Assembly (NCBI RefSeq): GCF_014648275.1
Contig: NZ_BMQU01000010.1
Coordinates: 124,001-188,000 of the forward strand
DNA length: 64,000 nt
Origin: Pseudomonas laurentiana
GTDB taxonomy: Bacteria > Pseudomonadota > Gammaproteobacteria > Pseudomonadales > Pseudomonadaceae
Direction: 5' to 3'
The first letter of the stretch is position 1. Every line of letters begins with the position of its first letter. The position numbers and the translations under genes are program-made. Shown piece by piece: positions 1 to 64,000 of this stretch. The notes below the pieces were generated by a model. The model was not told where the DNA came from and made no database searches. It saw only the letters and a program-made list of their open reading frames with translations.

Positions 1-223
1 GAGAGTGGGTTATATTCAAAATCGAAAAAATATAGACAAGAAACGCTTATGTCAAAGGTCGAAAGTGAACGGTCATTCACAATCTGACTATTGGTTTGCG
101 TGTTGTTGTTGGGGGGCGCAATGGCTGTGCTTGGGCGGGATGTAGCCCCTTGTGTAGCTGCTCTGTAGGTTTTGTCCTAAAGTAGCCGACGAAATTTGTC
201 TTTACGGCCTGACAGGAGTCCGC
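1..223. other. Non-coding left edge
   Basis: No convincing gene lies here. The stretch is AT-richer than what follows and probably holds the promoter region of the downstream ybaK-like gene, and perhaps that of a gene to the left of the window. A purine-rich AGGAG Shine-Dalgarno sequence at about 214-218 belongs to the ybaK-like gene. I see no confident -10/-35 pair or operator. Confidence 0.5.
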
Positions 224-694
224 ATGACCCCCGCTCTCGATCTATTGAAAAAGGTTCGTGCCGAACATCGGGTACACAGCTACGAACATGACCCCAAGGC
301 GGCCTCCTATGGTTTGGAGGCTGCTGAGAAGTTGGGGCTGGAGCCAGCTCGGGTGTTCAAGACGCTATTGGCCAGCAGCGAGAAGGGCGAGTTACTGGTG
401 GCGGTGGTTCCGGTGGCAGGCTCTCTCGACCTTAAGGCCTTGGCCCATGCTGCCGGTGTGAAGAAATGCGAGATGGCCGACCCCGCAGCCGCTCAGCGTG
501 CCACGGGTTATCTTTTAGGGGGCATCAGCCCGCTGGGGCAGAAGAAGCGCTTGCGCACGTTCATTGATCAGTCGGCACAGCCGCTGCCGACGATCTTTGT
601 CAGTGCGGGGCGCCGTGGCCTGGAAGTGGAGTTGGCGGCTGGTGTATTGGCGACCCATACGCAGGCCAGCTTTGCCGAGATCGCCCGCGATTGA
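224..694 (+). CDS. ybaK: Cys-tRNA(Pro)/Cys-tRNA(Cys) deacylase, YbaK/EbsC family
   Basis: At 156 residues this matches the usual length of YbaK. The family hydrolyses cysteine mischarged on tRNA(Pro), a cytosolic trans-editing reaction that backs up prolyl-tRNA synthetase. The sequence shows the family core: an N-terminal segment with HSYEHD, then RVFKTLL with the conserved lysine at about residue 46, then a VVPVAGSLDLKALA stretch and the GYLLGGISPLGQKK loop typical of the substrate pocket. The ATG at 224 is preceded by AGGAG. It stands alone, convergent with the ABC ATPase gene beyond a REP-like palindrome. Identification rests on family motifs; the editing substrate is inferred. Confidence 0.9.
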   Translation: MTPALDLLKKVRAEHRVHSYEHDPKAASYGLEAAEKLGLEPARVFKTLLASSEKGELLVAVVPVAGSLDLKALAHAAGVKKCEMADPAAAQRATGYLLGGISPLGQKKRLRTFIDQSAQPLPTIFVSAGRRGLEVELAAGVLATHTQASFAEIARD

Positions 695-762
695 TACCTG
701 CAGGCTTGTGTATCGATAATGTTGGCCGGGTCAGCCGTGCAGCAATGCTGGTATCGGCCTGC

Positions 763-782
763 GGGGCGGGCAAGCCCGCCCC
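763..782. repeat. REP-like palindrome
   Basis: GGGGCGGG-CAAG-CCCGCCCC is a perfect 8-bp stem with a 4-nt loop, flanked by CCTGC and CTGGCG. It lies in the 94-bp gap between two convergent genes. The core GCGGGC..GCCCGC and its surroundings resemble the abundant extragenic palindromes of the P. putida and P. syringae groups. It may also act as a transcript-end hairpin. Only one copy was recognised in the window. Confidence 0.55.
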
Positions 783-788
783 TGGCGA

Positions 789-1898
789 TCAAGCGGCCGG
801 GCTGTAGCGACGCACGCCGCTGTCGCCAGGCTGGAGCTGTGCGGCAACGCTGCCGGGTGCCGGAAACAGCACCAGGTGGTCGGCAGCAACCACGATACCG
901 ACTTCGCTGCCGGGCAAATGGTCGATGTGGCTGGGGAAAATCGCTTCAAGCTGGCTGCCTGTGGCCAGTTGCAGGCGATACAGCGTGGACGCGCCGAGGA
1001 AGCTCTTGCCGACGATGCGTGCCTTGAGGGCGCTGTCGGGTGCGTAGACGATATCGTCTGGTCGCAGCAGTACATCCACCGAACTGCCAAGTGCCATGGT
1101 GTAGGCGCGATTGCCAGATAACTCGCCGAGTTCGGTTTGCACCGACTCCGGGCTGGTCAGTTGACCACGAATGAAGTAGCCCTGACCAATGAAGCTGGCC
1201 ACGAAAGGGGTCAGGGGTTCATGGTACAGATTGTAAGGTGTATCCCACTGTTCCAGCCGTCCTTCCTTGAATACGCCGACATGGTCGCTGACCGCAAAGG
1301 CTTCTTCCTGATCGTGGGTGACCAGGATGGCGCTGGTGCCGCGGCTCTTGAGAATGTCGCGTACTTCATGGCTGAGGCGTCGACGCAACTCGACATCAAG
1401 GTTCGAGAACGGCTCATCAAGCAGCAGCAGCTGTGGTTCCGGGGCCAAGGCGCGGGCCAGGGCAACCCGTTGTTGCTGGCCACCAGAAAGTTCATGAGGG
1501 TAACGCTGGCCCAGGCCACCGAGCTTGACCAGCTCAAGCATTTCCTCGATGACCTGTTGCTGCTGTGGGTGCTTGCCAATGCCGAATGCGATGTTCTGCG
1601 CCACGGTGAGGTGCGGAAACAGTGCATAGTCCTGGAATACCATGCCGATTCGGCGCTTCTCTGGCGCGAGGGTGAAGCCTGCTTTGGAGATGACCTCGCC
1701 GGCCAGCTGGATCTCGCCCTCATGTACGGGCTCAAAGCCAGCGATGGCGCGTAGCGTGGTGGTTTTCCCGCACCCGGAGGAACCGAGCAAACAACCGATA
1801 TCGCCGGCGTTCAGGTGCAGGTTGAGGTTCTGGACAACGCGCTGGCCTTGGTACCCACAGGCCAGGTTGCGAAGGTTGAGCAGTAAAGGTTGACTCAT
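789..1898 (-). CDS. ABC transporter ATP-binding protein, FbpC/PotA type
   Basis: This 369-residue ATPase has a complete nucleotide-binding domain. The Walker A motif is GSSGCGKT near residue 40, the Q-loop is [11 protein letters not shown], the signature is [15 protein letters not shown], the Walker B is [12 protein letters not shown], and the switch histidine is in [11 protein letters not shown]-terminal TOBE-like domain of about 130 residues follows, as in importers of ferric iron, polyamines, phosphonate or thiosulfate. No permease or binding protein is adjacent, so the substrate is unknown. Its ATG overlaps the argF stop by 4 bp, which implies co-translation with argF. The same argF-ABC pairing occurs in other pseudomonads. 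Confidence 0.88.
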
Positions 1899-2815
1899 GC
1901 GTGGTGGTAAGCCGGTTCAACAAGAAATTCAAGAAGCGCCTTCTGTGCGTGCAGACGGTTTTCCGCCTGGTCCCAGGCGACCGAACGAGGGTCGTCGAGA
2001 AGGTCCATGCTGATCTCCTCGCCACGATGGGCGGGCAGGCAGTGCATGAACAGCACATCGGGGGCAGCGAGGTCGAGCAGCTCGCGCGTTACCTGGTAAG
2101 GCGCGAATGTCGCCAGACGTCGTGCAGTTTCCTCCTCCTGGCCCATGGAAGTCCAGACATCGGTGCTCACCAGGTGGGCACCCCGCACCGCGTCTTTCGG
2201 ATCACGGACGATCGTGACGCGGTCTCCGGCCTGGGCGACGAATTGAGGGTTCGGTTCGTAGTCTTCCGGGCAGGCGATGCGCAATTGGAAGTCGAACTGG
2301 ATGGCGGCTTCTATATAGCTGTTGCACATGTTGTTGCCGTCGCCGATCCAGGCCACGGTCTTGCCCTGGATCGAACCGCGATGCTCGAGGAATGTCTGCA
2401 TGTCGGCCAGCAGTTGGCAAGGGTGCAGGTCATCGGACAGGCCGTTGATCACCGGCACCCGCGAATTGGCAGCGAATTCGGTGAGGGTGCTGTGGGCGAA
2501 GGTACGGATCATCACGGCATCGAGCATGCGCGACATGACAATGGCGCAGTCGCTGATCGGTTCGCCACGACCCAGTTGGGTATCGCGTGGCGAAAGGAAG
2601 ATCGCCTGACCGCCAAGCTGGATCATGCCTGCTTCGAATGACAGCCGTGTACGGGTAGAGGATTTCTCGAAGATCATCCCCAGTACGCGGTTCTTCAGGG
2701 GCTCGAACAACACGCCTCGGTTACGCAGGTCCTTCAGCTCGGTGCCACGACGGAGCACACCGAGCAGTTCGTCGGGGGTGCAGTCCATCAGGGAGAGAAA
2801 GTGCCTTGCGTTCAT
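1895..2815 (-). CDS. argF: Ornithine carbamoyltransferase, anabolic
   Basis: The enzyme converts ornithine and carbamoyl phosphate to citrulline in cytosolic arginine biosynthesis. At about 306 residues it has the normal length. The carbamoyl-phosphate loop is FEKSSTRTR near residue 48, HPCQ is the second phosphate-binding motif, and [12 protein letters not shown] carries the ornithine-binding cysteine. Two ATG codons are adjacent (2818 and 2815); I chose the second to match family N-termini, and the difference is one residue. A tandem ArgR-type site lies upstream at 2922-2963. It overlaps the downstream ABC ATPase gene by 4 bp. Confidence 0.96.
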
Positions 2816-2921
2816 CATTGACTACCTTTTTGCAACAGACCGCAGATCATCAAAAACCGGTTTTTTGGAAAAACGGGTGAGACCTGCGGCGAAAGCCGCA
2901 CGTGGCGACGAAATTAGGGGG

Positions 2922-2963
2922 AGACGCAATACTATAATTAAATGTCGCGTCTTACCAAGAGGG
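2922..2963. promoter_or_regulatory. Tandem ArgR-type operator, argF promoter region
   Basis: Pseudomonas ArgR binds tandem half-sites of the form TGTCGC-N8-AA-N5, a 21-bp unit. Here TGTCGC lies at 2943-2948 with AA at 2957-2958, exactly 8 nt later. One unit upstream, AGACGC (4 of 6 matches) lies at 2922-2927 with AA at 2936-2937. The spacing and position, about 110-150 bp upstream of argF, fit arginine repression. One half-site is good and one is degenerate. Confidence 0.65.
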
Positions 2964-3222
2964 GCTGCAACATCGGCACTGCCAAATGTTTCATAGCCCA
3001 TTGGGGCGCAGATTTTTTGTATGCACCGCAAGGTTTTACACTGCCTGCCAGCGGCTTGGCAAACTCTGCTCACTCGGGTGAGTGCTTCGCTGCATCGGGT
3101 GCCCGGTCATCCACGCATCAGGTGCACGGTGTCAGCTCAATCAAGAAGGGAATTGCACCAGGCCGCTGTGACGGTGGTCAAATGTGCGCCGTGACGGGGG
3201 GGCGTTGCGGGATGTCGGCAAG

Positions 3223-3241
3223 GCCGAGCGTCGCGCTCGGC
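3223..3241 (+). other. Inverted repeat upstream of grxD
   Basis: GCCGAGCG and CGCTCGGC form a perfect 8-bp stem around a TCG loop, followed by TTTCC. It could be the end of a short transcript or an element of the grxD leader. Nothing in the sequence decides between these. Confidence 0.35.
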
Positions 3242-3302
3242 TTTCCGATACAATGCGTCACCGTGCCGACAACCGCGTCGGAAAGTTCAGCCGAGGTGCT
3301 CC

Positions 3303-3638
3303 ATGGATATCATCGAAACAATCAAAGAGCAGATTGCTAACAACACCATTCTGCTTTACATGAAAGGCTCGCCCAATGCTCCGCAGTGCGGCTTCTCCGC
3401 CAAAGCGGCGCAAGCGGTAATGGGTTGCGGCGAGAAGTTCGCTTACGTGGACATCCTGCAAAACCCTGAAATTCGTGCCAATCTGCCGAAGTACGCCAAC
3501 TGGCCAACCTTCCCACAACTGTGGGTGGCCGGTGAGCTGGTCGGCGGCAGCGACATCATGACCGAGATGTTCGCCAATGGTGAACTGCAGGCTCTGATCA
3601 AGGACGCCGCTGCCAAGGCCAAGGCTGCCGAGGCCTGA
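3303..3638 (+). CDS. grxD: Monothiol glutaredoxin, Grx4 type
   Basis: This is a 111-residue monothiol glutaredoxin with the active site CGFS at residues 29-32, preceded by KGSPNAPQ. Later motifs are TFPQLWV, with the cis-proline, and GELVGGSDI. The family binds a bridging [2Fe-2S] cluster with glutathione and delivers it to cytosolic iron-sulfur targets. Its neighbours are the iron-storage gene bfr and its ferredoxin bfd, which fits a role in iron homeostasis. It ends at a perfect bidirectional terminator shared with bfr. Confidence 0.95.
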   Translation: MDIIETIKEQIANNTILLYMKGSPNAPQCGFSAKAAQAVMGCGEKFAYVDILQNPEIRANLPKYANWPTFPQLWVAGELVGGSDIMTEMFANGELQALIKDAAAKAKAAEA

Positions 3639-3650
3639 TTCTTGTCAGCC

Positions 3651-3683
3651 AACAAAAAGCCCCGCATTGCGGGGCTTTTTGTT
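3651..3683. terminator. Bidirectional terminator, grxD / bfr
   Basis: AACAAAAAGCCCCGC pairs perfectly over 15 bp with GCGGGGCTTTTTGTT around an ATT loop. The T-run on each strand makes it a rho-independent terminator for both convergent genes. Confidence 0.93.
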
Positions 3684-3702
3684 GGCTGTCAGAAAGATGG
3701 GC

Positions 3703-4173
3703 TTATTCGCCCATCTGCGACTGCAGGTAATTTTCCAGGCCGACCTTGTCGATCAGGCTCAGTTGAGTTTCCAGCCAGTCGATGTGTTCTTCCTCGGCTT
3801 CGAGGATGTCTTCCAGCAATTCGCGGCTACCGAAGTCGCCAACCGTTTCGCAGTGGGCAATCGCGGCCTTGAGATCGGCCAGACCTGTGTGCTCGATTTT
3901 CAGGTCGCACTGAAGCATTTCCTTGGTGTGCTCACCAATGAACAGTTTGCCGAGGTCCTGCACGTTAGGGATGCCTTCGAGAAACAGAATCCGCTTGATC
4001 AGTTTGTCAGCGTGTTTCATCTCATCGATGGATTCTTTGTACTCATGCTTGCCGAGCTTATCCAGGCCCCAGTCTTCATACATGCGGGCATGCAGGAAGT
4101 ATTGGTTGATTGCGACCAGCTCGTTTCCGAGGATCTTGTTGAGATGCTGGATGACGCTAACGTCGCCTTTCAT
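3703..4173 (-). CDS. bfr: Bacterioferritin
   Basis: At 156 residues this is a normal-length bacterioferritin subunit, which assembles into a 24-mer haem-containing iron-storage shell in the cytosol. The four-helix ferroxidase pattern is visible: E18 in [28 protein letters not shown] with the E51, haem-ligand M52 and H54 region, and [10 protein letters not shown] with E127 and H130. Its partner gene bfd lies upstream on the same strand but in a separate transcription unit, since a terminator lies between them. The long AT-rich leader at 4200-4310 could hold iron-responsive elements, but I could not define one. Confidence 0.95.
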
Positions 4174-4328
4174 GATGGGGTCCTGCCCTATAGTGTGCCA
4201 ATCGCTTGGAGTTTGAGCCGGACAACTTTTGCTGTCAAACCTAAGTGGTTGAATAATAAATAAAAATTAATAGTAATAAGAATGTTTTTGTTCCGCGTTT
4301 TAACCCTAACCGCTTGAATTACAGGCAT

Positions 4329-4353
4329 AAAAAACCGGACACAGGGTCCGGTT
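4329..4353 (-). terminator. bfd terminator
   Basis: AACCGGAC and GTCCGGTT form an 8-bp stem. Reading on the minus strand it is followed by TTTTTT, directly downstream of the bfd stop codon. Confidence 0.85.
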
Positions 4354-4379
4354 CTTGGAAAGTTCTGAATTACTCTGAA

Positions 4380-4598
4380 TTATGCTGCAGTAAATTCGAC
4401 CGGATAAGGCAGTGCTGCCTGGCTGACTTGCAGCTCGGTCAAGGTCTCGCGAACGACTTGCTTGGCCAGGCAGGCGCATTTACCGCACTGAGTGCCCACG
4501 TTGGTGGCATCACGTACATCACGGTAGCTGCAGCAGCCATCGTAGATTGCATCGCGGATCTGTCCGTCGGTAACACCAACACAAAGACACACATACAT
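4380..4598 (-). CDS. bfd: Bacterioferritin-associated ferredoxin
   Basis: This 72-residue [2Fe-2S] ferredoxin docks on bacterioferritin and supplies electrons to release stored iron. Cluster cysteines C4, C6, C38 and C41 appear in CLCVGVT and QCGKCAC, the exact Bfd spacing. The frame is open further upstream, but the start is placed at the ATG that gives MYVCLC, as in the family; the upstream extension (up to 36 residues) is not conserved. A Fur-like box lies about 45-60 bp upstream at 4641-4661. The protein carries a C-terminal extension of roughly 12 residues beyond the cluster domain. Confidence 0.93.
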   Translation of the reverse strand: MYVCLCVGVTDGQIRDAIYDGCCSYRDVRDATNVGTQCGKCACLAKQVVRETLTELQVSQAALPYPVEFTAA

Positions 4599-4640
4599 AG
4601 AGGAGACCATCGCGGCTAAAGGCTCAATGCGAGGGATCTT

Positions 4641-4661
4641 AATGTTAATGAGAATGCTTGT
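4641..4661 (-). promoter_or_regulatory. Putative Fur box upstream of bfd
   Basis: The plus-strand sequence AATGTTAATGAGAATGCTTG resembles the hexamer-type Fur site, with AATGAGAATG as the best part. It lies 43-63 bp upstream of the bfd start, where a repressor could block the promoter. Pseudomonas bfd genes are known to be iron-repressed. The match is partial. Confidence 0.55.
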
Positions 4662-4833
4662 CAAAGCACTTTGTCGGGTGACCCTGCATGCCACGACGGA
4701 CGGCACACTGTTGTGTGGCTGTCCTTAAATTCGGCGGTACACGTTGGGCGGTGTATGATGGTCAGTCCATGCGATGCCAGGTGGGCCACGTGCCCTGCTG
4801 TGCATACCATTCCACCACATCAGGAGATATCGA

Positions 4834-5436
4834 ATGAGCGTGCTCGTAGGCAAAAAAGCCCCGGATTTCACGGTTCCAGCCGTACTCGGCAATGGCGAGA
4901 TCGTCGACAGCTTCAACCTGGCTTCGGCCATCAAGGGCAAGTACGGCCTGGTGTTCTTCTACCCACTGGACTTCACTTTCGTCTGCCCGTCCGAGCTGAT
5001 TGCTCTGGATCACCGCATTCCTGAATTCCAGGCGCGTAACGTCGAAGTCATCGGCGTCTCGATCGACTCGCATTTCACTCACAACGCCTGGCGTAACACC
5101 CCGGTCAACAACGGCGGTATCGGCCCGGTCAAATACACCCTGGCTGCTGACATCACCCACGAAATCTGCAAGGCCTATGACGTTGAGTCCGAGGGCGGTG
5201 TAGCGTTCCGTGGCGCGTTCCTGATCGACACCAACGGTGTCGTTCGTTCGCAGATCGTCAACGACCTGCCGCTGGGTCGTAACATGGACGAGCTGCTGCG
5301 TCTGGTTGATGCCTTGCAATTCCACGAAGAGCACGGCGAAGTCTGCCCTGCCAACTGGAAAAAAGGTGACAAGGGCATGACCGCTTCGCCAGAAGGCGTT
5401 GCTGCTTACCTGAGCGAGAATGCTGGCAAGCTGTAA
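4834..5436 (+). CDS. 2-Cys peroxiredoxin (AhpC/TSA family)
   Basis: This 200-residue typical 2-Cys peroxiredoxin reduces hydrogen peroxide and organic hydroperoxides in the cytosol. The peroxidatic cysteine is C51 in PLDFTFVCPSE and the resolving cysteine is C171 in GEVCPANW. GGIGP and FRGAFLID motifs are also present. The start ATG is chosen because AGGAG lies 7 nt upstream and the N-terminus MSVLVGKKAPDF matches the family; the frame is open for 20 further codons upstream. Its position next to bfr and bfd is conserved in Pseudomonas and suggests a link between peroxide defence and iron handling. The reductant partner is not in the window. Confidence 0.94.
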   Translation: MSVLVGKKAPDFTVPAVLGNGEIVDSFNLASAIKGKYGLVFFYPLDFTFVCPSELIALDHRIPEFQARNVEVIGVSIDSHFTHNAWRNTPVNNGGIGPVKYTLAADITHEICKAYDVESEGGVAFRGAFLIDTNGVVRSQIVNDLPLGRNMDELLRLVDALQFHEEHGEVCPANWKKGDKGMTASPEGVAAYLSENAGKL

Positions 5437-5440
5437 GCGC

Positions 5441-5485
5441 CACGCATAAAAAAACCGGCCCATGTGGCCGGTTTTTTTATGCGTG
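5441..5485. terminator. Bidirectional terminator, peroxiredoxin / rnt
   Basis: A perfect 20-bp stem starts CACGCATAAAAAAACC and returns as GGTTTTTTTATGCGTG around a 5-nt loop. Both strands carry a T-run, so it serves both convergent genes. Confidence 0.93.
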
Positions 5486-5495
5486 GATGTCGACG

Positions 5496-6167
5496 TCAGT
5501 CGTCGAAGTCCTGCCAGCCGCCCATTTGTTTCCAGCGGTTGACGATGCCGCAGAACAGCTCGGCGGTTTTTTCGGTGTCGTAGCGGGCAGAGTGTGCTTC
5601 GCGCCCGTCAAAGTCGATGTCGGCACTTTGACACGCCCTGGCCAGTACGGTTTGACCATACGCCAAGCCCGCCAGGGTGGCAGTGTCGAAGCTGGAGAAC
5701 GGATGAAACGGGTTGCGCTTCATGTCGTTCCGGGTTACGGCAGCATTAAGGAAACCCAGGTCGAAACTGCTGTTGTGGCCGACCAGGATTGCCCGTTTGC
5801 AGCCATTGGCCTTCAGGGCCTTGCGTACACCGCGGAAAATATCGGTTAGCGCTGCTTCCTCGCTAACGGCCATGCGTAGCGGATGGTCCAGTTTGATGCC
5901 GGTGAACTCCAAGGCAGCCTGTTCAATGTTGGCGCCTTCAAACGGCTCTACACGGAAGAAATAGGTGTGCTCCGGGAACAGGAATCCTTTCTCATCCATG
6001 CCGATGGTCACGGCGGCAATTTCCAGCAGGGCATCGGTTGCGCAGTTGAAACCGCCCGTCTCGACATCAATTACTACCGGCAGGTAACCACGAAAGCGTT
6101 CGGCCATGGGGTGACGCGGGCCGCCGCTATGACCTTCCTGGTCGAGGTCGAAGTGATCATCACTCAC
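5496..6167 (-). CDS. rnt: Ribonuclease T
   Basis: This 223-residue DEDDh exonuclease trims the 3' ends of tRNAs (CCA turnover) and other stable RNAs. ExoI is [10 protein letters not shown], with the catalytic aspartate and glutamate. ExoII is [12 protein letters not shown]. ExoIII is [14 protein letters not shown], with the general-base histidine. It overlaps the end of pyrC by 4 bp, so the two are co-translated. The order pyrC-rnt is conserved in Pseudomonas. Confidence 0.95.
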
Positions 6168-7210
6168 GCATTTTTCTCCAGCAGGCGCCAGCGCAGTTGT
6201 TCACCGGCGCGCAGCGGTACCACGGTGTGCTCGCCGAATGGCAGGCTATCCGGGGCGGTCCAGCTTTCGCGGACCAGGGTAATAGTGTCGGTATTGGTCG
6301 GCAGGCCATAGAACGCAGGACCATGCAGGCTGGCGAAACCTTCGAGTTTGTCCAGCGCGTTGCGCTGTTCGAAGGCTTCGGCATACAGCTCGATAGCGGC
6401 ATAGGCGGTGTAGCAGCCGGCGCAACCGCAGGCCGCTTCCTTGGCGTGACGTGCATGCGGTGCCGAGTCGGTGCCCAGGAAGAACTTGCTGCTGCCACTG
6501 GTGGCGGCATCAAGCAGGGCAACCTGGTGCGTATTGCGCTTGAGGATCGGCAGGCAGTAGTAGTGTGGGCGAATGCCGCCGACCAGCATGTGGTTGCGGT
6601 TGTACAGCAGGTGCTGGGCGGTAATGGTTGCACCGACATTGGCCGGCGCTTCAGTCACGAACTGCACCGCATCGGCCGTTGTAATGTGCTCAAAGACCAC
6701 TTTAAGCGTTGGGAAGCGCTCGACCACGCGGCGCATGTGTTCGTCGATGAACTGCTTCTCGCGGTCGAAGACATCGACCTCGCTACGTGTTACTTCACCG
6801 TGGACCAGTAGCGGCATGCCGACTTCAGCCATGGCCTCGAGCACCGGGAAGATATTGTCGATGCTGGTGACGCCCGAGTCCGAGTTAGTGGTCGCGCCCG
6901 CCGGATAGAGCTTGGCGGCGTGGACGAAACCGCTGGCCTTGGCCGTGCGGATTTCCTCGGGTTGGGTGCGGTCGGTGAGGTACAGGACCATCAACGGCTC
7001 GAAGCGGCTACCAGCCGGACGGGCCGCGAGGATACGTTCGCGATAGGCCCCCGCTTCGGCGGCGTTGCGCACGGGTGGTACCAGGTTTGGCATGATGATC
7101 GCGCGGGCAAAGGTGCGCGCCACATCGCCAACAGTGTGGGGCAGGACGGCACCATCACGAAGATGGATATGCCAGTCGTCAGGACGCAGAAGGGTCAGGC
7201 GGTCGGACAT
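6164..7210 (-). CDS. pyrC: Dihydroorotase, class II
   Basis: This 348-residue zinc amidohydrolase cyclises carbamoyl-aspartate to dihydroorotate in pyrimidine synthesis. DWHIHLRDG carries the metal-binding HxH near residue 12. [12 protein letters not shown] carries the carbamylated bridging lysine, and GTDSAPH carries the catalytic aspartate. I place the start at the ATG giving [12 protein letters not shown]; the frame extends nine codons upstream to a TTG without support. It heads a two-gene unit with rnt. Confidence 0.95.
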
Positions 7211-7341
7211 TGGGGATTCCAGGCGGGTCGAACTCAAGGTGAATGCTACCGGAAAAGCCGGGTCCGAGCACTCGCTATCAAGTTTTGCGGCGGCCTACCG
7301 ATACCTTGCAGGTATGCCGTGAAAAATTTGTGGAGCCGCCC

Positions 7342-8328
7342 GTGCGCCAGCATTATCTAGCCTTGCTCAGCATGTTTACCTGCCTGCCTGCCATGGCCCT
7401 GACGTTCCAGACTCGTCTGGAGAGCGTCGAGTGGAAGGTCGAGGGTGATCAGTTCGAGTGCCGATTGATCCAGCCGATTGCCAATTTTGGCTCTGGTGAG
7501 TTCGTTCGTCGTGCGGGTGAGCAGCCGACCTTCCAGTTGCGCTCGAACAGCAATGTCCTGGGCGCGGGTTCGGCAACCCTGCTTGCCGCTGCCGCGCCAT
7601 GGCAGCCAGGGCGTGGGGATATCAACCTGGGCACTGTTCGCATGGCCCGTAACGGCGTGTTGTTCAATAGCTCGCAGGGCCAGGCCAGCCGCCTGATCAA
7701 TGGCCTGCTGGATGGTCGCAGCACCGTGGTCCGCAATTATGCAGGGGAAGCGGGGCGTTCGATGGACGTGCGCGTGTTGCCGGTCAAGTTCAACCAGGCC
7801 TATGCTGACTATCAGGTCTGTGCGGCCAAGTTGTTGCCGATGAACTATGATCAGGTGCGCCAGACCCGCGTCGACTTTCCGGGCGGTGGGATCGACCTGG
7901 ATTCCAGCGCCCAAGCGCGACTGGATATCATCCTGGACTTTCTCAAGGCCGACCCGACCGTCAATCATATTGAGCTTGATGGGCATTCGGACAACAGCGG
8001 CAATCGCCTGACCAACCGTGACCTGTCCCGTCGTCGTGCGCTGGCGGTCATGGAGTACCTTAAACGTCACGGAGTGGCGGAAGAGCAGATCACCCTGCGG
8101 TTCCATGGTGAGCGGTACCCACTGGCACCGAACAACAGCCCAGCGAACCGTTCGCGCAATCGCCGGGTGAACATTCAACTGGACCGGGTGACGCCCGTTG
8201 AAAAACCGGTAGAAACTGCCAGTGACAAACCACTCGGCAAGGCGCCTGACGCGGCTTCGACAGCGCCGGCTCAGGCTCCGGCTCCGGCAGCCACCCCCTC
8301 CGTTACCAAGCCGGCCGTCAAGTCCTGA
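7342..8328 (+). CDS. motY: MotY-like flagellar T-ring protein, OmpA C-terminal domain
   Basis: The predicted 328-residue exported protein starts with a signal peptide (RQHYLALLSMFTCLPAMA). A MotY-specific N-terminal domain of about 150 residues follows. An OmpA-type peptidoglycan-binding domain then runs over roughly residues 175-290 (ARLDIILDFLKADPTVNHIE, GHSDNSGN, NRDLSRRRALAVMEYL, NRSRNRRV). MotY anchors stator units around the flagellar motor in Vibrio and Pseudomonas. I chose the GTG at 7342 because GGAG lies 6 nt upstream; earlier codons lack any signal. A Pro/Ala/Lys-rich tail of about 40 residues closes it. The position between pyrC and argG matches P. aeruginosa motY. Confidence 0.85.
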   Translation: MRQHYLALLSMFTCLPAMALTFQTRLESVEWKVEGDQFECRLIQPIANFGSGEFVRRAGEQPTFQLRSNSNVLGAGSATLLAAAAPWQPGRGDINLGTVRMARNGVLFNSSQGQASRLINGLLDGRSTVVRNYAGEAGRSMDVRVLPVKFNQAYADYQVCAAKLLPMNYDQVRQTRVDFPGGGIDLDSSAQARLDIILDFLKADPTVNHIELDGHSDNSGNRLTNRDLSRRRALAVMEYLKRHGVAEEQITLRFHGERYPLAPNNSPANRSRNRRVNIQLDRVTPVEKPVETASDKPLGKAPDAASTAPAQAPAPAATPSVTKPAVKS

Positions 8329-8361
8329 GGGGCGACCATCCGTCGCGCCCTCGACCGTTCC

Positions 8362-8403
8362 TGTCGCTTTGTCGTCACAAGCTGTCGCCCCACTGTAAAT
8401 GTT
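8362..8403 (+). promoter_or_regulatory. Tandem ArgR operator upstream of argG
   Basis: TGTCGC lies at 8362-8367 and again at 8383-8388, exactly 21 bp apart. The second is followed after 8 nt by AA (8397-8398), the first by CA (8376-8377). This is the TGTCGC-N8-AA-N5 tandem layout of Pseudomonas ArgR sites. The last base is about 55 bp before the argG start, suited to repression by arginine. Confidence 0.78.
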
Positions 8404-8457
8404 GCAGTAAGACCGGTAGAATCATCGGTTTTCCGTACAACCCCGTGGAGTGATGGC

Positions 8458-9675
8458 ATGGCGGACGTAAAAAAGGTCGTACTGGCGTATTCCGGCGGCC
8501 TTGATACCTCGGTAATTCTCAAGTGGCTGCAAGATACCTATAACTGTGAAGTGGTGACTTTCACCGCTGACCTGGGGCAGGGCGAGGAGGTCGAACCGGC
8601 CCGCGCCAAAGCTCAGGCCATGGGTGTCAAAGAGATCTACATCGACGACCTGCGCGAAGAGTTTGTCCGTGACTTCGTGTTCCCGATGTTCCGCGCCAAC
8701 ACTGTTTACGAAGGCGAGTACCTGCTGGGTACTTCCATTGCGCGTCCGCTGATTGCCAAGCGTCTGATCGAAATCGCCAACGAAACCGGCGCCGATGCCA
8801 TTTCCCATGGCGCGACCGGCAAGGGCAACGACCAGGTGCGTTTCGAGCTGGGTGCCTACGCGCTCAAGCCAGGTGTGAAGGTGATTGCGCCATGGCGTGA
8901 GTGGGACCTGCTCTCGCGTGAAAAGCTGATGGACTATGCCGAGAAGCACGCTATTCCAATCGAGCGTCATGGCAAGAAGAAGTCGCCGTACTCGATGGAC
9001 GCCAACCTGCTGCACATCTCCTACGAGGGTGGCGTGCTGGAGGATACCTGGACCGAGCACGAAGAAGACATGTGGCGTTGGACCAAGTCGCCGGAAAACG
9101 CGCCGGACGTCCCGACCTACATCGAGCTGACGTACCGTAACGGTGACATCGTTGCCATCGATGGTGTGGAAATGACGCCAGCCACCGTACTGGCAACCCT
9201 CAACCGCATCGGTGGTGAGAACGGCATCGGTCGTCTGGACATCGTCGAGAACCGCTATGTCGGCATGAAGTCCCGCGGTTGCTACGAAACCCCAGGCGGC
9301 ACCATCATGCTGCGTGCCCACCGCGCCATCGAGTCGATCACCCTCGACCGTGAAGTCGCTCACCTGAAAGACGAGCTGATGCCGAAGTACGCCAGCCTGA
9401 TCTACACCGGTTACTGGTGGAGCCCAGAGCGTCTGATGCTGCAGCAGATGATCGACGCTTCGCAGGTTAACGTGAACGGCGTCGTACGCCTGAAGCTGTA
9501 CAAAGGCAACGTGATCGTGACCGGGCGCAAGTCTGATGACTCGCTGTTCGATGCCAACATCGCAACCTTTGAAGAGGATGGCGGTGCTTACAACCAGGCC
9601 GACGCGGCGGGCTTCATCAAGTTGAACGCCTTGCGCATGCGCATTGCTGCAAACAAGGGACGCTCGCTGGTTTAA
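8458..9675 (+). CDS. argG: Argininosuccinate synthase
   Basis: This 405-residue ATP-dependent ligase joins citrulline and aspartate in arginine synthesis. The P-loop-like pyrophosphatase motif AYSGGLDTS lies at residues 10-18. [13 protein letters not shown] and [17 protein letters not shown] are family signatures. It is a single gene with its own terminator, and a tandem ArgR-type operator lies upstream. Together with argF it supplies two consecutive steps. Confidence 0.97.
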
Positions 9676-9691
9676 GCGTTCTCCTCGTTTG

Positions 9692-9721
9692 AAAAAAACC
9701 CGGCTTTGGCCGGGTTTTTTT
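9692..9721 (+). terminator. argG terminator
   Basis: The stem AAAAAAACCCGGC / GCCGGGTTTTTTT encloses a TTTG loop, 17 bp after the argG stop. It is symmetric and can also serve the convergent gene on the other strand. Confidence 0.93.
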
Positions 9722-9732
9722 ATTCATCGTTT

Positions 9733-10422
9733 TCATCGTTGTGCGTCTGTGCATGGTCGTGTCTTATTTGATGTGTGGGGCATGGGTTTATTGGTGATCG
9801 TCGTTTGAACACCAACATCGATATTGTAAAAGACCAACGATTCTCCACTGCCGTTGCTGGGTGAGAGCAGTGACTGCTTCAGTGCACTCAGTACGTGGTG
9901 TTCAACGAATTGATGTGCGCCGCTGCCGGATAGAAAAATGCTGGAGGGGGGCGTGTTATCCGGTAGTCCCGAACTGTTCGGCATGTTTATTGTGAATTCT
10001 AATCGTGCAAGCTTTTCGCTCAGCTCATTGAGCTTTTCATGTAGCGCACTATTGAGATCATCGCGATCACGCTCTCGTTTCTCCGTGCTCGTCGTTGAGT
10101 ATTCAGCTTTAGTGGATGGATAGTTTGTTAAGGGTTCTTCATCTCTGGATTTTTCGTGTGCTAAACCGTTTGGTGTTGCTGTTTCCTGTGAATATTCGGT
10201 GGGTGTTTCGCCGTTGTCGGGAATATAGAGCGATCGCGTGTTGAAGTTTAATGTAAGAAAGAAAAGTAGTGTCAGGAAGGGGGGGAACCCTACAAGAAAC
10301 CAGGTGTAAATTTCTTGGCTGTCTTCACCGAGAAATGGCAGGGAGGCCAGCGCAGAGGCCTCAATGATTCCGGCGAAGATAGCGATGATGGTCAACGGAC
10401 TTTTGGGTTCGGCGTTGCTCAT
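9733..10422 (-). CDS. Hypothetical membrane protein with coiled-coil tail
   Basis: I do not recognise this 229-residue protein. It has two hydrophobic helices, about residues 10-30 (LTIIAIFAGIIEASALASLP) and 40-59 (YTWFLVGFPPFLTLLFFLTL). A polar cytosolic-type region follows, with a short charged coiled coil around residues 115-145 (ERDRDDLNSALHEKLNELSE). The gene is visibly AT-richer than its neighbours and lies next to a long AT-rich non-coding stretch, which suggests acquisition or lower constraint. The start follows a possible AGGTACTG sequence. Its function is unknown. The product is probably real because the two helices and coiled coil are coherent, but homologues were not checked. Confidence 0.6.
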   Translation of the reverse strand: MSNAEPKSPLTIIAIFAGIIEASALASLPFLGEDSQEIYTWFLVGFPPFLTLLFFLTLNFNTRSLYIPDNGETPTEYSQETATPNGLAHEKSRDEEPLTNYPSTKAEYSTTSTEKRERDRDDLNSALHEKLNELSEKLARLEFTINMPNSSGLPDNTPPSSIFLSGSGAHQFVEHHVLSALKQSLLSPSNGSGESLVFYNIDVGVQTTITNKPMPHTSNKTRPCTDAQR

Positions 10423-10873
10423 GATTCAGTACCTTCTGCTCGTTTTGGCGGCGATACGTAAGGGGCCGCCATGGTCAGGAGGATCGCTCGGATTGTAGGT
10501 TTAAGTGGGTAATTATGTGTTGTTTCGGGTGCCGTGTAATGCTGCTGTACGGGTTGATTTTTAAAGAGTACTGCGCGTTTCTATTAATCTAAAGGCAGTA
10601 TGGGAAATTTCCTTCAACGATTGTGGCGTCGCTTCATAGGTTGCGACTTTGAATGATGATAGTGTTGTTTTACGGCGGATTTTACTTGCTTTTATTTTGG
10701 CAGGCGCTGCTGTTTCCTGGGTTTGGCATTAATAAAATTTGTAGGAATAATCCTATGATTTTGTAGGCCGTGTCTTTGAGTGTAAGTGCTTGACGGGGGC
10801 GGAATGCAATATTCCAGAGGGATGGGATATTGTGCGAGCTTAAGAACCGAACAGCAAAAATTTGGATTTGCCC
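10423..10873. other. AT-rich intergenic region
   Basis: This 451-bp gap lies between the divergent hypothetical membrane gene and the response regulator gene. It is much richer in A and T than the surrounding chromosome. No conserved product, tRNA or obvious hairpin with a T-run was seen. It presumably carries both divergent promoters. Confidence 0.5.
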
Positions 10874-11500
10874 ATGAATAAAGTGCTGATCGTGGATGAT
10901 CATCCAGTCATTCGCTTGGCTGTACGCATGCTGATGGAGCGGCATGGCTATGAAGTCATTGCGGAGACGGATAATGGTGTAGATGCACTGCAACTTGCCC
11001 GGGAATATCTTCCCGACATTGTTATTCTGGATATCGGAATCCCCAAGCTCGACGGGTTGGAGGTCATTACCCGGCTAGCCTCGGCCGGAGAGGCGTTGAA
11101 GGTTCTGGTACTGACGTCTCAAGCGCCTGGGCATTTTTCAATGCGTTGCATGCAAGCGGGGGCTGCCGGTTATGTTTGCAAGCAACAGGACCTGACCGAA
11201 CTCCTCAGTGCAATCAAGGCTGTGCTTTCTGGTTACAGCTACTTTCCCAATCAGGCATTGCATTCGGTTCGTTCCAACCTGGGAGGGGCGAGTGAGGCGG
11301 AGATGGTCGAGCGCCTTTCAGGTCGGGAGATGATGGTGCTGCAGCAATTGGCTCGCGGCAGGAGCAACAAGGAAATTGCCGACAGCATGTTCCTCAGCAA
11401 CAAGACGGTCAGTACCTACAAGACGCGTTTGCTGCTGAAACTCAATGCGCGCTCCCTGGTCGACCTGATTGAGCTCGCACAGCGTAACGATCTTGTATGA
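10874..11500 (+). CDS. LuxR/NarL-type orphan response regulator
   Basis: This 208-residue regulator has a receiver domain (residues 1-120) with acidic pocket D8-D9, phospho-acceptor D53 in VILDIGIPKLDG, a T/S switch in VLTSQA and a lysine in GYVCKQ. A LuxR-type helix-turn-helix follows at about 145-205 (LSGREMMVLQQLARGRSNKEIA, then NKTVSTYKTRLLLKL). It resembles BvgA/EvgA-like regulators. No histidine kinase gene is adjacent, so the partner is unknown. The ATG is used because the frame upstream begins at an unsupported TTG. It sits in an AT-rich pocket between argG and nth. Confidence 0.87.
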   Translation: MNKVLIVDDHPVIRLAVRMLMERHGYEVIAETDNGVDALQLAREYLPDIVILDIGIPKLDGLEVITRLASAGEALKVLVLTSQAPGHFSMRCMQAGAAGYVCKQQDLTELLSAIKAVLSGYSYFPNQALHSVRSNLGGASEAEMVERLSGREMMVLQQLARGRSNKEIADSMFLSNKTVSTYKTRLLLKLNARSLVDLIELAQRNDLV

Positions 11501-11546
11501 AACGCACTTCACTCTAGCTTCCCGCCAAGGACGCTTTTGGTAACAC

Positions 11547-11582
11547 ACTAATTGCCGCCCTGTTGATTGGGCGGCAATTAGT
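11547..11582. terminator. Hairpin between convergent genes
   Basis: ACTAATTGCCGCCC pairs perfectly over 14 bp with GGGCGGCAATTAGT around an 8-nt loop. It sits between the response regulator gene and the small PA3496-like gene, and touches the stop codon of the latter. There is no strong T-run on either side. Confidence 0.65.
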
Positions 11583-11764
11583 TAAAGATCGAAGTCATAG
11601 TCTGCCAGCTGTTTCTGCAAGCGACGCTCTTCCAGCAGGTTGTCAATGGTGCGGCGTTTACTCAGATTGGTCTTTGCTGTCTCCGCCGGTACATCAGCGG
11701 CGGGTGAGTCTTCAGTGGCAGCAAAGTCGTCGTCCAGATCCAGCTCTTCTTTATCGGTGCTCAT
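11582..11764 (-). CDS. Small acidic PA3496-family protein
   Basis: This 60-residue protein has an acidic N-terminal half (DKEELDLDDDFAATED) and a basic helix at the end (SKRRTIDNLLEERRLQKQL). It matches a small conserved Pseudomonas family typified by PA3496, which also sits beside nth and has been named a putative envelope-integrity protein. It has no signal peptide or membrane segment. The biochemical role is unknown. The start ATG is preceded by GGAGTGACTT, which contains a usable Shine-Dalgarno sequence. Confidence 0.75.
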   Translation of the reverse strand: MSTDKEELDLDDDFAATEDSPAADVPAETAKTNLSKRRTIDNLLEERRLQKQLADYDFDL

Positions 11765-11869
11765 AAGTCACTCCACGGCAAGAGGGCCATTGGCGCACCT
11801 TATAACCAGATTCTCAGGTCGGGTAAAAAAGATTTTTTCAATCGCCTGAACAACCTTTTCGCTATTTGC

Positions 11870-12508
11870 TCAATCGTCCGAAGTCTTGTGCTTGTAATCA
11901 CACAGGTCTTCGATCCGACAACTGCCACAACGCGGCTTGCGTGCCTGGCACACATAGCGACCGTGCAGGATCAACCAGTGGTGAGCATCCAGCAGGTAGG
12001 CCTTGGGTACAAACTTCAATAGACCCTTTTCAACCTCCAGGACGTTCTTGCCGGGTGCGATTCCTGTGCGGTTGCTGACGCGAAAAATATGGGTGTCGAC
12101 TGCCATTGCAGGCTGTCTGAAGGCAGTATTGAGGACCACGTTGGCAGTCTTGCGGCCCACCCCAGGCAGAGCTTCAAGGGCCTCGCGGGTTTCCGGGACC
12201 TGACTGCCGTGCTGCTCCACCAGTAATCGACAGGTTTCGATGACGTTCTTCGCTTTACTGTTGTACAGGCCGATGGTCTTGATGTACTCCGACAGCCCTT
12301 CCACACCTAATGCGTATATTGCTTCTGGCGTATTGGCCACCGGGAACAGGCGTGCAGTGGCCTTGTTGACCCCGACATCGGTCGCTTGTGCGGAAAGAAT
12401 GACCGCAATCAGCAGCTCGAACGGCGACGTGTAGGCAAGCTCGGTCTTCGGTTCTGGATTGTCTTCATGCAGCCTGCGAAATATTTCCAGGCGTTTTGTA
12501 GCATTCAT
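11870..12508 (-). CDS. nth: Endonuclease III
   Basis: This 212-residue DNA glycosylase/AP lyase removes oxidised pyrimidines in base excision repair. The helix-hairpin-helix is LPGVGRKTANVV at residues 114-125, with catalytic lysine K120, and D138 lies in VDTHIFR. A [4Fe-4S] cluster is held by C187, C194, C197 and C203 (C-X6-C-X2-C-X5-C). It is the last gene after rnfABDGE on the same strand, only 3 bp after rnfE. The rnf-nth linkage is widespread in gammaproteobacteria. Confidence 0.97.
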   Translation of the reverse strand: MNATKRLEIFRRLHEDNPEPKTELAYTSPFELLIAVILSAQATDVGVNKATARLFPVANTPEAIYALGVEGLSEYIKTIGLYNSKAKNVIETCRLLVEQHGSQVPETREALEALPGVGRKTANVVLNTAFRQPAMAVDTHIFRVSNRTGIAPGKNVLEVEKGLLKFVPKAYLLDAHHWLILHGRYVCQARKPRCGSCRIEDLCDYKHKTSDD

Positions 12509-12511
12509 GGA

Positions 12512-13030
12512 TCAGGGAGTTCCTTGACGGCGAGAGGGTGCACGTTGGCGCCAGATCCTATTGTACAGGGCGAGCAACAGGCCAAGAAGGAACAGGGCCC
12601 CTGGGGTCAGATGGGCCAGGCGCATACCGCTCCCCATCAGCTCACGTGCCACGCCCAGGCTGATGCAGAGCGCAGTGAACCCGAGCAACAGGCTCAGTGG
12701 GGCGCGCCAGCCTTTGGTGTGTCCCTGCGCATGGTCGAACATCACGCACTGCAGCGCGATCAGTGCGGTATAAAGGCCCAGGCTTTGGTAAAGCACCAAG
12801 GTGTGGGCGCGTAGGGTCAGTTCCAGGCAGGTGACGATGGTTGCCGCCAAAAGCATGCTGGCGACGTCTGCACCTATACCCGTCAGAAGTCGCCTCAGGG
12901 GTGTCATGCCAAGGCGATGCAACAGTATCGCCAGCAGGCTGAGCACGGCTATCGAAGTGGCCTGCAGTAGCGTTTGCGTGGCGCCCAGCAGTGGTGCCAG
13001 GCTAAGTCCGGCAAGCCAGTGTCTATTCAT
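12512..13030 (-). CDS. rnfE: RnfE/RsxE-like membrane subunit, divergent
   Basis: This 172-residue protein with about five hydrophobic helices corresponds to RnfE, a NqrD homologue that normally has about 200-230 residues. YQSLGLYTALIALQC aligns with the family YQSLGI..PLIVTNC, so the second iron-sulfur cysteine (C95) is kept. The first is not: the family LGLCPLL is LSLAPLL here, with alanine at residue 12. The start overlaps the end of rnfG by 8 bp and fixes this short N-terminus. The normally conserved GRAEAFA after the second cysteine is replaced by FDHAQGH. It is co-translated with rnfG. Confidence 0.8.
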   Translation of the reverse strand: MNRHWLAGLSLAPLLGATQTLLQATSIAVLSLLAILLHRLGMTPLRRLLTGIGADVASMLLAATIVTCLELTLRAHTLVLYQSLGLYTALIALQCVMFDHAQGHTKGWRAPLSLLLGFTALCISLGVARELMGSGMRLAHLTPGALFLLGLLLALYNRIWRQRAPSRRQGTP

Positions 13031-13640
13031 GGACGGTCCCTCCGAGCAAGTCTTCGGCATGCTCATCGAAGTAGCGCAGGGCGTCATGTAGCGCCTGGAT
13101 CACGGCGCGAGAGGTCACACTTGCGCCAGCCAGTTGGTCGAACTGGCCATTATCCCGTTTCAGTGCCCACGCGGCATCGGGCGTAGTCGTGAGTGCATGG
13201 CCGATGAAGTGTTGCAGCCAGGTGTTGCCGGGTTCTACAAGCTGCGCGCCAAGCCCCGGGGTTTCCTGTTGTTGCAGTACCTTCAGCCCTATCAACCTGC
13301 CGCTGGGGTCTATGGCAATCAATAGTTCCAGTGCACCGCCGTAGCCCTGTGTACGGCTGTGCAGCACCACGGCACTCGGTTGCCCACCAAGCAGGGCGCG
13401 GTAGCCTGCGCGTAGTGTGCTATGTGCCAATTGGGTATCGTTCAGGCGAATGGGGTGTTGCAGCGGGTTGTTGTCATAGCGCTCGGCAGGAAGCACGCTT
13501 AGCCATGTCTGTGCTTTGAGCTGTTCCTGTGCGGCACGGATCGGTGCCGCAGCGTAGTGATGCCAGGTCATGCTGAAGGCTAAAGCCAGTAGTGCAAGAG
13601 CGCCTAACACCATGCAGCTACGCAGGCTTATGCGGTTCAT
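13023..13640 (-). CDS. rnfG: RnfG/RsxG-like flavoprotein subunit
   Basis: This 205-residue protein has an N-terminal membrane anchor (residues 8-26) followed by an FMN-binding domain facing the periplasm. QQQETPGLGAQL at residues 123-134 is the RnfG/NqrC signature. GASVTS at 172-177 holds the threonine (T176) to which FMN is bound by a phosphoester in this family. Both are intact, so this subunit looks functional although other subunits of the cluster are altered. It overlaps rnfD by 4 bp and rnfE by 8 bp. Confidence 0.9.
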   Translation of the reverse strand: MNRISLRSCMVLGALALLALAFSMTWHHYAAAPIRAAQEQLKAQTWLSVLPAERYDNNPLQHPIRLNDTQLAHSTLRAGYRALLGGQPSAVVLHSRTQGYGGALELLIAIDPSGRLIGLKVLQQQETPGLGAQLVEPGNTWLQHFIGHALTTTPDAAWALKRDNGQFDQLAGASVTSRAVIQALHDALRYFDEHAEDLLGGTVHE

Positions 13641-14623
13641 GTTGCCTCCCGCTCTCTGCGGGCGGCCCAGCGCTCAAGGGCTGGCACCGCAAGGTTCATC
13701 AGCAGCACCGCGAATGCAGTGCCGTCGGGGTAGCTGCCCCAGGTTCTGATCAGGTAGATCAATGTTCCGACACCCACGCCAAACATCAAGCGGGCCATGG
13801 GGCTCCTGGGGCCGGATACGGGTTCTGTGACAATGAAAAATGCCGCGAACAGGGTTGAGCCGGACAGCAGGTGCAGCAGTGGCGAGCCGTGGGAGTCGGA
13901 GCCCGAACCGTTCCAGCAGAACACACTGATGATGAACAGGCTACCCAGCAGCCCTGCGGGCGCGTGCCAGCTGAATACCTTGCGCTGTAGCAGGAACAAG
14001 CCGCCCAGCAAGAATCCAAGGCTGGCCCACTCGGTGCCTTTACCGCCGAAAAAACCGAACCCAGGGTGCTGGGCGAACAGCTCATCGATGGTCAGGCTTC
14101 TGTTGTTGCGCAAGCCATCCAGTACGGTGGCCTGTACCCAGGCATCCGGTTGTGTGCTGCTGGTGATCCCGAACACCAGGTGCAGGCTGGTGCCAAGATC
14201 CAGCGGTTGTGGAGCAGGCCACTGGGTCATCGCGACCGGGAATGACAGCAAGACTACGGCATAACCAAGCATCGCCGGATTGAACGGGTTTTTCCCTACG
14301 CCACCATACGCATGTTTGCCTATCGCAACGGCGCAGCTGGCGGCGATCAGTGGCAACCACCCAGGTGCATAGGCAGGTAGTGCGATGGCCAGCAGCGTCG
14401 CGGTTACCAGAGCGCTGCCGTCGCTTAGCGCTGCCCGCACAGGGCGGCGCATCAGCATGAGCAAGGCGGCTTCGGTTGCCAGGGCGCCAACACTGGTCAG
14501 CAGTAGGTTGAGCAACATGCCCCAGCCATGCAGCCAGAGCAGTGCCAGAAGCCCAGGGGCGCAGGCCAGCAGCACCAGCCCCATGGCGGTGCGCAGGCGT
14601 TCGTTGACGTCAACCGCGGCCAT
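13637..14623 (-). CDS. rnfD: RnfD/RsxD-like membrane flavoprotein subunit
   Basis: This 328-residue multi-helix membrane protein corresponds to RnfD (NqrB family). [20 protein letters not shown] (about residues 103-121) is a core family signature. QATVLDGLR around T166 aligns with the covalent-FMN threonine segment, and [11 protein letters not shown] near the end is also diagnostic. The length is slightly short of the usual 350 residues. The gene starts 14 bp inside the end of rnfB, where rnfC would normally lie. Confidence 0.88.
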
Positions 14624-15458
14624 GCTCGCTCACGGCCTGGAGCGATTCAAGGTGCGCTTGTGCAGCTTGAGATTCGCGCTCCAGCTCCAGCAGTTGGGCA
14701 TGTTGAGCTTCGTTCGGGGTTTCGCCGAAGGCTGTGCGGGCCTTGTTCAATTGGGCGCGACTCATGGCGGCGGCGATCTTCGCCTGCTTCAATGCCGCAT
14801 CGGCAGCGGCGATCTTTTGCGCTTTGACGCGCTCAATGGCTGCCTTGATTGGGTCGTCGGTCGCAGTGCTGCTCGCGGTAGTGACCACTGAGCGTTGGCT
14901 ACGGGCAAGGCGTTCGGCTTGCTTGCGAGCCTCCTCACGCTGCAGGCGGGCGTTGCGTTGCTCGTAACGCTGTCTGGAGTGATCGCGTTTGGCCGTACGT
15001 GCGGTCCGCTGTTCGGCATTCGTTGCCAGCCCGCCGACGATGGGGATTATCGTGCTGTCCGCCGACAGGGGCAGCAAGTCGATGCAGTCGACCGGGCAGG
15101 GCGCAACACACAGGTCGCAACCGGTGCATTCAGTGCTGATGACGGTGTGCATCAGCTTTGCAGCACCGACGATGGCATCCACCGGGCAGGCCTGGATGCA
15201 CTTGGTACAGCCGATGCATTCCGCTTCCCGAATGAAGGCGATCTGAGCGGGGGCGCTGCCGCGCTCGGGGTCCAGTGCCAGTGTCGGCACGTCGAGCAGT
15301 TGGGCCAAGGCGGCGATCGTTTCGTCGCCGCCCGGTGGGCACTTGTTAATGGCCTCGCCCTTGGCCAGGCCTTCTGCGTAAGGGCGGCACCCGCCGTGGC
15401 CGCATTTGCCGCATTGGGTCTGTGGCAGGAGGGCGTCGATGCGTTGAATCAGACTCAT
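14610..15458 (-). CDS. rnfB: RnfB-like ferredoxin subunit, no membrane anchor, extended tail
   Basis: This 282-residue protein is longer than the usual RnfB of about 190. A [4Fe-4S] domain uses C16, C19, C24 and C40. Two ferredoxin clusters use C81-C84-C87-C91 ([12 protein letters not shown]) and C111-C114-C117-C121 ([12 protein letters not shown]). Two features are odd. The N-terminal transmembrane helix of standard RnfB is absent, and the 4-bp overlap with rnfA fixes the start. Residues 150-282 form a charged, Ala/Lys/Arg/Glu-rich coiled-coil tail, with [15 protein letters not shown] at 201-215, similar in style to the C-terminal repeats of RnfC. No rnfC gene follows. Confidence 0.85.
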
Positions 15459-16039
15459 GATGTAAACAATCCGTTGAGGCCGAGAAAGGCCATGGCCATG
15501 ATACCGGCGCCAATCAGCTCCAGTGGCAGGCCGCGAAAGGACTCGGGTATGGCGTCATTGTCGAGGGTGCGCTGTCGAAGGTCATCAAGCAGCATCAGTA
15601 CCAGCCAGAAGCCCAGGCCGCTGCCCAGACTCAGGGCCATGACCTGTGCCAGGCCGAGTTCGGTGTTGCTGGCAATGATGCTCAGCCCCAGCACGCCGGC
15701 ATTGCCAAGCAAAAGAGGCTTCAAGCCTTCCTGAGGCAGTGCGGGCTGCCAGCGACCGATCAGGGTAAGCAGTGGCGCGATCAGCACGATGCACGATGGC
15801 AGGAAGATGAACAAGCGCAGGTAGTCCAGTTGCAGTGGTAGCAACAGGTAGCGGTAGAGGACTTGACCGATCACGGTGCTGCTCAGCATCAGCATGCCGG
15901 TTGTCAGTCCCAGTGCATGCACCTTGTGTCGGGTCGCGTCCCTATCAATGTGAAGAGCAGGGTCGAGGGCCAACCCCTGGTGCAGGATGATGTTGTTGAT
16001 CAACGCAGCGCCGATGAGCGTAAAGATCAGATCTGTCAT
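15455..16039 (-). CDS. rnfA: RnfA/RsxA-like membrane subunit lacking Fe-S cysteines
   Basis: This 194-residue, six-helix protein aligns over its full length with RnfA (NqrE family). The N-terminus ([20 protein letters not shown]) and the C-terminus ([15 protein letters not shown]) are family-like. The two cysteines that hold half of the intramembrane [2Fe-2S] centre are missing. The family GLCPFMG is ALDPALH, with aspartate at residue 26, and the family TTNCAVLG is LGNAGVLG, with alanine at 114. The only cysteine, C83, is elsewhere. It is the first gene of rnfABDGE-nth, after a likely metG terminator. Confidence 0.85.
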
Positions 16040-16099
16040 TGGGGGGCCGAAAAATCAGGGCTGTCAGCCATTATCCGGCAAGGACGGAGGGAAGAGAAC

Positions 16100-16125
16100 G
16101 CCCCGGTCCGAGATGACCGGGGCGG
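16100..16125 (-). terminator. metG terminator-like hairpin
   Basis: A perfect 10-bp stem, CGCCCCGGTC / GACCGGGGCG, lies 8 bp after the metG stop. On the minus strand it is followed by a pyrimidine-rich TTCTCTTCCCT rather than a pure T-run. It separates metG from rnfA. Confidence 0.7.
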
Positions 16126-16132
16126 ATGTCGC

Positions 16133-18172
16133 TTATTTGATGCGTTGACCTGGTTTTGCACCGCTGTCGGGGCTCAACAGGTAGATCTCTTCACCGCCTG
16201 GGCCGGCAGCCATCACCATGCCCTCGGAAATGCCGAAGCGCATTTTGCGCGGCTTGAGGTTGGCGATCATCATGGTCAGCCGACCTTCCAGCTTGGCAGG
16301 GTCCGGGTAGGCCGACTTGATGCCGGAGAACACGTTGCGTTGCTCGTCACCGATGTCCAGGGTCAGGCGCAGGAGTTTGTCGGCACCTTCGACTGCTTCA
16401 GCCTTGAGGATCAGGGCAACCCGCAGGTCAACGGCCGCAAAGGTGTCGAAGTCGATCTCTGGCGACAGCGGATCCTTGGCCAGCTCGCCGTTGCCGGCCG
16501 CTACGCTGGTCTGGGTTGCTTCCAGGTCTTCTTTGCTGGCGGCAGTCATGGCCTCGACCTTGACCGGGTCGATACGGCTCATAAGCGCCTTGAACGGGTT
16601 CAGCTTGTGGTTGACGAGGCGGGTCTGATGGTCGGCCCAGGTCAGCGGGGCGACGTTCAGGAATGCTTCGGCATCGGCGGCCAGCACTGGCAGTACCGGT
16701 TTGAGGAAAATCACCAGTTGGCGGAACAGGTTGACGCCTTGGGCGCAGATCGCCTGGACTTCGTCCTGTTTACCTTCCTGCTTGGCCAGGGACCAAGGTG
16801 CCTTGTCGGCAATCCAGGCGTTCGCGCGGTCGGCCAGGGCCATGATTTCGCGCATGGCCCGGGCGAAGTCACGGTTTTCATAGGCTTCGGCAATGCCGGG
16901 CGCAGCAGCCAGGAAGGCTTCGGTCAGTTCAGGTGCGGCATCGCCATCGACCATGACCCCATCGTTGCCCTTGTGGATGAAACCGGCGCAACGGCTGGCG
17001 ATGTTGACGACCTTGCCAACCAGGTCAGAGTTGACCTTCTGCACGAAGTCTTCCAGGTTCAGGTCGAGGTCGTCCACGCCACGGCTGAGTTTGGCGGCGT
17101 AGTAGTAGCGCAGGTACTCCGGGGACAGATGGTCCAGGTAGGTGCGGGCCTTGATGAAGGTGCCGCGCGATTTGGACATTTTCTGACCATTGACCGTCAG
17201 GTAGCCGTGAACGTTGATGCCAGTAGGCTTGCGGTAGCCGGCGCCTTCGAGCATGGCGGGCCAGAACAGGGCGTGGAAGTTGACGATGTCCTTGCCGATG
17301 AAATGGTACAGCTCGGCTTTCGAGTCCTTGTTCCAGAACGCGTCGAAGTCCAGCTCCGGGCGGCGGTCGCAGAGGTTCTTGAAGCTGGCCATGTAGCCAA
17401 TCGGTGCATCCAGCCAGACGTAGAAGTACTTGCCGGGCTCATCCGGGATCTCGAAGCCGAAATACGGCGCATCGCGGGAGATGTCCCATTCCTGCAAGCC
17501 AGCATCGAGCCATTCGGCGATCTTGTTGGCCACGGCGTCCTGCAGGGTGCCGCTGCGGGTCCAGCTCTGCAGCATGGCCTGGAAGTCAGGTAGCTTGAAG
17601 AAAAAGTGCTGGGAGTCCTTCAGGACCGGGGTAGCGCCGGAGATTGCCGACTTGGGGTTTTTCAGTTCGGTTGGCGCGTAGGTGGCGCCGCATTTCTCGC
17701 AGTTGTCACCGTACTGGTCTTCTGCCGCGCATTTCGGGCAGGTGCCCTTGATGAAGCGGTCGGCCAGGAACATTTTCTTGTCCGGGTCGAAATACTGGGT
17801 GATCGAGCGGGTTGCGATGTGCCCGGCGTCACGCAGCTTCAGGTAGATATGGCTCGACAGCGCCCGGTTTTCTTCGGCGTGGGTCGAGTGGAAGTTGTCG
17901 AAGTCCACCAGGAAATCGGCAAAATCGCTGCTGTGTTCCGCTTGCACGCCGGCAATCAGCTGTTCCGGGGTAATACCTTCTTTTTCGGCACGCAGCATGA
18001 TTGCCGAACCGTGGGCATCGTCAGCGCAGACATAGATGCACTGGTTGCCGCGAAGCTTCTGGAAACGCACCCACATGTCGGTCTGGATGTATTCGAGCAT
18101 GTGGCCAAGGTGAATGGAACCGTTGGCATAGGGGAGGGCGCTGGTGACTAGAATCTGGCGTGGCTCGGACAT
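16133..18172 (-). CDS. metG: Methionyl-tRNA synthetase
   Basis: This 679-residue enzyme charges tRNA(Met). The class I catalytic core has HLGHM (HIGH motif) near residue 22 and KMSKS near residue 336. A four-cysteine zinc knuckle (CPKC and CEKC) lies near 145-160. The C-terminal 110 residues form the OB-fold tRNA-binding and dimerisation domain, starting at [14 protein letters not shown]. Length and architecture are those of the long dimeric MetG. It is divergent from mrp. Confidence 0.97.
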
Positions 18173-18324
18173 GGGGGCTCGGCTACTTTCGGCTACAAGA
18201 GATGAAACGGAGATCGGCCACTATAAAACGCCGGGAAATATATTTCACCCCGTGGACGTATCTGGGCGTGTTTCACGGGTTAGCATAGTCACCTGTTTTA
18301 CTCAGTCTTTTATCGGGAGTCTCC

Positions 18325-19419
18325 ATGAGTGCCGTCACTCGCGCAGCCGTCGAATCCGTCCTTCGTCAATACACCGACCCTTACCTGAACCAGGATCCGG
18401 TCAGCGCTGGCTGTGTCCAGGCTATCGACATCCAGGGTGAGCGCGTCAGCGTGAAGCTGCAACTGGGCTATGCCGCCGGGCTGTTCAAGAAAGGGTGGGC
18501 GCAGGTGCTGCAGACCGCTATCGAAGGGATGGATGGCGTTGCTGCGGCCACCGTCGAGATCGATTGCGTGATTGCCGCGCACAAGGCTCAGGCGCAGATT
18601 CCGGGGTTGGCCAACGTCAAGAACATCATTGCCGTTGCATCCGGCAAGGGCGGTGTCGGCAAGTCCACAACGGCGGCCAACCTGGCCTTGGCCCTGGCCC
18701 GCGAGGGTGCCCGCGTGGGTATTCTGGATGCCGATATCTATGGTCCGAGCCAAGGTGTGATGTTCGGCATCGCTGAAGGTACCCGACCGAAGGTCAAGGA
18801 TCAGAAGTGGTTTGTGCCGCTTCAGGCCCACGGTGTCGAGGTGATGTCCATGGCGTTCCTGACCGACGACAACACCCCGATGGTCTGGCGCGGCCCTATG
18901 GTGTCCGGCGCACTGCTGCAACTGGTTACACAGACTGCATGGGACAACCTGGATTACCTGGTGATCGACATGCCGCCGGGCACGGGTGATATCCAGTTGA
19001 CCCTGGCTCAGAAGGTGCCGGTGGCAGGTTCTGTCATTGTGACTACGCCTCAGGATCTGGCCCTGCTGGATGCCAGAAAAGGTGTGGAAATGTTCCGTAA
19101 GGTCAACATTCCGGTGCTGGGCGTGGTCGAGAACATGGCGGTGCACATCTGCTCGAATTGTGGCCATGCCGAGCACCTGTTCGGTGAGGGTGGCGGTGAG
19201 AAGCTGGCGACACAGTACGGGGTCGAGTTGTTGGCGTCGTTGCCGCTGTCGATGCTGATTCGCGAACAGGCGGATAGCGGCAAGCCGACAGCCATCGCCG
19301 AGCCGGAAAGCCAGATCGCCATGGTTTACCAGGAACTGGCCCGTCAGGTGGGGGCACGGATCGTGCTGCAGGAAGCTGCAAGCCCGGCAATGCCGAGCAT
19401 TACTGTCAGCGAAGACTGA
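18325..19419 (+). CDS. apbC: Mrp/ApbC iron-sulfur cluster carrier ATPase
   Basis: This 364-residue protein has an N-terminal MIP18-type domain of about 90 residues and a ParA/MinD-type ATPase domain. The deviant Walker A is SGKGGVGKST near residues 106-115, followed by DADIYGPSQ and DMPPGTGD. The CSNCGHAEHLFG motif near residue 275 supplies the CxxC used to bridge a [4Fe-4S] cluster between subunits. It works in cytosolic Fe-S cluster assembly. It is divergent from metG, an arrangement common to many gammaproteobacteria. Confidence 0.95.
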   Translation: MSAVTRAAVESVLRQYTDPYLNQDPVSAGCVQAIDIQGERVSVKLQLGYAAGLFKKGWAQVLQTAIEGMDGVAAATVEIDCVIAAHKAQAQIPGLANVKNIIAVASGKGGVGKSTTAANLALALAREGARVGILDADIYGPSQGVMFGIAEGTRPKVKDQKWFVPLQAHGVEVMSMAFLTDDNTPMVWRGPMVSGALLQLVTQTAWDNLDYLVIDMPPGTGDIQLTLAQKVPVAGSVIVTTPQDLALLDARKGVEMFRKVNIPVLGVVENMAVHICSNCGHAEHLFGEGGGEKLATQYGVELLASLPLSMLIREQADSGKPTAIAEPESQIAMVYQELARQVGARIVLQEAASPAMPSITVSED

Positions 19420-19489
19420 CCTCTCCAGGTGCCGGCGATATGATCGCCGGCACCGCTGGCTGCTTCACCGCTAATGAAATCGCGGGAAT

Positions 19490-19519
19490 AAAAAAACCCC
19501 GCCTGTTAAGGGCGGGGTT
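19490..19519 (-). terminator. cspA terminator
   Basis: The 9-bp stem AACCCCGCC / GGCGGGGTT around a 7-nt loop is followed, on the minus strand, by TTTTTTTATT. It is 22 bp past the cold shock gene stop and may also end mrp transcripts. Confidence 0.9.
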
Positions 19520-19541
19520 CTTTCAAGCTAAAAAGCGGAAG

Positions 19542-19751
19542 TTAGATAACTTCTACTTCTTCAGCCTGCATGCCTTTCTGGCCGCGGGTAGCGACGAAAG
19601 AGACCTGTTGGCCTTCTTTCAGGCTCTTGAAGCCGTCAGCCTTGATGGCTTTGAAGTGTACGAACAGGTCGTCACCGGATTGTGGAGTGATGAAGCCGAA
19701 GCCTTTTTCATCGTTGAACCACTTAACGGTACCGGTTTGGCGATTGGACAT
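19542..19751 (-). CDS. CspA-family cold shock protein
   Basis: This 69-residue OB-fold protein binds single-stranded RNA and DNA. RNP1 is KGFGFIT and RNP2 is LFVHF. The N-terminus [15 protein letters not shown] is typical of the family. Strong AAGGAG lies 8 nt before the ATG. The gap upstream is long enough for the extended 5' leader usual for CspA mRNAs. It is a single-gene unit with a clear terminator. Which csp paralogue it is cannot be told from here. Confidence 0.95.
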
Positions 19752-20102
19752 TGGATGTCTCCTTGGACAAAGTTAACTACGGTTCAGGAAACGCCCTGGC
19801 CGAGACTGAGTGCAAAGAGCAGGAAAATTCATGAAGATGTGTTGATCGAAATCTTGCATCAGGTAGAGATTCTCAGTGACATTGTGCAGCACAGTGGCGT
19901 CACCTTAACCCTTTTTCCAGAACGTGCCAATGGTCTTGTTGAGCTTTCGCGAAAATGCATGACTGACGGTGCATGCTGTGCCTGTCCAGGTGCCGTCCGG
20001 CCGCTATCTGACGGCCACTGCCGCACGGAACTTTGAACCCGGCGCCCGGCCCGGTAAGATGCGCATCAGATTTTTTCACCTCGCTATTTTCAGGACACCG
20101 CC
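19752..20102. other. cspA leader / dcd promoter region
   Basis: This 351-bp gap between the divergent cspA and dcd genes has no credible gene. It probably includes a long structured 5' leader for the cold shock gene, near 19752-19900, and the dcd promoter close to 20055-20075 (a TAAGAT-like -10). No defined riboswitch was recognised. Confidence 0.45.
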
Positions 20103-20669
20103 ATGAGCATCAAATCGGACAAGTGGATTCGCCGCATGGCGCAAGAGCACGGCATGATCGAGCCTTTCGTCGAGCGCCAGATGCGTGGTGAGGGTGCCGA
20201 CCGGCTGATCTCCTTTGGCGTCTCCAGCTACGGCTACGACGTGCGTTGTGCCGACGAGTTCAAGGTGTTCACCAACATCAACTCTGCGACTGTCGATCCG
20301 AAAAACTTCGATGCCGGCAGCTTTGTCGACATCAAGAGCGACGTTTGCATTATTCCGCCGAACTCCTTCGCACTGGCGCGAACCGTCGAGTACTTCCGTA
20401 TTCCTCGCAACGTGCTGACCATCTGCCTGGGCAAAAGCACTTATGCCCGCTGCGGCATCATCGTCAACGTGACGCCGCTGGAGCCGGAATGGGAGGGCCA
20501 CGTTACCCTGGAGTTCTCCAATACCACGACGTTGCCGGCCAAGATCTACGCCAACGAGGGTGTGGCACAGATGCTGTTCCTGGAGTCCGACGAAGAGTGT
20601 GAAGTGTCGTACAAGGACCGTGGTGGCAAGTACCAGGGCCAACGCGGCGTGACCTTGCCGCGCGCCTGA
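20103..20669 (+). CDS. dcd: dCTP deaminase
   Basis: This 188-residue homotrimeric enzyme deaminates dCTP to dUTP for thymidylate synthesis. The [10 protein letters not shown] segment and [10 protein letters not shown] (SxxxR-type catalytic arginine region) are diagnostic. [16 protein letters not shown] carries the catalytic glutamate, and [11 protein letters not shown] the C-terminal lid. The length is the family norm. It is a single gene downstream of the cold shock leader, unrelated to its neighbours. Confidence 0.96.
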
Positions 20670-20762
20670 GGCGACGAATCGAAGGAATTCTTCGCGTGTG
20701 CTGTACTCCAATGAAGGCAGTCGGTGCGCAATGCGCGTACCGGCCCTGATTGGGAGTGACTG

Positions 20763-20990
20763 ATGAAAATCGACCCGACCCTCAGCGCCAAACTGGCGGT
20801 ACTGCAGCCCAACCAGGTCGGTGTGCTGGCATGGTCGCTGCTCGCGTACCCACACCCTGTCAGCGCAGGCGGGATACCCGGTCAGCCGGATCCTGACACC
20901 CCGAATACCCCTGAACCGGGCACTCCACAGCCGATGGAGCCGGGCGAGCCGGCCTTGCCAGACGAGCCGCCACCGGTGCCTGTGGCCTGA
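20763..20990 (+). CDS. Small proline-rich hypothetical protein
   Basis: I do not recognise a function for this 75-residue product. The first 35 residues look helical and neutral (SAKLAVLQPNQVGVLAWSLLAYP). The remainder is a Pro/Glu/Gly repeat with units such as PGTPQPMEPGEP, a disordered tail. The ATG is preceded by GGGAGTGACTG, a reasonable Shine-Dalgarno sequence at 20753-20757. It fits between dcd and the transporter operon without overlapping either. The coherent composition and ribosome site favour a real gene. Confidence 0.5.
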   Translation: MKIDPTLSAKLAVLQPNQVGVLAWSLLAYPHPVSAGGIPGQPDPDTPNTPEPGTPQPMEPGEPALPDEPPPVPVA

Positions 20991-21010
20991 CCGTCGTTAC
21001 GCCTGGCGCA

Positions 21011-21775
21011 TCACTTCAGGTTGCCACTGAGAAACTGGCGCAGGCGCTCGCTTCTGGGGGCGCCGAGCACCTCAGACGGCGATCCCTGCTCTTCGACCAA
21101 CCCTTGGTGCAGGAACAGCACCTGGCTTGAGACTTGTCGGGCAAAGGCCATCTCATGGGTGACCATGATCATGGTGCGGCCTTCCTCGGCCAGCCCCTGG
21201 ATAACCCTGAGTACCTCGCCTACCAGTTCCGGGTCCAGTGCGGAGGTCGGTTCGTCGAACAGCATCACCTCTGGCTCCATGGCCAGTGCGCGGGCTATGG
21301 CGACGCGTTGCTGCTGGCCACCGGAGAGAAACGCCGGGTACTGTTCAGCCAGCTGTGGGGCCAGGCCGACTTTGTTCAGGTATTTTCGGGCCCGTTCTTC
21401 GGCCTCATGCTTACTCACCCCAAGTACTCGTCTCGGCGCCATGCTGACATTTTCCAGCACGGTCATATGGCTCCACAGGTTGAAGTGTTGGAACACCATG
21501 GCCAGTCGGGTGCGGATTCGTTGCAGTTCATCGGGGTCGGCGACGTGCATGCCGTGGCGGTCGTGACGCATCTCGACGGCTTTACCGTCCAGGGTCATGC
21601 GACCATCATCAGGTTGCTCAAGAAAGTTGATGCAGCGCAGGAAGGTACTCTTGCCCGAGCCGCTGGCACCGATCAGGCAGATGACATCGCCCGCGTTGGC
21701 CTTTAGCGAAACCCCCTTCAGTACATGATGTTTGCCATAGCTTTTGTGCAGGTCTTCGATCGTCAGTTTGTACAT
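21011..21775 (-). CDS. aotP: Amino acid ABC transporter ATPase (AotP/HisP type)
   Basis: This 254-residue ATPase of the polar amino acid uptake family has Walker A GASGSGKS near residue 36, the Q-loop VFQHFNLWSHM, the signature [15 protein letters not shown] and Walker B VMLFDEPTSALD. It ends an operon of binding protein, two permeases and an M14-type peptidase homologue, in the order of P. aeruginosa aotJQMOP, which imports arginine and ornithine. No argR gene follows, unlike in the P. aeruginosa operon. Substrate assignment is by synteny and family. Confidence 0.85.
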   Translation of the reverse strand: MYKLTIEDLHKSYGKHHVLKGVSLKANAGDVICLIGASGSGKSTFLRCINFLEQPDDGRMTLDGKAVEMRHDRHGMHVADPDELQRIRTRLAMVFQHFNLWSHMTVLENVSMAPRRVLGVSKHEAEERARKYLNKVGLAPQLAEQYPAFLSGGQQQRVAIARALAMEPEVMLFDEPTSALDPELVGEVLRVIQGLAEEGRTMIMVTHEMAFARQVSSQVLFLHQGLVEEQGSPSEVLGAPRSERLRQFLSGNLK

Positions 21776-21784
21776 GCGCGGCTC

Positions 21785-22900
21785 TCAAGGCGATAACAGA
21801 TAGCCGCTGCGGTAGGCCTCACGACCCGCCACATGGGCAATGACCATGCCGGCTGTCGCCATGCGCCGTAACGAACGCGCATAGAGCAGACCGGGTTGAG
21901 TGTTGCACACTGGGGTCACGCGATCGTTTAGCGGGTCGATGACCTCGGCAATCAGATCGCCTGCCTGCAGGTACTGTCCCGGTTTGGCGTGGAACACCAG
22001 TAACCCCCCCAAGGGTGTTGCTACCGGCTCTACGCCTGCCAGCGGCGTAGCCGGGTAGGGCAGTGCTGGCAGTGGAGCCGCTTCGCCTTCGATGGCGCCA
22101 GCATGCACCAGATAGTGCAGGATCGCTTCACAGTCGCGTTGGGCCATTGGGTGGCTGACATCGCCCTGCCCCCGCAGTTCTACCGTGACCGAAAAGCTGC
22201 CTTGGGGTATGGGGTAATGCTTGCCGAAGCGCTGTTGCAGTTGCCACCAGACGAGGGTGAAGCATTCGTCGAAGGATTGGCCGCCGGAGTCGGTTGCCAG
22301 CAGGCTGGCCTGGGCACCGAGGTAGCGCGACAGCGGTTCGACCTTCGGCCAGGCTTCTGGCGTGGTGTACAGGTGTTCGACCGCCTCGAAGTCGCAGTGC
22401 AAGTCGAGGACCATGTCGGCATCGCAGGCGAGGCGCTGGAGGGTCAGGCGCTGCGACTGCAGGGGTGTCAGGGCCGAGTGTGCTTCCAGTGTCCGGCGCA
22501 GGCTTTGACGGATCAGTTCGACGTTATGCTGTGCATCCTGCGTCAGACTGGCTTCGATCTGATCGCCGATCGAATCGCTCAGGTCGATGAAGTTTCGATT
22601 GAAGTTTTCCCCGCTTTGCAGCTCGTAGCGGCCCAGCGGAACGTCCATCAGCACCTGTTCGAGGCCTACCGGGTTGGCAATCGGTACCAGAACGATGTGC
22701 TGGCGCAGGTGCCCTTGGGCTTCAAGTGTGCTCAAACGCTGCTTCAAGTGCCAGGCGACCAGCATGCCGGGCAGTTCGTCGGCATGCAGTGAAGCCTGGA
22801 TATAGATTTTACCGGCGCCTTTGGGGCCGAAATGGAAGCTGTGGATGTGCCGGGCGATACCAGGTACCGGGGCCAGGATTTCGTGGATTTCGTGGTGCAT
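21785..22900 (-). CDS. aotO: AotO-like zinc peptidase/deacylase family protein
   Basis: This 371-residue protein belongs to the succinylglutamate desuccinylase/aspartoacylase (M14-like) family. Metal ligands are in SLHADE (H39, E42) and DLHCDFE (histidine). The C-terminal 90 residues resemble a lipoyl-like beta domain (LLVFHAKPGQYLQAGDLIAEV). The start is set at the ATG giving MHHEIHEIL, with AGGA 8 nt upstream; an upstream extension would run into the preceding permease gene. In P. aeruginosa the homologue AotO is not needed for arginine transport, so its role is unclear. It may process acylated or peptide-bound substrates. Confidence 0.8.
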   Translation of the reverse strand: MHHEIHEILAPVPGIARHIHSFHFGPKGAGKIYIQASLHADELPGMLVAWHLKQRLSTLEAQGHLRQHIVLVPIANPVGLEQVLMDVPLGRYELQSGENFNRNFIDLSDSIGDQIEASLTQDAQHNVELIRQSLRRTLEAHSALTPLQSQRLTLQRLACDADMVLDLHCDFEAVEHLYTTPEAWPKVEPLSRYLGAQASLLATDSGGQSFDECFTLVWWQLQQRFGKHYPIPQGSFSVTVELRGQGDVSHPMAQRDCEAILHYLVHAGAIEGEAAPLPALPYPATPLAGVEPVATPLGGLLVFHAKPGQYLQAGDLIAEVIDPLNDRVTPVCNTQPGLLYARSLRRMATAGMVIAHVAGREAYRSGYLLSP

Positions 22901-22908
22901 GAACAGTC

Positions 22909-23619
22909 CTAGTGAGCAGGGCCTAGAAAGGCCAGCCAACGTCGTTCGGCCAGGCGGAACAGGCCTACCAGGGCGAAGGTCACGCTCAGGTAGATCAGTG
23001 CGGCGATACCGAACGACTGAAACGTCAGAAAAGTGGCCGAGTTGGCGTCGCGGGCGACCTTGAGGATGTCCGGGATCGTGGCGGTAAACGCCACGGTGGT
23101 CGAGTGCAGCATCAGGATCACCTCATTGCTGTAGAACGGCAGCGAGCGCCTAAGGGCCGACGGCATGATGATGTAAGCATAGAGTTTCCAGCCGCGCAGG
23201 CCATAGGCTTTGGCCGCTTCTACCTCGCCATGCGCCATGCTGCGAATGGCCCCGGCGAAAATTTCCGTGGTGTAGGCGCAGGTGTTCAGGGCAAACGCCA
23301 GGATGGTGCAGTTCATCGCATCGCGGAAGAAACTGTCGAGCAGCGGCTGTGCGCGCACGGCTGCGATGCTGTAGATGCCGGTGTAGCAAATGAGCAGTTG
23401 GATATACAACGGGGTGCCACGAAACAGGTAGGTGTAGAACTGCACCGGCATGCGGATCCAGACGGATCGCGAAACCCGTGCGATCGACAAGGGGATGGAA
23501 ACGAGAAAGCCAATCAGCAGTGAGGCCGAAAGCAGCCACATGGTCATCGCCAGCCCGGTGATATGGGTGCCGTCGGTGTAGAGGAAGGCCCGCCAGTATT
23601 CTTGCAGTAGTTCGATCAT
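22909..23619 (-). CDS. aotM: Amino acid ABC permease (AotM/HisM type)
   Basis: This 236-residue inner-membrane permease has five hydrophobic helices. The permease EAA loop is EVEAAKAYGLRGWKLYAYIIMPSAL-like (near residue 145), where the ATPase couples. YLFRGTPLYIQL is typical of the HisM/GlnP group. Its ATG overlaps the stop of aotQ by 4 bp, and the next gene starts 8 bp after it, so all are in one operon. Confidence 0.87.
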   Translation of the reverse strand: MIELLQEYWRAFLYTDGTHITGLAMTMWLLSASLLIGFLVSIPLSIARVSRSVWIRMPVQFYTYLFRGTPLYIQLLICYTGIYSIAAVRAQPLLDSFFRDAMNCTILAFALNTCAYTTEIFAGAIRSMAHGEVEAAKAYGLRGWKLYAYIIMPSALRRSLPFYSNEVILMLHSTTVAFTATIPDILKVARDANSATFLTFQSFGIAALIYLSVTFALVGLFRLAERRWLAFLGPAH

Positions 23620-24344
23620 CGTAGTGCCTCCCGAGTGCCTGCGTTGTAGCGCCGTTCAAGCCAGCGCAAGGCAACGTTCGAGGCACTGGTGATCATCAGG
23701 TAGATCAAGGCCGCCAGTACCAGGAAGTAAAACAGTTGATAGCTGCTCTTGCCGGCATCCTGAGCAGCTTTGACCAGGTCGGCCAGGCCGATGATCGACA
23801 CCAGTGCAGTGGCCTTGAGCATCACCATCCAGTTGTTGCCGATACCCGGCAGGGCATAACGCATCATTTGCGGGAAGACCACAAAGCGAAAGCGTTGGAA
23901 GCGTTTGAGGCCATAGGCTGTCGCCGCTTCGACCTGGCCACGAGGAACCGCCAGAATCGCGCCGCGAAAGGTTTCGGTGAAGTAGGCACCATAGATGAAG
24001 CCCAGGGTAATGACCCCTGCAGCGAATGGATCGATCTCGATGTAGTCCCATCCCAGCGCTTCGGTCAGGCTGGTCAGCCAGGTCTGCAGGCTATAGAAAA
24101 TCAGCAGCATCAGCACCAGGTCGGGTATCCCGCGAATCAGCGTGGTGTAGACCTGAGCGGTAATGCGTAGCACGCGTACGGAAGAGAGTTTGGCGCTGGC
24201 GCCGAGCAGGCCCAGGCCGACGCTGACCAACAACGACATCAGCGACAGATTGATGGTCATCCAGGTGCCCTTCAACAGCAGTGGGCCGAAACCCTTCAAG
24301 CTGAATGCCGAGAGCCCCAGATGCTGCAGCAGGTCTTCAAACAT
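23616..24344 (-). CDS. aotQ: Amino acid ABC permease (AotQ/HisQ type)
   Basis: This 242-residue permease pairs with the AotM homologue to form the transmembrane channel. It has about five helices. The coupling loop is GQVEAATAYGLKRFQRFR near residue 150, and TLIRGIPDLVLML is the conserved N-terminal membrane motif. It follows the binding-protein gene across a 92-bp gap with a strong stem-loop, which probably lowers or stabilises the downstream message. Confidence 0.87.
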   Translation of the reverse strand: MFEDLLQHLGLSAFSLKGFGPLLLKGTWMTINLSLMSLLVSVGLGLLGASAKLSSVRVLRITAQVYTTLIRGIPDLVLMLLIFYSLQTWLTSLTEALGWDYIEIDPFAAGVITLGFIYGAYFTETFRGAILAVPRGQVEAATAYGLKRFQRFRFVVFPQMMRYALPGIGNNWMVMLKATALVSIIGLADLVKAAQDAGKSSYQLFYFLVLAALIYLMITSASNVALRWLERRYNAGTREALR

Positions 24345-24391
24345 GACGTGACCCTATGGCAGTGATTAATGCAATTGTGCGGGGAACAGTA

Positions 24392-24430
24392 GAAGCCGAC
24401 CTGGCGAGTGATCCTGGCAAGGTCGGCTTC
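24392..24430 (-). other. Intra-operon stem-loop between aotJ and aotQ
   Basis: GAAGCCGACC and GGTCGGCTTC form a perfect 10-bp stem 7 bp after the binding-protein stop codon. There is no T-run, so it more likely protects the 3' end of the binding-protein message than fully terminates it, as is common in ABC importer operons. Confidence 0.6.
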
Positions 24431-24436
24431 CAGGGG

Positions 24437-25219
24437 TTACTTGCCGCTGTACAGGTTCAGATCGCCAAAGTGCTTTTTCTGCAGTTTTTCGTAGGTGCCA
24501 TCATCGTGTAACGCTTTGATACCCTTGTTCAGCAGGGTTTGCAGTTCGCTGTTACCTTTGCGGATACCAATCGCTGTCTTGGCTGGGAGCAGTTCGCTGT
24601 CGACTGGCTTGCTGACTTCGTAGCCGCTGCCCTGTGGCGTCTTCAGGAAACCGAGTTCAGCCTGCAACATGTCCTGGATCGAGGCGTCGAGTCGCCCAGA
24701 GATCAAGTCGGCGTAAACCTGATCCTGGTTCTGATAGGCCTGGGTCTTGACCCCGGCCTTGTCCAGTACCGCTTTGGCATAGGCTTCCTGAATGGTGCCT
24801 TGTTCATAGCCGACTGTCTTGCCGGCCAGAGAGGCCGGGTCGGTGCTCAGGCCTGCGCCTTTTTTGAAGACCAGCGAGGTTGGGCCAGAGAACAGTTCAT
24901 CAGAGAAGTCGATGGCCTTTTGCCTGGCGGGAGTGACCGTCATTGACGAAATCACACCGTCGAACTTGTTGGCCTTGAGGCCTGGAATCATGCCGTCGAA
25001 GTCACTTTCAACCCACTTGCATTTGACTTTTAGTTCCGCGCAAATCGCATTGCCCAGGTCAATATCGAAACCCACCAGGCTGCCATCAGCGGCCTTGGAT
25101 TCAAATGGTGCGTAGGAAGGGTCGACGCCGAAGCGCAGCTCCTTGTAGTCCTTGGCCATAGCGGCGTTGGCGGTCAGGCACAATGCAAGTGCGGAAAGCG
25201 TCAGCCATGCTTTTTTCAT
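24437..25219 (-). CDS. aotJ: Periplasmic arginine/ornithine-type binding protein (AotJ-like)
   Basis: This 260-residue solute-binding protein starts with a cleavable signal peptide (KKAWLTLSALALCLTANAAMA, cleavage about residue 22). A family 3 binding domain follows: LRFGVDPSYAPFES, GFDIDLGNAICAEL, SSMTVTPARQKAIDFS and AYQNQDQVYADLISGRLDA. It resembles the Lys/Arg/Orn/His-binding ArgT/HisJ/AotJ group. It is first in the operon. I saw no good TGTCGC-N8-AA ArgR pair in its promoter, unlike argF and argG. Confidence 0.85.
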   Translation of the reverse strand: MKKAWLTLSALALCLTANAAMAKDYKELRFGVDPSYAPFESKAADGSLVGFDIDLGNAICAELKVKCKWVESDFDGMIPGLKANKFDGVISSMTVTPARQKAIDFSDELFSGPTSLVFKKGAGLSTDPASLAGKTVGYEQGTIQEAYAKAVLDKAGVKTQAYQNQDQVYADLISGRLDASIQDMLQAELGFLKTPQGSGYEVSKPVDSELLPAKTAIGIRKGNSELQTLLNKGIKALHDDGTYEKLQKKHFGDLNLYSGK

Positions 25220-25605
25220 TGTGTTGTCCTTGCGTCCGATGAGTGCTTTGAATGTGTCACGACCGTTACCGGCCGAAGTGAGACATCAATGTGATAGCAA
25301 ATATCGCACCATAATTGCGCATGGCATGAGCAGTCGCCGAATTTGGCCGGCCATAAGGCGATGGTCGCGCCTTGGGCGCTCAAGAGACGAACAAAGGCGC
25401 GCGTGTCCGACGCACCGAAGGCGCGAGGCGGTTGCCTTCAGGCCTCAATAGCGTGCGTCGGCCGCTTTCCCGGAGTAGGCCAACCCGTGACGTTCTTTGG
25501 GTGGGTATCAGAGGCAAGGCTGGGGCCTGGCTGGCCCCGGTTTCGCAGTAGCGGATGGGTCGGATGCGCCCATGACTGAGGCATGGGCGCAAGGCTGTTA
25601 CGAGG
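25220..25605. other. aotJ promoter region and spacer to quiP
   Basis: This 386-bp gap holds the promoter side of aotJ (25220-25330, AT-richer, with TGTGATAGCAAATATCGCA) and GC-rich spacer sequence without a credible gene. A hairpin at 25565-25591 marks the end of the quiP transcript. Confidence 0.5.
25565..25591 (-). terminator. quiP 3' hairpin
   Basis: TGCGCCCATG pairs perfectly over 10 bp with CATGGGCGCA around a 7-nt loop, 14 bp past the quiP stop. It lacks a T-run. Confidence 0.6.
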
Positions 25606-28047
25606 TTATCGACCCGGCACCAAGGTCAGACGTTTGCTGCCATAGGCGCGCTCGAAGTTTTGTGTCTGCATCGGGAAGCTGACGTAGCGGCCTTTGAACC
25701 AGGCATCCAGTCCGTCGGCAAAGTGGCTGCTGACAGGGTTACCCGACTGCCCGCTGCTACTGATCCCTTGCAGGGGTTCTGGCAAGCCAAAATCCACCAC
25801 CATGCGCATGGACGGCATCAGGCGAGCATTGAAGTCCTGGCCCCAGGCATAGGCTGAGCTGTTCAGCGTGGTGTGGTCTCCGCCCACGGCCTGCGAGCTA
25901 CGGTTGAGCGTATCGCCCAGGCCATGGAAGCTGGCGACCGGCCAGCGGTACTGATGCAACGTGCCCCATTGCCAGGTACGGTGGTCGCCACCCATTTGGC
26001 GTTCACCGAGGTTGATTGCCGCTACCAGGCTACGGGCGAGAATCGTCGGTTTGTCCTCTTTCTGTGCAGTGTTGTGGTCATCCCAGAATGGGCTGTCATC
26101 ACGTCCGAGCAAATGATCGGCCTGTGCCGAGTAGGAAAGCCGGGCGTTGCTGACAAAGGCTTGCCAGGCGGCACCGGTTTCCGGGCCCAATTCATCGAGG
26201 AAGGTCAGTCGGGCACTTTCCTGCAGGAACAATTGGTACAGCGCTGCGTCTGCCGACGTAGCGCTCAGTCGGCCATCAAAGGCCATCAAGCGGTCGTATG
26301 CTTCACGGGCCTTGGCGCGTTGATCCTGAGGCAGGGCGTCGATGGCCTGTTTCAATGGCTGGGCCATGCCTGGTGCCTGGAACATGCTTTTGAGCTTCGC
26401 CGCGAACAAGGTGGTCTGGTCGTTCTGCATGGTTATCAGGCTACGGCTGTCATGTTTGCCGTTGGCTGCCATTTGCGCCAGGCGCTCAGCGCGCTCGGGG
26501 TAGTACCAGGTGTTGGACAGTTGCATGCCGTAACCGCGCGGTACGCTGCGCTGGTTGGCATTGCCCAGCCAGCCCTGAGGCGGGTCCTGGTCATAGGGGT
26601 GGAGCATCGGGTCGGCATAACCGTCCCAGTCGTAACGACTTTCCCAGCCGGGCGAAGGCAGCAGCCCCTGGCCATCACGGCGGTTGGGGAAATGGCCGGT
26701 GACCTGCCAGCCGATATTGTTGGCGTCGGCAAACACCAGGTTCAGTGCAGGAGCACCCATCTCGCGGCTGGCTTCAAAGGCGCCTTCGACATTGGCCTTG
26801 CGCGACAGGTCGAAGAACGCATCCAGGCTTTTGTCGCCTTTCAGTTCCGGCATTTGCAGGGCAAGGGCGAGGCCAGCGTTCTGGGCTGGGCTGAGCAGCC
26901 CGCCATGACGCGTGTCATACAGGGTTTCGCGAACAGGACGCTGGCCCTTGATAAAGAAGGTTTCGTTGCGGGCCATGGCAGGTTGCCATTTTCCGTCCGC
27001 CTGATAGAGCAGGCGGCCCCCTTCTCTGCGGATTTTTTCCAGGAACAGGTCCTGGTTATCGCCCATGACCGCACTGGTGCTCCAGGCCAGCTTGCCGTTG
27101 AACCCAGAGAGTACCAGTGGGAGTCCTGCAAGGGTGAAGCCGGCGGCCTGGTACTTCGGTGCGCGGATTTGCACTGGGCTCATGGCCCATGCACCTTGGC
27201 TATCACTGGCCAGCAGGCTCTTGCCACTGCGACTATGCGGGGCGGCAATGGCCCAGTTGCTGGAACCGGGGGCGCCAAGCAGGTTGAACGCAGCCAACTG
27301 TTGGCTCAAGGCGTTGAGTGCAGGCAGGTTAGGCAGTTGGGTGCTCAGGTTCAGCCCGCTGAGTTTGTCGGCTTCTGCGTGTGGAAGTGGTTCATCCGGA
27401 TAGTTCGGCAGCAGCCACGCCAGCTTGTCGTTGCCGACTTTCTGCGCCAGCACCAGGGCCGCGAGTTCTTCTTGCAGGTTCACCGATTGGCTGAAGTTGT
27501 AGAGGCAGAAAATCAGCGCCGAATCTTCCGGCTTCCAGTACTCCGGACGGTAGCCGCTCTGTGCCAACGGGGCTGGCAACTTGTCGCGGTAGCGGAACAG
27601 GTAGGCGTTGACCCCGCGCGCGTACACCTCAAAGAAGCGTTTGAGGCGTGGTGATGCGTCGGCGTAGAGCTGGTTGGCACTCTTCTTCAAATTGACGGCA
27701 CGCATCAGGCGGTCAACTTCCAATGCGTCTGGACCGGCCATTTCTGCAAGGCGCCCCTGAGCCAGCAAGCGCATGTCAACCATCTGACCGATCCGGTCGC
27801 CGGCCTGCACGTAGCCCAGGGCGAAGAGTGCGTCATGGAAGGTGCTGCTCTCGATCAGCGGCATGCCCATGGCATTGCGCCGCACCGAAACGTTCTGCGC
27901 CAGGCCCTTGAGAGGCTGTACACCCGTGGTCGGCGGTACGCTGTCGTGGTAGCCGCCCATTTGGCAGCCGCCGAGGCTGAGCAGCCCGAGTATCGCTGCG
28001 GCAACGCCGAATCGGGGAAGAAAAGGGGGTAAGGCTGGCGAGGCCAT
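25606..28047 (-). CDS. quiP: Ntn-hydrolase acylase, QuiP-type N-acyl-homoserine lactone acylase
   Basis: This 813-residue penicillin-acylase-family precursor is processed into alpha and beta chains. The autocleavage site is GAPG|SSNW, putting the catalytic nucleophile at Ser262, and [10 protein letters not shown] follows as in the family. The N-terminus has a hydrophobic signal ending LSLGGCQ, so lipidation at C28 is possible. Pseudomonas QuiP degrades long-chain acyl-homoserine lactones and can interfere with quorum signalling. The assignment among penicillin-acylase homologues is by length and genus. AGGAG precedes the ATG. Confidence 0.82.
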
Positions 28048-28160
28048 GGCAAGGCTCCTGCAGGGTATGGCGGCGGAAAGGCGCTACGTTAGTGAGCACA
28101 ATCACACCATGCAAGCGGGGGGCCGCCTTTATTTCAATCGCGGGCCCCCTTGCCTGCACC

Positions 28161-28805
28161 TCAGGGCTGCGGTGGGTTGATCTTTTCGACCAAGGCATAG
28201 GCACGCTGAGTGGCGGGACGCGCCTTGATACGCTCGAACCAGTCCTTGAGTGCCGGGAAGTCATCGAGGTTCTGGCTCTGCCACTGATGGGAGACGATCC
28301 ACGGATAGATGGCCATGTCGGCGATGGTGTATTCGGTTCCGGCGACGAACGGACGGTCGGCCAGGCGTTTGTTCAGGACGCCGTAAAGGCGTGCGGTCTC
28401 ATCTACATAGCGTTTGATTGCATAGGGGATTTTCTCTGGAGCGAACCGGCTGAAGTGGTGATTCTGGCCGGCCATTGGGCCCAAACCGCCCATTTGCCAG
28501 AACAGCCACTGCAAGGCCTCCTGACGTCCACGCAGATCCTTGGGCAGGAAATGCCCGGTTTTCTCGGCAAGGTAGAGCAGGATGGCGCCGGACTCGAACA
28601 GCGACAGTGGCGCCTGATGGTCGGCCGGATCATTGTCGACGATCGCCGGGATACGGTTGTTCGGGGCGATTTTCAGGAAGTCGGCAGCGAACTGTTCGCC
28701 TTTGCCGATATTGATCGGGTGAATACGGTAGGGCAGCCCGGTTTCTTCAAGAAACAGGGTGATTTTGTGGCCGTTGGGGGTGGTCCAGTAATACAGGTCG
28801 ATCAT
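28161..28805 (-). CDS. yfcG: Glutathione S-transferase, YfcG (Nu class) type
   Basis: This 214-residue protein is very close to YfcG over its length. TPNGHKITLFLEE gives the thioredoxin-fold active-site region, PNNRIPAIVD the cis-proline, and LFESGAILLYLAEKTG the glutathione site. LQWLFWQMGGLGPMAGQNHHF is typical of the YfcG/YghU group, which binds two glutathiones and acts as a disulfide-bond reductase rather than a classical transferase. It is a cytosolic enzyme. It lies alone between quiP and a SEC-C protein gene. Confidence 0.9.
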   Translation of the reverse strand: MIDLYYWTTPNGHKITLFLEETGLPYRIHPINIGKGEQFAADFLKIAPNNRIPAIVDNDPADHQAPLSLFESGAILLYLAEKTGHFLPKDLRGRQEALQWLFWQMGGLGPMAGQNHHFSRFAPEKIPYAIKRYVDETARLYGVLNKRLADRPFVAGTEYTIADMAIYPWIVSHQWQSQNLDDFPALKDWFERIKARPATQRAYALVEKINPPQP

Positions 28806-28931
28806 GGCACGCTCCGTCGAGGGTTCGGCAGCGACAGTATCGCTGCCTCCACACTGCGCGTGGGCGCAGCGGTCGCCTTATGGATATCACAAGGTGCGAC
28901 CTCGATGTAGCGCGGATCTATACGGCTGGCC

Positions 28932-29135
28932 TCAGGCCCCGTGGCACTTCTTGAATTTTTTGTTGCTGCCGCACGGGCATGGGTCGTTACGGCCAACGTC
29001 CTTCAGTGCATTGCGAACAGGTTCTTGCGGTGCATGGTTGCAGTGCGGGCCATGGACATGACCATGGTCGTGATCGTGGTGATGGTCATGATCGTGGTTG
29101 CAATCGGGGCCATGAACATGAGGTTGCTGGGTCAT
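28932..29135 (-). CDS. Histidine-rich SEC-C motif protein
   Basis: This 67-residue protein has two parts. The first 35 residues are His/Asp repeats ([16 protein letters not shown]) between two CNH motifs (DCNH and HCNH), a metal-binding stretch. The last 23 residues are a SEC-C zinc knuckle, [18 protein letters not shown], as at the end of SecA. It may bind zinc, nickel or copper, or act as a zinc chaperone or adaptor; this is inferred from composition. It is immediately followed by a lipoprotein gene and another SEC-C gene on the same strand. Confidence 0.85.
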
Positions 29136-29140
29136 TGCGG

Positions 29141-29614
29141 TTACTCCGGAATAAAATCGCCGGGAATTATCTCACCACTGCGTGATAAGTGCAGGCTGCG
29201 TGGCCAGAAAAAACCGCTGCTCAGGTCGCCATCCAGTCGGTAATGGATAGGTCGGTCGGGATGCTTCAGCAGTTTTACGACGTCCTTGAGGTGTTCCCAG
29301 AGGTTGGTCCTTATTGGCACCTTGAACGTCTTGTGACTGTGAGCTGCCACATTGACCCATTGATCAGACTCGCCTTCAGCCAGCGTGAGGTCATTCAACT
29401 GCACCTTGTAGCGCAGTGCCCTGACCAGCAGGCGGGAATCGTTGGGGTTGTCGATGCGGAAATGCAGCATGAATTCTTGTTGCAGCAGGCGGGCCTTGAT
29501 CGTCTCGACCTTGACCAGATGAACCTCGGGGTCTTGGTAGGGGCTACCGAACCAGCTCGCACAGCCACTCAATAGAAGAAGGCTTATCAGCATCAGGCTG
29601 GTTCGAATAGGCAT
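29141..29614 (-). CDS. LEA type 2 (WHy domain) lipoprotein
   Basis: This 157-residue protein has a lipoprotein signal ([15 protein letters not shown], lipidated at the cysteine). A WHy/LEA-2 domain follows, with the characteristic [17 protein letters not shown] and LAEGES. The family is linked to desiccation and hypersensitive-response proteins in plants and occurs in many bacteria. Its role in Pseudomonas is unknown. It stops 5 bp before the SEC-C protein start, in a tight gene row. Confidence 0.85.
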
Positions 29615-29618
29615 CAGG

Positions 29619-30095
29619 CTAGCTTCCTAGATAGCTGGCACAGCACTTCTTGAACTTCTGCCCACTGGCGCAGGGGCAAGGGTCGTTACGCCCGGCTTTC
29701 AACCCCACTGTCGGGTCGATGAAGTACCAGGTCCCCTTGTTCTGTACAAACGCCGAGCGCTCGCGATGGGCGTGTTCACCGGCACTGTCATGCCAGCGCG
29801 CAGTGAAGGTTACGAAGGCATGTTCTGGTTGCCCGCCAAAGACCTCCGCAGACTCAACGTCCAGCCCCAGCCAGGTGCTTTGTGTACTCCACTCGGCAAT
29901 AGCATTGCGGTCCAGGCCTGCTTGTTGAGCGGGCAGGGTGGTTGCTACCAGGTAATCGATCAACCCCAATACATAGGCGCTGTAGCGCGAACGCATCAAC
30001 GTCTGCGCATCAGGGGCCGGCGAGCCTGCGTGATAGTGGCCGCAGCAGGCATCCAGCAGGTTGCCGCTGCCACAGGGACAAACCGTGACACTCAT
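29619..30095 (-). CDS. ychJ: YchJ-like UPF0225 protein with two SEC-C knuckles
   Basis: This 158-residue protein begins with [19 protein letters not shown] and ends with [15 protein letters not shown], so it has a SEC-C type metal knuckle at each end. Between them is a nuclear-transport-factor-like domain ([24 protein letters not shown]). This matches YchJ/UPF0225. The fold suggests a zinc-dependent binding role, but the function is not established. It is 4 bp upstream of the lipoprotein gene. Confidence 0.88.
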
Positions 30096-30099
30096 TGCT

Positions 30100-30594
30100 T
30101 TACCACCAGTACTTTCCGAAATTCTGTGGGTTGGCCCAGAACTTGGCGTTCAGCCAGTCCGGAACCTGCTTGTATTCTCGTAGATCATAGGTGAACAGGC
30201 TCAACACTTGCTCGTCGCGTTGGAATCGTTCACTGGCCTGGAGGGCCAGGGCGAAGAAGTCGGTGTCTTTCCAGTCGCATGCTGGCAGATCGGCCAATAC
30301 TGCAACCCGACTGGCGTTGAGGTTGCGGATGCCCCCCAGGAGTTCCAGGCCCTGACGCCTGGGCAAATGCTCCAGGCAATCGACCAGCAGCGCGAGATCA
30401 AAGCGTTGCGAGGCCAGCTCAAGCGGCAGTGGTCCGGGCTTGGCGACCTGAATGTCGGCGTGTGGGTGGGCTTGCGCGAAAGCGTCCAGGGCGGGGAAAC
30501 GGCTCCCCACGACGAGTAAACGTTGCGGTGCCTGGCGTTCCAGCAGCGCCGCCAGGGCCTGCTGGGGTGTACGTTTGGAAAAGCTCTCGGTCAT
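30100..30594 (-). CDS. Conserved hypothetical protein, possible methyltransferase-like fold
   Basis: This 164-residue protein is a conserved pseudomonad type. [20 protein letters not shown] resembles the first strand-loop of a Rossmann-like fold, and [18 protein letters not shown] resembles the acidic motif of SAM methyltransferases. A canonical SAM glycine loop is not complete, so a catalytic role is doubtful. The C-terminal half ends with [17 protein letters not shown]. It heads a row with the YchJ-like, LEA-2 and SEC-C genes. Confidence 0.72.
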
Positions 30595-30720
30595 TAGAGG
30601 TCCTCAATCAATAATCCAAGACTACACTGAGTCATGGCTTATTGCTGGCGGAGTTGGGGTGTGCGGTCTTTACTCAATTGAGCATCGGTTTTGCACCGAT
30701 TCCCCGAGGAGACGCATCAA

Positions 30721-31407
30721 ATGAGCATAGTACGCACAGCATTACCTCTGGTTCTGCTAACCAGCGTGTTGACTGGTTGTGCAGGTTTGCAAAAAACCGA
30801 CTGGCCTAAGTGTGCAGCCGTCGGGGGCGTCGGTGGCGCGGCGTTGGGTGCGATCGAGAGTTCCAGCTGGGCAGGCTGGGGCGCGTTGCTCGGTGGCGGC
30901 CTGGCAGCCGGTTACTGCTGGTCCCATGGTGACGGTGATGAAGACCATGACGGTGTACCGGATAGCCGCGACAAGTGCCCGGGTACACCACGCGGCGTTC
31001 AGGTTGATGCTAACGGATGCCCACCTGCGCCGGTAGTTCAGCAGCCGGTAGTGGTCAAGGAAGAGGTGATCGTTATCCGGGATGTTCGCTTCATGTTCAA
31101 CTCAGCCAAGCTTACCGCCGCTGACAAAATGCACCTGGACAAGGTTGCCAGTCGTCTGAAAAGCGAGGCTCCGGGTGCCAGGCTGAGCGTGACCGGGCAT
31201 ACCGACAGTGTCGGCAGCGATGCCTACAACCAGAAACTGTCCGAGCGCCGTGCCCATTCCGTGACCGATTACCTGGTTGAGCGTGGTGTGCCGCGCAGTA
31301 GTTTTGTATCTGTGCAGGGCGCCGGTGAAAGCCAGCCAGTGGCGGATAACAAAACGGAAGATGGCCGCAGCATGAATCGCCGGGTGGAAATCCGGATCGA
31401 GCGCTAA
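30721..31407 (+). CDS. OmpA-family outer-membrane lipoprotein
   Basis: This 228-residue protein has a lipobox LTGC near residue 20, a glycine-rich membrane-like segment (GGVGGAALGAIESSSWAGWGALLGGGLAAGY), and a thrombospondin-type calcium repeat (DHDGVPDSRDKCPGTPRG). An OmpA peptidoglycan-binding domain covers the last 110 residues (VTGHTDSVGSDAYNQKLSERRA and NRRVEIR). It tethers the outer membrane to the cell wall. The start is set at MSIVRTALP. A stem-loop follows the stop. Confidence 0.9.
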   Translation: MSIVRTALPLVLLTSVLTGCAGLQKTDWPKCAAVGGVGGAALGAIESSSWAGWGALLGGGLAAGYCWSHGDGDEDHDGVPDSRDKCPGTPRGVQVDANGCPPAPVVQQPVVVKEEVIVIRDVRFMFNSAKLTAADKMHLDKVASRLKSEAPGARLSVTGHTDSVGSDAYNQKLSERRAHSVTDYLVERGVPRSSFVSVQGAGESQPVADNKTEDGRSMNRRVEIRIER

Positions 31408-31415
31408 GCCTCTCT

Positions 31416-31448
31416 CAGGTCCACGGTTCGGGAAGTGCCGTGGACCTG
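31416..31448 (+). terminator. Hairpin after OmpA lipoprotein gene
   Basis: CAGGTCCACGG and CCGTGGACCTG form a perfect 11-bp stem around an 11-nt loop just after the stop. No T-run follows, so it may be a weak terminator or a stabilising hairpin. Confidence 0.6.
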
Positions 31449-31603
31449 TCGTTGTCGCTGTGTCAGCGCGAATACAGGCTCATTTCCGATGGCGCTACCC
31501 TCTGGCGCAAGTCGGGAGGCGGCGTTACTGTTGCAGGCGATACCGAGGGATTGAGGTCTTGGTATTGCCAATAAAAAGAACAGGTAGAGAGGGGCGGGCG
31601 CGT

Positions 31604-31879
31604 ATGAAGGTGTTCTGGGGCCTGGGTAAGGCCTTGACGGTGGTGTTCTGGTGGGTGGTGGTGTTGAATCTGCTGAGTCCTGCGGAAAAGCCCTTCCATC
31701 TGTTGATCAACGCCGCCGGGGCGACAGTGTTGGCATTGCATGTGCTGGAAGTGCTGATGTTCAACCGTCTTCTGCGTGAGCGCAGCCACCGTTGGTTCGA
31801 CCGTCTGCAGATCCTGCTTGTCGGTATTTTCCACATCCAATCAATACCGGCACCGCGCCAGGAGGCAGGTCATGCGTAA
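31604..31879 (+). CDS. DUF1145 small membrane protein
   Basis: This 91-residue protein has two helices (VFWWVVVLNLL and LLINAAGATVLALHVLEVLMF) and a basic end. It matches the small DUF1145 inner-membrane family. The ATG giving MKVFWGLGKALT is chosen because upstream codons are Arg-rich with no hydrophobic pattern. It overlaps the next gene by 8 bp, so the pair is probably co-expressed. Its function is unknown. Confidence 0.75.
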   Translation: MKVFWGLGKALTVVFWWVVVLNLLSPAEKPFHLLINAAGATVLALHVLEVLMFNRLLRERSHRWFDRLQILLVGIFHIQSIPAPRQEAGHA

Positions 31880-32630
31880 ATTAATGGTGTTGCTGACATT
31901 GGTCAGCCCATTGGCAATGGCAGAGAGCCTGAGTGTCGGGGCTCATTCGGTACTGCGTCTGCCCAACAAAAGCAGTGTGGTTCAGCTGGAGCGCCTGGAT
32001 GTGGCGGACTACGGGACCTTGCTGTTGCCGGCCAGTTTGACCGAACTGAATGTTGGCGCGTTGCGTTTGGGCCGAGAAGCGCGGATTGCCGTTGTACCGG
32101 CTGAGCAGGCGCTACGCATTGAAGCTGGCGCTGCCGAGTTGGCGGATGGCAGTCAGATCCTTGCCCACGGTGCCCCCGGGACATTCGAAAAAGCCGCCAT
32201 GCCGGGACGTGACCTGGAGTTGCATCTGCATCGCTTGCAGGCGGCGCAATTATCGATCGACGCTCGCGGTGGTGCTGGTGCGCCGGGGTATGTCGGGCTT
32301 GATGGCGCCAATGGCAAGGCCGGTGGCTGCACCTGGGGGCAGGCTGAGCCTGGGGCGAACGGCCAGAATGGTGGTGATGGCCATGACGGCGCATCAGGCG
32401 GGCGTGTGCTGTTGGCATTGCCAGCCAGCTACCCCGAGGCTCAGATCAAGGTGCGGGTGGATGGTGGCGCACCGGGCCTGGCAGGGGCTGCCGGTAAACC
32501 GGGAAAAGGCGGGGCGAGCAAAGGGTGCTTTGTCTACCGTACCCAGGGGGGCGCTACCGGTAAACCTGGTGTACCAGGCCAGCCTGGTCTGGCTGGCGCC
32601 GCAGGCGCGTTGACACTGAAGCGCTTGTAA
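31872..32630 (+). CDS. Exported glycine-rich collagen-like protein
   Basis: This 252-residue protein starts with a signal peptide (RKLMVLLTLVSPLAMA). A beta-rich domain of about 110 residues follows. The C-terminal half is rich in Gly-X-Y triplets (GAGAPGYVGLDGANGKAGG and GKPGVPGQPGLAGAAG) interrupted by a hydrophobic stretch (RVLLALPASYPEAQIKVRV). Two cysteines could form a disulfide. This recalls short bacterial collagen-like proteins. The role is unknown; surface or periplasmic location is inferred. AGGAGG lies 7 nt before the ATG, inside the end of the DUF1145 gene. Confidence 0.78.
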   Translation: MRKLMVLLTLVSPLAMAESLSVGAHSVLRLPNKSSVVQLERLDVADYGTLLLPASLTELNVGALRLGREARIAVVPAEQALRIEAGAAELADGSQILAHGAPGTFEKAAMPGRDLELHLHRLQAAQLSIDARGGAGAPGYVGLDGANGKAGGCTWGQAEPGANGQNGGDGHDGASGGRVLLALPASYPEAQIKVRVDGGAPGLAGAAGKPGKGGASKGCFVYRTQGGATGKPGVPGQPGLAGAAGALTLKRL

Positions 32631-32707
32631 CAAACTCGGCAGGGGCGGCAAGTACGCAGCGTCTGAATCGCTGGTGCGTTCGCCGCCTGCCGATCAGCCT
32701 TGAGAGA

Positions 32708-33172
32708 TCACGCCAGCAGGCGTGAAGAGGCCACTGCGACTACGGCTAGGCCCAGCAGCAGGTTTACGCCTACCAGTCGGCGAATCCGCCCCAGCACACC
32801 GGCACCTGCCGACCAGTCCTCAGCCTGTACGGCCTTGCGCAGTGCGGGCAGCAGTAACGTCTGGATACGAATAAACAGCGCCAACATGGCGATAAACCCG
32901 CCAATCATCACCTGCACATAACGTGGCGCTGCTTCAAAACCGGCAAAGCGCAGGTGCAGCATACCCATGCCACTAATCACCAGCACGGCCACGGCAACCC
33001 AGACCCATACGAAAAAACGCTGAAACACTTCTACCCAGAGGCGCAAGCGAGCAGGGCCATCCAGGGCTGCAACGGCGGCCGGCCGCAGTACCAGCCAGGC
33101 GAAGAACATGCCGCCGACCCAGACCAGGGCGGCCAGAACATGCAGGCTGTAGGGGATAGCAAAGGCGGTCAT
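32708..33172 (-). CDS. CopD-like integral membrane protein
   Basis: This 154-residue protein has four predicted helices. The first includes LHVLAALVWVGGMFFAWLVLRP, with the histidine and WVGG seen in CopD and related haem or copper membrane proteins. A helix VWVAVAVLVISGMGMLHLRF follows. The CopD family is linked to copper transport, but short forms like this are uncharacterised. It is divergent from dinG. Confidence 0.78.
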   Translation of the reverse strand: MTAFAIPYSLHVLAALVWVGGMFFAWLVLRPAAVAALDGPARLRLWVEVFQRFFVWVWVAVAVLVISGMGMLHLRFAGFEAAPRYVQVMIGGFIAMLALFIRIQTLLLPALRKAVQAEDWSAGAGVLGRIRRLVGVNLLLGLAVVAVASSRLLA

Positions 33173-33269
33173 CGGGAACTCCGTTCAGCGCAAAGGGCAA
33201 TAGCGGGTTATGATAGCGGCCCAATCGAAACACTGAAAATATATCCAGCCCTTCGGGCGCCCCGACACC

Positions 33270-35414
33270 ATGATCAGCAACGAACTCAAATCCCAAATTC
33301 AGGGCGCCTACTCGCGTTTTCTCGAAGCCAAGAGCCTCAAGCCGCGCTACGGTCAGCGTCTGATGATTGCAGAAGTCGCCAAGGTATTGGGCGACATCGA
33401 TTGCGACGATGAAGGGCGACGCAGCGGCGACCCGGCAGTGGTAGCGGTCGAGGCCGGCACTGGTACGGGTAAAACCGTGGCCTATAGCCTCGCCTCGATT
33501 CCAGCGGCCAAGGCTGCCGGCAAGCGTCTGGTGATTGCCACCGCCACGGTTGCCCTGCAGGAGCAAATCGTATTCAAGGACCTGCCGGACCTGATGCGTA
33601 ACAGTGGCCTGAACTTCAGCTTCGCCCTGGCCAAGGGGCGCGGGCGTTACCTGTGCCTGTCCAAACTTGATCTGCTGTTGCAGGAAGGCCATGCACAGTC
33701 GGCGACGGCCCAGTTGTTCGAGGAAGAAGGCTTCAAGATCGAGGTGGACGAAGCCAGCCAGAAGCTCTTCACCAGCATGATCGAGAAACTTGCCGGCAAT
33801 AGGTGGGACGGTGACCGCGACAGTTGGCCTCAGGCCCTGGAAGATCAGGACTGGGCACGGTTGACCACCGACCACAGCCAATGCACCGGTCGACATTGCC
33901 CGAACTTCCAGCAATGTACCTTCTACAAGGCCCGTGAAGGCATGGGCAAGGTCGATGTCATCGTCACCAACCACGACATGGTCCTGGCCGATCTGGCGTT
34001 GGGTGGTGGTGCGGTGTTGCCTGATCCGCGTGACACCATTTATGTCTTCGACGAAGGTCACCACCTGCCGGACAAGGCCATTGGCCATTTCGCACACTAT
34101 ACGCGCTTGCGCTCCACCGCCGATTGGCTGGAGCAAACGGCCAAGAACCTCACCAAACTGTTGGCCCAGCATCCGCTGCCGGGCGACCTCGGCAAGTTGA
34201 TCGAACAGGTGCCGGAGCTGGCGCGAGAGATCAAGACGCAGCAACAGTTCATGTTCACTGCCTGCGAGCAACTGGCCGATTTCCGCGCCGGTGAAGACAT
34301 GGAGGGCCGTGAGCGCCCCCGTCACCGTTTTGTGGCAGGTGTGGTGCCTGAGCACATGCGGGAAATGGGTATCGAGCTGAAGAAAGGCTTTTCGCGCTTG
34401 AACGACCTGTTCACCCGCCTGACCGAGTTGCTCAAGGAGGGCATGGATGGTGAGGTGAACATTGGCATCGCCAGCCATCAGGCTGAAGAGTGGTACCCGC
34501 TGTTCGGCAGCTTGTTGATGCGCGCTCAGGGCAACTGGGAACTGTGGACCGCCTTTACCGCCGAAGACCCCGAGGACAGCCCGCCGATGGCGCGGTGGCT
34601 GACGTTGGCCGAAAGCGGTGCATTGTTTGATATCGAGGTTAACGCCAGCCCGATCCTTGCCGCCGAAATGCTCCGGCGCAACCTCTGGAGCGTGGCCCAT
34701 GGCGCACTGGTTACCTCCGCCACCCTGACCGCCCTGGGTAAGTTCGACCGTTTCCGAATGCGTGCAGGTTTACCCAAGGCTGCGGTGACTGCGGTAGTGC
34801 CCAGCCCGTTCCATCATGTCGATGCGGGCGTGCTGCGCGTGCCCGATTTGCGCGCTGACCCACGCGATGCCGCTGCTCATACCGCCGCGATCATTCGCGA
34901 TCTGCCAGCATTGGTCGAAGGTTCGCGTGGTTCGTTGGTACTGTTTTCGTCGCGTAAACAGATGCAGGACGTCTTCGACGGCCTGGACCGCGACTGGCGC
35001 AAACAGGTGTTTATCCAGGGCAACCTGTCCAAGCAGGAGACCTTGAACAAGCACAAGGCGCGCGTCGATGATGGTGACTCCAGTGTGCTGTTTGGCCTGG
35101 CCAGCTTTGCCGAAGGTGTCGACCTGCCGGGGGCTTATTGCGAGCACGTGGTCATCGCCAAGATTCCCTTCGCCGTACCGGATGACCCGGTTGAAGCTGC
35201 GTTGGCAGAATGGATCGAGGCGCGTGGCGGTAATCCGTTCATGGAAATTGCCGTCCCGGATGCGTCCTTGCGCCTGATTCAGGCCTGCGGTCGTCTGCTG
35301 CGTACCGAGGAGGACCGCGGCACTATTACCCTGCTTGACCGTCGCGTGGTCACCCAACGCTATGGCAAGGCTATTCTCAATGCATTGCCACCGTTTCGCC
35401 GGGAAATTTCCTGA
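33270..35414 (+). CDS. dinG: ATP-dependent DNA helicase DinG
   Basis: This 714-residue XPD-like 5'-3' helicase resolves DNA structures and R-loops during repair. Walker A is EAGTGTGKTVAYSL near residue 65. The DEAH-type box is VFDEGHH near residue 255. An Fe-S domain is indicated by GRGRYLCLSKLDLLL and by CTGRHCPNFQQC, giving four cysteines. Motif VI is IQACGRLLRTEEDRG near the end. Its length is the family norm for the long gammaproteobacterial form. Confidence 0.95.
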   Translation: MISNELKSQIQGAYSRFLEAKSLKPRYGQRLMIAEVAKVLGDIDCDDEGRRSGDPAVVAVEAGTGTGKTVAYSLASIPAAKAAGKRLVIATATVALQEQIVFKDLPDLMRNSGLNFSFALAKGRGRYLCLSKLDLLLQEGHAQSATAQLFEEEGFKIEVDEASQKLFTSMIEKLAGNRWDGDRDSWPQALEDQDWARLTTDHSQCTGRHCPNFQQCTFYKAREGMGKVDVIVTNHDMVLADLALGGGAVLPDPRDTIYVFDEGHHLPDKAIGHFAHYTRLRSTADWLEQTAKNLTKLLAQHPLPGDLGKLIEQVPELAREIKTQQQFMFTACEQLADFRAGEDMEGRERPRHRFVAGVVPEHMREMGIELKKGFSRLNDLFTRLTELLKEGMDGEVNIGIASHQAEEWYPLFGSLLMRAQGNWELWTAFTAEDPEDSPPMARWLTLAESGALFDIEVNASPILAAEMLRRNLWSVAHGALVTSATLTALGKFDRFRMRAGLPKAAVTAVVPSPFHHVDAGVLRVPDLRADPRDAAAHTAAIIRDLPALVEGSRGSLVLFSSRKQMQDVFDGLDRDWRKQVFIQGNLSKQETLNKHKARVDDGDSSVLFGLASFAEGVDLPGAYCEHVVIAKIPFAVPDDPVEAALAEWIEARGGNPFMEIAVPDASLRLIQACGRLLRTEEDRGTITLLDRRVVTQRYGKAILNALPPFRREIS

Positions 35415-35495
35415 CGCCCGGAGCTTAATGTGTCTGGGCGTTGTCTATCAGTGAGATCAAGGCCCGTCCGGGCCATCAAGGAGAGCTCCAGCCTT

Positions 35496-37694
35496 ATGCT
35501 TCGCCGCACCCTGCCTGCTGTATTCGCCCTGTTGTTCGCCCAGCCGCTGCTGGCCGGACAACAGACGCTGTTCAACTTCGTTCGTCCGACCGCCGTGGTC
35601 CAGGTTGCGACTGAGGATGCCAGCCTGCCGCAGTACAACGCGGAGCAAACGGCCGAAGGCGAGGTGCTTCGACGTGTGGTGTTTAACCCGGTGCAGCGGC
35701 CGAGCCTGCGTCTAAGCCCGCAGACGGGCGCCTGGGACTGGTCAAGCGCGAGTGCCATGACCTTGCGCCTGCAAAGCGCAATGGACTGGGCGCTGACGCT
35801 GGATGTCACGATCCAGAGCAGCGATGGCAAGACCCTCACCAGTCGCGTTGACGTACCGGCCGGACCTGCACAGACCGTATGGGTGCCGCTCAAGGCCAGT
35901 TCACCGCTGAGCCAGGGCATGCGTGCCGGCCCGCCGATGCCATGGGTGCATGAAGGGCAACGCGTGTTATTGACCAGCAGCGCGGGCGAACTGGACCTCT
36001 CGCAGGTGGTATCGGTGACCTTGTCGATGACCAAGCCCAATGTCGCTCAAAGCCTGTTCGTCGAGCGTTTCGGCATACAGGATGATGATCAACTGCAAAA
36101 GGCCGCTTACACCGGCATCATCGATGGCTATGGCCAGTTCAGTCGTGGTCGCTGGCCTGAAAAGGTGACCAGTGACGAGCAACTGCGTAGCGCAGCGGCC
36201 AAGGAGCAGCAGCAGCTCAAGGCGTGGCTGGCTGAGCGTGCCAAGTTGCCGCTGGATACGTATGGTGGCTGGAAAGGTGGGCTGTCCTTTGACGCCAAGG
36301 GCTTCTTTCGTACCGAGAAGCGCGACGGCCGTTGGTACCTGGTCACGCCTGAAGGTCATCCGTTCTACTCGTTAGGCGTCAACACCGTGGCAGCAGAGGG
36401 TGGTCGTACCTATGTCGAGGGGCGTGAGTCGATGTTTTTGAACCTGCCGCAAGGCCAAGAGCGGCTGGCATCCTTCTATGGTGAGGGGAACAATCACGAC
36501 GGTAACGGTTCTTCACGTGGTCGCGCGTTCGATCAAGGGCGCTGGTTCGATTTTTATGCCGCGAACCTTGAGCGCAGCTATGGCCAGCCCTGCGCCGACG
36601 CCAGTAAGTGCCCTGCTGTAAGTGTCGATGCCAAGCGCTGGCAGTCCCATACCCTCGACCGTTTACAGGCCTGGGGTTTCAACACCCTGGGTAATTGGAG
36701 CGACCCCGTGCTGGGGCAGGCGAACCGTGTGCCTTACACGTTGCCGCTGTCCATCGTGGGCGATTACAGCAGTATCAGCACCGGGATGGACTGGTGGGGA
36801 GCCATGCCCGACCCGTTTGATCCGCGTTTTGCGATGGCTACCGAGCGCGCAGTGGCCATCGCGGCGCGTGATCACCGGGATGATCCCTGGTTGATCGGTT
36901 ACTTCGCGGATAACGAACTGGCCTGGGCTGCACCAGGCGACGATCCGAAGGCCCGCTATGCCTTGGCGTTCGGTACGTTGCGCCAAACTACGGACGTAGC
37001 CGCCAAGCGCGCATTTCTCAAGCAGCTTCGTGACAAGTATCGCAACCAGGAAGGCCTCTCAAAGGCCTGGGGTATCCAGCTGACAGCTTGGGAACTCATG
37101 GAAGACCCAGGGTTCGAGGCGCCTCTGCCTAATCCGGAACACCCCGAGATAGAAGCGGACTACCAGTACTTCCAGAAGGTATTTGCGCAAACCTATTTCA
37201 AGACGATCGACGATGCGTTGAACTGGCATGCACCCAATCATCTGCTGTTGGGTGGGCGTTATGCCGTGAGCAGCCCAGAGGCGGTCGCGGCCTGTGCTGA
37301 ATACTGTGACGTGGTCAGTTTCAATTTCTACACGCCCAAGCCTCAAGATGGCTACGACTTCACTCAGCTCAAGGCGCTGGACAAGCCGGTACTGGTGTCC
37401 GAGTTCCAGTTCGGCTCACGGGACCGTGGGCCGTTTTGGCCCGGACCGATGGAGGTCGCACGGGAAGAAGACCGCGGTCCTGCCTATGCGAACTTCCTCA
37501 AGGCAGCATTGGCCGAGCCCATGATTGTTGGCGCGCACTGGTTCCAATACATGGACCAGCCGGCCAGCGGACGTTTGCTCGACGGTGAGAATGGTCACTT
37601 TGGTCTGGTCGGCATTACCGATGTACCGTTCCAGGGTTTTATCGGTGCCGTACGCAAGGCCAACCTGCAGGTTCAGGAACAACTCGCCAAGTAG
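35496..37694 (+). CDS. Exported GH50-like beta-agarase homologue
   Basis: This 732-residue protein starts with a signal peptide (LRRTLPAVFALLFAQPLLA). A carbohydrate-binding-like beta region of about 200 residues is followed by a TIM-barrel with GH50/GH42 features. PWLIGYFADNELAW places the acid/base glutamate at E474. KPVLVSEFQFGS places the nucleophile at E636. GFNTLGNWSD is also typical. GH50 enzymes cleave agarose and related galactans, but pseudomonads are not typical agar users, so the true substrate may be a different beta-linked polysaccharide. The start is set where MLRRTLP follows GGAG; a longer frame is unsupported. Confidence 0.78.
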   Translation: MLRRTLPAVFALLFAQPLLAGQQTLFNFVRPTAVVQVATEDASLPQYNAEQTAEGEVLRRVVFNPVQRPSLRLSPQTGAWDWSSASAMTLRLQSAMDWALTLDVTIQSSDGKTLTSRVDVPAGPAQTVWVPLKASSPLSQGMRAGPPMPWVHEGQRVLLTSSAGELDLSQVVSVTLSMTKPNVAQSLFVERFGIQDDDQLQKAAYTGIIDGYGQFSRGRWPEKVTSDEQLRSAAAKEQQQLKAWLAERAKLPLDTYGGWKGGLSFDAKGFFRTEKRDGRWYLVTPEGHPFYSLGVNTVAAEGGRTYVEGRESMFLNLPQGQERLASFYGEGNNHDGNGSSRGRAFDQGRWFDFYAANLERSYGQPCADASKCPAVSVDAKRWQSHTLDRLQAWGFNTLGNWSDPVLGQANRVPYTLPLSIVGDYSSISTGMDWWGAMPDPFDPRFAMATERAVAIAARDHRDDPWLIGYFADNELAWAAPGDDPKARYALAFGTLRQTTDVAAKRAFLKQLRDKYRNQEGLSKAWGIQLTAWELMEDPGFEAPLPNPEHPEIEADYQYFQKVFAQTYFKTIDDALNWHAPNHLLLGGRYAVSSPEAVAACAEYCDVVSFNFYTPKPQDGYDFTQLKALDKPVLVSEFQFGSRDRGPFWPGPMEVAREEDRGPAYANFLKAALAEPMIVGAHWFQYMDQPASGRLLDGENGHFGLVGITDVPFQGFIGAVRKANLQVQEQLAK

Positions 37695-37705
37695 GCTTCA
37701 ATGCT

Positions 37706-37732
37706 CGGCTCCTGCGGTTGCTGCAGGAGCCG
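37706..37732 (+). terminator. Hairpin after the GH50-like gene
   Basis: CGGCTCCTGC pairs perfectly over 10 bp with GCAGGAGCCG around a 7-nt loop, 12 bp after the stop. A T-run is lacking. Confidence 0.65.
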
Positions 37733-37844
37733 ATCTGAGCGGCATTGTCTCACGCAACCATTCGCCAGCTATCTGTTCCCAAATCGGCGTCAGGCTGGAA
37801 CAATGCACGCCATTTAGAACACGGGTTGTGCAGGGAGTCGGCGG

Positions 37845-38990
37845 GTGCAGATTCAGGGTCATTACGAACTTCAGTTCGAAGCAGTACGCGAAGCCTTTGC
37901 CGGCTTGTTCGACGATCCTCAGGAGCGTGGCGCAGCACTGTGTATTCAGGTCGGCGGGGAGACGGTGGTCGACCTATGGGCCGGTAGCGCTGACAAGAAC
38001 GGTGAGCAAGCCTGGCACAGCGACACCATCGCCAACGTGTTCTCCTGCACCAAGGCCTTTACCGCCGTGACTGCACTGCAACTGGTCGGTGAGGGCAAGT
38101 TGCAGCTCGACGCGCCAGTGGCGCGCTACTGGCCTGAGTTCGCTGCAGCAGGTAAAGAAGCCATCACCCTGCGCCAGTTGCTTTGTCATCAAGCCGGGCT
38201 GCCTGCCATCCGCGAGTTGCTGTCTGCCGAAGCGTTGTACAACTGGCAGACAATGGTCGATACGCTAGCCGCCGAAGCCCCCTGGTGGACGCCTGGGACT
38301 GCCCATGGCTATGCCGCGATTACGTTCGGCTGGTTGGTTGGCGAGTTGATTCGCCGCGTTGATGGTCGGGAGCCGGGTACCTCGATCATTGCACGTACCG
38401 CACGGCCACTGGGTCTGGATTTTCACATCGGCTTGGCCGATGAAGAATTTTACCGCGTTGCTCACGTCGCCCGTGGCAAAGGCGTGATGGGGGATGAAGC
38501 GGCCCAGCGCCTGCTGCACGTGACCATGCGCGAGCCCCAGGCATTATCGACGCGAGCATTTACCAACCCGCCTTCGGTGCTCACCAGCACCAACAAGCCA
38601 GAGTGGCGCCGTATGCAGCAGCCAGCGGCCAATGGTCATGGCAATGCCAGAAGCCTGGCCGGTTTCTATACCGGTTTGCTGGAGGGCAGTCTGCTTGAGG
38701 CTGAGCTGCTGGATGAGTTGATCCGTGAGCACAGCATCGGCCAGGACCTGACCTTGCTGACGCAGACCCGGTTCGGCCTGGGTGTGATGCTGGATCAACC
38801 AGACGTACCCAATGCTACCTTTGGCCTCGGACGCAGGGCGTTCGGACACCCGGGCGCGGGTGGTTCGGTTGGCTTTGCCGACCCTGAATACGATGTTGCC
38901 TTTGGCTTCGTCACCAACACCCTGGGCCCCTATGTGTTGATGGACCCGCGTGCCCAGAAACTTGTACAGGTGCTCGCGACCTGCCTATGA
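37845..38990 (+). CDS. Serine hydrolase, beta-lactamase fold (EstB/DAL type)
   Basis: This 381-residue protein belongs to the class C beta-lactamase-related serine hydrolases. The catalytic SxxK is SCTK at residues 67-70, in VFSCTKAFTA. A tyrosine region (TAHGYAAITFG) and the C-terminal FGHPGAGGS (HxG-like triad) complete the pattern. There is no signal peptide, so it is probably a cytosolic esterase rather than a true beta-lactamase. A GTG start is preceded by GGGAG at 37833-37837. It is a single gene. Confidence 0.85.
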   Translation: MQIQGHYELQFEAVREAFAGLFDDPQERGAALCIQVGGETVVDLWAGSADKNGEQAWHSDTIANVFSCTKAFTAVTALQLVGEGKLQLDAPVARYWPEFAAAGKEAITLRQLLCHQAGLPAIRELLSAEALYNWQTMVDTLAAEAPWWTPGTAHGYAAITFGWLVGELIRRVDGREPGTSIIARTARPLGLDFHIGLADEEFYRVAHVARGKGVMGDEAAQRLLHVTMREPQALSTRAFTNPPSVLTSTNKPEWRRMQQPAANGHGNARSLAGFYTGLLEGSLLEAELLDELIREHSIGQDLTLLTQTRFGLGVMLDQPDVPNATFGLGRRAFGHPGAGGSVGFADPEYDVAFGFVTNTLGPYVLMDPRAQKLVQVLATCL

Positions 38991-39089
38991 CTGGTGATGT
39001 CGACCAACTGCTGGAACCCATTGCTTATTCTGCTTTCCAACGGCCCGTTGTATCGGCCGATTCTTAATCCTTTTTACGGTGTATCGTTG

Positions 39090-40073
39090 ATGTACTCTCA
39101 TAAAACGCTCGCGCTTGCCCTATGCCTTGCCGTAACCGGTTGCGCTCAGCACCCGCAGAACGCTTCGGCGAAAAACGATCCTGCGTGGTGGTCATTTGGT
39201 GGTAGCGAAAAGGCTGCTGATCAAGATGTGAAAAAAGCGATCGATGAGAAAGTGGCCAAGGCCGACGCCAAGTCTGAAAGTGAGAGCCACTGGTGGTGGC
39301 CATTTGGCGATAGCAAGAAGGTAGATGCACCTAAAGTGTCGAAGATGCCTGACCCGAAGGTGGCTCAAGCATGGCTCGACAACTATGAGCCGCGCTTGCG
39401 TGAGGCGATCAAGGACAGCAAATTCGAGCTGGAACGTCGCGACAATGCGTTGGTCATCACCGCGCCGGTTGATAGTTCGTTCAACCCCGACCGTCCGGCA
39501 ATGCTGCTGCCGGTCACGCTAGGACCGATTACCAAGGTGGCCAAGGTCATTGAGGCCGATCCGAAAACAGCTGTTTTGGTAGTGGGGCATGGTGATACTG
39601 GCGGTGCCACGGTGGCTAACCAGAAACTGAGCCAGGAGCGTGCACAGGCGGTGGCGGCGATTTTCCGTCTCAGCGGCCTGCAACGTGATCGGTTGATGCT
39701 GCGTGGCATGGGTTCGGTGATGCCGCGTGCGGCCAATGACAACCAGAAAGGCCGTTCACTGAATCGCCGGGTGGAAATGCTGTTGACCCCACAAGACACC
39801 ATGCTGGCATTGCTCAGCAAGTACAATCAACCAGCGCCAAGCCCGGCTGAGCTGGTTGCGGTACAAGATGCCAAGGCACCGGCCAAGGCCGCCGCCAAGC
39901 CATCCAGCAAGACCCCGGCCAAGAAAGCTGTTGCGGCGAAGAAAACCGTCGCGGCGAAGAACACCGCAGCGAAGAAGAAAGCTGCAGTCACCAAGGCCGC
40001 AACCAAGCCTGTGACCAAGAAAGCACCGGCGGCGAAGGATGTTGCTGCCGCCGGCACTGCGAAGTCCAACTGA
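39090..40073 (+). CDS. OmpA-family lipoprotein with Lys/Ala histone-like tail
   Basis: This 327-residue protein has a lipobox AVTGC with the lipidated cysteine at residue 18. Two similar WW-containing segments (PAWWSFGGSEKAAD and HWWWPFGDSKKV) lie at 31-75. An OmpA-like domain covers about 115-235 (VVGHGDTGG, LSQERAQAVAAIF, LNRRVEM). Residues 257-327 are a Lys/Ala/Pro-rich tail (AKAPAKAAAK, KKTVAAKNTAAKKKAA) like histone H1 or AlgP. In the envelope such a basic tail might bind peptidoglycan, LPS or DNA. The start follows a weak Shine-Dalgarno and is chosen by the lipoprotein signal. Confidence 0.83.
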   Translation: MYSHKTLALALCLAVTGCAQHPQNASAKNDPAWWSFGGSEKAADQDVKKAIDEKVAKADAKSESESHWWWPFGDSKKVDAPKVSKMPDPKVAQAWLDNYEPRLREAIKDSKFELERRDNALVITAPVDSSFNPDRPAMLLPVTLGPITKVAKVIEADPKTAVLVVGHGDTGGATVANQKLSQERAQAVAAIFRLSGLQRDRLMLRGMGSVMPRAANDNQKGRSLNRRVEMLLTPQDTMLALLSKYNQPAPSPAELVAVQDAKAPAKAAAKPSSKTPAKKAVAAKKTVAAKNTAAKKKAAVTKAATKPVTKKAPAAKDVAAAGTAKSN

Positions 40074-40091
40074 TCGTCAAGGAACGCTGCT

Positions 40092-40739
40092 ATGACCCAG
40101 ACCCTGGCGGATATGCGCCGCGACTACACCCGTGATGGATTGGCCGAAGCTCAGGCACCGAGCGAGCCTTTCGTTCTGTTCCACCAATGGTTCGCTGAAG
40201 CGGTTAAAACCGAACAGCCTCCTGTAGAGGCCAACGCCATGACCTTGGCGACGGTCGATGCAGATGGCCGTCCACATTGCCGTGTGTTGTTGCTCAAGGG
40301 GCTGGATGAGCAGGGCTTCACCTTCTTCACCAACTATGACAGCGCCAAGGGCATGCAGTTGCTGTACAACCCCTATGGTGCCATGACCTTCTTTTGGCCT
40401 GCCCTGGAACGTCAGGTACGGATTGAAGGCAAGGTGGTCAAGGTGTCGCCACAGGAGTCTGATGCGTACTACCAGGTTCGCCCTCTGGGCAGTCGCCTGG
40501 GGGCCTGGGCCTCACCGCAGAGCCAGGTGATTGCAGACCGTGCAGAGCTCGAAGCGCTGCTCAAGGATACCGAGCAGCGTTTCAGCGACAGCCAGCCGCA
40601 TTGCCCTGAGCATTGGGGGGGCTACCGTTTGCTGCCTGATCGCATTGAGTTTTGGCAGGGACGTCCAAGCCGTTTGCATGATCGCCTCAACTACCGTTTG
40701 GTGAATGGCAACTGGGTGCGTGAGCGTCTGGCGCCTTAA
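40092..40739 (+). CDS. pdxH: Pyridoxamine 5'-phosphate oxidase
   Basis: This 215-residue FMN enzyme oxidises pyridoxine- and pyridoxamine-phosphate to pyridoxal phosphate. The FMN region is [21 protein letters not shown], with [11 protein letters not shown] near the middle. The C-terminal signature is [18 protein letters not shown]. Length and motifs are standard. It is convergent with a small membrane protein gene, whose stop overlaps its own by 4 bp. Confidence 0.96.
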
Positions 40740-40972
40740 CCCGCCTGATATCCGGCAGCTTCGCGTTCCAGCCAGGCTGCCAGGTCCCGGCGTTTGACCT
40801 TCTGGGCTTTGGCACTGTCCAACCGCTGTAGCATGTATTCACGCTTCAATGGATCGCTGCCTGCCAAGGAGAGGGCCAGGTCGCGGTCCGACCAGCGCTT
40901 GATGCGGACGTAGAGCCACCAGTGGAAGTACAAGCCCGCGACGGTAGTGGCCGCGATGATGAAGTAATCCAT
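40736..40972 (-). CDS. Small membrane-anchored hypothetical protein
   Basis: This 78-residue protein starts [27 protein letters not shown], one N-terminal membrane helix. It continues with a basic amphipathic region ([22 protein letters not shown]). Similar genes sit next to pdxH in other pseudomonads. The ATG with AAGGA upstream is used rather than a longer frame. Its function is unknown. It overlaps the pdxH stop by 4 bp on the opposite strand. Confidence 0.68.
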
Positions 40973-41124
40973 GTCTATCCTTGCGCAGTAAAAACAGTTT
41001 TTCACAGGCCGCGTCGATGTACCGCCTGCACGGAAGCTGTATGAAAGCAATTTTATACTGCCGCTGTCGTGACAGCTGTCAACGCGCGGAGTTTAATGGA
41101 AACCTGTCTTTTGGAGATGATCCT

Positions 41125-41589
41125 ATGCGTAAATCTGTTCTGCTGGTAGCGTCCGTGACCGCCCTGTCGATGCTTCTGGGTGGTTGTGCGTCCAGCCTGA
41201 CCGGTGACTCCTACTCCCGTGATGAGGCTCGGCGTGTGCAGACCGTGCGCATGGGTACCATTGAGTCCCTGCGTCCGGTGAAAATCGAAGGCACCAAGAC
41301 CCCTATCGGTGGCGGCGCTGGTGCCATCGTTGGTGGCGTAGCTGGCAGTGGTGTTGGAGGTGGCCGTGGTAGCGTGGTTGCCGCTGTGATTGGCGCAGTT
41401 GCCGGCGGCCTGCTCGGTTCTGCAGCTGAAGAGGGTATTACGCGTACGCAGGGTGTGGAAATCACCGTGCGTGAGGATGACGGCAGCATGCGCGCCTATG
41501 TGCAACAGGTTCAGGAAAACGAGATTTTCCGTGTGGGTGATCGTGTACGTATCATGACCGTCAACGGCACGAGTCGAGTGACCCGCTGA
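41125..41589 (+). CDS. slyB: SlyB-type outer-membrane lipoprotein
   Basis: This 154-residue protein has a lipobox MLLGGC (cysteine near residue 21). A glycine-zipper double helix follows (GGGAGAIVGGVAGSGVGGG and AVAGGLLGSAAEEG), then a C-terminal SH3-like beta domain (EITVREDDGSMRAYVQQV). This is the SlyB/Pcp family, which stabilises the outer membrane under stress and Mg limitation. The start codon is fixed by GGAG at 41112. It has a strong terminator. Confidence 0.92.
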   Translation: MRKSVLLVASVTALSMLLGGCASSLTGDSYSRDEARRVQTVRMGTIESLRPVKIEGTKTPIGGGAGAIVGGVAGSGVGGGRGSVVAAVIGAVAGGLLGSAAEEGITRTQGVEITVREDDGSMRAYVQQVQENEIFRVGDRVRIMTVNGTSRVTR

Positions 41590-41609
41590 TACCTTGGCGT
41601 TTACAAAAT

Positions 41610-41645
41610 AAAACCCCGACGCGGCTTGGCCGATCGGGGTTTTTT
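41610..41645 (+). terminator. slyB terminator
   Basis: AAACCCCGA pairs with TCGGGGTTT around a 14-nt loop and is followed by TTTTTTG. It lies between convergent slyB and nhaA and may act on both strands, since A-rich sequence precedes it. Confidence 0.88.
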
Positions 41646-41659
41646 GTTACCTGCGCGCT

Positions 41660-42841
41660 TCAGGCAGTGATGGTCTTGCGGCTGGCCATTGCAGTGATCG
41701 CATAGCCGATCAGTGCAGCGAGTATCGAGCCGGTCAGGATACCCATCCGGTCCATCCCCGCAAATTCGCTGCTACCGGGTTCAAACGCCAGTGAGCCGAC
41801 GAACAGGCTCATGGTGAAGCCTATCCCGCACAGAATCGCCACGCCCAGAACCTGCCCCCAGTTGGCGCCAGTCGGCAAGGCCGCCAGGCCGGTTTTCACT
41901 GCGATCCAGGTCAGGCCGAATACACCAACGGTCTTGCCCAGCAGCAAGCCGATGGCGATGCCCATAGGCACGTGATGGGTGAAGCTTTCTACTGTGACGC
42001 CAGCTAGCGAAACGCCTGCGTTGGCGAAGGCAAACAGCGGCAGGATACCGAATGCGACCCATGGATGCAGGGCATGTTCCAGGTTCAGCAGGGGAGACGG
42101 TTCGGCATTCTTCGTACGCAGTGGGATACACAGTGCCAGCGTTACGCCTGCCAGCGTGGCATGTACACCACTCTTGAGTACGCAGACCCAGAGGATCAGG
42201 CCAACGATCATGTAGGGCCCAAGCTTGATGACACCCAGCCGGTTCATCGCGATCAGCGTCAGCAGGCAGGCGCCCGCCAGCATCAGCGACAGGCTCGACA
42301 ATTCACCGGAGTAGAACAGGGCGATAACGATGATCGCGCCGAGGTCATCGATGATCGCGAGGGTCATCAGGAACAGCTTGAGCGATACCGGTACCCGTTT
42401 GCCGAGCAGCGCGAGCACACCCAGGGCGAAGGCGATGTCGGTCGCGGTAGGGATAGCCCAGCCTGCCACGGCAGCCGGGTTATCCTTGTTCAGGAACCAG
42501 TAGATCAACGCGGGTACAACCATGCCGCCAATCGCAGCTGCGCCGGGCAGTACCACCTGCGAAGGTTTGGACAGGTGTCCATCAACCAGCTCGCGCTTGA
42601 CCTCAAGGCCAATGAGCAGGAAGAACAGCGCCATCAGCCCATCGTTGATCCACAATAGCAGCGGCTTGGCGATTTTCAGCGCGCCGATCTGGACAACGAC
42701 AGGAACCTCCAGCAGTCCATTGTAGAGAAAGGACAGGGGTGAGTTGTTGACGATAAGTGCCAGGGCGGCTGCAGCAATCAGCAATAGACCGCTGGCAGCT
42801 TCCAACTGAAAGAAACGAGTGAAAGTGCTACGCAGAGGCAA
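41660..42841 (-). CDS. nhaA: Na+/H+ antiporter NhaA
   Basis: This 393-residue, 12-helix inner-membrane antiporter exchanges sodium for protons and supports salt and alkali tolerance. [15 protein letters not shown], and then [19 protein letters not shown] with the paired aspartates of the ion site, are diagnostic. GVHATLAGV and [13 protein letters not shown] also fit. Length is the family norm. It is divergent from the cysteine-synthase-like gene. Confidence 0.96.
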
Positions 42842-43066
42842 GGTCGCTCTCCATCCTGAAATTCGAAAAAGGGGGTCACCCTAACCTGTGAGCTTAGGCA
42901 TTAGAACAAAAATTATATTCTTTTTTGTTATAAGCTGTTGCTCAGCATTAGGACGGCCAGCCTAGCAGTCGGGTCGGAAATTTGAGTGCAGCCGTATCTG
43001 TCTGTCCTGTAGGAATTTTCCTTATGACCCATTGGGGTCATTGACCACAACCCATGAGAATCCAGT

Positions 43067-44161
43067 ATGAGCAACCAACGTCAGTGGGCGCGTGAAGCCA
43101 TTCGAGTCATTGAAGCAGACTTTCAGCGTAGTGCTGATACTCATTTGATTCCTTTGCCACTGCCGGGATTTCCAGGCGTTGAGCTGTATTTCAAGGACGA
43201 ATCCAGCCATCCGACCGGCAGCCTCAAGCACCGATTGGCCCGCTCGTTGTTCTTGTATGCCCTGTGCAATGGCTGGCTACGCCCCGATGCGCCGGTTATC
43301 GAGGCATCCAGTGGGTCCACGGCGATTTCTGAAGCCTATTTTGCCCGGCTCCTGGGGCTGCCGTTCATTGCTGTAATGCCTGCCAGTACCTCCCAGGAAA
43401 AGATCGCCCAGATCGCCTTTTACGGTGGCAAGAGCCATCTGGTGCAGGACCCCACGCAGATCTATGCGGAGTCTGAGCGCCTGGCCAGGGAAAGCGGCGG
43501 ACATTTCATGGACCAGTTCACCTATGCGGAGCGTGCCACTGACTGGCGGGCGAACAACAACATTGCCGAGTCGATCTTTACCCAGATGCGTTTTGAGCGG
43601 TATGCAGAGCCTGCCTGGCTGATTTCCAGCCCGGGAACCGGCGGTACCACCGCGACGCTAGGGCGGTATGTGCGCTACCGCCAGCATGCCACCCGGGTGC
43701 TGTGTGCCGATGCCGAGCGTTCGGTGTTCTTTGATAGTTACTGCAGCGGTGATCGCGCGTTGCGATTGGAGTGCGGTTCGCGCATCGAAGGCATAGGTCG
43801 GCCACGGGTTGAAGCATCGTTTCTGCCGCAGGTGATTGACGCCATGGTCAAGGTGCCGGATGCCCTGTCGCTGGCGGCCATGCATTACCTGGCGCAACGT
43901 CTTGGCCGACATGTCGGCGGTTCCAGCGGGACCAACCTGATCGGTGCGTTGGCGGCGGCGCAGCATATGAAGGCTGCCGGGGAGTCTGGATCGATCGTTG
44001 CCATTCTGTGTGACAGCGGTGAGCGCTATGCCACCACGTATTACGATCAGGACTGGTTGAGCGGGCAGGGGTATCAGCTTGACAGTTTGATTGCGGCCGT
44101 GGCTGCCTGCGCAGAGCGTGCAGAGGCACTACCGGAAAGCGTGTTGCATGCGGGTCTGTAG
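43067..44161 (+). CDS. PLP-dependent cysteine synthase-fold enzyme (Cds1-like)
   Basis: This 364-residue fold-type II enzyme has the PLP lysine in [10 protein letters not shown] (HPTGSLKHR) near residue 52, the substrate loop [10 protein letters not shown], and the phosphate-binding [12 protein letters not shown] near residue 190. It groups with the Cds1 type of L-cysteine desulfhydrase rather than housekeeping CysK, to judge by length and the C-terminal extension. It could release sulfide from cysteine. Its promoter area has an AT-rich inverted repeat. It is a single gene. Confidence 0.83.
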
Positions 44162-44179
44162 AGCCCGAACGGCTGGAAA

Positions 44180-44214
44180 CCTGGGTGCCGCGTACAGCGC
44201 TGACGGCACCCAGG
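44180..44214. terminator. Hairpin between convergent genes
   Basis: CCTGGGTGCCG pairs over 11 bp with CGGCACCCAGG around a 13-nt loop. It lies between the cysteine-synthase-like gene and the flavoprotein gene. A second short inverted repeat follows. Confidence 0.6.
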
Positions 44215-44259
44215 CAATATCGGCACCTACACGCTGCGTGCAGGCGCCGACAGATCGGA

Positions 44260-45873
44260 TCAGTCGTTGAGGCCCAGCATCTGCCGCGCTACGGCTTCGG
44301 CGATACGAATACCGTCGACGCCGGCAGAGAGAATCCCGCCCGCATAACCGGCGCCTTCACCGGCCGGGTACAGGCCTTTGATGTTCAGGCTCTGCAGGTC
44401 CGCACCACGGGTGATCCGCAGCGGCGAGGACGTACGCGTCTCGATCCCGGTGAGCACGGCATCGTGCAGGTTGTAGCCTTTGATTTGACGGTCGAAGGCA
44501 GGCAGGGCTTCGCGGATCGCCTCGATGGCGAAGTCCGGCAGGCTTGGCGCCAGGTCGCCCAGGCTTACACCTGGCTTGTAGGACGGCTCGACGCTGCCCA
44601 GCGCGGTAGAAGGGCGACCGGCGACAAAGTCACCGACCAGTTGTGCGGGTGCCTGGTAGTTGCTGCCACCCAGTACATAGGCGTGCGCTTCCAGGCGTTC
44701 CTGCAGCTCAATACCGGCCAGCGGGCCACCTGGGTAGTCCTGTTCGGGGGTGATACCCACGACAATGCCGGAGTTGGCATTGCGCTCATTGCGCGAGTAC
44801 TGGCTCATGCCGTTGGTGACCACGCGGCCCGGCTCGCTGGTCGCTGCCACGACGGTGCCACCTGGGCACATGCAGAAGCTGTAGACCGAACGGCCATTCT
44901 TGGCGTGGTGAACCAGTTTGTAATCGGCTGCCCCGAGCTTCGGGTGACCGGCGTATTTGCCCAATCGAGCCTTGTCGATCAGCGATTGTGGGTGCTCGAT
45001 ACGGAAGCCGATCGAAAACGGCTTGGCCTCCATGAACACACCACGGGCGTGCAGCATACGGAAGGTGTCGCGGGCACTGTGGCCGAGGGCCAGAACCACA
45101 TGCCGGGAATGCAACTGTTCGCCGTTTTCCAGTACCACACCCTGCAGTTGATCGTTTTCGATCAGCAGGTCGGTGACCTTCTGCTCGAAACGAACCTCGC
45201 CACCGAGCGCCTGAATTTCATGACGCATGTTTTCGACCATGCCGGTCAGGCGGAACGTACCGATGTGCGGCTTGCTGACGTAAAGGATCTCTTCTGGTGC
45301 GCCGGCCTTGATGAACTCGTTCAGCACTTTGCGGCCGTGGTGATGCGGGTCCTTGATCTGGCTGTAGAGCTTGCCGTCGGAGAAGGTCCCGGCACCGCCC
45401 TCGCCAAACTGCACGTTGGACTCAGGGTTGAGCACGCTTTTACGCCACAGGCCCCAGGTATCCTTGGTGCGCTGGCGTACTTCCTTGCCGCGTTCGAGGA
45501 TAATCGGCTTGAAGCCCATCTGGGCCAGCAGCAGGCCAGCAAAAATCCCGCAGGGGCCGAAGCCCACTACGATCGGGCGTTCGGTCAGGCCTTCAGGGGC
45601 TTGGCCTACCGGCTTGTAGCTGACATCCGGGGCGGGGCCGATATTGCGGTCATCGGCGAACGTGTGCAGCAGCGCGGCTTCGTCACGCACGTTCAGGTCG
45701 ATGGTGTAGATGAACAACAGCTCGGTGTTCTTCTTGCGCGCATCGTAGCTGCGCTTGAACAGGGTGAAGTCCAGCAACTGGTCATCGCTGATGCCCAGGC
45801 GTTGCACAATGGCTTCGCGCAGGGCTTCGTCAGTATGGTCCAGCGGCAACTTCAGTTCAGTGATTCGTAGCAT
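44260..45873 (-). CDS. FAD-dependent dehydrogenase (COG2509 type)
   Basis: This 537-residue flavoprotein starts with a ThDP-like small domain (LRITELKLPLDH). An FAD-binding Rossmann motif, VVGFGPCGIFAGLLLAQMG, lies near residues 102-120, and NVQFGEGGAGTFSDGKLYSQ, ALGHSARDTF and GEGAGYAGGI follow. The family is widespread but its substrate is unknown. I set the start at MLRITELK because upstream residues are not conserved and lack a ribosome site. It is a monocistronic gene. Confidence 0.85.
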   Translation of the reverse strand: MLRITELKLPLDHTDEALREAIVQRLGISDDQLLDFTLFKRSYDARKKNTELLFIYTIDLNVRDEAALLHTFADDRNIGPAPDVSYKPVGQAPEGLTERPIVVGFGPCGIFAGLLLAQMGFKPIILERGKEVRQRTKDTWGLWRKSVLNPESNVQFGEGGAGTFSDGKLYSQIKDPHHHGRKVLNEFIKAGAPEEILYVSKPHIGTFRLTGMVENMRHEIQALGGEVRFEQKVTDLLIENDQLQGVVLENGEQLHSRHVVLALGHSARDTFRMLHARGVFMEAKPFSIGFRIEHPQSLIDKARLGKYAGHPKLGAADYKLVHHAKNGRSVYSFCMCPGGTVVAATSEPGRVVTNGMSQYSRNERNANSGIVVGITPEQDYPGGPLAGIELQERLEAHAYVLGGSNYQAPAQLVGDFVAGRPSTALGSVEPSYKPGVSLGDLAPSLPDFAIEAIREALPAFDRQIKGYNLHDAVLTGIETRTSSPLRITRGADLQSLNIKGLYPAGEGAGYAGGILSAGVDGIRIAEAVARQMLGLND

Positions 45874-45976
45874 GACAGGGTCCAGTATCCCGGCCATGGA
45901 AGGGCCGGCAGCTTTGCACAAACCGCCAAGTATAAGCCTTTCATCAGTGCTTCAGGCAGGATAAACGCGCCGATGG

Positions 45977-46642
45977 TCAGTCGTTGCGTGAACCGCCGTA
46001 GTAACCACAGCCACGCAACGTCTTGCCGTTGATACGCAGTTCTGCGCTCAGGTGCTGTACAGCGCCTGTCGCGCTATCGACGCAACGTTGTGGTGCAACC
46101 CACAGCTCAACGCGTTGACCATTGGCTTCGCTACTCAGGTTGAAGCGACCATCGGGCAGTTGCTCTTCCAGGTAAGGCAGCGCCAGGGATGCTTCCTGAG
46201 GGCGATCAAGCACCATGCCTTTGCCACTGACCTTTACGCTCCAGTCCGGTTCATGGCCGCTGGCACGCAAGGTCAGGCGCTTGAAGTTGGGATCACTGCA
46301 GGCGCTGTTGGAGCGCTCGACCCGGTACAGCTGGTGTACGTTGAACTGGCCATCGTTGCCGTTGCTGGTACTGAGCGTACCGCGCACGTCGGCGAACAGT
46401 ACGCCGGGCTTGCTGGCCAGGGTAGCGGCCTCCTGCAACAGGCTGGTGTTGCCGCTGTCCTGAATCACAAAGCGGCGGTGTTCCTCACAGGGTTGGAACA
46501 GCAGTTTGCCGCCCTCGGCCTTGAGCTCACCCTGCAGACGGGTCATCCCCGCCGTAGAGACCGAGGTCTTCTCGGCAAACATCTGGCAACCGGCGAACAA
46601 CGGCAGCAGGGCGGCTAACAACAGGGAAGGGGCGACACGCAT
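45977..46642 (-). CDS. COG3650-type lipoprotein
   Basis: This 221-residue protein has a lipobox LFAGC with the lipidated cysteine near residue 19. Two homologous-looking halves follow: LKAEGGKLLFQPCEEHRRFVI, and TLRASGHEPDWSVKVSGKGM with GHEPDW, a motif of this family and of META-like proteins. The role is unknown. It may sit in the outer membrane. A clear ATG with AGCTC upstream is used. Confidence 0.8.
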   Translation of the reverse strand: MRVAPSLLLAALLPLFAGCQMFAEKTSVSTAGMTRLQGELKAEGGKLLFQPCEEHRRFVIQDSGNTSLLQEAATLASKPGVLFADVRGTLSTSNGNDGQFNVHQLYRVERSNSACSDPNFKRLTLRASGHEPDWSVKVSGKGMVLDRPQEASLALPYLEEQLPDGRFNLSSEANGQRVELWVAPQRCVDSATGAVQHLSAELRINGKTLRGCGYYGGSRND

Positions 46643-46712
46643 CGAAAGAGCTCCAGGTCTCTACCGGAAAAGTGTCGCCACGTTACTCAGGCTGGCGCTC
46701 AATCTCAAGGGT

Positions 46713-47312
46713 TTAGCCAACGTGGTAGGTCTGACCGGTTTGCAGGCCTTCTACGCTCTTGGCATAAGCCAGGGCCACTTCTGCACCGGGCACCGGTTTA
46801 AACCCGCGGAAGTAGGGGGCGTACGCAGGCATCGCCTCGACCAGTACGTTCGGGCTGACCGAGTTGACCCGAAGGCCGCGTGGCAGCTCGATAGCCGCGG
46901 CCTTGACGAAGGCGTCTATGGCACCGTTGACCAGGCTTGCCGAGCTGCCGGTGCGGATTGGGTCGTGACTGGTGATGCCGGTGGTGAAGGTGAATGAGCC
47001 GCCATCATTGATGAACTCGCGGCCGATCAACAGCAGATTGACCTGGCCCATGAGCTTGTCGTTCAGGCCCAGGCTGAAGTGCGCCTCGGTCATATCTTCC
47101 AGTGCGGCGAAGGTCACGTTGCCGGCCGCGCAGACCAGGGCATCGAAACGACCGGTCTGCTCGAACAATGACCGAATAGACGCACTGCTGCTGATATCCA
47201 CCTGATAGTCACCACTGCTGCGGCCAATCCGCAGTACCTCATGGCGTTGCTCCAGTTCTTTTGCTACTGCCGAACCAATGGTGCCGTTGGCACCGATCAA
47301 TAGAATTTTCAT
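46713..47312 (-). CDS. Short-chain dehydrogenase/reductase
   Basis: This compact 199-residue SDR has an N-terminal GANGTIGSAVAKEL cofactor loop, a CAAGNV motif, GSFTFTTGI, and a C-terminal helix with NSVSPNV. The catalytic Y-x-x-x-K is not obvious; SSASLVNGAIDAFVKAAAIELP occupies the equivalent place, so the usual tyrosine may be absent. AAGGAG precedes the ATG. It is divergent from the LysR gene across 100 bp and is probably regulated by it. Confidence 0.85.
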   Translation of the reverse strand: MKILLIGANGTIGSAVAKELEQRHEVLRIGRSSGDYQVDISSSASIRSLFEQTGRFDALVCAAGNVTFAALEDMTEAHFSLGLNDKLMGQVNLLLIGREFINDGGSFTFTTGITSHDPIRTGSSASLVNGAIDAFVKAAAIELPRGLRVNSVSPNVLVEAMPAYAPYFRGFKPVPGAEVALAYAKSVEGLQTGQTYHVG

Positions 47313-47412
47313 CGGACGCTCCTTGGGGGGTGAATGGCCCAAGTCTAGAGTGGATTTTTTCGCGGATAAGCCTGCTAATAGGCAACCTTTGGTTTTTCTA
47401 TGGAAACAATCC

Positions 47413-48321
47413 ATGAGTGAGCTGGACGATCTGGCGGCCTTTGCGGTCTTGATGGATGCAGGCAGTTTCACCCAGGCCGCAGGGCAATTGGGTTGGAGCA
47501 AGGGGCAATTGTCGAAGCGGATCAGTCAACTGGAAAGCAATCATGGGGTTAAGTTGCTGCATCGCACGACCCGCCGTCTGAGCCTGACGGCAGCGGGTGC
47601 CATGCTGTTGCCGCAGGCTCAGGCATTAGTCCGGCAGATGGACGGGGCAAGGCAGGCATTGGCCATGCTCAAGGATGACCTGTCTGGCCCCGTGCGATTG
47701 ACGGTGCCCGTATCGTTGGGCGAGACGTTTTTTGAGGGCTTGTTACTGGAGTTCGCCGAGACGCATCCTCAGATGCAGGTAGAGCTTGAGCTGAGCAATA
47801 GTTATCGGGATTTATTGGGTGAAGGTTTCGATCTGGCGATTCGTACCGAAGTCCAGAGTGATGCGCGCCTGGTTGCCCGGCCGTTGCTGGCCATGCAGGA
47901 ACTGACGTGTGCCAGTCCCGCATACCTGGAGCGCTTTGGTGAGCCGAAAACCCCAATGGCGTTGAGTGAGCATCGCTGCCTGCTCAACAGTCATTACGGT
48001 GGTCGCGAGGAGTGGTTGTATCACCAACAACACGAACTGTTGCGCGTGCCGGTCAGCGGTACATTTGCGAGCAACCATTACAGCTTGCTGAAAAAAGCGG
48101 CGTTGCTCGGGGTCGGGATCGCTCGTCTGCCGTCCTACATGTTGGCAGCAGAGTTGAGCAACGGCCAACTGCATTGGCTGCTCCGCGATTTTCAGACCCG
48201 CAGCACGCCGCTGTTTCTTGTGCATCCCTACCAGAGTGCAATGCCGAAAAAGGTTCAGGTACTGGCCGACTACCTGAGGCGCTGGTTTCAGCGCGGCAGT
48301 ACTGCATTGGGGCAGTTGTGA
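47413..48321 (+). CDS. LysR-type transcriptional regulator
   Basis: This 302-residue regulator has an N-terminal winged helix-turn-helix (SELDDLAAFAVLMDAGSFTQ, LGWSKGQLSKRISQLE). A periplasmic-binding-like effector domain covers about residues 90-295 (GPVRLTVPVSLGETFFEGLL). It belongs to the CrgA/AaeR-like LysR group. The divergent SDR gene is the likely target. The start is set at MSELDD, with GGAAA upstream; a longer frame is unsupported. Confidence 0.88.
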   Translation: MSELDDLAAFAVLMDAGSFTQAAGQLGWSKGQLSKRISQLESNHGVKLLHRTTRRLSLTAAGAMLLPQAQALVRQMDGARQALAMLKDDLSGPVRLTVPVSLGETFFEGLLLEFAETHPQMQVELELSNSYRDLLGEGFDLAIRTEVQSDARLVARPLLAMQELTCASPAYLERFGEPKTPMALSEHRCLLNSHYGGREEWLYHQQHELLRVPVSGTFASNHYSLLKKAALLGVGIARLPSYMLAAELSNGQLHWLLRDFQTRSTPLFLVHPYQSAMPKKVQVLADYLRRWFQRGSTALGQL

Positions 48322-48812
48322 GTGTAACGGGCGATCCTGTGGTCGAGTGACAAGCGTCCGGGCCCTTTGGCCATCAGGTACAGCAGGATCGTGGCCCAGG
48401 TTGCATGCACCGGGTAGGCGTCGGGGTAGACGAAGAGCTGAATCACCAGCGTCATACCGAGCAAGGCCATGGCCGATAGACGCGTCGCCAATCCCAGTAA
48501 AAGCAACAGGGGAAACAGATGTTCGGCGGTAGTTGCCAGGTAGGCCGCCCACTCTGTGGGCAGCAGCGGTACCTTGTACTCACTGCGAAACAGATAGAGT
48601 GTCGAGTCGGCCAGATGTGGAACGCCCAGCTGGAAGGTGCCTGAAAAAAGGTCCACGGCAAATCCCTCTACTTTGGTCTGGCCGGACCGCCAGAACACTG
48701 TCGCAATAGCGAAGCGACCGAGCAAGGCAATCAGGCTATGAGGAATTGTGTCCATATGGGCGAGAAGGCGGCTGGCCCGCGACACAGTGGCGCAGTGCGA
48801 TGGCATGTTCAT
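48288..48812 (-). CDS. DoxX-family membrane protein of the bufferin operon
   Basis: This 174-residue four-helix protein has RFAIATVFWRSGQTKVEG, the DoxX signature, and HLFPLLLLLGLATRLSAMALLG. It is the last gene of an operon with a DUF2282 precursor, DUF692 enzyme and DUF2063 partner. Its ATG overlaps the upstream stop by 4 bp. In such operons DoxX proteins are thought to help with membrane redox or export. Its 3' end overlaps the end of the LysR gene by 34 bp on the opposite strand. Confidence 0.87.
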   Translation of the reverse strand: MNMPSHCATVSRASRLLAHMDTIPHSLIALLGRFAIATVFWRSGQTKVEGFAVDLFSGTFQLGVPHLADSTLYLFRSEYKVPLLPTEWAAYLATTAEHLFPLLLLLGLATRLSAMALLGMTLVIQLFVYPDAYPVHATWATILLYLMAKGPGRLSLDHRIARYTHNCPNAVLPR

Positions 48813-49573
48813 GAGGCCTCCGATAGACCTGCGTGGATAATCAGGTTTTTTTGAATCAACAGCGCCAGGGCCGGACCTGCATCGAAGGCGTTGTCTTCCT
48901 CCAGTGCTGCACAGACCGCGTCACCGAAACCAGCACCACCTTGCAGCGCTTGGATGAAGAGGGCGCACGCTTTGCTTAGTAGCAGGACTTCAACATTTAG
49001 CGCATCTCTTAGCACTAGCAGGTGTTCTGCATGGTTTGGATCGACTTCTGCCAGTTCTCCTTGACCTTGATGGGCAGCCCAGAGAGAGAACACAGCACGG
49101 GATGAACACAGAACACCTGTGCCGGGATGTAGTTTCAGGTGTAACGAGTGCAGTTGTTCGGGGTATTCAAGAAACCGCGAAAGTGCTTCGAAGCCAACGC
49201 CGGGGAAGTCCGCAGCGTGGTAGGCCTCAACCCGTAGGCGCTCCAGGCGCGCCATATCCGCCAGGTAGGGCAGTGATGCTGCTGGGCTAAAGGTGTCTAT
49301 GAAGTCGGCGAAGGCGTTGCCGTAGTTCACCAGCACCGGTGAACAAGGTGGAAACGTCTGGATAAACACCCTGGCCATGAAAGCAAAGAACTCTGCGCCA
49401 ACCAACTGCGCCACCACGGGGTAGCTGTCGGCCAATGCGCTAGTCAGTGAGCTGAACACATTGTTGCGGTAAACCGCAAAGCGACTTTCGGCATCCGGAT
49501 GGCAGAATAGCCCTGCAGGGAAAGTCTGTTCTGCACTGAGTAATGCCTGGGTAAAACGCTGCTGAGTGCTCAT
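48809..49573 (-). CDS. bufC: DUF2063 (HvfC/BufC-like) partner protein
   Basis: This 254-residue protein carries the DUF2063 domain over roughly residues 1-95 (FTQALLSAEQ, FAVYRNNVFSSLTSALADSYPVV, FFAFMARVFIQ, PVLVNYGNAFADFI). A helical second domain follows. In bufferin and related pathways this protein recognises the precursor and holds it for the DUF692 enzyme. It overlaps both neighbours by 4 bp: the enzyme gene upstream and the DoxX gene downstream. Assignment as BufC is by operon context and domain. Confidence 0.88.
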   Translation of the reverse strand: MSTQQRFTQALLSAEQTFPAGLFCHPDAESRFAVYRNNVFSSLTSALADSYPVVAQLVGAEFFAFMARVFIQTFPPCSPVLVNYGNAFADFIDTFSPAASLPYLADMARLERLRVEAYHAADFPGVGFEALSRFLEYPEQLHSLHLKLHPGTGVLCSSRAVFSLWAAHQGQGELAEVDPNHAEHLLVLRDALNVEVLLLSKACALFIQALQGGAGFGDAVCAALEEDNAFDAGPALALLIQKNLIIHAGLSEAS

Positions 49574-50457
49574 GGTTGCACCCCATGATTGTCCAGGTAC
49601 GCCTGGGCGCGTCGCGCTTCGGCCAGTAACACCGCTAAACCGGGGAGTTCATTGTCGCGCTCGATCAGCGTGGCAACCGGGCCGGTGTGCTCCAGTATCT
49701 GTTGATAGAGTGACCATATGGCGGCGGCCACCGGTGCGCTGTGGCTATCGATCAGCAGGCGTTGGCCGTTGCGGTCAAACGCTTCGCTGAAACCTGCCAG
49801 GTGTATCTCTGCCGTTTCATGCAACGGCAGTGCTTGCAGATACTCCTGGGTTGACCATTGATGATTGATACAAGAGACATATACGTTGCAGACGTCCAGC
49901 AGCATTCCACATCCCGTGCGGCGTACCACTTCGCGGATGAACGTCGGCTCATCGAACGTCGAGGCGTTGAATTGCAGGTAGGTGGCTGGGTTTTCCAGCA
50001 GCATGCGTCGGCCCAACGTGTTTTGAACCTGATCAATGTGCTCGCAAACGCGGTTCAGGGTTTGTTGGTCGTATTGCAGCGGCAGCAGGTCATTTAGAAA
50101 GCAGGGACCATGGGTGGACCAGGCCAGGTGTTCGGAGAAGGACGCGGGTTGGTAGCGAGCCAGTAGCACGTTCAAACGCTGCAGGTGCTCAGTGTCTAGC
50201 GCGCCTTCGGCACCTATTGACATGCCGACGCCATGAATCGAGAGCGCGTAGTGCTCGCATAGACGCTCCAGGTAATAGTGAAAGGGCCCCCCGGCAACCA
50301 TGTAGTTTTCGGCATGGATTTCAATGAAACCAAGATCATCGCAGCCCTTTGCCAATGGCTGAAAATAGTCAGGCTTGAGCCCCAGCCCTGCGCGGGCCGG
50401 GAGCCCGTGTGTAACGGCCCGAGTACTGCGTGGGGTGTTGATGTCGTATTGGGACAT
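49570..50457 (-). CDS. bufB: MNIO (DUF692) multinuclear iron oxidase, BufB-like
   Basis: This 295-residue TIM-barrel enzyme is a DUF692/MNIO family protein. Probable iron ligands appear in SIHGVGMS (His), SEHLAWS (Glu-His), LLENPATY (Glu), LLDVCNVYVSCINH (Asp, Asn and His), EIHLAGFSEA (His), DSHSAPV (Asp and His) and IERDNELP (Glu). The family uses iron and oxygen to modify cysteines in ribosomally made peptides, for example into thiooxazoles. It starts 22 bp after the precursor gene and overlaps bufC by 4 bp. Confidence 0.93.
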   Translation of the reverse strand: MSQYDINTPRSTRAVTHGLPARAGLGLKPDYFQPLAKGCDDLGFIEIHAENYMVAGGPFHYYLERLCEHYALSIHGVGMSIGAEGALDTEHLQRLNVLLARYQPASFSEHLAWSTHGPCFLNDLLPLQYDQQTLNRVCEHIDQVQNTLGRRMLLENPATYLQFNASTFDEPTFIREVVRRTGCGMLLDVCNVYVSCINHQWSTQEYLQALPLHETAEIHLAGFSEAFDRNGQRLLIDSHSAPVAAAIWSLYQQILEHTGPVATLIERDNELPGLAVLLAEARRAQAYLDNHGVQP

Positions 50458-50479
50458 GATTGCTGCTCGGGCCGAGGGG

Positions 50480-50785
50480 TTACATTTTGGGTTTGAAGGC
50501 CATCAGTTGGCCGTATCCAGTTGGCGAAGTACTGCTGGCAGTTTTCTCGCAGGTGCCTTTGGGGACCAGTTTGAAAACGTTGGCTTGGTCGTTGACCTTG
50601 GAGGTGCCTGCACAGGTAGTGCCGGCACCGGCTGCGCAGTCGTTCTTGCCTTTCATGGCGACACCAAAGCACTTTTCCATGTCATCAGCGGCGTGGGCGG
50701 GCAGGGTTACCAGGCTCAGGGCGGAGGTCAGCGCCAGAGTGAGGGCGGTTGCGGACAGCGACAGGGTGTTGAGTTTGTTGCTCAT
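50480..50785 (-). CDS. bufA: Bufferin-type (DUF2282) RiPP precursor, BufA1-like
   Basis: This 101-residue precursor starts with a Sec signal peptide cleaved after AHA (residue 32), giving a periplasmic chain of 69 residues. Four cysteines lie at 39, 50, 58 and 79: [21 protein letters not shown] and PKGTCEK. This is the DUF2282 pattern, where cysteines are modified by the MNIO enzyme to make copper-chelating bufferins. GGAGA precedes the ATG. The promoter, between here and the livF terminator, contains TGTAAC (minus strand 50874-50869), which could be an ECF-sigma -35 element, but the -10 is unclear. Confidence 0.9.
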
Positions 50786-50885
50786 GATGGTTCTCCAACG
50801 GACAGGGATCAGGGCGATGCCGGTTGTTATGGCCCGCTCGTATCACTAGAGAAAGTCCATCGCGTCGCGTTACAAATCGGGCAAA

Positions 50886-50913
50886 AAAAAACGATCCCGA
50901 AGGATCGTTTTTT
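50886..50913 (-). terminator. livF/braG operon terminator
   Basis: The 12-bp stem AAAAAACGATCC / GGATCGTTTTTT around a CGAA loop lies 22 bp past the livF stop on the minus strand. It separates the branched-chain amino acid operon from the bufferin operon. Confidence 0.93.
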
Positions 50914-50935
50914 CATTGACCGTTAAAAACGGTTA

Positions 50936-51637
50936 TCAACCACCCAGGTAGGCATCACGAACCTTCGGATCGGTCAGCAAGGTTTCCCCTGTCCCTTCCA
51001 TCACCACCCGGCCGTTCTCCAGCACGTAGGCACGGTCGGCGATCTTCAACGCCTGGTTGGCGTTCTGCTCCACCAGGAACACCGTCACGCCATCACGGCG
51101 CAGTTGTTCGATGATGTCGAAGATCTGCTGAATGATGATGGGCGCCAGGCCCAGCGATGGCTCGTCGAGCAACAACAGCTTGGGTTTGCTCATCAGCGCA
51201 CGGCCGATGGCAAGCATCTGCTGCTCGCCGCCGGACATGGTGCCGCCGCGCTGGCTGAAGCGTTCCTTGAGACGTGGGAACAGGTGCAGCACCTTGTCCA
51301 TTTGTTCTTCGTAGTCGCCCTTGGCGGTAAAGAAACCGCCCATGGCCAGGTTTTCCTCGACGGTCAGACGAGAGAACACGCGGCGACCTTCCGGTACCAC
51401 CGCAATGCTCTTGCGCATGATGCGAGCAGAGTCCTGCCCAACCAGCTCTTCGCCCAGGTAGCGGATGCTACCGCTGTGGGCTTGCGGCGAACCACAGAGC
51501 GTCATCAGCAAGGTTGACTTGCCAGCGCCGTTGGCGCCGATCAGCGTGACGATTTCGCCCTGGCGGATCTCGACATTGACGCTGTGCAGCGCCTGGATCT
51601 TGCCGTAGAAAGTGGAAACGTTTTCAAACTGCAGCAT
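50936..51637 (-). CDS. braG: Branched-chain amino acid ABC ATPase LivF/BraG
   Basis: This 233-residue ATPase has Walker A GANGAGKS near residue 37, the signature MSGGEQQMLAIGRALM and Walker B LLLLDEPSLGLAP, all typical of LivF. It powers uptake of leucine, isoleucine and valine with BraF. Its ATG directly follows the LivG stop. It is the last gene of braCDEFG and ends at a strong terminator. Confidence 0.95.
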   Translation of the reverse strand: MLQFENVSTFYGKIQALHSVNVEIRQGEIVTLIGANGAGKSTLLMTLCGSPQAHSGSIRYLGEELVGQDSARIMRKSIAVVPEGRRVFSRLTVEENLAMGGFFTAKGDYEEQMDKVLHLFPRLKERFSQRGGTMSGGEQQMLAIGRALMSKPKLLLLDEPSLGLAPIIIQQIFDIIEQLRRDGVTVFLVEQNANQALKIADRAYVLENGRVVMEGTGETLLTDPKVRDAYLGG

Positions 51638-52405
51638 TTACGCTTCCCCCAGGTAGGCTTTGATCACTTCAGGGTTGTCGCGGATCTGTTCCGGCGTACC
51701 GTCGGCCAGCGGGGTGCCCTGGTTGATCACAACGATATGGTCGGAGATGCTCATGACCAGCTTCATGTCATGTTCGATCAGCAGAACCGTAACGTTGTGC
51801 TCTTCACGCAGCACGCCGATCAGTGCCTTGAGGTCTTCGGTTTCCCTTGGGTTAAGGCCTGCAGCCGGTTCGTCGAGCATGAGGATCCGTGGGCGGGTCA
51901 TCATGCAGCGGGCGATTTCCAGGCGACGCTGCTGACCGTAGGCCAGGGTCCCGGCCGTACGGTTGGCGAACTCGGTGAGGTTGACCTTGTCCAGCCAGAA
52001 GTGCGCGTACTCCATCGCTTCGCGCTCACTGCGGCGAAAACCAGGTGTCTTGAGCAGGCCGGCGAGGAAGTTGGTATTCAGGTGCCGGTGCTGAGCAATC
52101 AGCAGGTTCTCCAGCGCAGTCATCTCCTTGAACAGACGCACGTTCTGGAAGGTCCGTACCACGCCTTTGCGGGCAATCTGATGACCGGCCAGGCCCTGGA
52201 TCGGCTGGCCGTCAAGCAGAATGGTACCGGCGCTGGGCTTGTAGAAGCCGGTCAGGCAGTTGAACACCGTGGTCTTGCCGGCGCCGTTCGGGCCGATCAG
52301 TGCAACCACTTGTTTTTCCTTGACGGTCAGGGCCACGCCGTTGACCGCCAACAAGCCGCCGAAGCGCATGCTCAGGCCGCTGACTTGAAGAATTTCGCGG
52401 CTCAT
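51638..52405 (-). CDS. braF: Branched-chain amino acid ABC ATPase LivG/BraF
   Basis: This 255-residue ATPase has Walker [19 protein letters not shown] near residue 40, a typical Liv[10 protein letters not shown]-like Q-loop region ([14 protein letters not shown]), the signature [14 protein letters not shown] and Walker [13 protein letters not shown]. The second half carries the LivG-specific insertion before HDMKLV. It overlaps the end of braE by 4 bp and abuts braG. Confidence 0.95.
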
Positions 52406-53658
52406 CGACGCAGCTCCATGTGAGGACGTTGCATAGGCAGCAGACCTTGCGGACGCCAGATCATCATCAACACCATCAGGGCACCGAACATCAGCATGCG
52501 GTACTCGCTGAAGTCACGCATCAGTTCGGGTAGCAGGATCATCACAATGGCCGCGAGAATCACGCCTAATTGCGAGCCCATGCCGCCCAGCACGACGATG
52601 GCGAGGATGATCGCCGACTCGATGAAGGTGAACGACTCCGGGGTCACCAGGCCTTGGCGTGCGGCAAAGAAGCTGCCCGCAAAGCCGGCGAAACAAGCAC
52701 CCAAGGTGAAGGCCGAGAGCTTGATCACGGTAGGGTTCAGGCCCAGCGCACGGCAGGCGATTTCGTCTTCGCGCAGGGCTTCCCAGGCACGGCCGATCGG
52801 CATGCGCAGCAGACGGTTGATCACGAACAGTGCAAACAGCGCCAGCAGCAAGGCCACCAGGTACAGGAAAATCACCTTGTTGATCGAGTTGTACTGCAGG
52901 CCGAAGTATTCATGGAAGGTCTGCATGCCCTCGGCGGCCTTGCGTTCAAAGGTCAGGCCGAAGAAGGTTGGCTTCTCGATGTTGCTGATACCGTTGGGGC
53001 CACCTGTCAGCCCGGTCAGGTTACGCAGGAACAGGCGGATGATCTCACCGAAGCCCAAGGTCACGATTGCCAGGTAGTCACCGCGCAGGCGCAGTACCGG
53101 AAAGCCGAGCAGGAAGCCAAAGGTGGCCGACATCATGCCGGCAATAGGCAAGCAGATCCAGAAGCTCAGGCCATAGTAGTGCGACAGCAACGCGTAGCTA
53201 TAGGCGCCGACGGCGTAGAAGCCGACATAACCCAGGTCGAGCAGACCCGCCAGGCCTACCACGATGTTCAGGCCCAGCCCGAGCAACACGTAGATCAGGA
53301 TCAGGGTGGCGATATCGACCGCACCGCGGGAGCCGAAGAAGGGCCAGATCAGGGCCGCGACGATCAGGCCGAGGATGATCCAGCGCTGGGTGCGCGGCAG
53401 GGTCAGAAAGTTGCTGACCTTAGGCGATACCAGCGAGCCTTTCGGCGCGGACCGCATCAGTGCGCTCCACTGCTTGTCGAACAGCACGCGCAGGAACATC
53501 AGCACCGAACACACGGCGATCACGGTGAGGGTGAGAGGCCCCGTACCTTGAACTTCCAGGTTGATGCCGACGATGCTCAGCTTGAGACCCAGCACCGGGA
53601 AGGCCACGGCCCATACCAGCAAGGCGCTGAAAAACGCCGATTTGAGATGTCTGTTCAT
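52402..53658 (-). CDS. braE: Branched-chain amino acid permease LivM/BraE
   Basis: This 418-residue permease has about ten helices. [27 protein letters not shown] is the LivM signature, with [15 protein letters not shown], and the EAA-like coupling loop is [21 protein letters not shown] near residue 295. It forms the channel with BraD. It overlaps braD and braF by 4 bp each. Confidence 0.95.
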
Positions 53659-54578
53659 ACTTTTTCAACCTCCGGACGGCCCAGAATGCCGGTCGGCCGG
53701 AACAACAGCACCATAACCAAAAGGCCGAATGCCACGACGTCCTTGTACTGGTCACCGAAGATGTCGGCGCCAAAGGCTTCAGCCACCCCGAGCACCAGCC
53801 CACCGAGCATGGCGCCCGGAATACTGCCAATGCCACCCAAGACCGCTGCGGTGAAGGCCTTCAGACCCACCAGGAAGCCGGCGTTAGGGTTGATCACCCC
53901 GTACTGCATGCTCAGCAATACGGCCGCCACGGCCGCGAGGGCCGCACCGATGACGAAGGTCAGGGCGATGATGTTGTTGGTGTTGATCCCCAGCAGGTTG
54001 GCCATCTTGATGTCTTCGGCACAGGCCCTGCAGGCCCGGCCCAGGCGCGAACGGGAGATGAACAAGGTGAGTCCGGTCATGGCCACCAGGGTGACCACGA
54101 ACACTAGAATCTGCATGTAGGAAATCAGGACTTCTTCAGCACCACCCGGGCCGAAGGAGAAGCTCCCCGGGATCAGGTTGGGGATGGATTTGTCCTTGGA
54201 GTCCTGCGAGAGCAGTACCGTGTTTTGCAGGAAAATCGACATACCGATGGCAGAGATCAGCGGGATCAACCGGTTGCTGTTACGCAAGGGGCGGTAGGCG
54301 ACCCGTTCGATACTGTAGCCATAGGCACTGGTCACGACGATCGTCGCGAGGAACGCGGCGGTCATCAGTAGCGGCAGAGAATCAAGCCCCATCATGGCCA
54401 GTCCGGCAAGGACGATGAAGGCCACGTAGGAACCGATCATGTAGACCTCGCCATGGGCGAAGTTGATCATTCCAATGATGCCGTAAACCATTGTGTAGCC
54501 AATGGCTATCAAGGCATAGGTGCTGCCAATGGTCAGACCATTAACCAGCTGTTGGAAAAAGTGATAGATCTCAGGCAT
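53655..54578 (-). CDS. braD: Branched-chain amino acid permease LivH/BraD
   Basis: This 307-residue permease has about eight helices. [41 protein letters not shown] is the LivH N-terminus in the classic pattern, and [15 protein letters not shown] is the coupling loop near residue 185. It follows braC across a 228-bp gap with a stem-loop. It overlaps braE by 4 bp. Confidence 0.95.
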
Positions 54579-54754
54579 TACAGCGCTCCTAAAAACCTGA
54601 TACGCATTTCACTGGTGGGGGAGCCCCGTGCCCTGCCTTGTGGTCTTTGGCCACTTCGGTATCAGCACCTGCCAGCGAACCGCTGGTGACGGTTTTAAGA
54701 TTTTCAGGTGAACCAGCTCCCGGATCGCGGGAATCAGGCCCATGAACCTCGTAA

Positions 54755-54784
54755 AACAAAGCCCACTGCTCGCACAGTGGGCTT
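54755..54784 (-). terminator. Intra-operon terminator/attenuator after braC
   Basis: The 10-bp stem AAGCCCACTG / CAGTGGGCTT around a CTCGCA loop, followed on the minus strand by TGTTTTAC, lies 22 bp past the braC stop. It probably lets the binding protein be made in excess of the membrane components. Confidence 0.75.
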
Positions 54785-54806
54785 CTTAGTCAATGGTCAG
54801 ACTGGG

Positions 54807-55934
54807 TTACTGAGGCGAAACTTCGGTTTTAGGTTTGCCGAAATGCCATTGGTAGACCACGAATTTGAAGTCTTTCAGGTCACCTTTTGCGTCGAAGGAC
54901 AGGTCGCCAGTCGGGGTCTTGAAGGTACCCGCGTGGATAGCCTCGGCGACTTTGGTAGCGTCTTCGCTCTTGGCGGCCTTGATGCCTTCAGCGATCACTT
55001 CTACAGCCGAGTAGGCCGGGAACACGAATGGGCCGGTCGGGTCCTGTTTCTTGTCGGCGAAGGCTTGTACCAGTGCCTTGTTGGCTGGGTCCTGGTCGAA
55101 GGATTTCGGCAGGGTAACCAGCAGGCCTTCGGAAGCGTCCTGGGCGATCTGCGAGATGGAGTCGTTGCCGACGCCTTCTGGGCCCATGAACTTGGCGTTC
55201 AGGCCTTTTTCCTTGGACTGACGCAGGATCAGGCCCAGCTCTGGGTGGTAGCCGCCGTAGTAGACGAAGTCGACGTTGGCTTGCTTGAGCTTCTGGATGA
55301 TCGAGGAGAAGTCCTTGTCGCCAGCGTTCAGGCCTTCGAAGACGGCGACCTTGGTGCCTTTCTCTTCGAGGGTTTTCTTCACGGCGGTGGCGATACCTTC
55401 ACCGTACTGCTGCTTGTCATGCAGAACAGCTACGACTTTCGGCTTCACGTGGTTGGCAATGTAGTTGCCAGCAGCTGGGCCCTGGGCGCTGTCCAGGCCG
55501 ATGGTGCGGAAGATCATCTTGTAGCCACGGGAGGTAATGTCCGGGCTGGTGGCTGCCGGCGTGATCATGATCACGCCTTCGTCTTCATAGATGTCGGATG
55601 CGGGTTGGGTGGAGCTGGAGCACAGGTGGCCGACGACAAACTTGACGCCATCGTTGACCACTTTGTTCGCTACGGCCACGGCTTGTTTAGGATCGCAAGC
55701 GTCGTCGTATTCCTTGGCTTCAAGCATCTTGCCGTCAACACCGCCTTTGGCGTTGATCTGCTCGATGGCCATTTTGGCACCGATGAACTGCATGTCGCCG
55801 TACTGAGTGACCGGGCCGGTCTTGGGACCTGCGATGCCGATCTTGATGGTGTCGGCGGCAAACGAATGGCTGGCAACCCCGGCCAGAACCATTGCGGCAA
55901 ACAGCTTGGAAATCTGCTTAGTAGCCTTACTCAT
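54807..55934 (-). CDS. braC: Branched-chain amino acid binding protein (BraC/LivK)
   Basis: This 375-residue periplasmic protein starts with a signal peptide ending SHSFA|ADT (residues 1-26). The LivJ/LivK fold follows: IKIGIAGPKTGPVTQYGDMQ, then GGVDGKMLEAKEYDDACDPKQAV, GHLCSSSTQPASDIYEDEGV and FVYYGGYHPELGLILRQS. It captures Leu, Ile, Val and possibly Ala or Thr for BraDEFG. GGAG precedes the ATG. A 16-bp palindrome lies in its leader at 56062. Confidence 0.94.
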   Translation of the reverse strand: MSKATKQISKLFAAMVLAGVASHSFAADTIKIGIAGPKTGPVTQYGDMQFIGAKMAIEQINAKGGVDGKMLEAKEYDDACDPKQAVAVANKVVNDGVKFVVGHLCSSSTQPASDIYEDEGVIMITPAATSPDITSRGYKMIFRTIGLDSAQGPAAGNYIANHVKPKVVAVLHDKQQYGEGIATAVKKTLEEKGTKVAVFEGLNAGDKDFSSIIQKLKQANVDFVYYGGYHPELGLILRQSKEKGLNAKFMGPEGVGNDSISQIAQDASEGLLVTLPKSFDQDPANKALVQAFADKKQDPTGPFVFPAYSAVEVIAEGIKAAKSEDATKVAEAIHAGTFKTPTGDLSFDAKGDLKDFKFVVYQWHFGKPKTEVSPQ

Positions 55935-56296
55935 AGTGCTCCACTCATTCTGTTGTATTTTTTATAGTCCTTGCGGCCAAAGCTACAGGACCGGATCAGG
56001 TTCTCCGTCGAGGCCACGCCTCGTACCGCAGACCCGAATTTCCCCGGCCTTACCCCCGGCAACTGTACCGGTACAGTGTAGAGCGCCGCTTTATCGATTG
56101 AAAAGCGGGCTCGCAGAGGCAAAACCTGGGTGCGTCGCTTAATTGACTTAAAGTTATAAAAAAGCGTCTTCGGTTTCGCCCTGTATGTCAGCAATCCCTG
56201 GCTTTTCCTGCACTCATCGATCAATTGGTTATTTGAAACTGGGTTTTTCTGCAAAAATACCGGCTTTAGTGGCCGAATTATTTCTGGTAGGAACCC
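55935..56296. other. braC leader and promoter region
   Basis: This 362-bp gap lies between divergent braC and the DUF2288 gene. It contains the palindrome at 56062-56077, a GC-rich leader on the braC side and an AT-richer part near 56140-56290 that probably carries promoters for both genes. No small gene is credible here. Confidence 0.5.
56062..56077. promoter_or_regulatory. 16-bp palindrome, operator-like
   Basis: ACTGTACCGGTACAGT is a perfect inverted repeat about 128-143 bp upstream of braC. It looks like a dimeric regulator site (GntR/MocR or TetR style). It is not a LexA box, since only 6 nt separate CTGT from ACAG rather than 8. The regulator is unknown. Confidence 0.45.
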
Positions 56297-56602
56297 ATGA
56301 CTGATGAAGTAAGCACCCTCTATGCCAAACTGCTCGGCGAGACCGCAGTCATTGAGTGGAAAGCGCTGGAGCGTTTTTGGGCCAAGGGTGACCTGATTTG
56401 GGTCAGCCCGACATTGGACCTGATCGCGGTTGCCGAGGTCATGGCCGAAAATCGAGGAGAAGCCTTTGCTGCATGGCATGCCGAGGGCACCGTCTGCAAA
56501 CTCTCTGCTGAGCAGGCGCTAGACCTTCAGACGCGAGATCCACAGATCTGGGCGGTGGTGGTTTCACCCTGGATCGTGATTCAGGAAAAACCTGCGCCCT
56601 GA
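56297..56602 (+). CDS. DUF2288 family protein
   Basis: This 101-residue soluble protein is nearly all one domain: LYAKLLGETAVIEWKALERFWAKGDLIWV, then LDLIAVAEVMAENRGEAF and VVVSPWIVIQEK. This matches the small DUF2288 family found in Pseudomonas and cyanobacteria. No catalytic motif is apparent and the role is unknown. The start has AGGAAC upstream. It is convergent with the tubulin-like gene. Confidence 0.85.
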   Translation: MTDEVSTLYAKLLGETAVIEWKALERFWAKGDLIWVSPTLDLIAVAEVMAENRGEAFAAWHAEGTVCKLSAEQALDLQTRDPQIWAVVVSPWIVIQEKPAP

Positions 56603-56777
56603 TTTGGTGCGCAAAAATGCACAGTGGTTAGCAATTGGTGCGCGGTACTGTTCAGAGGGGGTGACCCTTGGTAACAGTTCAGCGAGGTGAAGGGGCATCG
56701 GTAACAGTCTGCACCGATGGATAGGCGCAGCGGGGAGGGCAATGTAGCCCCGTGCAGCGAGTGACACTGTGCTGATC

Positions 56778-56800
56778 GGGCGCCGGCAAGGCCGGCGCCC
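56778..56800 (-). other. GC-rich hairpin
   Basis: GGGCGCCGGC pairs perfectly over 10 bp with GCCGGCGCCC around an AAG loop, 14 bp past the tubulin-like gene stop. It has no T-run. It may be the end of that transcript or a REP-like element. Confidence 0.5.
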
Positions 56801-56814
56801 TGTTGACGGGGATC

Positions 56815-58998
56815 TCAGTAATCAACCTTGCCCGTATGGGTGTTGAGGGAGATAACCCGTGTCTTGCCAATCCGGTGACGGTAAATTTCTCGCAGGTATT
56901 TCACCGCTTTCTTCACGCATTCGCGTGAAAGCCGGATGTCGTTGATCGAGACAAACTTGCTCTTGTCATTGATCAGTTCGCGGTACTTCTTCTCATACAT
57001 CGGTTTGATCGCGTACCAGTTGGTATCGAGGATCTTGGCTGGATTCTCGAACTCGTTGAGCAACTCATCGATGTGGTCTTCGTCAAAGTGATCGCTGGTG
57101 ATGAAGTCGAGCATGGCGTTGTCCAGCGTATCGTCGAAACGGTACGGGTTACGCGCGAAGCAACGCTTGATGAAGGCGACGATCAGTGTCAGGAAATCGT
57201 CTGACAGGCACGGGCTCTTGGCGATCAGGGTGGTCAGCGACAGGTTGGCGGAAGCGCCGATGACCAGTGCGTAACGCTTGAGCGTGGTGTTGGGGAACAG
57301 GCTGTTGAGGTGCGTCTTGAGCCGGTTCAGGTCCATGTACGAGAGCTTGTAGTCTTTGGGCAGCGAGACGATCGAGACCACCGAAGAGCAGTTCTTGAAG
57401 AAATGCAGGTCGTGCAGGGCTGCAGCGTCATAGCCAGAGGTCTTGTACTGCTCCAGGGCCGCACGGTAGCGCTTGGACTCGATCGGCAAGAGGCTGATGC
57501 CCTCAATGGCCTGGGTCTGCTTGTTGAAGTGTGGCAGGTCGATAGAGCGGAAAAACAGGTCGTCGATGTCCAGACGAGGCTGCTCTTTTTCGAACACTTT
57601 GAACTTGTCCGAGCTCTGGGCTGGCTGTTCTGGCACGACGGACTCGGCGTAGGCAATGGCGACTGGGCCTGCCAGGCTCATGAACAGGTCGTTGGCATCC
57701 AGGCGGATGGTTTCGCCGATATCGATACCGGCACGACGGAAATAGGCCTGGTCGTAGTCGGTGGTCACCGCCTGGGCGGTCAGAATGTTGAAGATCTGCT
57801 GCGAGATGTACTGGTTGGCGTGTTTTTCCATCGCATTGACATCAATGTTCTGGATGGTGCCGTCATCGCTTTCTTCGGCATAACGCATGATGTCGTTGGA
57901 GATCAGCATCATTGCGTTCCAGGGGCGAATACGGCCCATGACGCTGGCTTCGCTGCTGTCTTCATTGTCGAAGTTGTAGGAGAAGTCCCACTCTTCTGAG
58001 AGATATTTGCACAGCAAGCGTCCGGCGTTGATATGCAGGGCCTCGGACATCTCACTACGGTGGTCGGAGATATTCGGCAGTACGCAGATGCCACTGGTGA
58101 AGATTGGCTCGAAGACGAACGAGTGTCCGCTCTTGCCGTCATTCTCGTCAGCCGGTTTGGTGTCGAATGTTTTGTTCATGTAGGAGTACTGCTGGGCCAG
58201 GCCGAACTCCGACGCCATGCCCGAGCCGGTACCACCGCCGGCGCTGAAGATGTAGAAGTACAGGCGCGACTGGTTGGCCTTGATGCCACAGGAGTCGATC
58301 AGGTACGAATGGATCAGTTTCCAGTCTGCGCTGGAGAAACGCTGGGTTTCCTTGTTCAGGATGATCTTCGCCAGGTACTGACCCAGGATCGGTGCGTTAC
58401 CGGCACCACCGGCATGAACCTCGGACAGGTCCATGATTTTCATTTTGCTGTAATCGCGGATAAAACCGCTGGTTTCGCCTTTGCGCGAGAAACGGATGCG
58501 TCCGGCGATATCCTTGTCCAGGTCACCCAGCATTACCAGTGGCTCAACCAGGAACACCGGCTTGCTGCTTTTGTTCTGTACCAGGCGCAAGTTGTTGCGG
58601 ATCCAGCGTGCAGGGCTGTAGCTCACGTCATTGCTGACCCTCTCCTCGTTGTTGAACTCATTGAGGTAGAAGGTGCGAGCGTTGTAGACCAGTTCTGCAA
58701 CATCCAGAGCGATGTTCGAGCCGCAACGGCCTAGGCCGATCAGGCAGACCGACGGGAACTGCTGATCGAGGCGCAGTTGGTTCTCGTCTTCCTGATGTGG
58801 GCTCGGCGGAAAAACCAGATCCCGCAGGCCGTCGAGGTTGTCGAGGATGCGCTGGATATCGGTTTCGGTGTAGTACAGGTACTGCTGTGGGTTGAGCGTT
58901 CGTGTGCCGTAGTATTCCCTAGGCCCTGTAGCTGTGTACGTGGCAGTAGACGACATCAGTTCGGAAACCACATTGGCAGGAGTGTTCTTGGAAGTCAT
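56815..58998 (-). CDS. Tubulin/FtsZ-superfamily protein (Tubulin_2-like), large
   Basis: This 727-residue cytosolic protein carries a tubulin-type GTPase domain over about residues 83-450. The first loop is CLIGLGRCGSNIALD (85-99), T3-like GGAGNAPILG lies at 197-206, and the tubulin signature GGGTGSG lies at 254-260. A beta strand with SND follows at 367-369, then IRLDANDLF at 431-439. There D434 and D437 align with the catalytic T7-loop aspartates of FtsZ. About 280 C-terminal residues have no recognised domain. No signal peptide or clear membrane helix is seen. It stands alone between the DUF2288 gene and an oxidoreductase gene. Polymerisation and GTPase activity are inferred, not shown. 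Confidence 0.85.
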   Translation of the reverse strand: MTSKNTPANVVSELMSSTATYTATGPREYYGTRTLNPQQYLYYTETDIQRILDNLDGLRDLVFPPSPHQEDENQLRLDQQFPSVCLIGLGRCGSNIALDVAELVYNARTFYLNEFNNEERVSNDVSYSPARWIRNNLRLVQNKSSKPVFLVEPLVMLGDLDKDIAGRIRFSRKGETSGFIRDYSKMKIMDLSEVHAGGAGNAPILGQYLAKIILNKETQRFSSADWKLIHSYLIDSCGIKANQSRLYFYIFSAGGGTGSGMASEFGLAQQYSYMNKTFDTKPADENDGKSGHSFVFEPIFTSGICVLPNISDHRSEMSEALHINAGRLLCKYLSEEWDFSYNFDNEDSSEASVMGRIRPWNAMMLISNDIMRYAEESDDGTIQNIDVNAMEKHANQYISQQIFNILTAQAVTTDYDQAYFRRAGIDIGETIRLDANDLFMSLAGPVAIAYAESVVPEQPAQSSDKFKVFEKEQPRLDIDDLFFRSIDLPHFNKQTQAIEGISLLPIESKRYRAALEQYKTSGYDAAALHDLHFFKNCSSVVSIVSLPKDYKLSYMDLNRLKTHLNSLFPNTTLKRYALVIGASANLSLTTLIAKSPCLSDDFLTLIVAFIKRCFARNPYRFDDTLDNAMLDFITSDHFDEDHIDELLNEFENPAKILDTNWYAIKPMYEKKYRELINDKSKFVSINDIRLSRECVKKAVKYLREIYRHRIGKTRVISLNTHTGKVDY

Positions 58999-59202
58999 TG
59001 TGTGCCGTGTGCCTTGGGGAGGTGGCTGTTCAAAGGGGACATCGCAGTGTACTCACGTAATGGGGGTGCGAGTTTAGTCGCGAGCCTTTTGCATGAGTGC
59101 TGGGCGTTTCCCTAAAACTCTGTAGGTAAATTTTCCGTTTACGCTTGCATTCTTGATCGTCCAATCGCGCAACTTCTTTAATCAAAACTTCTGGAGCGTT
59201 AC

Positions 59203-60090
59203 ATGAGTGTCGCATTACCTTCGTTGGGGTTTGCTGGTATCGGTCTGATGGGGTTGCCGATGTGTAAGCGGCTTTTGGCTGCTGGCTACCCGTTGATGGT
59301 GTGGAATCGCTCACCCGAAAAGTGTGCAGAGCTGGTTGCCGCGGGGGCTCGCCTGGCCACTACACCTGCCGAATTGTGCCAGTACGCCGACGTCGTGATG
59401 CTGTGTTTGGCCGACACCGCAGTGGTCCGCGAGGTTGTTTTTGGTGAGAACGGCGTGGCCAGTGGTGCCAGGGCCGGTCAGCTACTTGTGGATTTCTCCA
59501 GCCTTGAACCAGGTGCTACCCGCGAAATGGCTGCCGAGCTGGCAGCGCTTAAAGGCATGAGTTGGTTGGACACTCCCGTGTCGGGAGGTACGCCAGGCGC
59601 GGAGGCGGGCACGCTGGCGATCATGGTCGGAGGCGCTGCGCAGGATCTGGCGAGGGTGCAGCAGGTTTTACTGACCTTGGGCCAGCGTGTTACCCATATG
59701 GGGCCGGTGGGAGCAGGGCAGGTAACCAAGGCGTGCAATCAGATGATCGTGGCCTGCAATGCGTTGGTGATCGCTGAAGTGGTGGCGCTGGCGGAGCAGT
59801 CTGGTGTTGATGCAAGCCTCATTGCCGAAGCCCTTGCTGGCGGTTTTGCCGACTCCAAACCCTTGCAGATTCTTGCACCGCAAATGGCCGGCAGCCACTT
59901 TGAACCGGTCAAGTGGCATGTGCGCACTTTGCTCAAAGACCTTGATACTGCCGTCAAGTTTTCGCGTGAACAGGGTTCAGCGACACCCATCAGCGGGCTT
60001 GCTGCCCAATTGATGCGTCTGCATGGTAGTCAGGGGTATTTGCAAAAAGATCCGGCAACACTTGTGCAGATGTATCGGCGCAAGGACTGA
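59203..60090 (+). CDS. Beta-hydroxyacid dehydrogenase family NAD(P)-oxidoreductase
   Basis: This 295-residue enzyme resembles 3-hydroxyisobutyrate and tartronate-semialdehyde dehydrogenases. The N-terminal Rossmann motif is GFAGIGLMGLPMCKRL. The substrate motif DTPVSGGTPGAEAGTL lies near residue 125, and GAGQVTKACNQM, with the catalytic lysine, near residue 180. KDLDTAVKFS is the family C-terminal motif. Its substrate is not determined. It has its own GGAGCG ribosome site. Confidence 0.9.
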   Translation: MSVALPSLGFAGIGLMGLPMCKRLLAAGYPLMVWNRSPEKCAELVAAGARLATTPAELCQYADVVMLCLADTAVVREVVFGENGVASGARAGQLLVDFSSLEPGATREMAAELAALKGMSWLDTPVSGGTPGAEAGTLAIMVGGAAQDLARVQQVLLTLGQRVTHMGPVGAGQVTKACNQMIVACNALVIAEVVALAEQSGVDASLIAEALAGGFADSKPLQILAPQMAGSHFEPVKWHVRTLLKDLDTAVKFSREQGSATPISGLAAQLMRLHGSQGYLQKDPATLVQMYRRKD

Positions 60091-60100
60091 TACCAAGCCC

Positions 60101-60137
60101 GACTCCCGTAGCACACTGGGCGTTGTGCTGCGGGAGC
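60101..60137. terminator. Bidirectional hairpin between dehydrogenase and rapA genes
   Basis: ACTCCCGTAGCACA pairs with TGTGCTGCGGGAGC, with one wobble and one end mismatch, around a short loop. It lies between convergent genes. T-runs are weak on both sides. Confidence 0.6.
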
Positions 60138-60156
60138 CGGGTTGGTCAGCGATCGG

Positions 60157-63003
60157 TCAGCCTGCGACCAGTACCCGGATGGCTTCCAGGCGCAGGGCGG
60201 CTTTCTCGAGCATGGCCAGGCCATCTCTACCCTGCTTGCGCAGGGCTTCGATTTCGCTGTCACGTACGCTCGGGTTGACGGCTTGCAGGGCGGTCAAGCG
60301 TGCCAGTTCTTCTTCTGTCTCGGCAGCCAGGCGACGCTGAGCTTCGGCTACGCGTTCGGCATGGCGTGGCAGGATCTTGGCTTCGCCCGCGTTGATCCGT
60401 GGTGCCAGCACATCGCGCTGAGCCTGGATGAACTTGTTTGCGCTGGCCTTGGGCACGCTCTCCAGTTGATCGTTCAGGGTTTCAAACGAGACCCGCGTGG
60501 CCAAGTCGTTGCCGTTGGTGTCGAGCAGGCAACGCAGGGCTGCTGGTGGCAAGTAGCGGCCCAACTGCAAGGCGCGTGGTGCTACGACTTCGCTGACGTA
60601 CAGCAGCTCCAGCAGCACCGTGCCAGGCTTGAGCGCCTTGTTCTTGATCAGCGCTACAGCGGTGTTGCCCATTGAGCCGGACAGCACGAGGTCCATGCCG
60701 CCCTGCACCATCGGGTGCTCCCAGGTCAGGAACTGCATGTCTTCCCGCGACAGGGCCTGGTTGCGGTCGTAGGTGATGGTCACGCCTTCGTCGTCACCGA
60801 GCGGAAAGCTGGCGTCGAGCATCTTCTCGCTTGGTTTGAGGATCAGGGCGTTTTCCGAATGGTCCTCGCTATCGATACCAAAGGCGTCGAACAGGGTTTC
60901 CATATAGATAGGCAGGGCGAACTGGTCATCTTGCTCCAGGATCGCTTCGACCAGTGCCTGGCCTTCGCCTGCACCACCGGAATTGAGCTCCAGCAGGCGG
61001 TCGCGACCGCTATGCAGTTCAGCCTCCAGGCGCAAACGCTCTGTGCGAGCTTCGGCTACCAGGGCTTCCCACTGCTCGACATCGGTGTCTTCCAGCAGTG
61101 GCAGCAGGCGCGGGCCGAACTGATGTTGCAGGGCGTTGCCGGTAGGGCACGTGGCCAGGAAGGCATTCAGGGCTTGGTCGTACCACTGGAACAGGCGTTC
61201 CTGCGGGCTGTCTTGCAGGTACGGAACATGCAGTTCGATAGTGTGTTTCTGGCCGATACGGTCCAGACGACCGATACGTTGTTCGAGCAGGTCCGGGTGA
61301 GCGGGCAGGTCGAACAGCACCAAATGATGAGAAAACTGGAAGTTACGGCCTTCGCTGCCGATCTCCGAGCAGATCAGTACCTGTGCGCCGAACTCTTCGT
61401 CGGCGAAGTAGGCAGCGGCACGGTCGCGCTCCAGGATGCTCAGGCCTTCGTGGAAGACGGTCGCTGGAATGCCGGAGCGCACGCGCAGGGCGTCTTCCAG
61501 GTCCATGGCGGTTTCGGCGTGAGCACAGATCACCAGGACCTTGACCCGCTTGAGCATCTTCAGGGTATCAATCAGCCAGTCAACCCGTGGATCGAACTGC
61601 CACCAGCGTTCATCTTCACTGGTTTCGCCCTGGGCCTGGAACGAGACCTCCGGGTACAGCTCGGCATGCTCGCCCGGCGACAGCTCCATGTATTGGTCGG
61701 GGCAGGGCAGTGGGTACGGGTGCAGTTGGCGCTCAGGGAAGCCCTGAACCGCTGCTCGCGTGTTGCGGAACAGGACACGACCGGTACCATGACGGTCGAG
61801 CAGCTCACGGATCAAGCGGGCGCTGGCCTGGGTGTCGCCGTCGTTGACCGCCGCCAGCAGGGCTTCGCCCTCGGCGCCCAGGAAGTTCTGGATGGTGGCG
61901 TGGGCCTTGGGCGACAGGCGGCCTTCGTCGAGCAGTTCCTGAACAGCTTCAGCCACCGGGCGATAGTGCTCGCTCTCGGCGCGGAAGGCCGCCAGGTCGT
62001 GGAAACGGTTCGGGTCAAGCAGGCGCAGACGGGCGAAGTGACTGTCCTGACCAAGTTGTTCAGGCGTCGCCGTCAGCAGTAGCACGCCTGGAATGATCTG
62101 GGACAGTTGTTCGACCAGTGCATACTCCGGGCTCACCTGATCTTCATGCCAGACCAGGTGGTGGGCTTCGTCGACGACCAACAGGTCCCAACCCGCAGCA
62201 AACAGGGCGTCCTGGGCTTTTTCGTCTTCGCTTAGCCACTCCAGGGCGACCAAGGCCAACTGGGTGTCTTCAAACGGGTTGCTGGCATCGCTTTCGATGA
62301 AGCGCTCGGCATCGAACAGGGCAACCTGCAGGTTGAAGCGACGACGCATTTCCACCAGCCACTGGTGCTGGAGGTTTTCCGGTACCAGGATCAGCACACG
62401 GCTGGCACGGCCCGACAGCAGTTGGCGATGGATAACCAGGCCGGCTTCGATGGTCTTGCCCAGGCCCACTTCGTCGGCCAACAGAACCCGTGGCGCAATA
62501 CGATCAGCGACTTCGCGGGCAATATGCAACTGGTGCGCGATGGGTTGGGCGCGCGCACCACCCAGCCCCCACAGTGACGACTGCAACTGACGGCTGGTAT
62601 GTTCCAGCGTGTTGTAACGTAGCGAGAACCACGGCAGTGGATCGATTTGCCCAGCGAACAGACGGTCACTGGCCAAGCGGAATTGAATGAAATTCGACAG
62701 CTGGGTTTCCGGCAGGGTACAGGCCTGGTTCTGCCCGTCCAGGCCATGGTAAACCAGCAGGCCGTCGACATCCTCGACCTCACGCACGGTCATCTTCCAG
62801 CCTTCGAAATGGGTGATCTGATCACCCGGCGAGAAGCGAACCCGTGTCAGTGGCGCATTGCGCAAGGAGTACTGGCGAGTGTCGCCAGTGGCCGGGTAGA
62901 GCACGGTCAACAAGCGGCCGTCCTGTGCCAGAACGGTCCCCAGACCTAGCTCGGCTTCGCTGTCGCTGATCCAGCGTTGCCCCGGTTGATACTGCTGCGC
63001 CAT
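60157..63003 (-). CDS. rapA: RNA polymerase-associated SWI2/SNF2 ATPase RapA
   Basis: This 948-residue protein recycles RNA polymerase after transcription. It begins with tandem Tudor-like domains ([19 protein letters not shown]). The helicase has Walker [16 protein letters not shown] near residue 177 and DEAHH near residue 281, plus conserved [19 protein letters not shown] and [12 protein letters not shown] motifs in the second lobe. Length and order are standard. The frame extends upstream, but MAQQYQPG has GGGAG support. Confidence 0.95.
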
Positions 63004-63132
63004 ACTGCCTGACTCCCGCCATGAAAAGCCGACTATCTTAACGGATAGGGCTCTGTAGACCAAAGAGTCTAGCAACTTCGTCAACGAAATCTGCCGATGC
63101 TGCATGACCAGCACCAGAAGGACTGCCTTGCC

Positions 63133-63816
63133 ATGTCTGTAAAGCGCTTGTGGTTACTTCGTCCTTTCATCCTGAGCGGTCTGGTACTGCTTGCGGCCTG
63201 TGGGCAGGACGGTTTCGAGGTGCTGGCACCCTTGCCTGCGGCGCAGATTCAAGCGCTAGGTGTCGAGTCCCCGTTGAAGACGGTGCACTTTCGCGACAAA
63301 GACGGTGAGGGCTTGTTGGTGTTGAGCCGTTCCGATGGTCAGGCAACTGACGAAGAAACGGCCGAGGACGTCGATAAAGTGGTGTTGATTGCAACACTCT
63401 ATGGTCGAACCACCGCCGATGACCCCTTCAAGTCGCGTTGGCAGATCGACAACGAGACGACCTGCGCGGGCCTGGATCTTGATGTAGGTTTTTACCTGGA
63501 TGCCACGGGGGCCAGTGACCTTAACAATGATGGGGTGGCTGAGCTGACGATTGTCAGTCACGCCTTCTGCGGTGGCGGTATCGACCCTCAGGCTATCGTG
63601 GTCGAGTTGCGTGAAGGGCCGGCGTACTATGCCATTGAGGGGACGTCGCTGGTGAGCGTGCCGGGTGAAGAGGCATATGGTGGTGAGCGTAAGGACAGCC
63701 CATCGTTGAAGAATGCCTCCAAAGTACTGCGTGATCATCTGGAGACTGTCTGGAACAGCGTCTACAAGCGCCCCTGGAGTCATATAGACGGTAGCAGCGA
63801 CGGTGCTGGTCAGTAG
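63133..63816 (+). CDS. Hypothetical lipoprotein with calcium-binding-like loop
   Basis: This 227-residue protein has a lipoprotein signal ([17 protein letters not shown], lipidated at the cysteine). A middle segment, [21 protein letters not shown], has the D-x-N-x-D-G loop of dockerin and EF-hand-like calcium sites. Two cysteines may pair. I do not recognise a family. It is divergent from rapA, and the short upstream frame is ignored since MSVKRLW begins the signal peptide. Confidence 0.78.
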
Positions 63817-63938
63817 AGGAATCTGTCGCCCAGGCTAGACTTCCTTCCTGGATGCCCGTTTCTGCAGGCGTGAAATTGTCCGCCGCTACTCAAGACAACA
63901 GCGGCGTGGCCGACACATTGGTGACAGGAGACCCACCC

Positions 63939-64000
63939 ATGCTGCCGCCTATCATCCCGCTCAGTGCTGCGCCCGTAACCTCGCAACTGGATCCGGTCAA
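63939..64000 (+). CDS. Partial CDS cut by the window end
   Basis: An ATG at 63939 preceded by ACAGGAG starts a frame that reads MLPPIIPLSAAPVTSQLDPV and runs off the end of the window. It lies about 120 bp after the lipoprotein gene. Too little is present for a function, though the ribosome site supports a real gene. Confidence 0.55.
   Translation, partial: MLPPIIPLSAAPVTSQLDPV

What the first reader, a model, noticed from the sequence alone, without database searches (positions are those of the whole stretch)
56815..58998. Large stand-alone tubulin/FtsZ-superfamily protein
The gene encodes a tubulin-type GTPase domain with GGGTGSG at residues 254-260, a G1-like loop, a T3-like loop, and D434 and D437 matching the FtsZ T7 catalytic aspartates. 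It is much larger than FtsZ, with about 280 extra C-terminal residues, and sits apart from division genes. Both catalytic and nucleotide elements being kept suggests an active polymer-forming GTPase with an unknown cell role.
Basis: partly seen in the sequence, partly recalled or inferred. Interest (0 to 1): 0.8.

Follow-up and report, generated by a model that had tools for sequence, protein, structure and literature searches.

The report
Known orphan bacterial tubulin relative, FtsZl2
The gene is the local copy of FtsZ-like 2, a tubulin-related protein described from sequence in 2010 whose job in the cell is still unknown; it is common and tightly conserved in Pseudomonas, so it is ordinary as a find but a good target for an experiment.

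Summary
The ORF at 56815-58998 (-) is real: 727 aa, GGGTGSG at 254-260, D434 and D437 as stated. It carries tubulin/FtsZ loop motifs in order (T1 88-95, T3 198-203, T4 254-260, T6-like 367-369, T7 433-437). It is almost certainly the ortholog of PFL_1302, type member of the FtsZ-like 2 (FtsZl2) family of Makarova & Koonin 2010, who already reported the motif, the ~300-residue C-terminal region and the lack of linked genes. In a P. protegens genome only FtsZ and this ortholog carry the motif in a tubulin-like ORF. Added here: it matches in 99 of 149 sampled genomes of its genus; it sits beside DUF2288 and liv genes in 79 of 80 listed Pseudomonas-type loci; five motifs are kept in 131 of 131 copies examined; dN/dS is 0.016-0.11; no plasmid or phage match. 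The genome has a conventional FtsZ elsewhere. GTP-dependent polymerisation is plausible but unshown: two AlphaFold jobs failed (pLDDT about 32) and profile comparison does not support the T6-T7 segment. Known family, unknown function.

The parts
56815..58998 (-). FtsZl2 gene, 727 aa, tubulin/FtsZ-superfamily protein
   Evidence: ORF and translation; orthologs in 80 listed loci of 564 and 99 of 149 genomes of the genus
58714..58737 (-). T1-like loop GLGRCGSN, residues 88-95
   Evidence: kept as G[LF]GRCGSN in 131 of 131 loci
58390..58407 (-). T3-like loop GAGNAP, residues 198-203
   Evidence: not among the motifs counted
58219..58239 (-). T4 signature GGGTGSG, residues 254-260
   Evidence: 131 of 131 loci
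57892..57900 (-). T6-like SND, residues 367-369
   Evidence: 131 of 131 loci as L[IV]SND; assignment to T6 is by position and resemblance only
57688..57702 (-). T7 loop LDAND with D434 and D437, residues 433-437
   Evidence: LDANDLF in 131 of 131 loci
56818..57687 (-). C-terminal region, residues 438-727, no recognised domain
   Evidence: no Pfam match above cut-off; no match to the FtsZ C-terminal domain by hhalign
59175..59182 (-). ATTAAAGA in the 204-base gap to the divergent dehydrogenase gene (58999-59202), invariant in 18 of 18 aligned loci
   Evidence: no sigma-70-like site found in 56200-59400; function unknown

Best explanation
The gene is an ortholog of the published FtsZ-like 2 (FtsZl2) family, an orphan branch of the tubulin/FtsZ superfamily carried on proteobacterial chromosomes. 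Shown from sequence: the nucleotide-loop motifs and the T7 aspartate pair are present, in order and strictly conserved, and the gene holds a fixed place in Pseudomonas, appears once per genome and is under strong purifying selection. Inferred from established FtsZ/tubulin mechanism: the protein binds GTP in the T1-T6 pocket and assembles head to tail, so that the T7 aspartates of one subunit complete the active site of the next and GTP hydrolysis drives turnover. The inserts between T1 and T7 and the 290-residue tail would set a filament form or partner binding specific to this family. The role is probably an accessory organising or scaffolding job other than division, because conventional FtsZ is present and about a third of the sampled genomes of the genus show no copy.
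For: ORF and motifs. PF13809 and PF00091 are the two best Pfam matches of the protein and the only two families matched at E <= 1 by all 17 of 17 diverse members (best E 9.7e-4 and 2.1e-4). hhalign against 31 FtsZ sequences places T3 and T4 in register, P = 0.0045-0.0076 for segments that include them. Five motifs kept in 131 of 131 loci. dN/dS 0.016-0.110 against 8 of the 80 listed loci. Own FtsZ elsewhere. Fixed locus in 79 of 80. Present in 99 of 149 in the genus, 11 of 12 in family f242, one of these broken, and 29 of 48 in family f207. Family description read in PMC2875224, parts 1 and 2 of 5. P. protegens FD6 has only FtsZ and this ortholog as tubulin-like ORFs with the motif.
Against: Neither tubulin-type Pfam match reaches its cut-off for the window protein, and the PF00091 stretch covers only residues 247-264. 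NCBIfam gives nothing. PDB sequences give no significant match (best E 0.4, to a cytochrome P450) and none with the profile. hhalign probability is only about 5-8% (the family is shallow, Neff 1.6). The segment 360-450, with the T6-like and T7 motifs, does not align sensibly to FtsZ (P 0.063), and the C-terminal region shows no detectable FtsZ C-domain (P 0.34-0.61). Both AlphaFold models are uninformative. No GTPase or filament data were found in the paper searches.
Confidence: 0.6

Rival explanations
1. A tubulin-fold GTP-binding protein that has lost polymerisation and acts as a soluble switch or regulator, with the long C-terminal region as the effector part.
For: Large inserts between T1 and T7 (154 residues more than FtsZ, counted) and an unrecognised C-terminal region could block protofilament contacts; no consistent partner gene lies nearby outside Pseudomonas.
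Against: The T7 aspartate pair, which in FtsZ and tubulin serves the neighbouring subunit, is kept in 131 of 131 loci, which would be unexpected if no subunit contact were used.
Confidence: 0.25
2. A mobile-element or phage-related tubulin (TubZ or PhuZ type) stranded in the chromosome.
For: Patchy presence within the genus (99 of 149) and absence at the same locus in some species.
Against: No match in 72,556 plasmid or 50,697 phage records; no relative found in IMG/VR with the patterns tried (the one pattern hit is a 167-aa ORF with a chance match); fixed position in 79 of 80 listed loci.
Confidence: 0.03
3. Not a tubulin relative: GGGTGSG and D..D are convergent motifs in an unrelated conserved protein.
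For: Pfam scores of the window protein are below curated cut-offs, PDB searches give nothing significant, the T6-T7 segment does not align to FtsZ and the structure jobs failed.
Against: Two tubulin-type Pfam models are the only families matched by all 17 of 17 members; T3 and T4 fall in register with FtsZ; T1, T6-like and T7 motifs follow in order; independent HHpred E = 0.0033 in the 2010 paper.
Confidence: 0.07

Closest known systems
FtsZl2 (FtsZ-like 2) family, type PFL_1302 of P. fluorescens Pf-5 (Makarova & Koonin 2010, PMC2875224)
   Same: GGGTG(S/T)G motif, T1/T4/T6/T7 kept, about 300 aa C-terminal region of no known similarity, no family-wide linked genes, proteobacterial; the P. protegens FD6 ortholog is 89% identical (L070).
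   Different: Nothing found that sets it apart; it is a plain ortholog.
FtsZl1 / Pfam Tubulin_2 (PF13809)
   Same: Weak match to PF13809 over residues 197-369.
   Different: Below the curated cut-off; none of the vWA, kinase or OmpA genes that PMC2875224 gives for FtsZl1 seen among its window neighbours (read by eye); T7 is identifiable here, whereas the paper could not identify T6-H7 in FtsZl1.
FtsZ
   Same: Order of T1, T3, T4, T6-like and T7 motifs.
   Different: 331 residues longer, separate locus from ftsZ, no match in 50 of 149 sampled genomes of the genus, no detectable FtsZ C-domain.
TubZ / PhuZ (plasmid and phage tubulins)
   Same: Superfamily only.
   Different: Chromosomal, fixed locus, no plasmid or phage relatives found.
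BtubA/BtubB
   Same: Superfamily only.
   Different: One gene, no second tubulin beside it, metabolic neighbours.

Membership tests
FtsZl2 | GGGTG(S/T)G signature | tested here: met
   Residues 254-260; 131 of 131 loci
FtsZl2 | Other nucleotide-domain motifs kept (T1, T6, T7, helix H7) | tested here: met
   As sequence motifs: order matches own FtsZ, T1, T6-like and T7 in 131 of 131 loci. Not confirmed by structure: H7 could not be checked because the models failed, and hhalign of residues 360-450 gave P 0.063
FtsZl2 | About 300 aa C-terminal region without known relatives | tested here: met
   290 residues after T7; no Pfam family over cut-off, none to the FtsZ C-domain
FtsZl2 | C-terminal region is not a coiled coil | not tested
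   No coiled-coil program was run
FtsZl2 | No conserved linked genes across the family | tested here: met
   Within Pseudomonas the address is fixed, but in 7 loci from five other families (L156-L161, L165), and in L163 of the window's genus, those neighbours are absent. Only GGDEF-EAL proteins (L158, L161; 27% identical) and ABC ATPases recur across families
FtsZl2 | Orthology to type member PFL_1302 | tested here: inconclusive
   PFL_1302 itself was not in hand; in P. protegens FD6 the only tubulin-like ORFs with the motif are FtsZ and this ortholog. That Pf-5 is now called P. protegens is recalled
FtsZl2 | Restricted to Proteobacteria | tested here: inconclusive
   Whole-genome searches covered only its own phylum; 80 of 564 hits in genome contigs were listed, 79 titled Pseudomonas and one Paucimonas
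FtsZ | PF00091 match over the curated cut-off | tested here: not met
   19.8 bits against 33
FtsZ | The universal division gene of the genome | tested here: not met
   A normal FtsZ is present elsewhere; 50 of 149 genomes of the genus show no match to this gene
FtsZl1 / Tubulin_2 | PF13809 match over the curated cut-off | tested here: not met
   18.9 bits against 27
FtsZl1 / Tubulin_2 | vWA / kinase / GTPase / OmpA operon | tested here: not met
   Window neighbours are DUF2288, a 3-hydroxyisobutyrate-dehydrogenase-like protein and a periplasmic binding protein, further liv transport genes and RapA (named by eye translations)
TubZ / PhuZ | Encoded on a plasmid or phage | tested here: not met
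   Fixed locus among chromosomal genes; no plasmid or phage match
BtubA/B | Paired tubulin genes | tested here: not met
   One match in the own genome; one match in 98 of the 99 matching genomes, the other (G1174) being one gene in two pieces
Tubulin/FtsZ superfamily | Tubulin fold | tested here: inconclusive
   AlphaFold2 models at pLDDT 31.8 and 32.7

The most novel reading that the evidence does not exclude
A GTP-driven filament with a non-division role, encoded by about two thirds of the sampled species of the window's Pseudomonas genus and by other proteobacterial families, that no experiment found here has described: a whole cytoskeletal system overlooked in a model genus, whose filament form is set by inserts and a C-terminal region unlike those of FtsZ or tubulin.
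Probability: 0.45. Interest if true: 0.75.

Novelty: already known. Interest (0 to 1): 0.36.

Why it matters
The family was named in 2010, and the searches made here found no functional study under that name or locus tag (PMC open-licence library only, no preprints). A chromosomal tubulin relative kept under strong selection in most sampled species of a tractable genus makes the question of what a second tubulin does in a rod that already has FtsZ directly testable, with species that lack it as natural controls.

Tried and rejected
Structure: AlphaFold2 on the full protein with 36 Pseudomonas orthologs and on residues 81-455 with 73 orthologs both gave pLDDT near 32, so no fold search was run on them.

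Profile comparison: hhalign of the family against own FtsZ alone found a 19-residue T1 stretch (P 0.027). Against 31 FtsZ sequences it found the T3-T4 stretch (P 0.0045-0.0076), but residues 360-450 gave P 0.063. I suspected by eye that residues 538-595 copy the FtsZ C-terminal domain; hhalign gave no support (P 0.34-0.61 for the C-terminal segments), so I dropped the claim.

Viral origin: the search for related loci and two motif patterns in IMG/VR gave one hit, a 167-aa ORF with a chance motif.

Operon or partner: the neighbours scanned in more distant loci were ammonium transporter-GGDEF-EAL, PAS-GGDEF-EAL, L,D-transpeptidase, Ppx/GppA, PhyH, ABC-transporter, chorismate-binding, MFS, TIM-barrel, sensor-kinase and TonB-receptor types, and three without a match. 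Across families only GGDEF-EAL proteins (L158 and L161, 27% identical) and ABC ATPases recur, both very common kinds, so I do not read them as partners.

Promoter: no sigma-70-like site in 56200-59400.

Literature: the term FtsZl2 hits PMC2875224 and PMC7327170; in the second it is part of the mutant name FtsZL272E (passages). PFL_1302 occurs only in PMC2875224. PMC9871819 (passages only) excludes the Tubulin_2 group from its main trees. Other searches were seen as capped listings; none of the listed titles or abstract openings is a study of this family apart from PMC2875224.

Full report
What is there. The minus-strand ORF 56815-58998 starts with ATG and encodes 727 aa. GGGTGSG lies at 254-260 and aspartates at 434 and 437. 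The genome's own FtsZ (396 aa, contig C14, beside an ORF that looks like ftsA) shows the same order of motifs: T1 at 18 against 88 here, T3 at 70 against 198, T4 at 106 against 254, T6 at 165 against 367, T7 at 209 against 433 (SND occurs a second time at 122). From these positions, the surplus of 331 residues over FtsZ divides into 70 before T1, 154 from T1 to T7 and 107 after T7. Loop names and roles are recalled from FtsZ/tubulin biology and taken from PMC2875224.

Is it a tubulin relative? The two best Pfam matches are PF13809 (E 9.7e-4, residues 197-369) and PF00091 (E 1e-3, residues 247-264), both below their cut-offs. They are the only families matched at E <= 1 by all 17 of 17 members of a diverse alignment; the next is matched by 3. 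Profile-profile comparison with 31 FtsZ sequences puts T3 and T4 in register (P 0.0045-0.0076 for segments that hold them, probability 5-8%). Against this: the segment 360-450 with the T6-like and T7 motifs gave P 0.063 and no sensible alignment, and the C-terminal segments P 0.34-0.61. There was no match in NCBIfam or PADLOC, one insignificant PHROGs row (E 0.12), no significant PDB match (best E 0.4; none with the profile), and two AlphaFold2 jobs gave pLDDT 31.8 and 32.7, which say nothing about the fold. The published HHpred result for the type member was E = 0.0033 to PF00091. Taken together I hold superfamily membership as very likely from sequence, with the fold untested.

It is a described family. 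Makarova and Koonin (Biol Direct 2010, PMC2875224; parts 1 and 2 of 5 read) searched for GGGTG(S/T)G and defined FtsZ-like 2 from PFL_1302 of P. fluorescens Pf-5. They gave all nucleotide-domain motifs kept, a C-terminal region of about 300 aa without known relatives, no associated genes, and members in Proteobacteria only. In the P. protegens FD6 genome the motif pattern gives four DNA hits, of which only two lie in tubulin-like ORFs: FtsZ and the ortholog of this gene. PFL_1302 is therefore almost surely this ortholog. I did not have its sequence, and that Pf-5 is P. protegens is recalled.

How it is kept. Of 149 sampled genomes of the genus, 99 have a match, two of these in part or in pieces (G1166 covers residues 381-727; G1174 is split). 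In other sampled sets it was in 20 of 38 relatives, 2 of 369 in the class, 23 of 390 in the order and 9 of 398 in the phylum. Those five sets overlap and each includes the window's own genome. It was in 11 of 12 of family f242 (one of them broken) and 29 of 48 of family f207. In the 80 loci listed out of 564, among the eleven window genes used as queries, DUF2288 and livK come next to the gene in 79; the exception, L068, is a 6.5 kb contig that ends 0.6 kb past the gene. RapA lies on the other side in 73; the other 7 have only 3.4-5.5 kb of upstream flank. The dehydrogenase gene is there in 63. Of 18 genomes without the gene, all 18 have DUF2288. I took the stretch from 9 of these 18, and all 9 keep DUF2288 beside livK. 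In L147 and L151 the site is simply empty, with about 175 and 194 bases between neighbouring matches. L148, L149 and L152 hold other genes there. In the loci from five other families (L156-L161, L165) and in L163 of the same genus none of the window's neighbours was found. Across families only GGDEF-EAL proteins and ABC ATPases recur nearby, both very common kinds.

Constraint. dN/dS against 8 of the 80 loci is 0.016-0.110. T1 (L or F at one place), T4, T6-like (I or V at one place) and T7 motifs and a C-terminal NTTLKRYALV are kept in 131 of 131 member loci, 127 of them distinct over the last 640 residues. Members were picked up in that script by the T4 region, and no locus was missed. Left out of the count: the window's own L001 and L102, the second copy L110 and the pieces of the broken copy (L125-L127; L208 and L209). 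Matches that were not fetched were not examined. Of the first 40 residues only 3 are invariant among 37 Pseudomonas-type sequences. No copy was found on plasmids or phages or, with the patterns tried, on viral contigs.

How it may work. By the FtsZ/tubulin mechanism (established knowledge), GTP bound between two subunits is hydrolysed when T7 of the next subunit arrives, so strict conservation of both the pocket and T7 argues for subunit-subunit contact. That is inference. A non-polymerising switch is the main rival. A division role is unlikely because FtsZ is present and a third of the sampled genomes of the genus show no copy. Mobile-element partition is unlikely from its address. I cannot name the cargo or partner.

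Verdict. The find is a plain ortholog of a family published in 2010, for which the searches made here found no functional study (other listings were capped and only titles and abstract openings were seen). The distribution, synteny and constraint data are modest additions.

Noticed in passing
L166 (G1113) 6890-9730: In one genome of family f242 the FtsZl2 gene is in pieces with stop codons and an unassigned 210-aa ORF between them, while 10 of the 11 other genomes searched in that family have an intact-looking copy.
   Followed up: partly
window 59175-59182: ATTAAAGA is invariant in 18 of 18 aligned upstream regions, also in the two loci of that set that lack the divergent dehydrogenase gene (L050, L060), although no sigma-70-like site was found.
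   Followed up: no
L148, L149, L152 between RapA and DUF2288: In species without FtsZl2 this interval holds MFS-transporter-like ORFs, MHYT-GGDEF-like ORFs (L149, L152) and, once (L152), an IS110-like transposase (named by eye), so it is a mild variable spot.
   Followed up: no
L039: A metagenome-assembled genome titled Paucimonas sp. carries a copy 92% identical with the Pseudomonas-type DUF2288-liv neighbours, so its title is probably wrong.
   Followed up: no
L158 4568-7630 (-): Next to FtsZl2 in a distant genome (f207) lies a 1020-aa fusion of ammonium transporter, PAS, GGDEF and EAL domains; in L161 (f51) a PAS-GAF-GGDEF-EAL protein lies one ORF away.
   Followed up: partly
window 10001-12000: G+C dips to 0.50 against 0.575-0.595 in the adjoining blocks; the stretch holds a small membrane-type ORF (9733-10422) and a response-regulator-like ORF at 10862-11500 (named by eye).
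   Followed up: no
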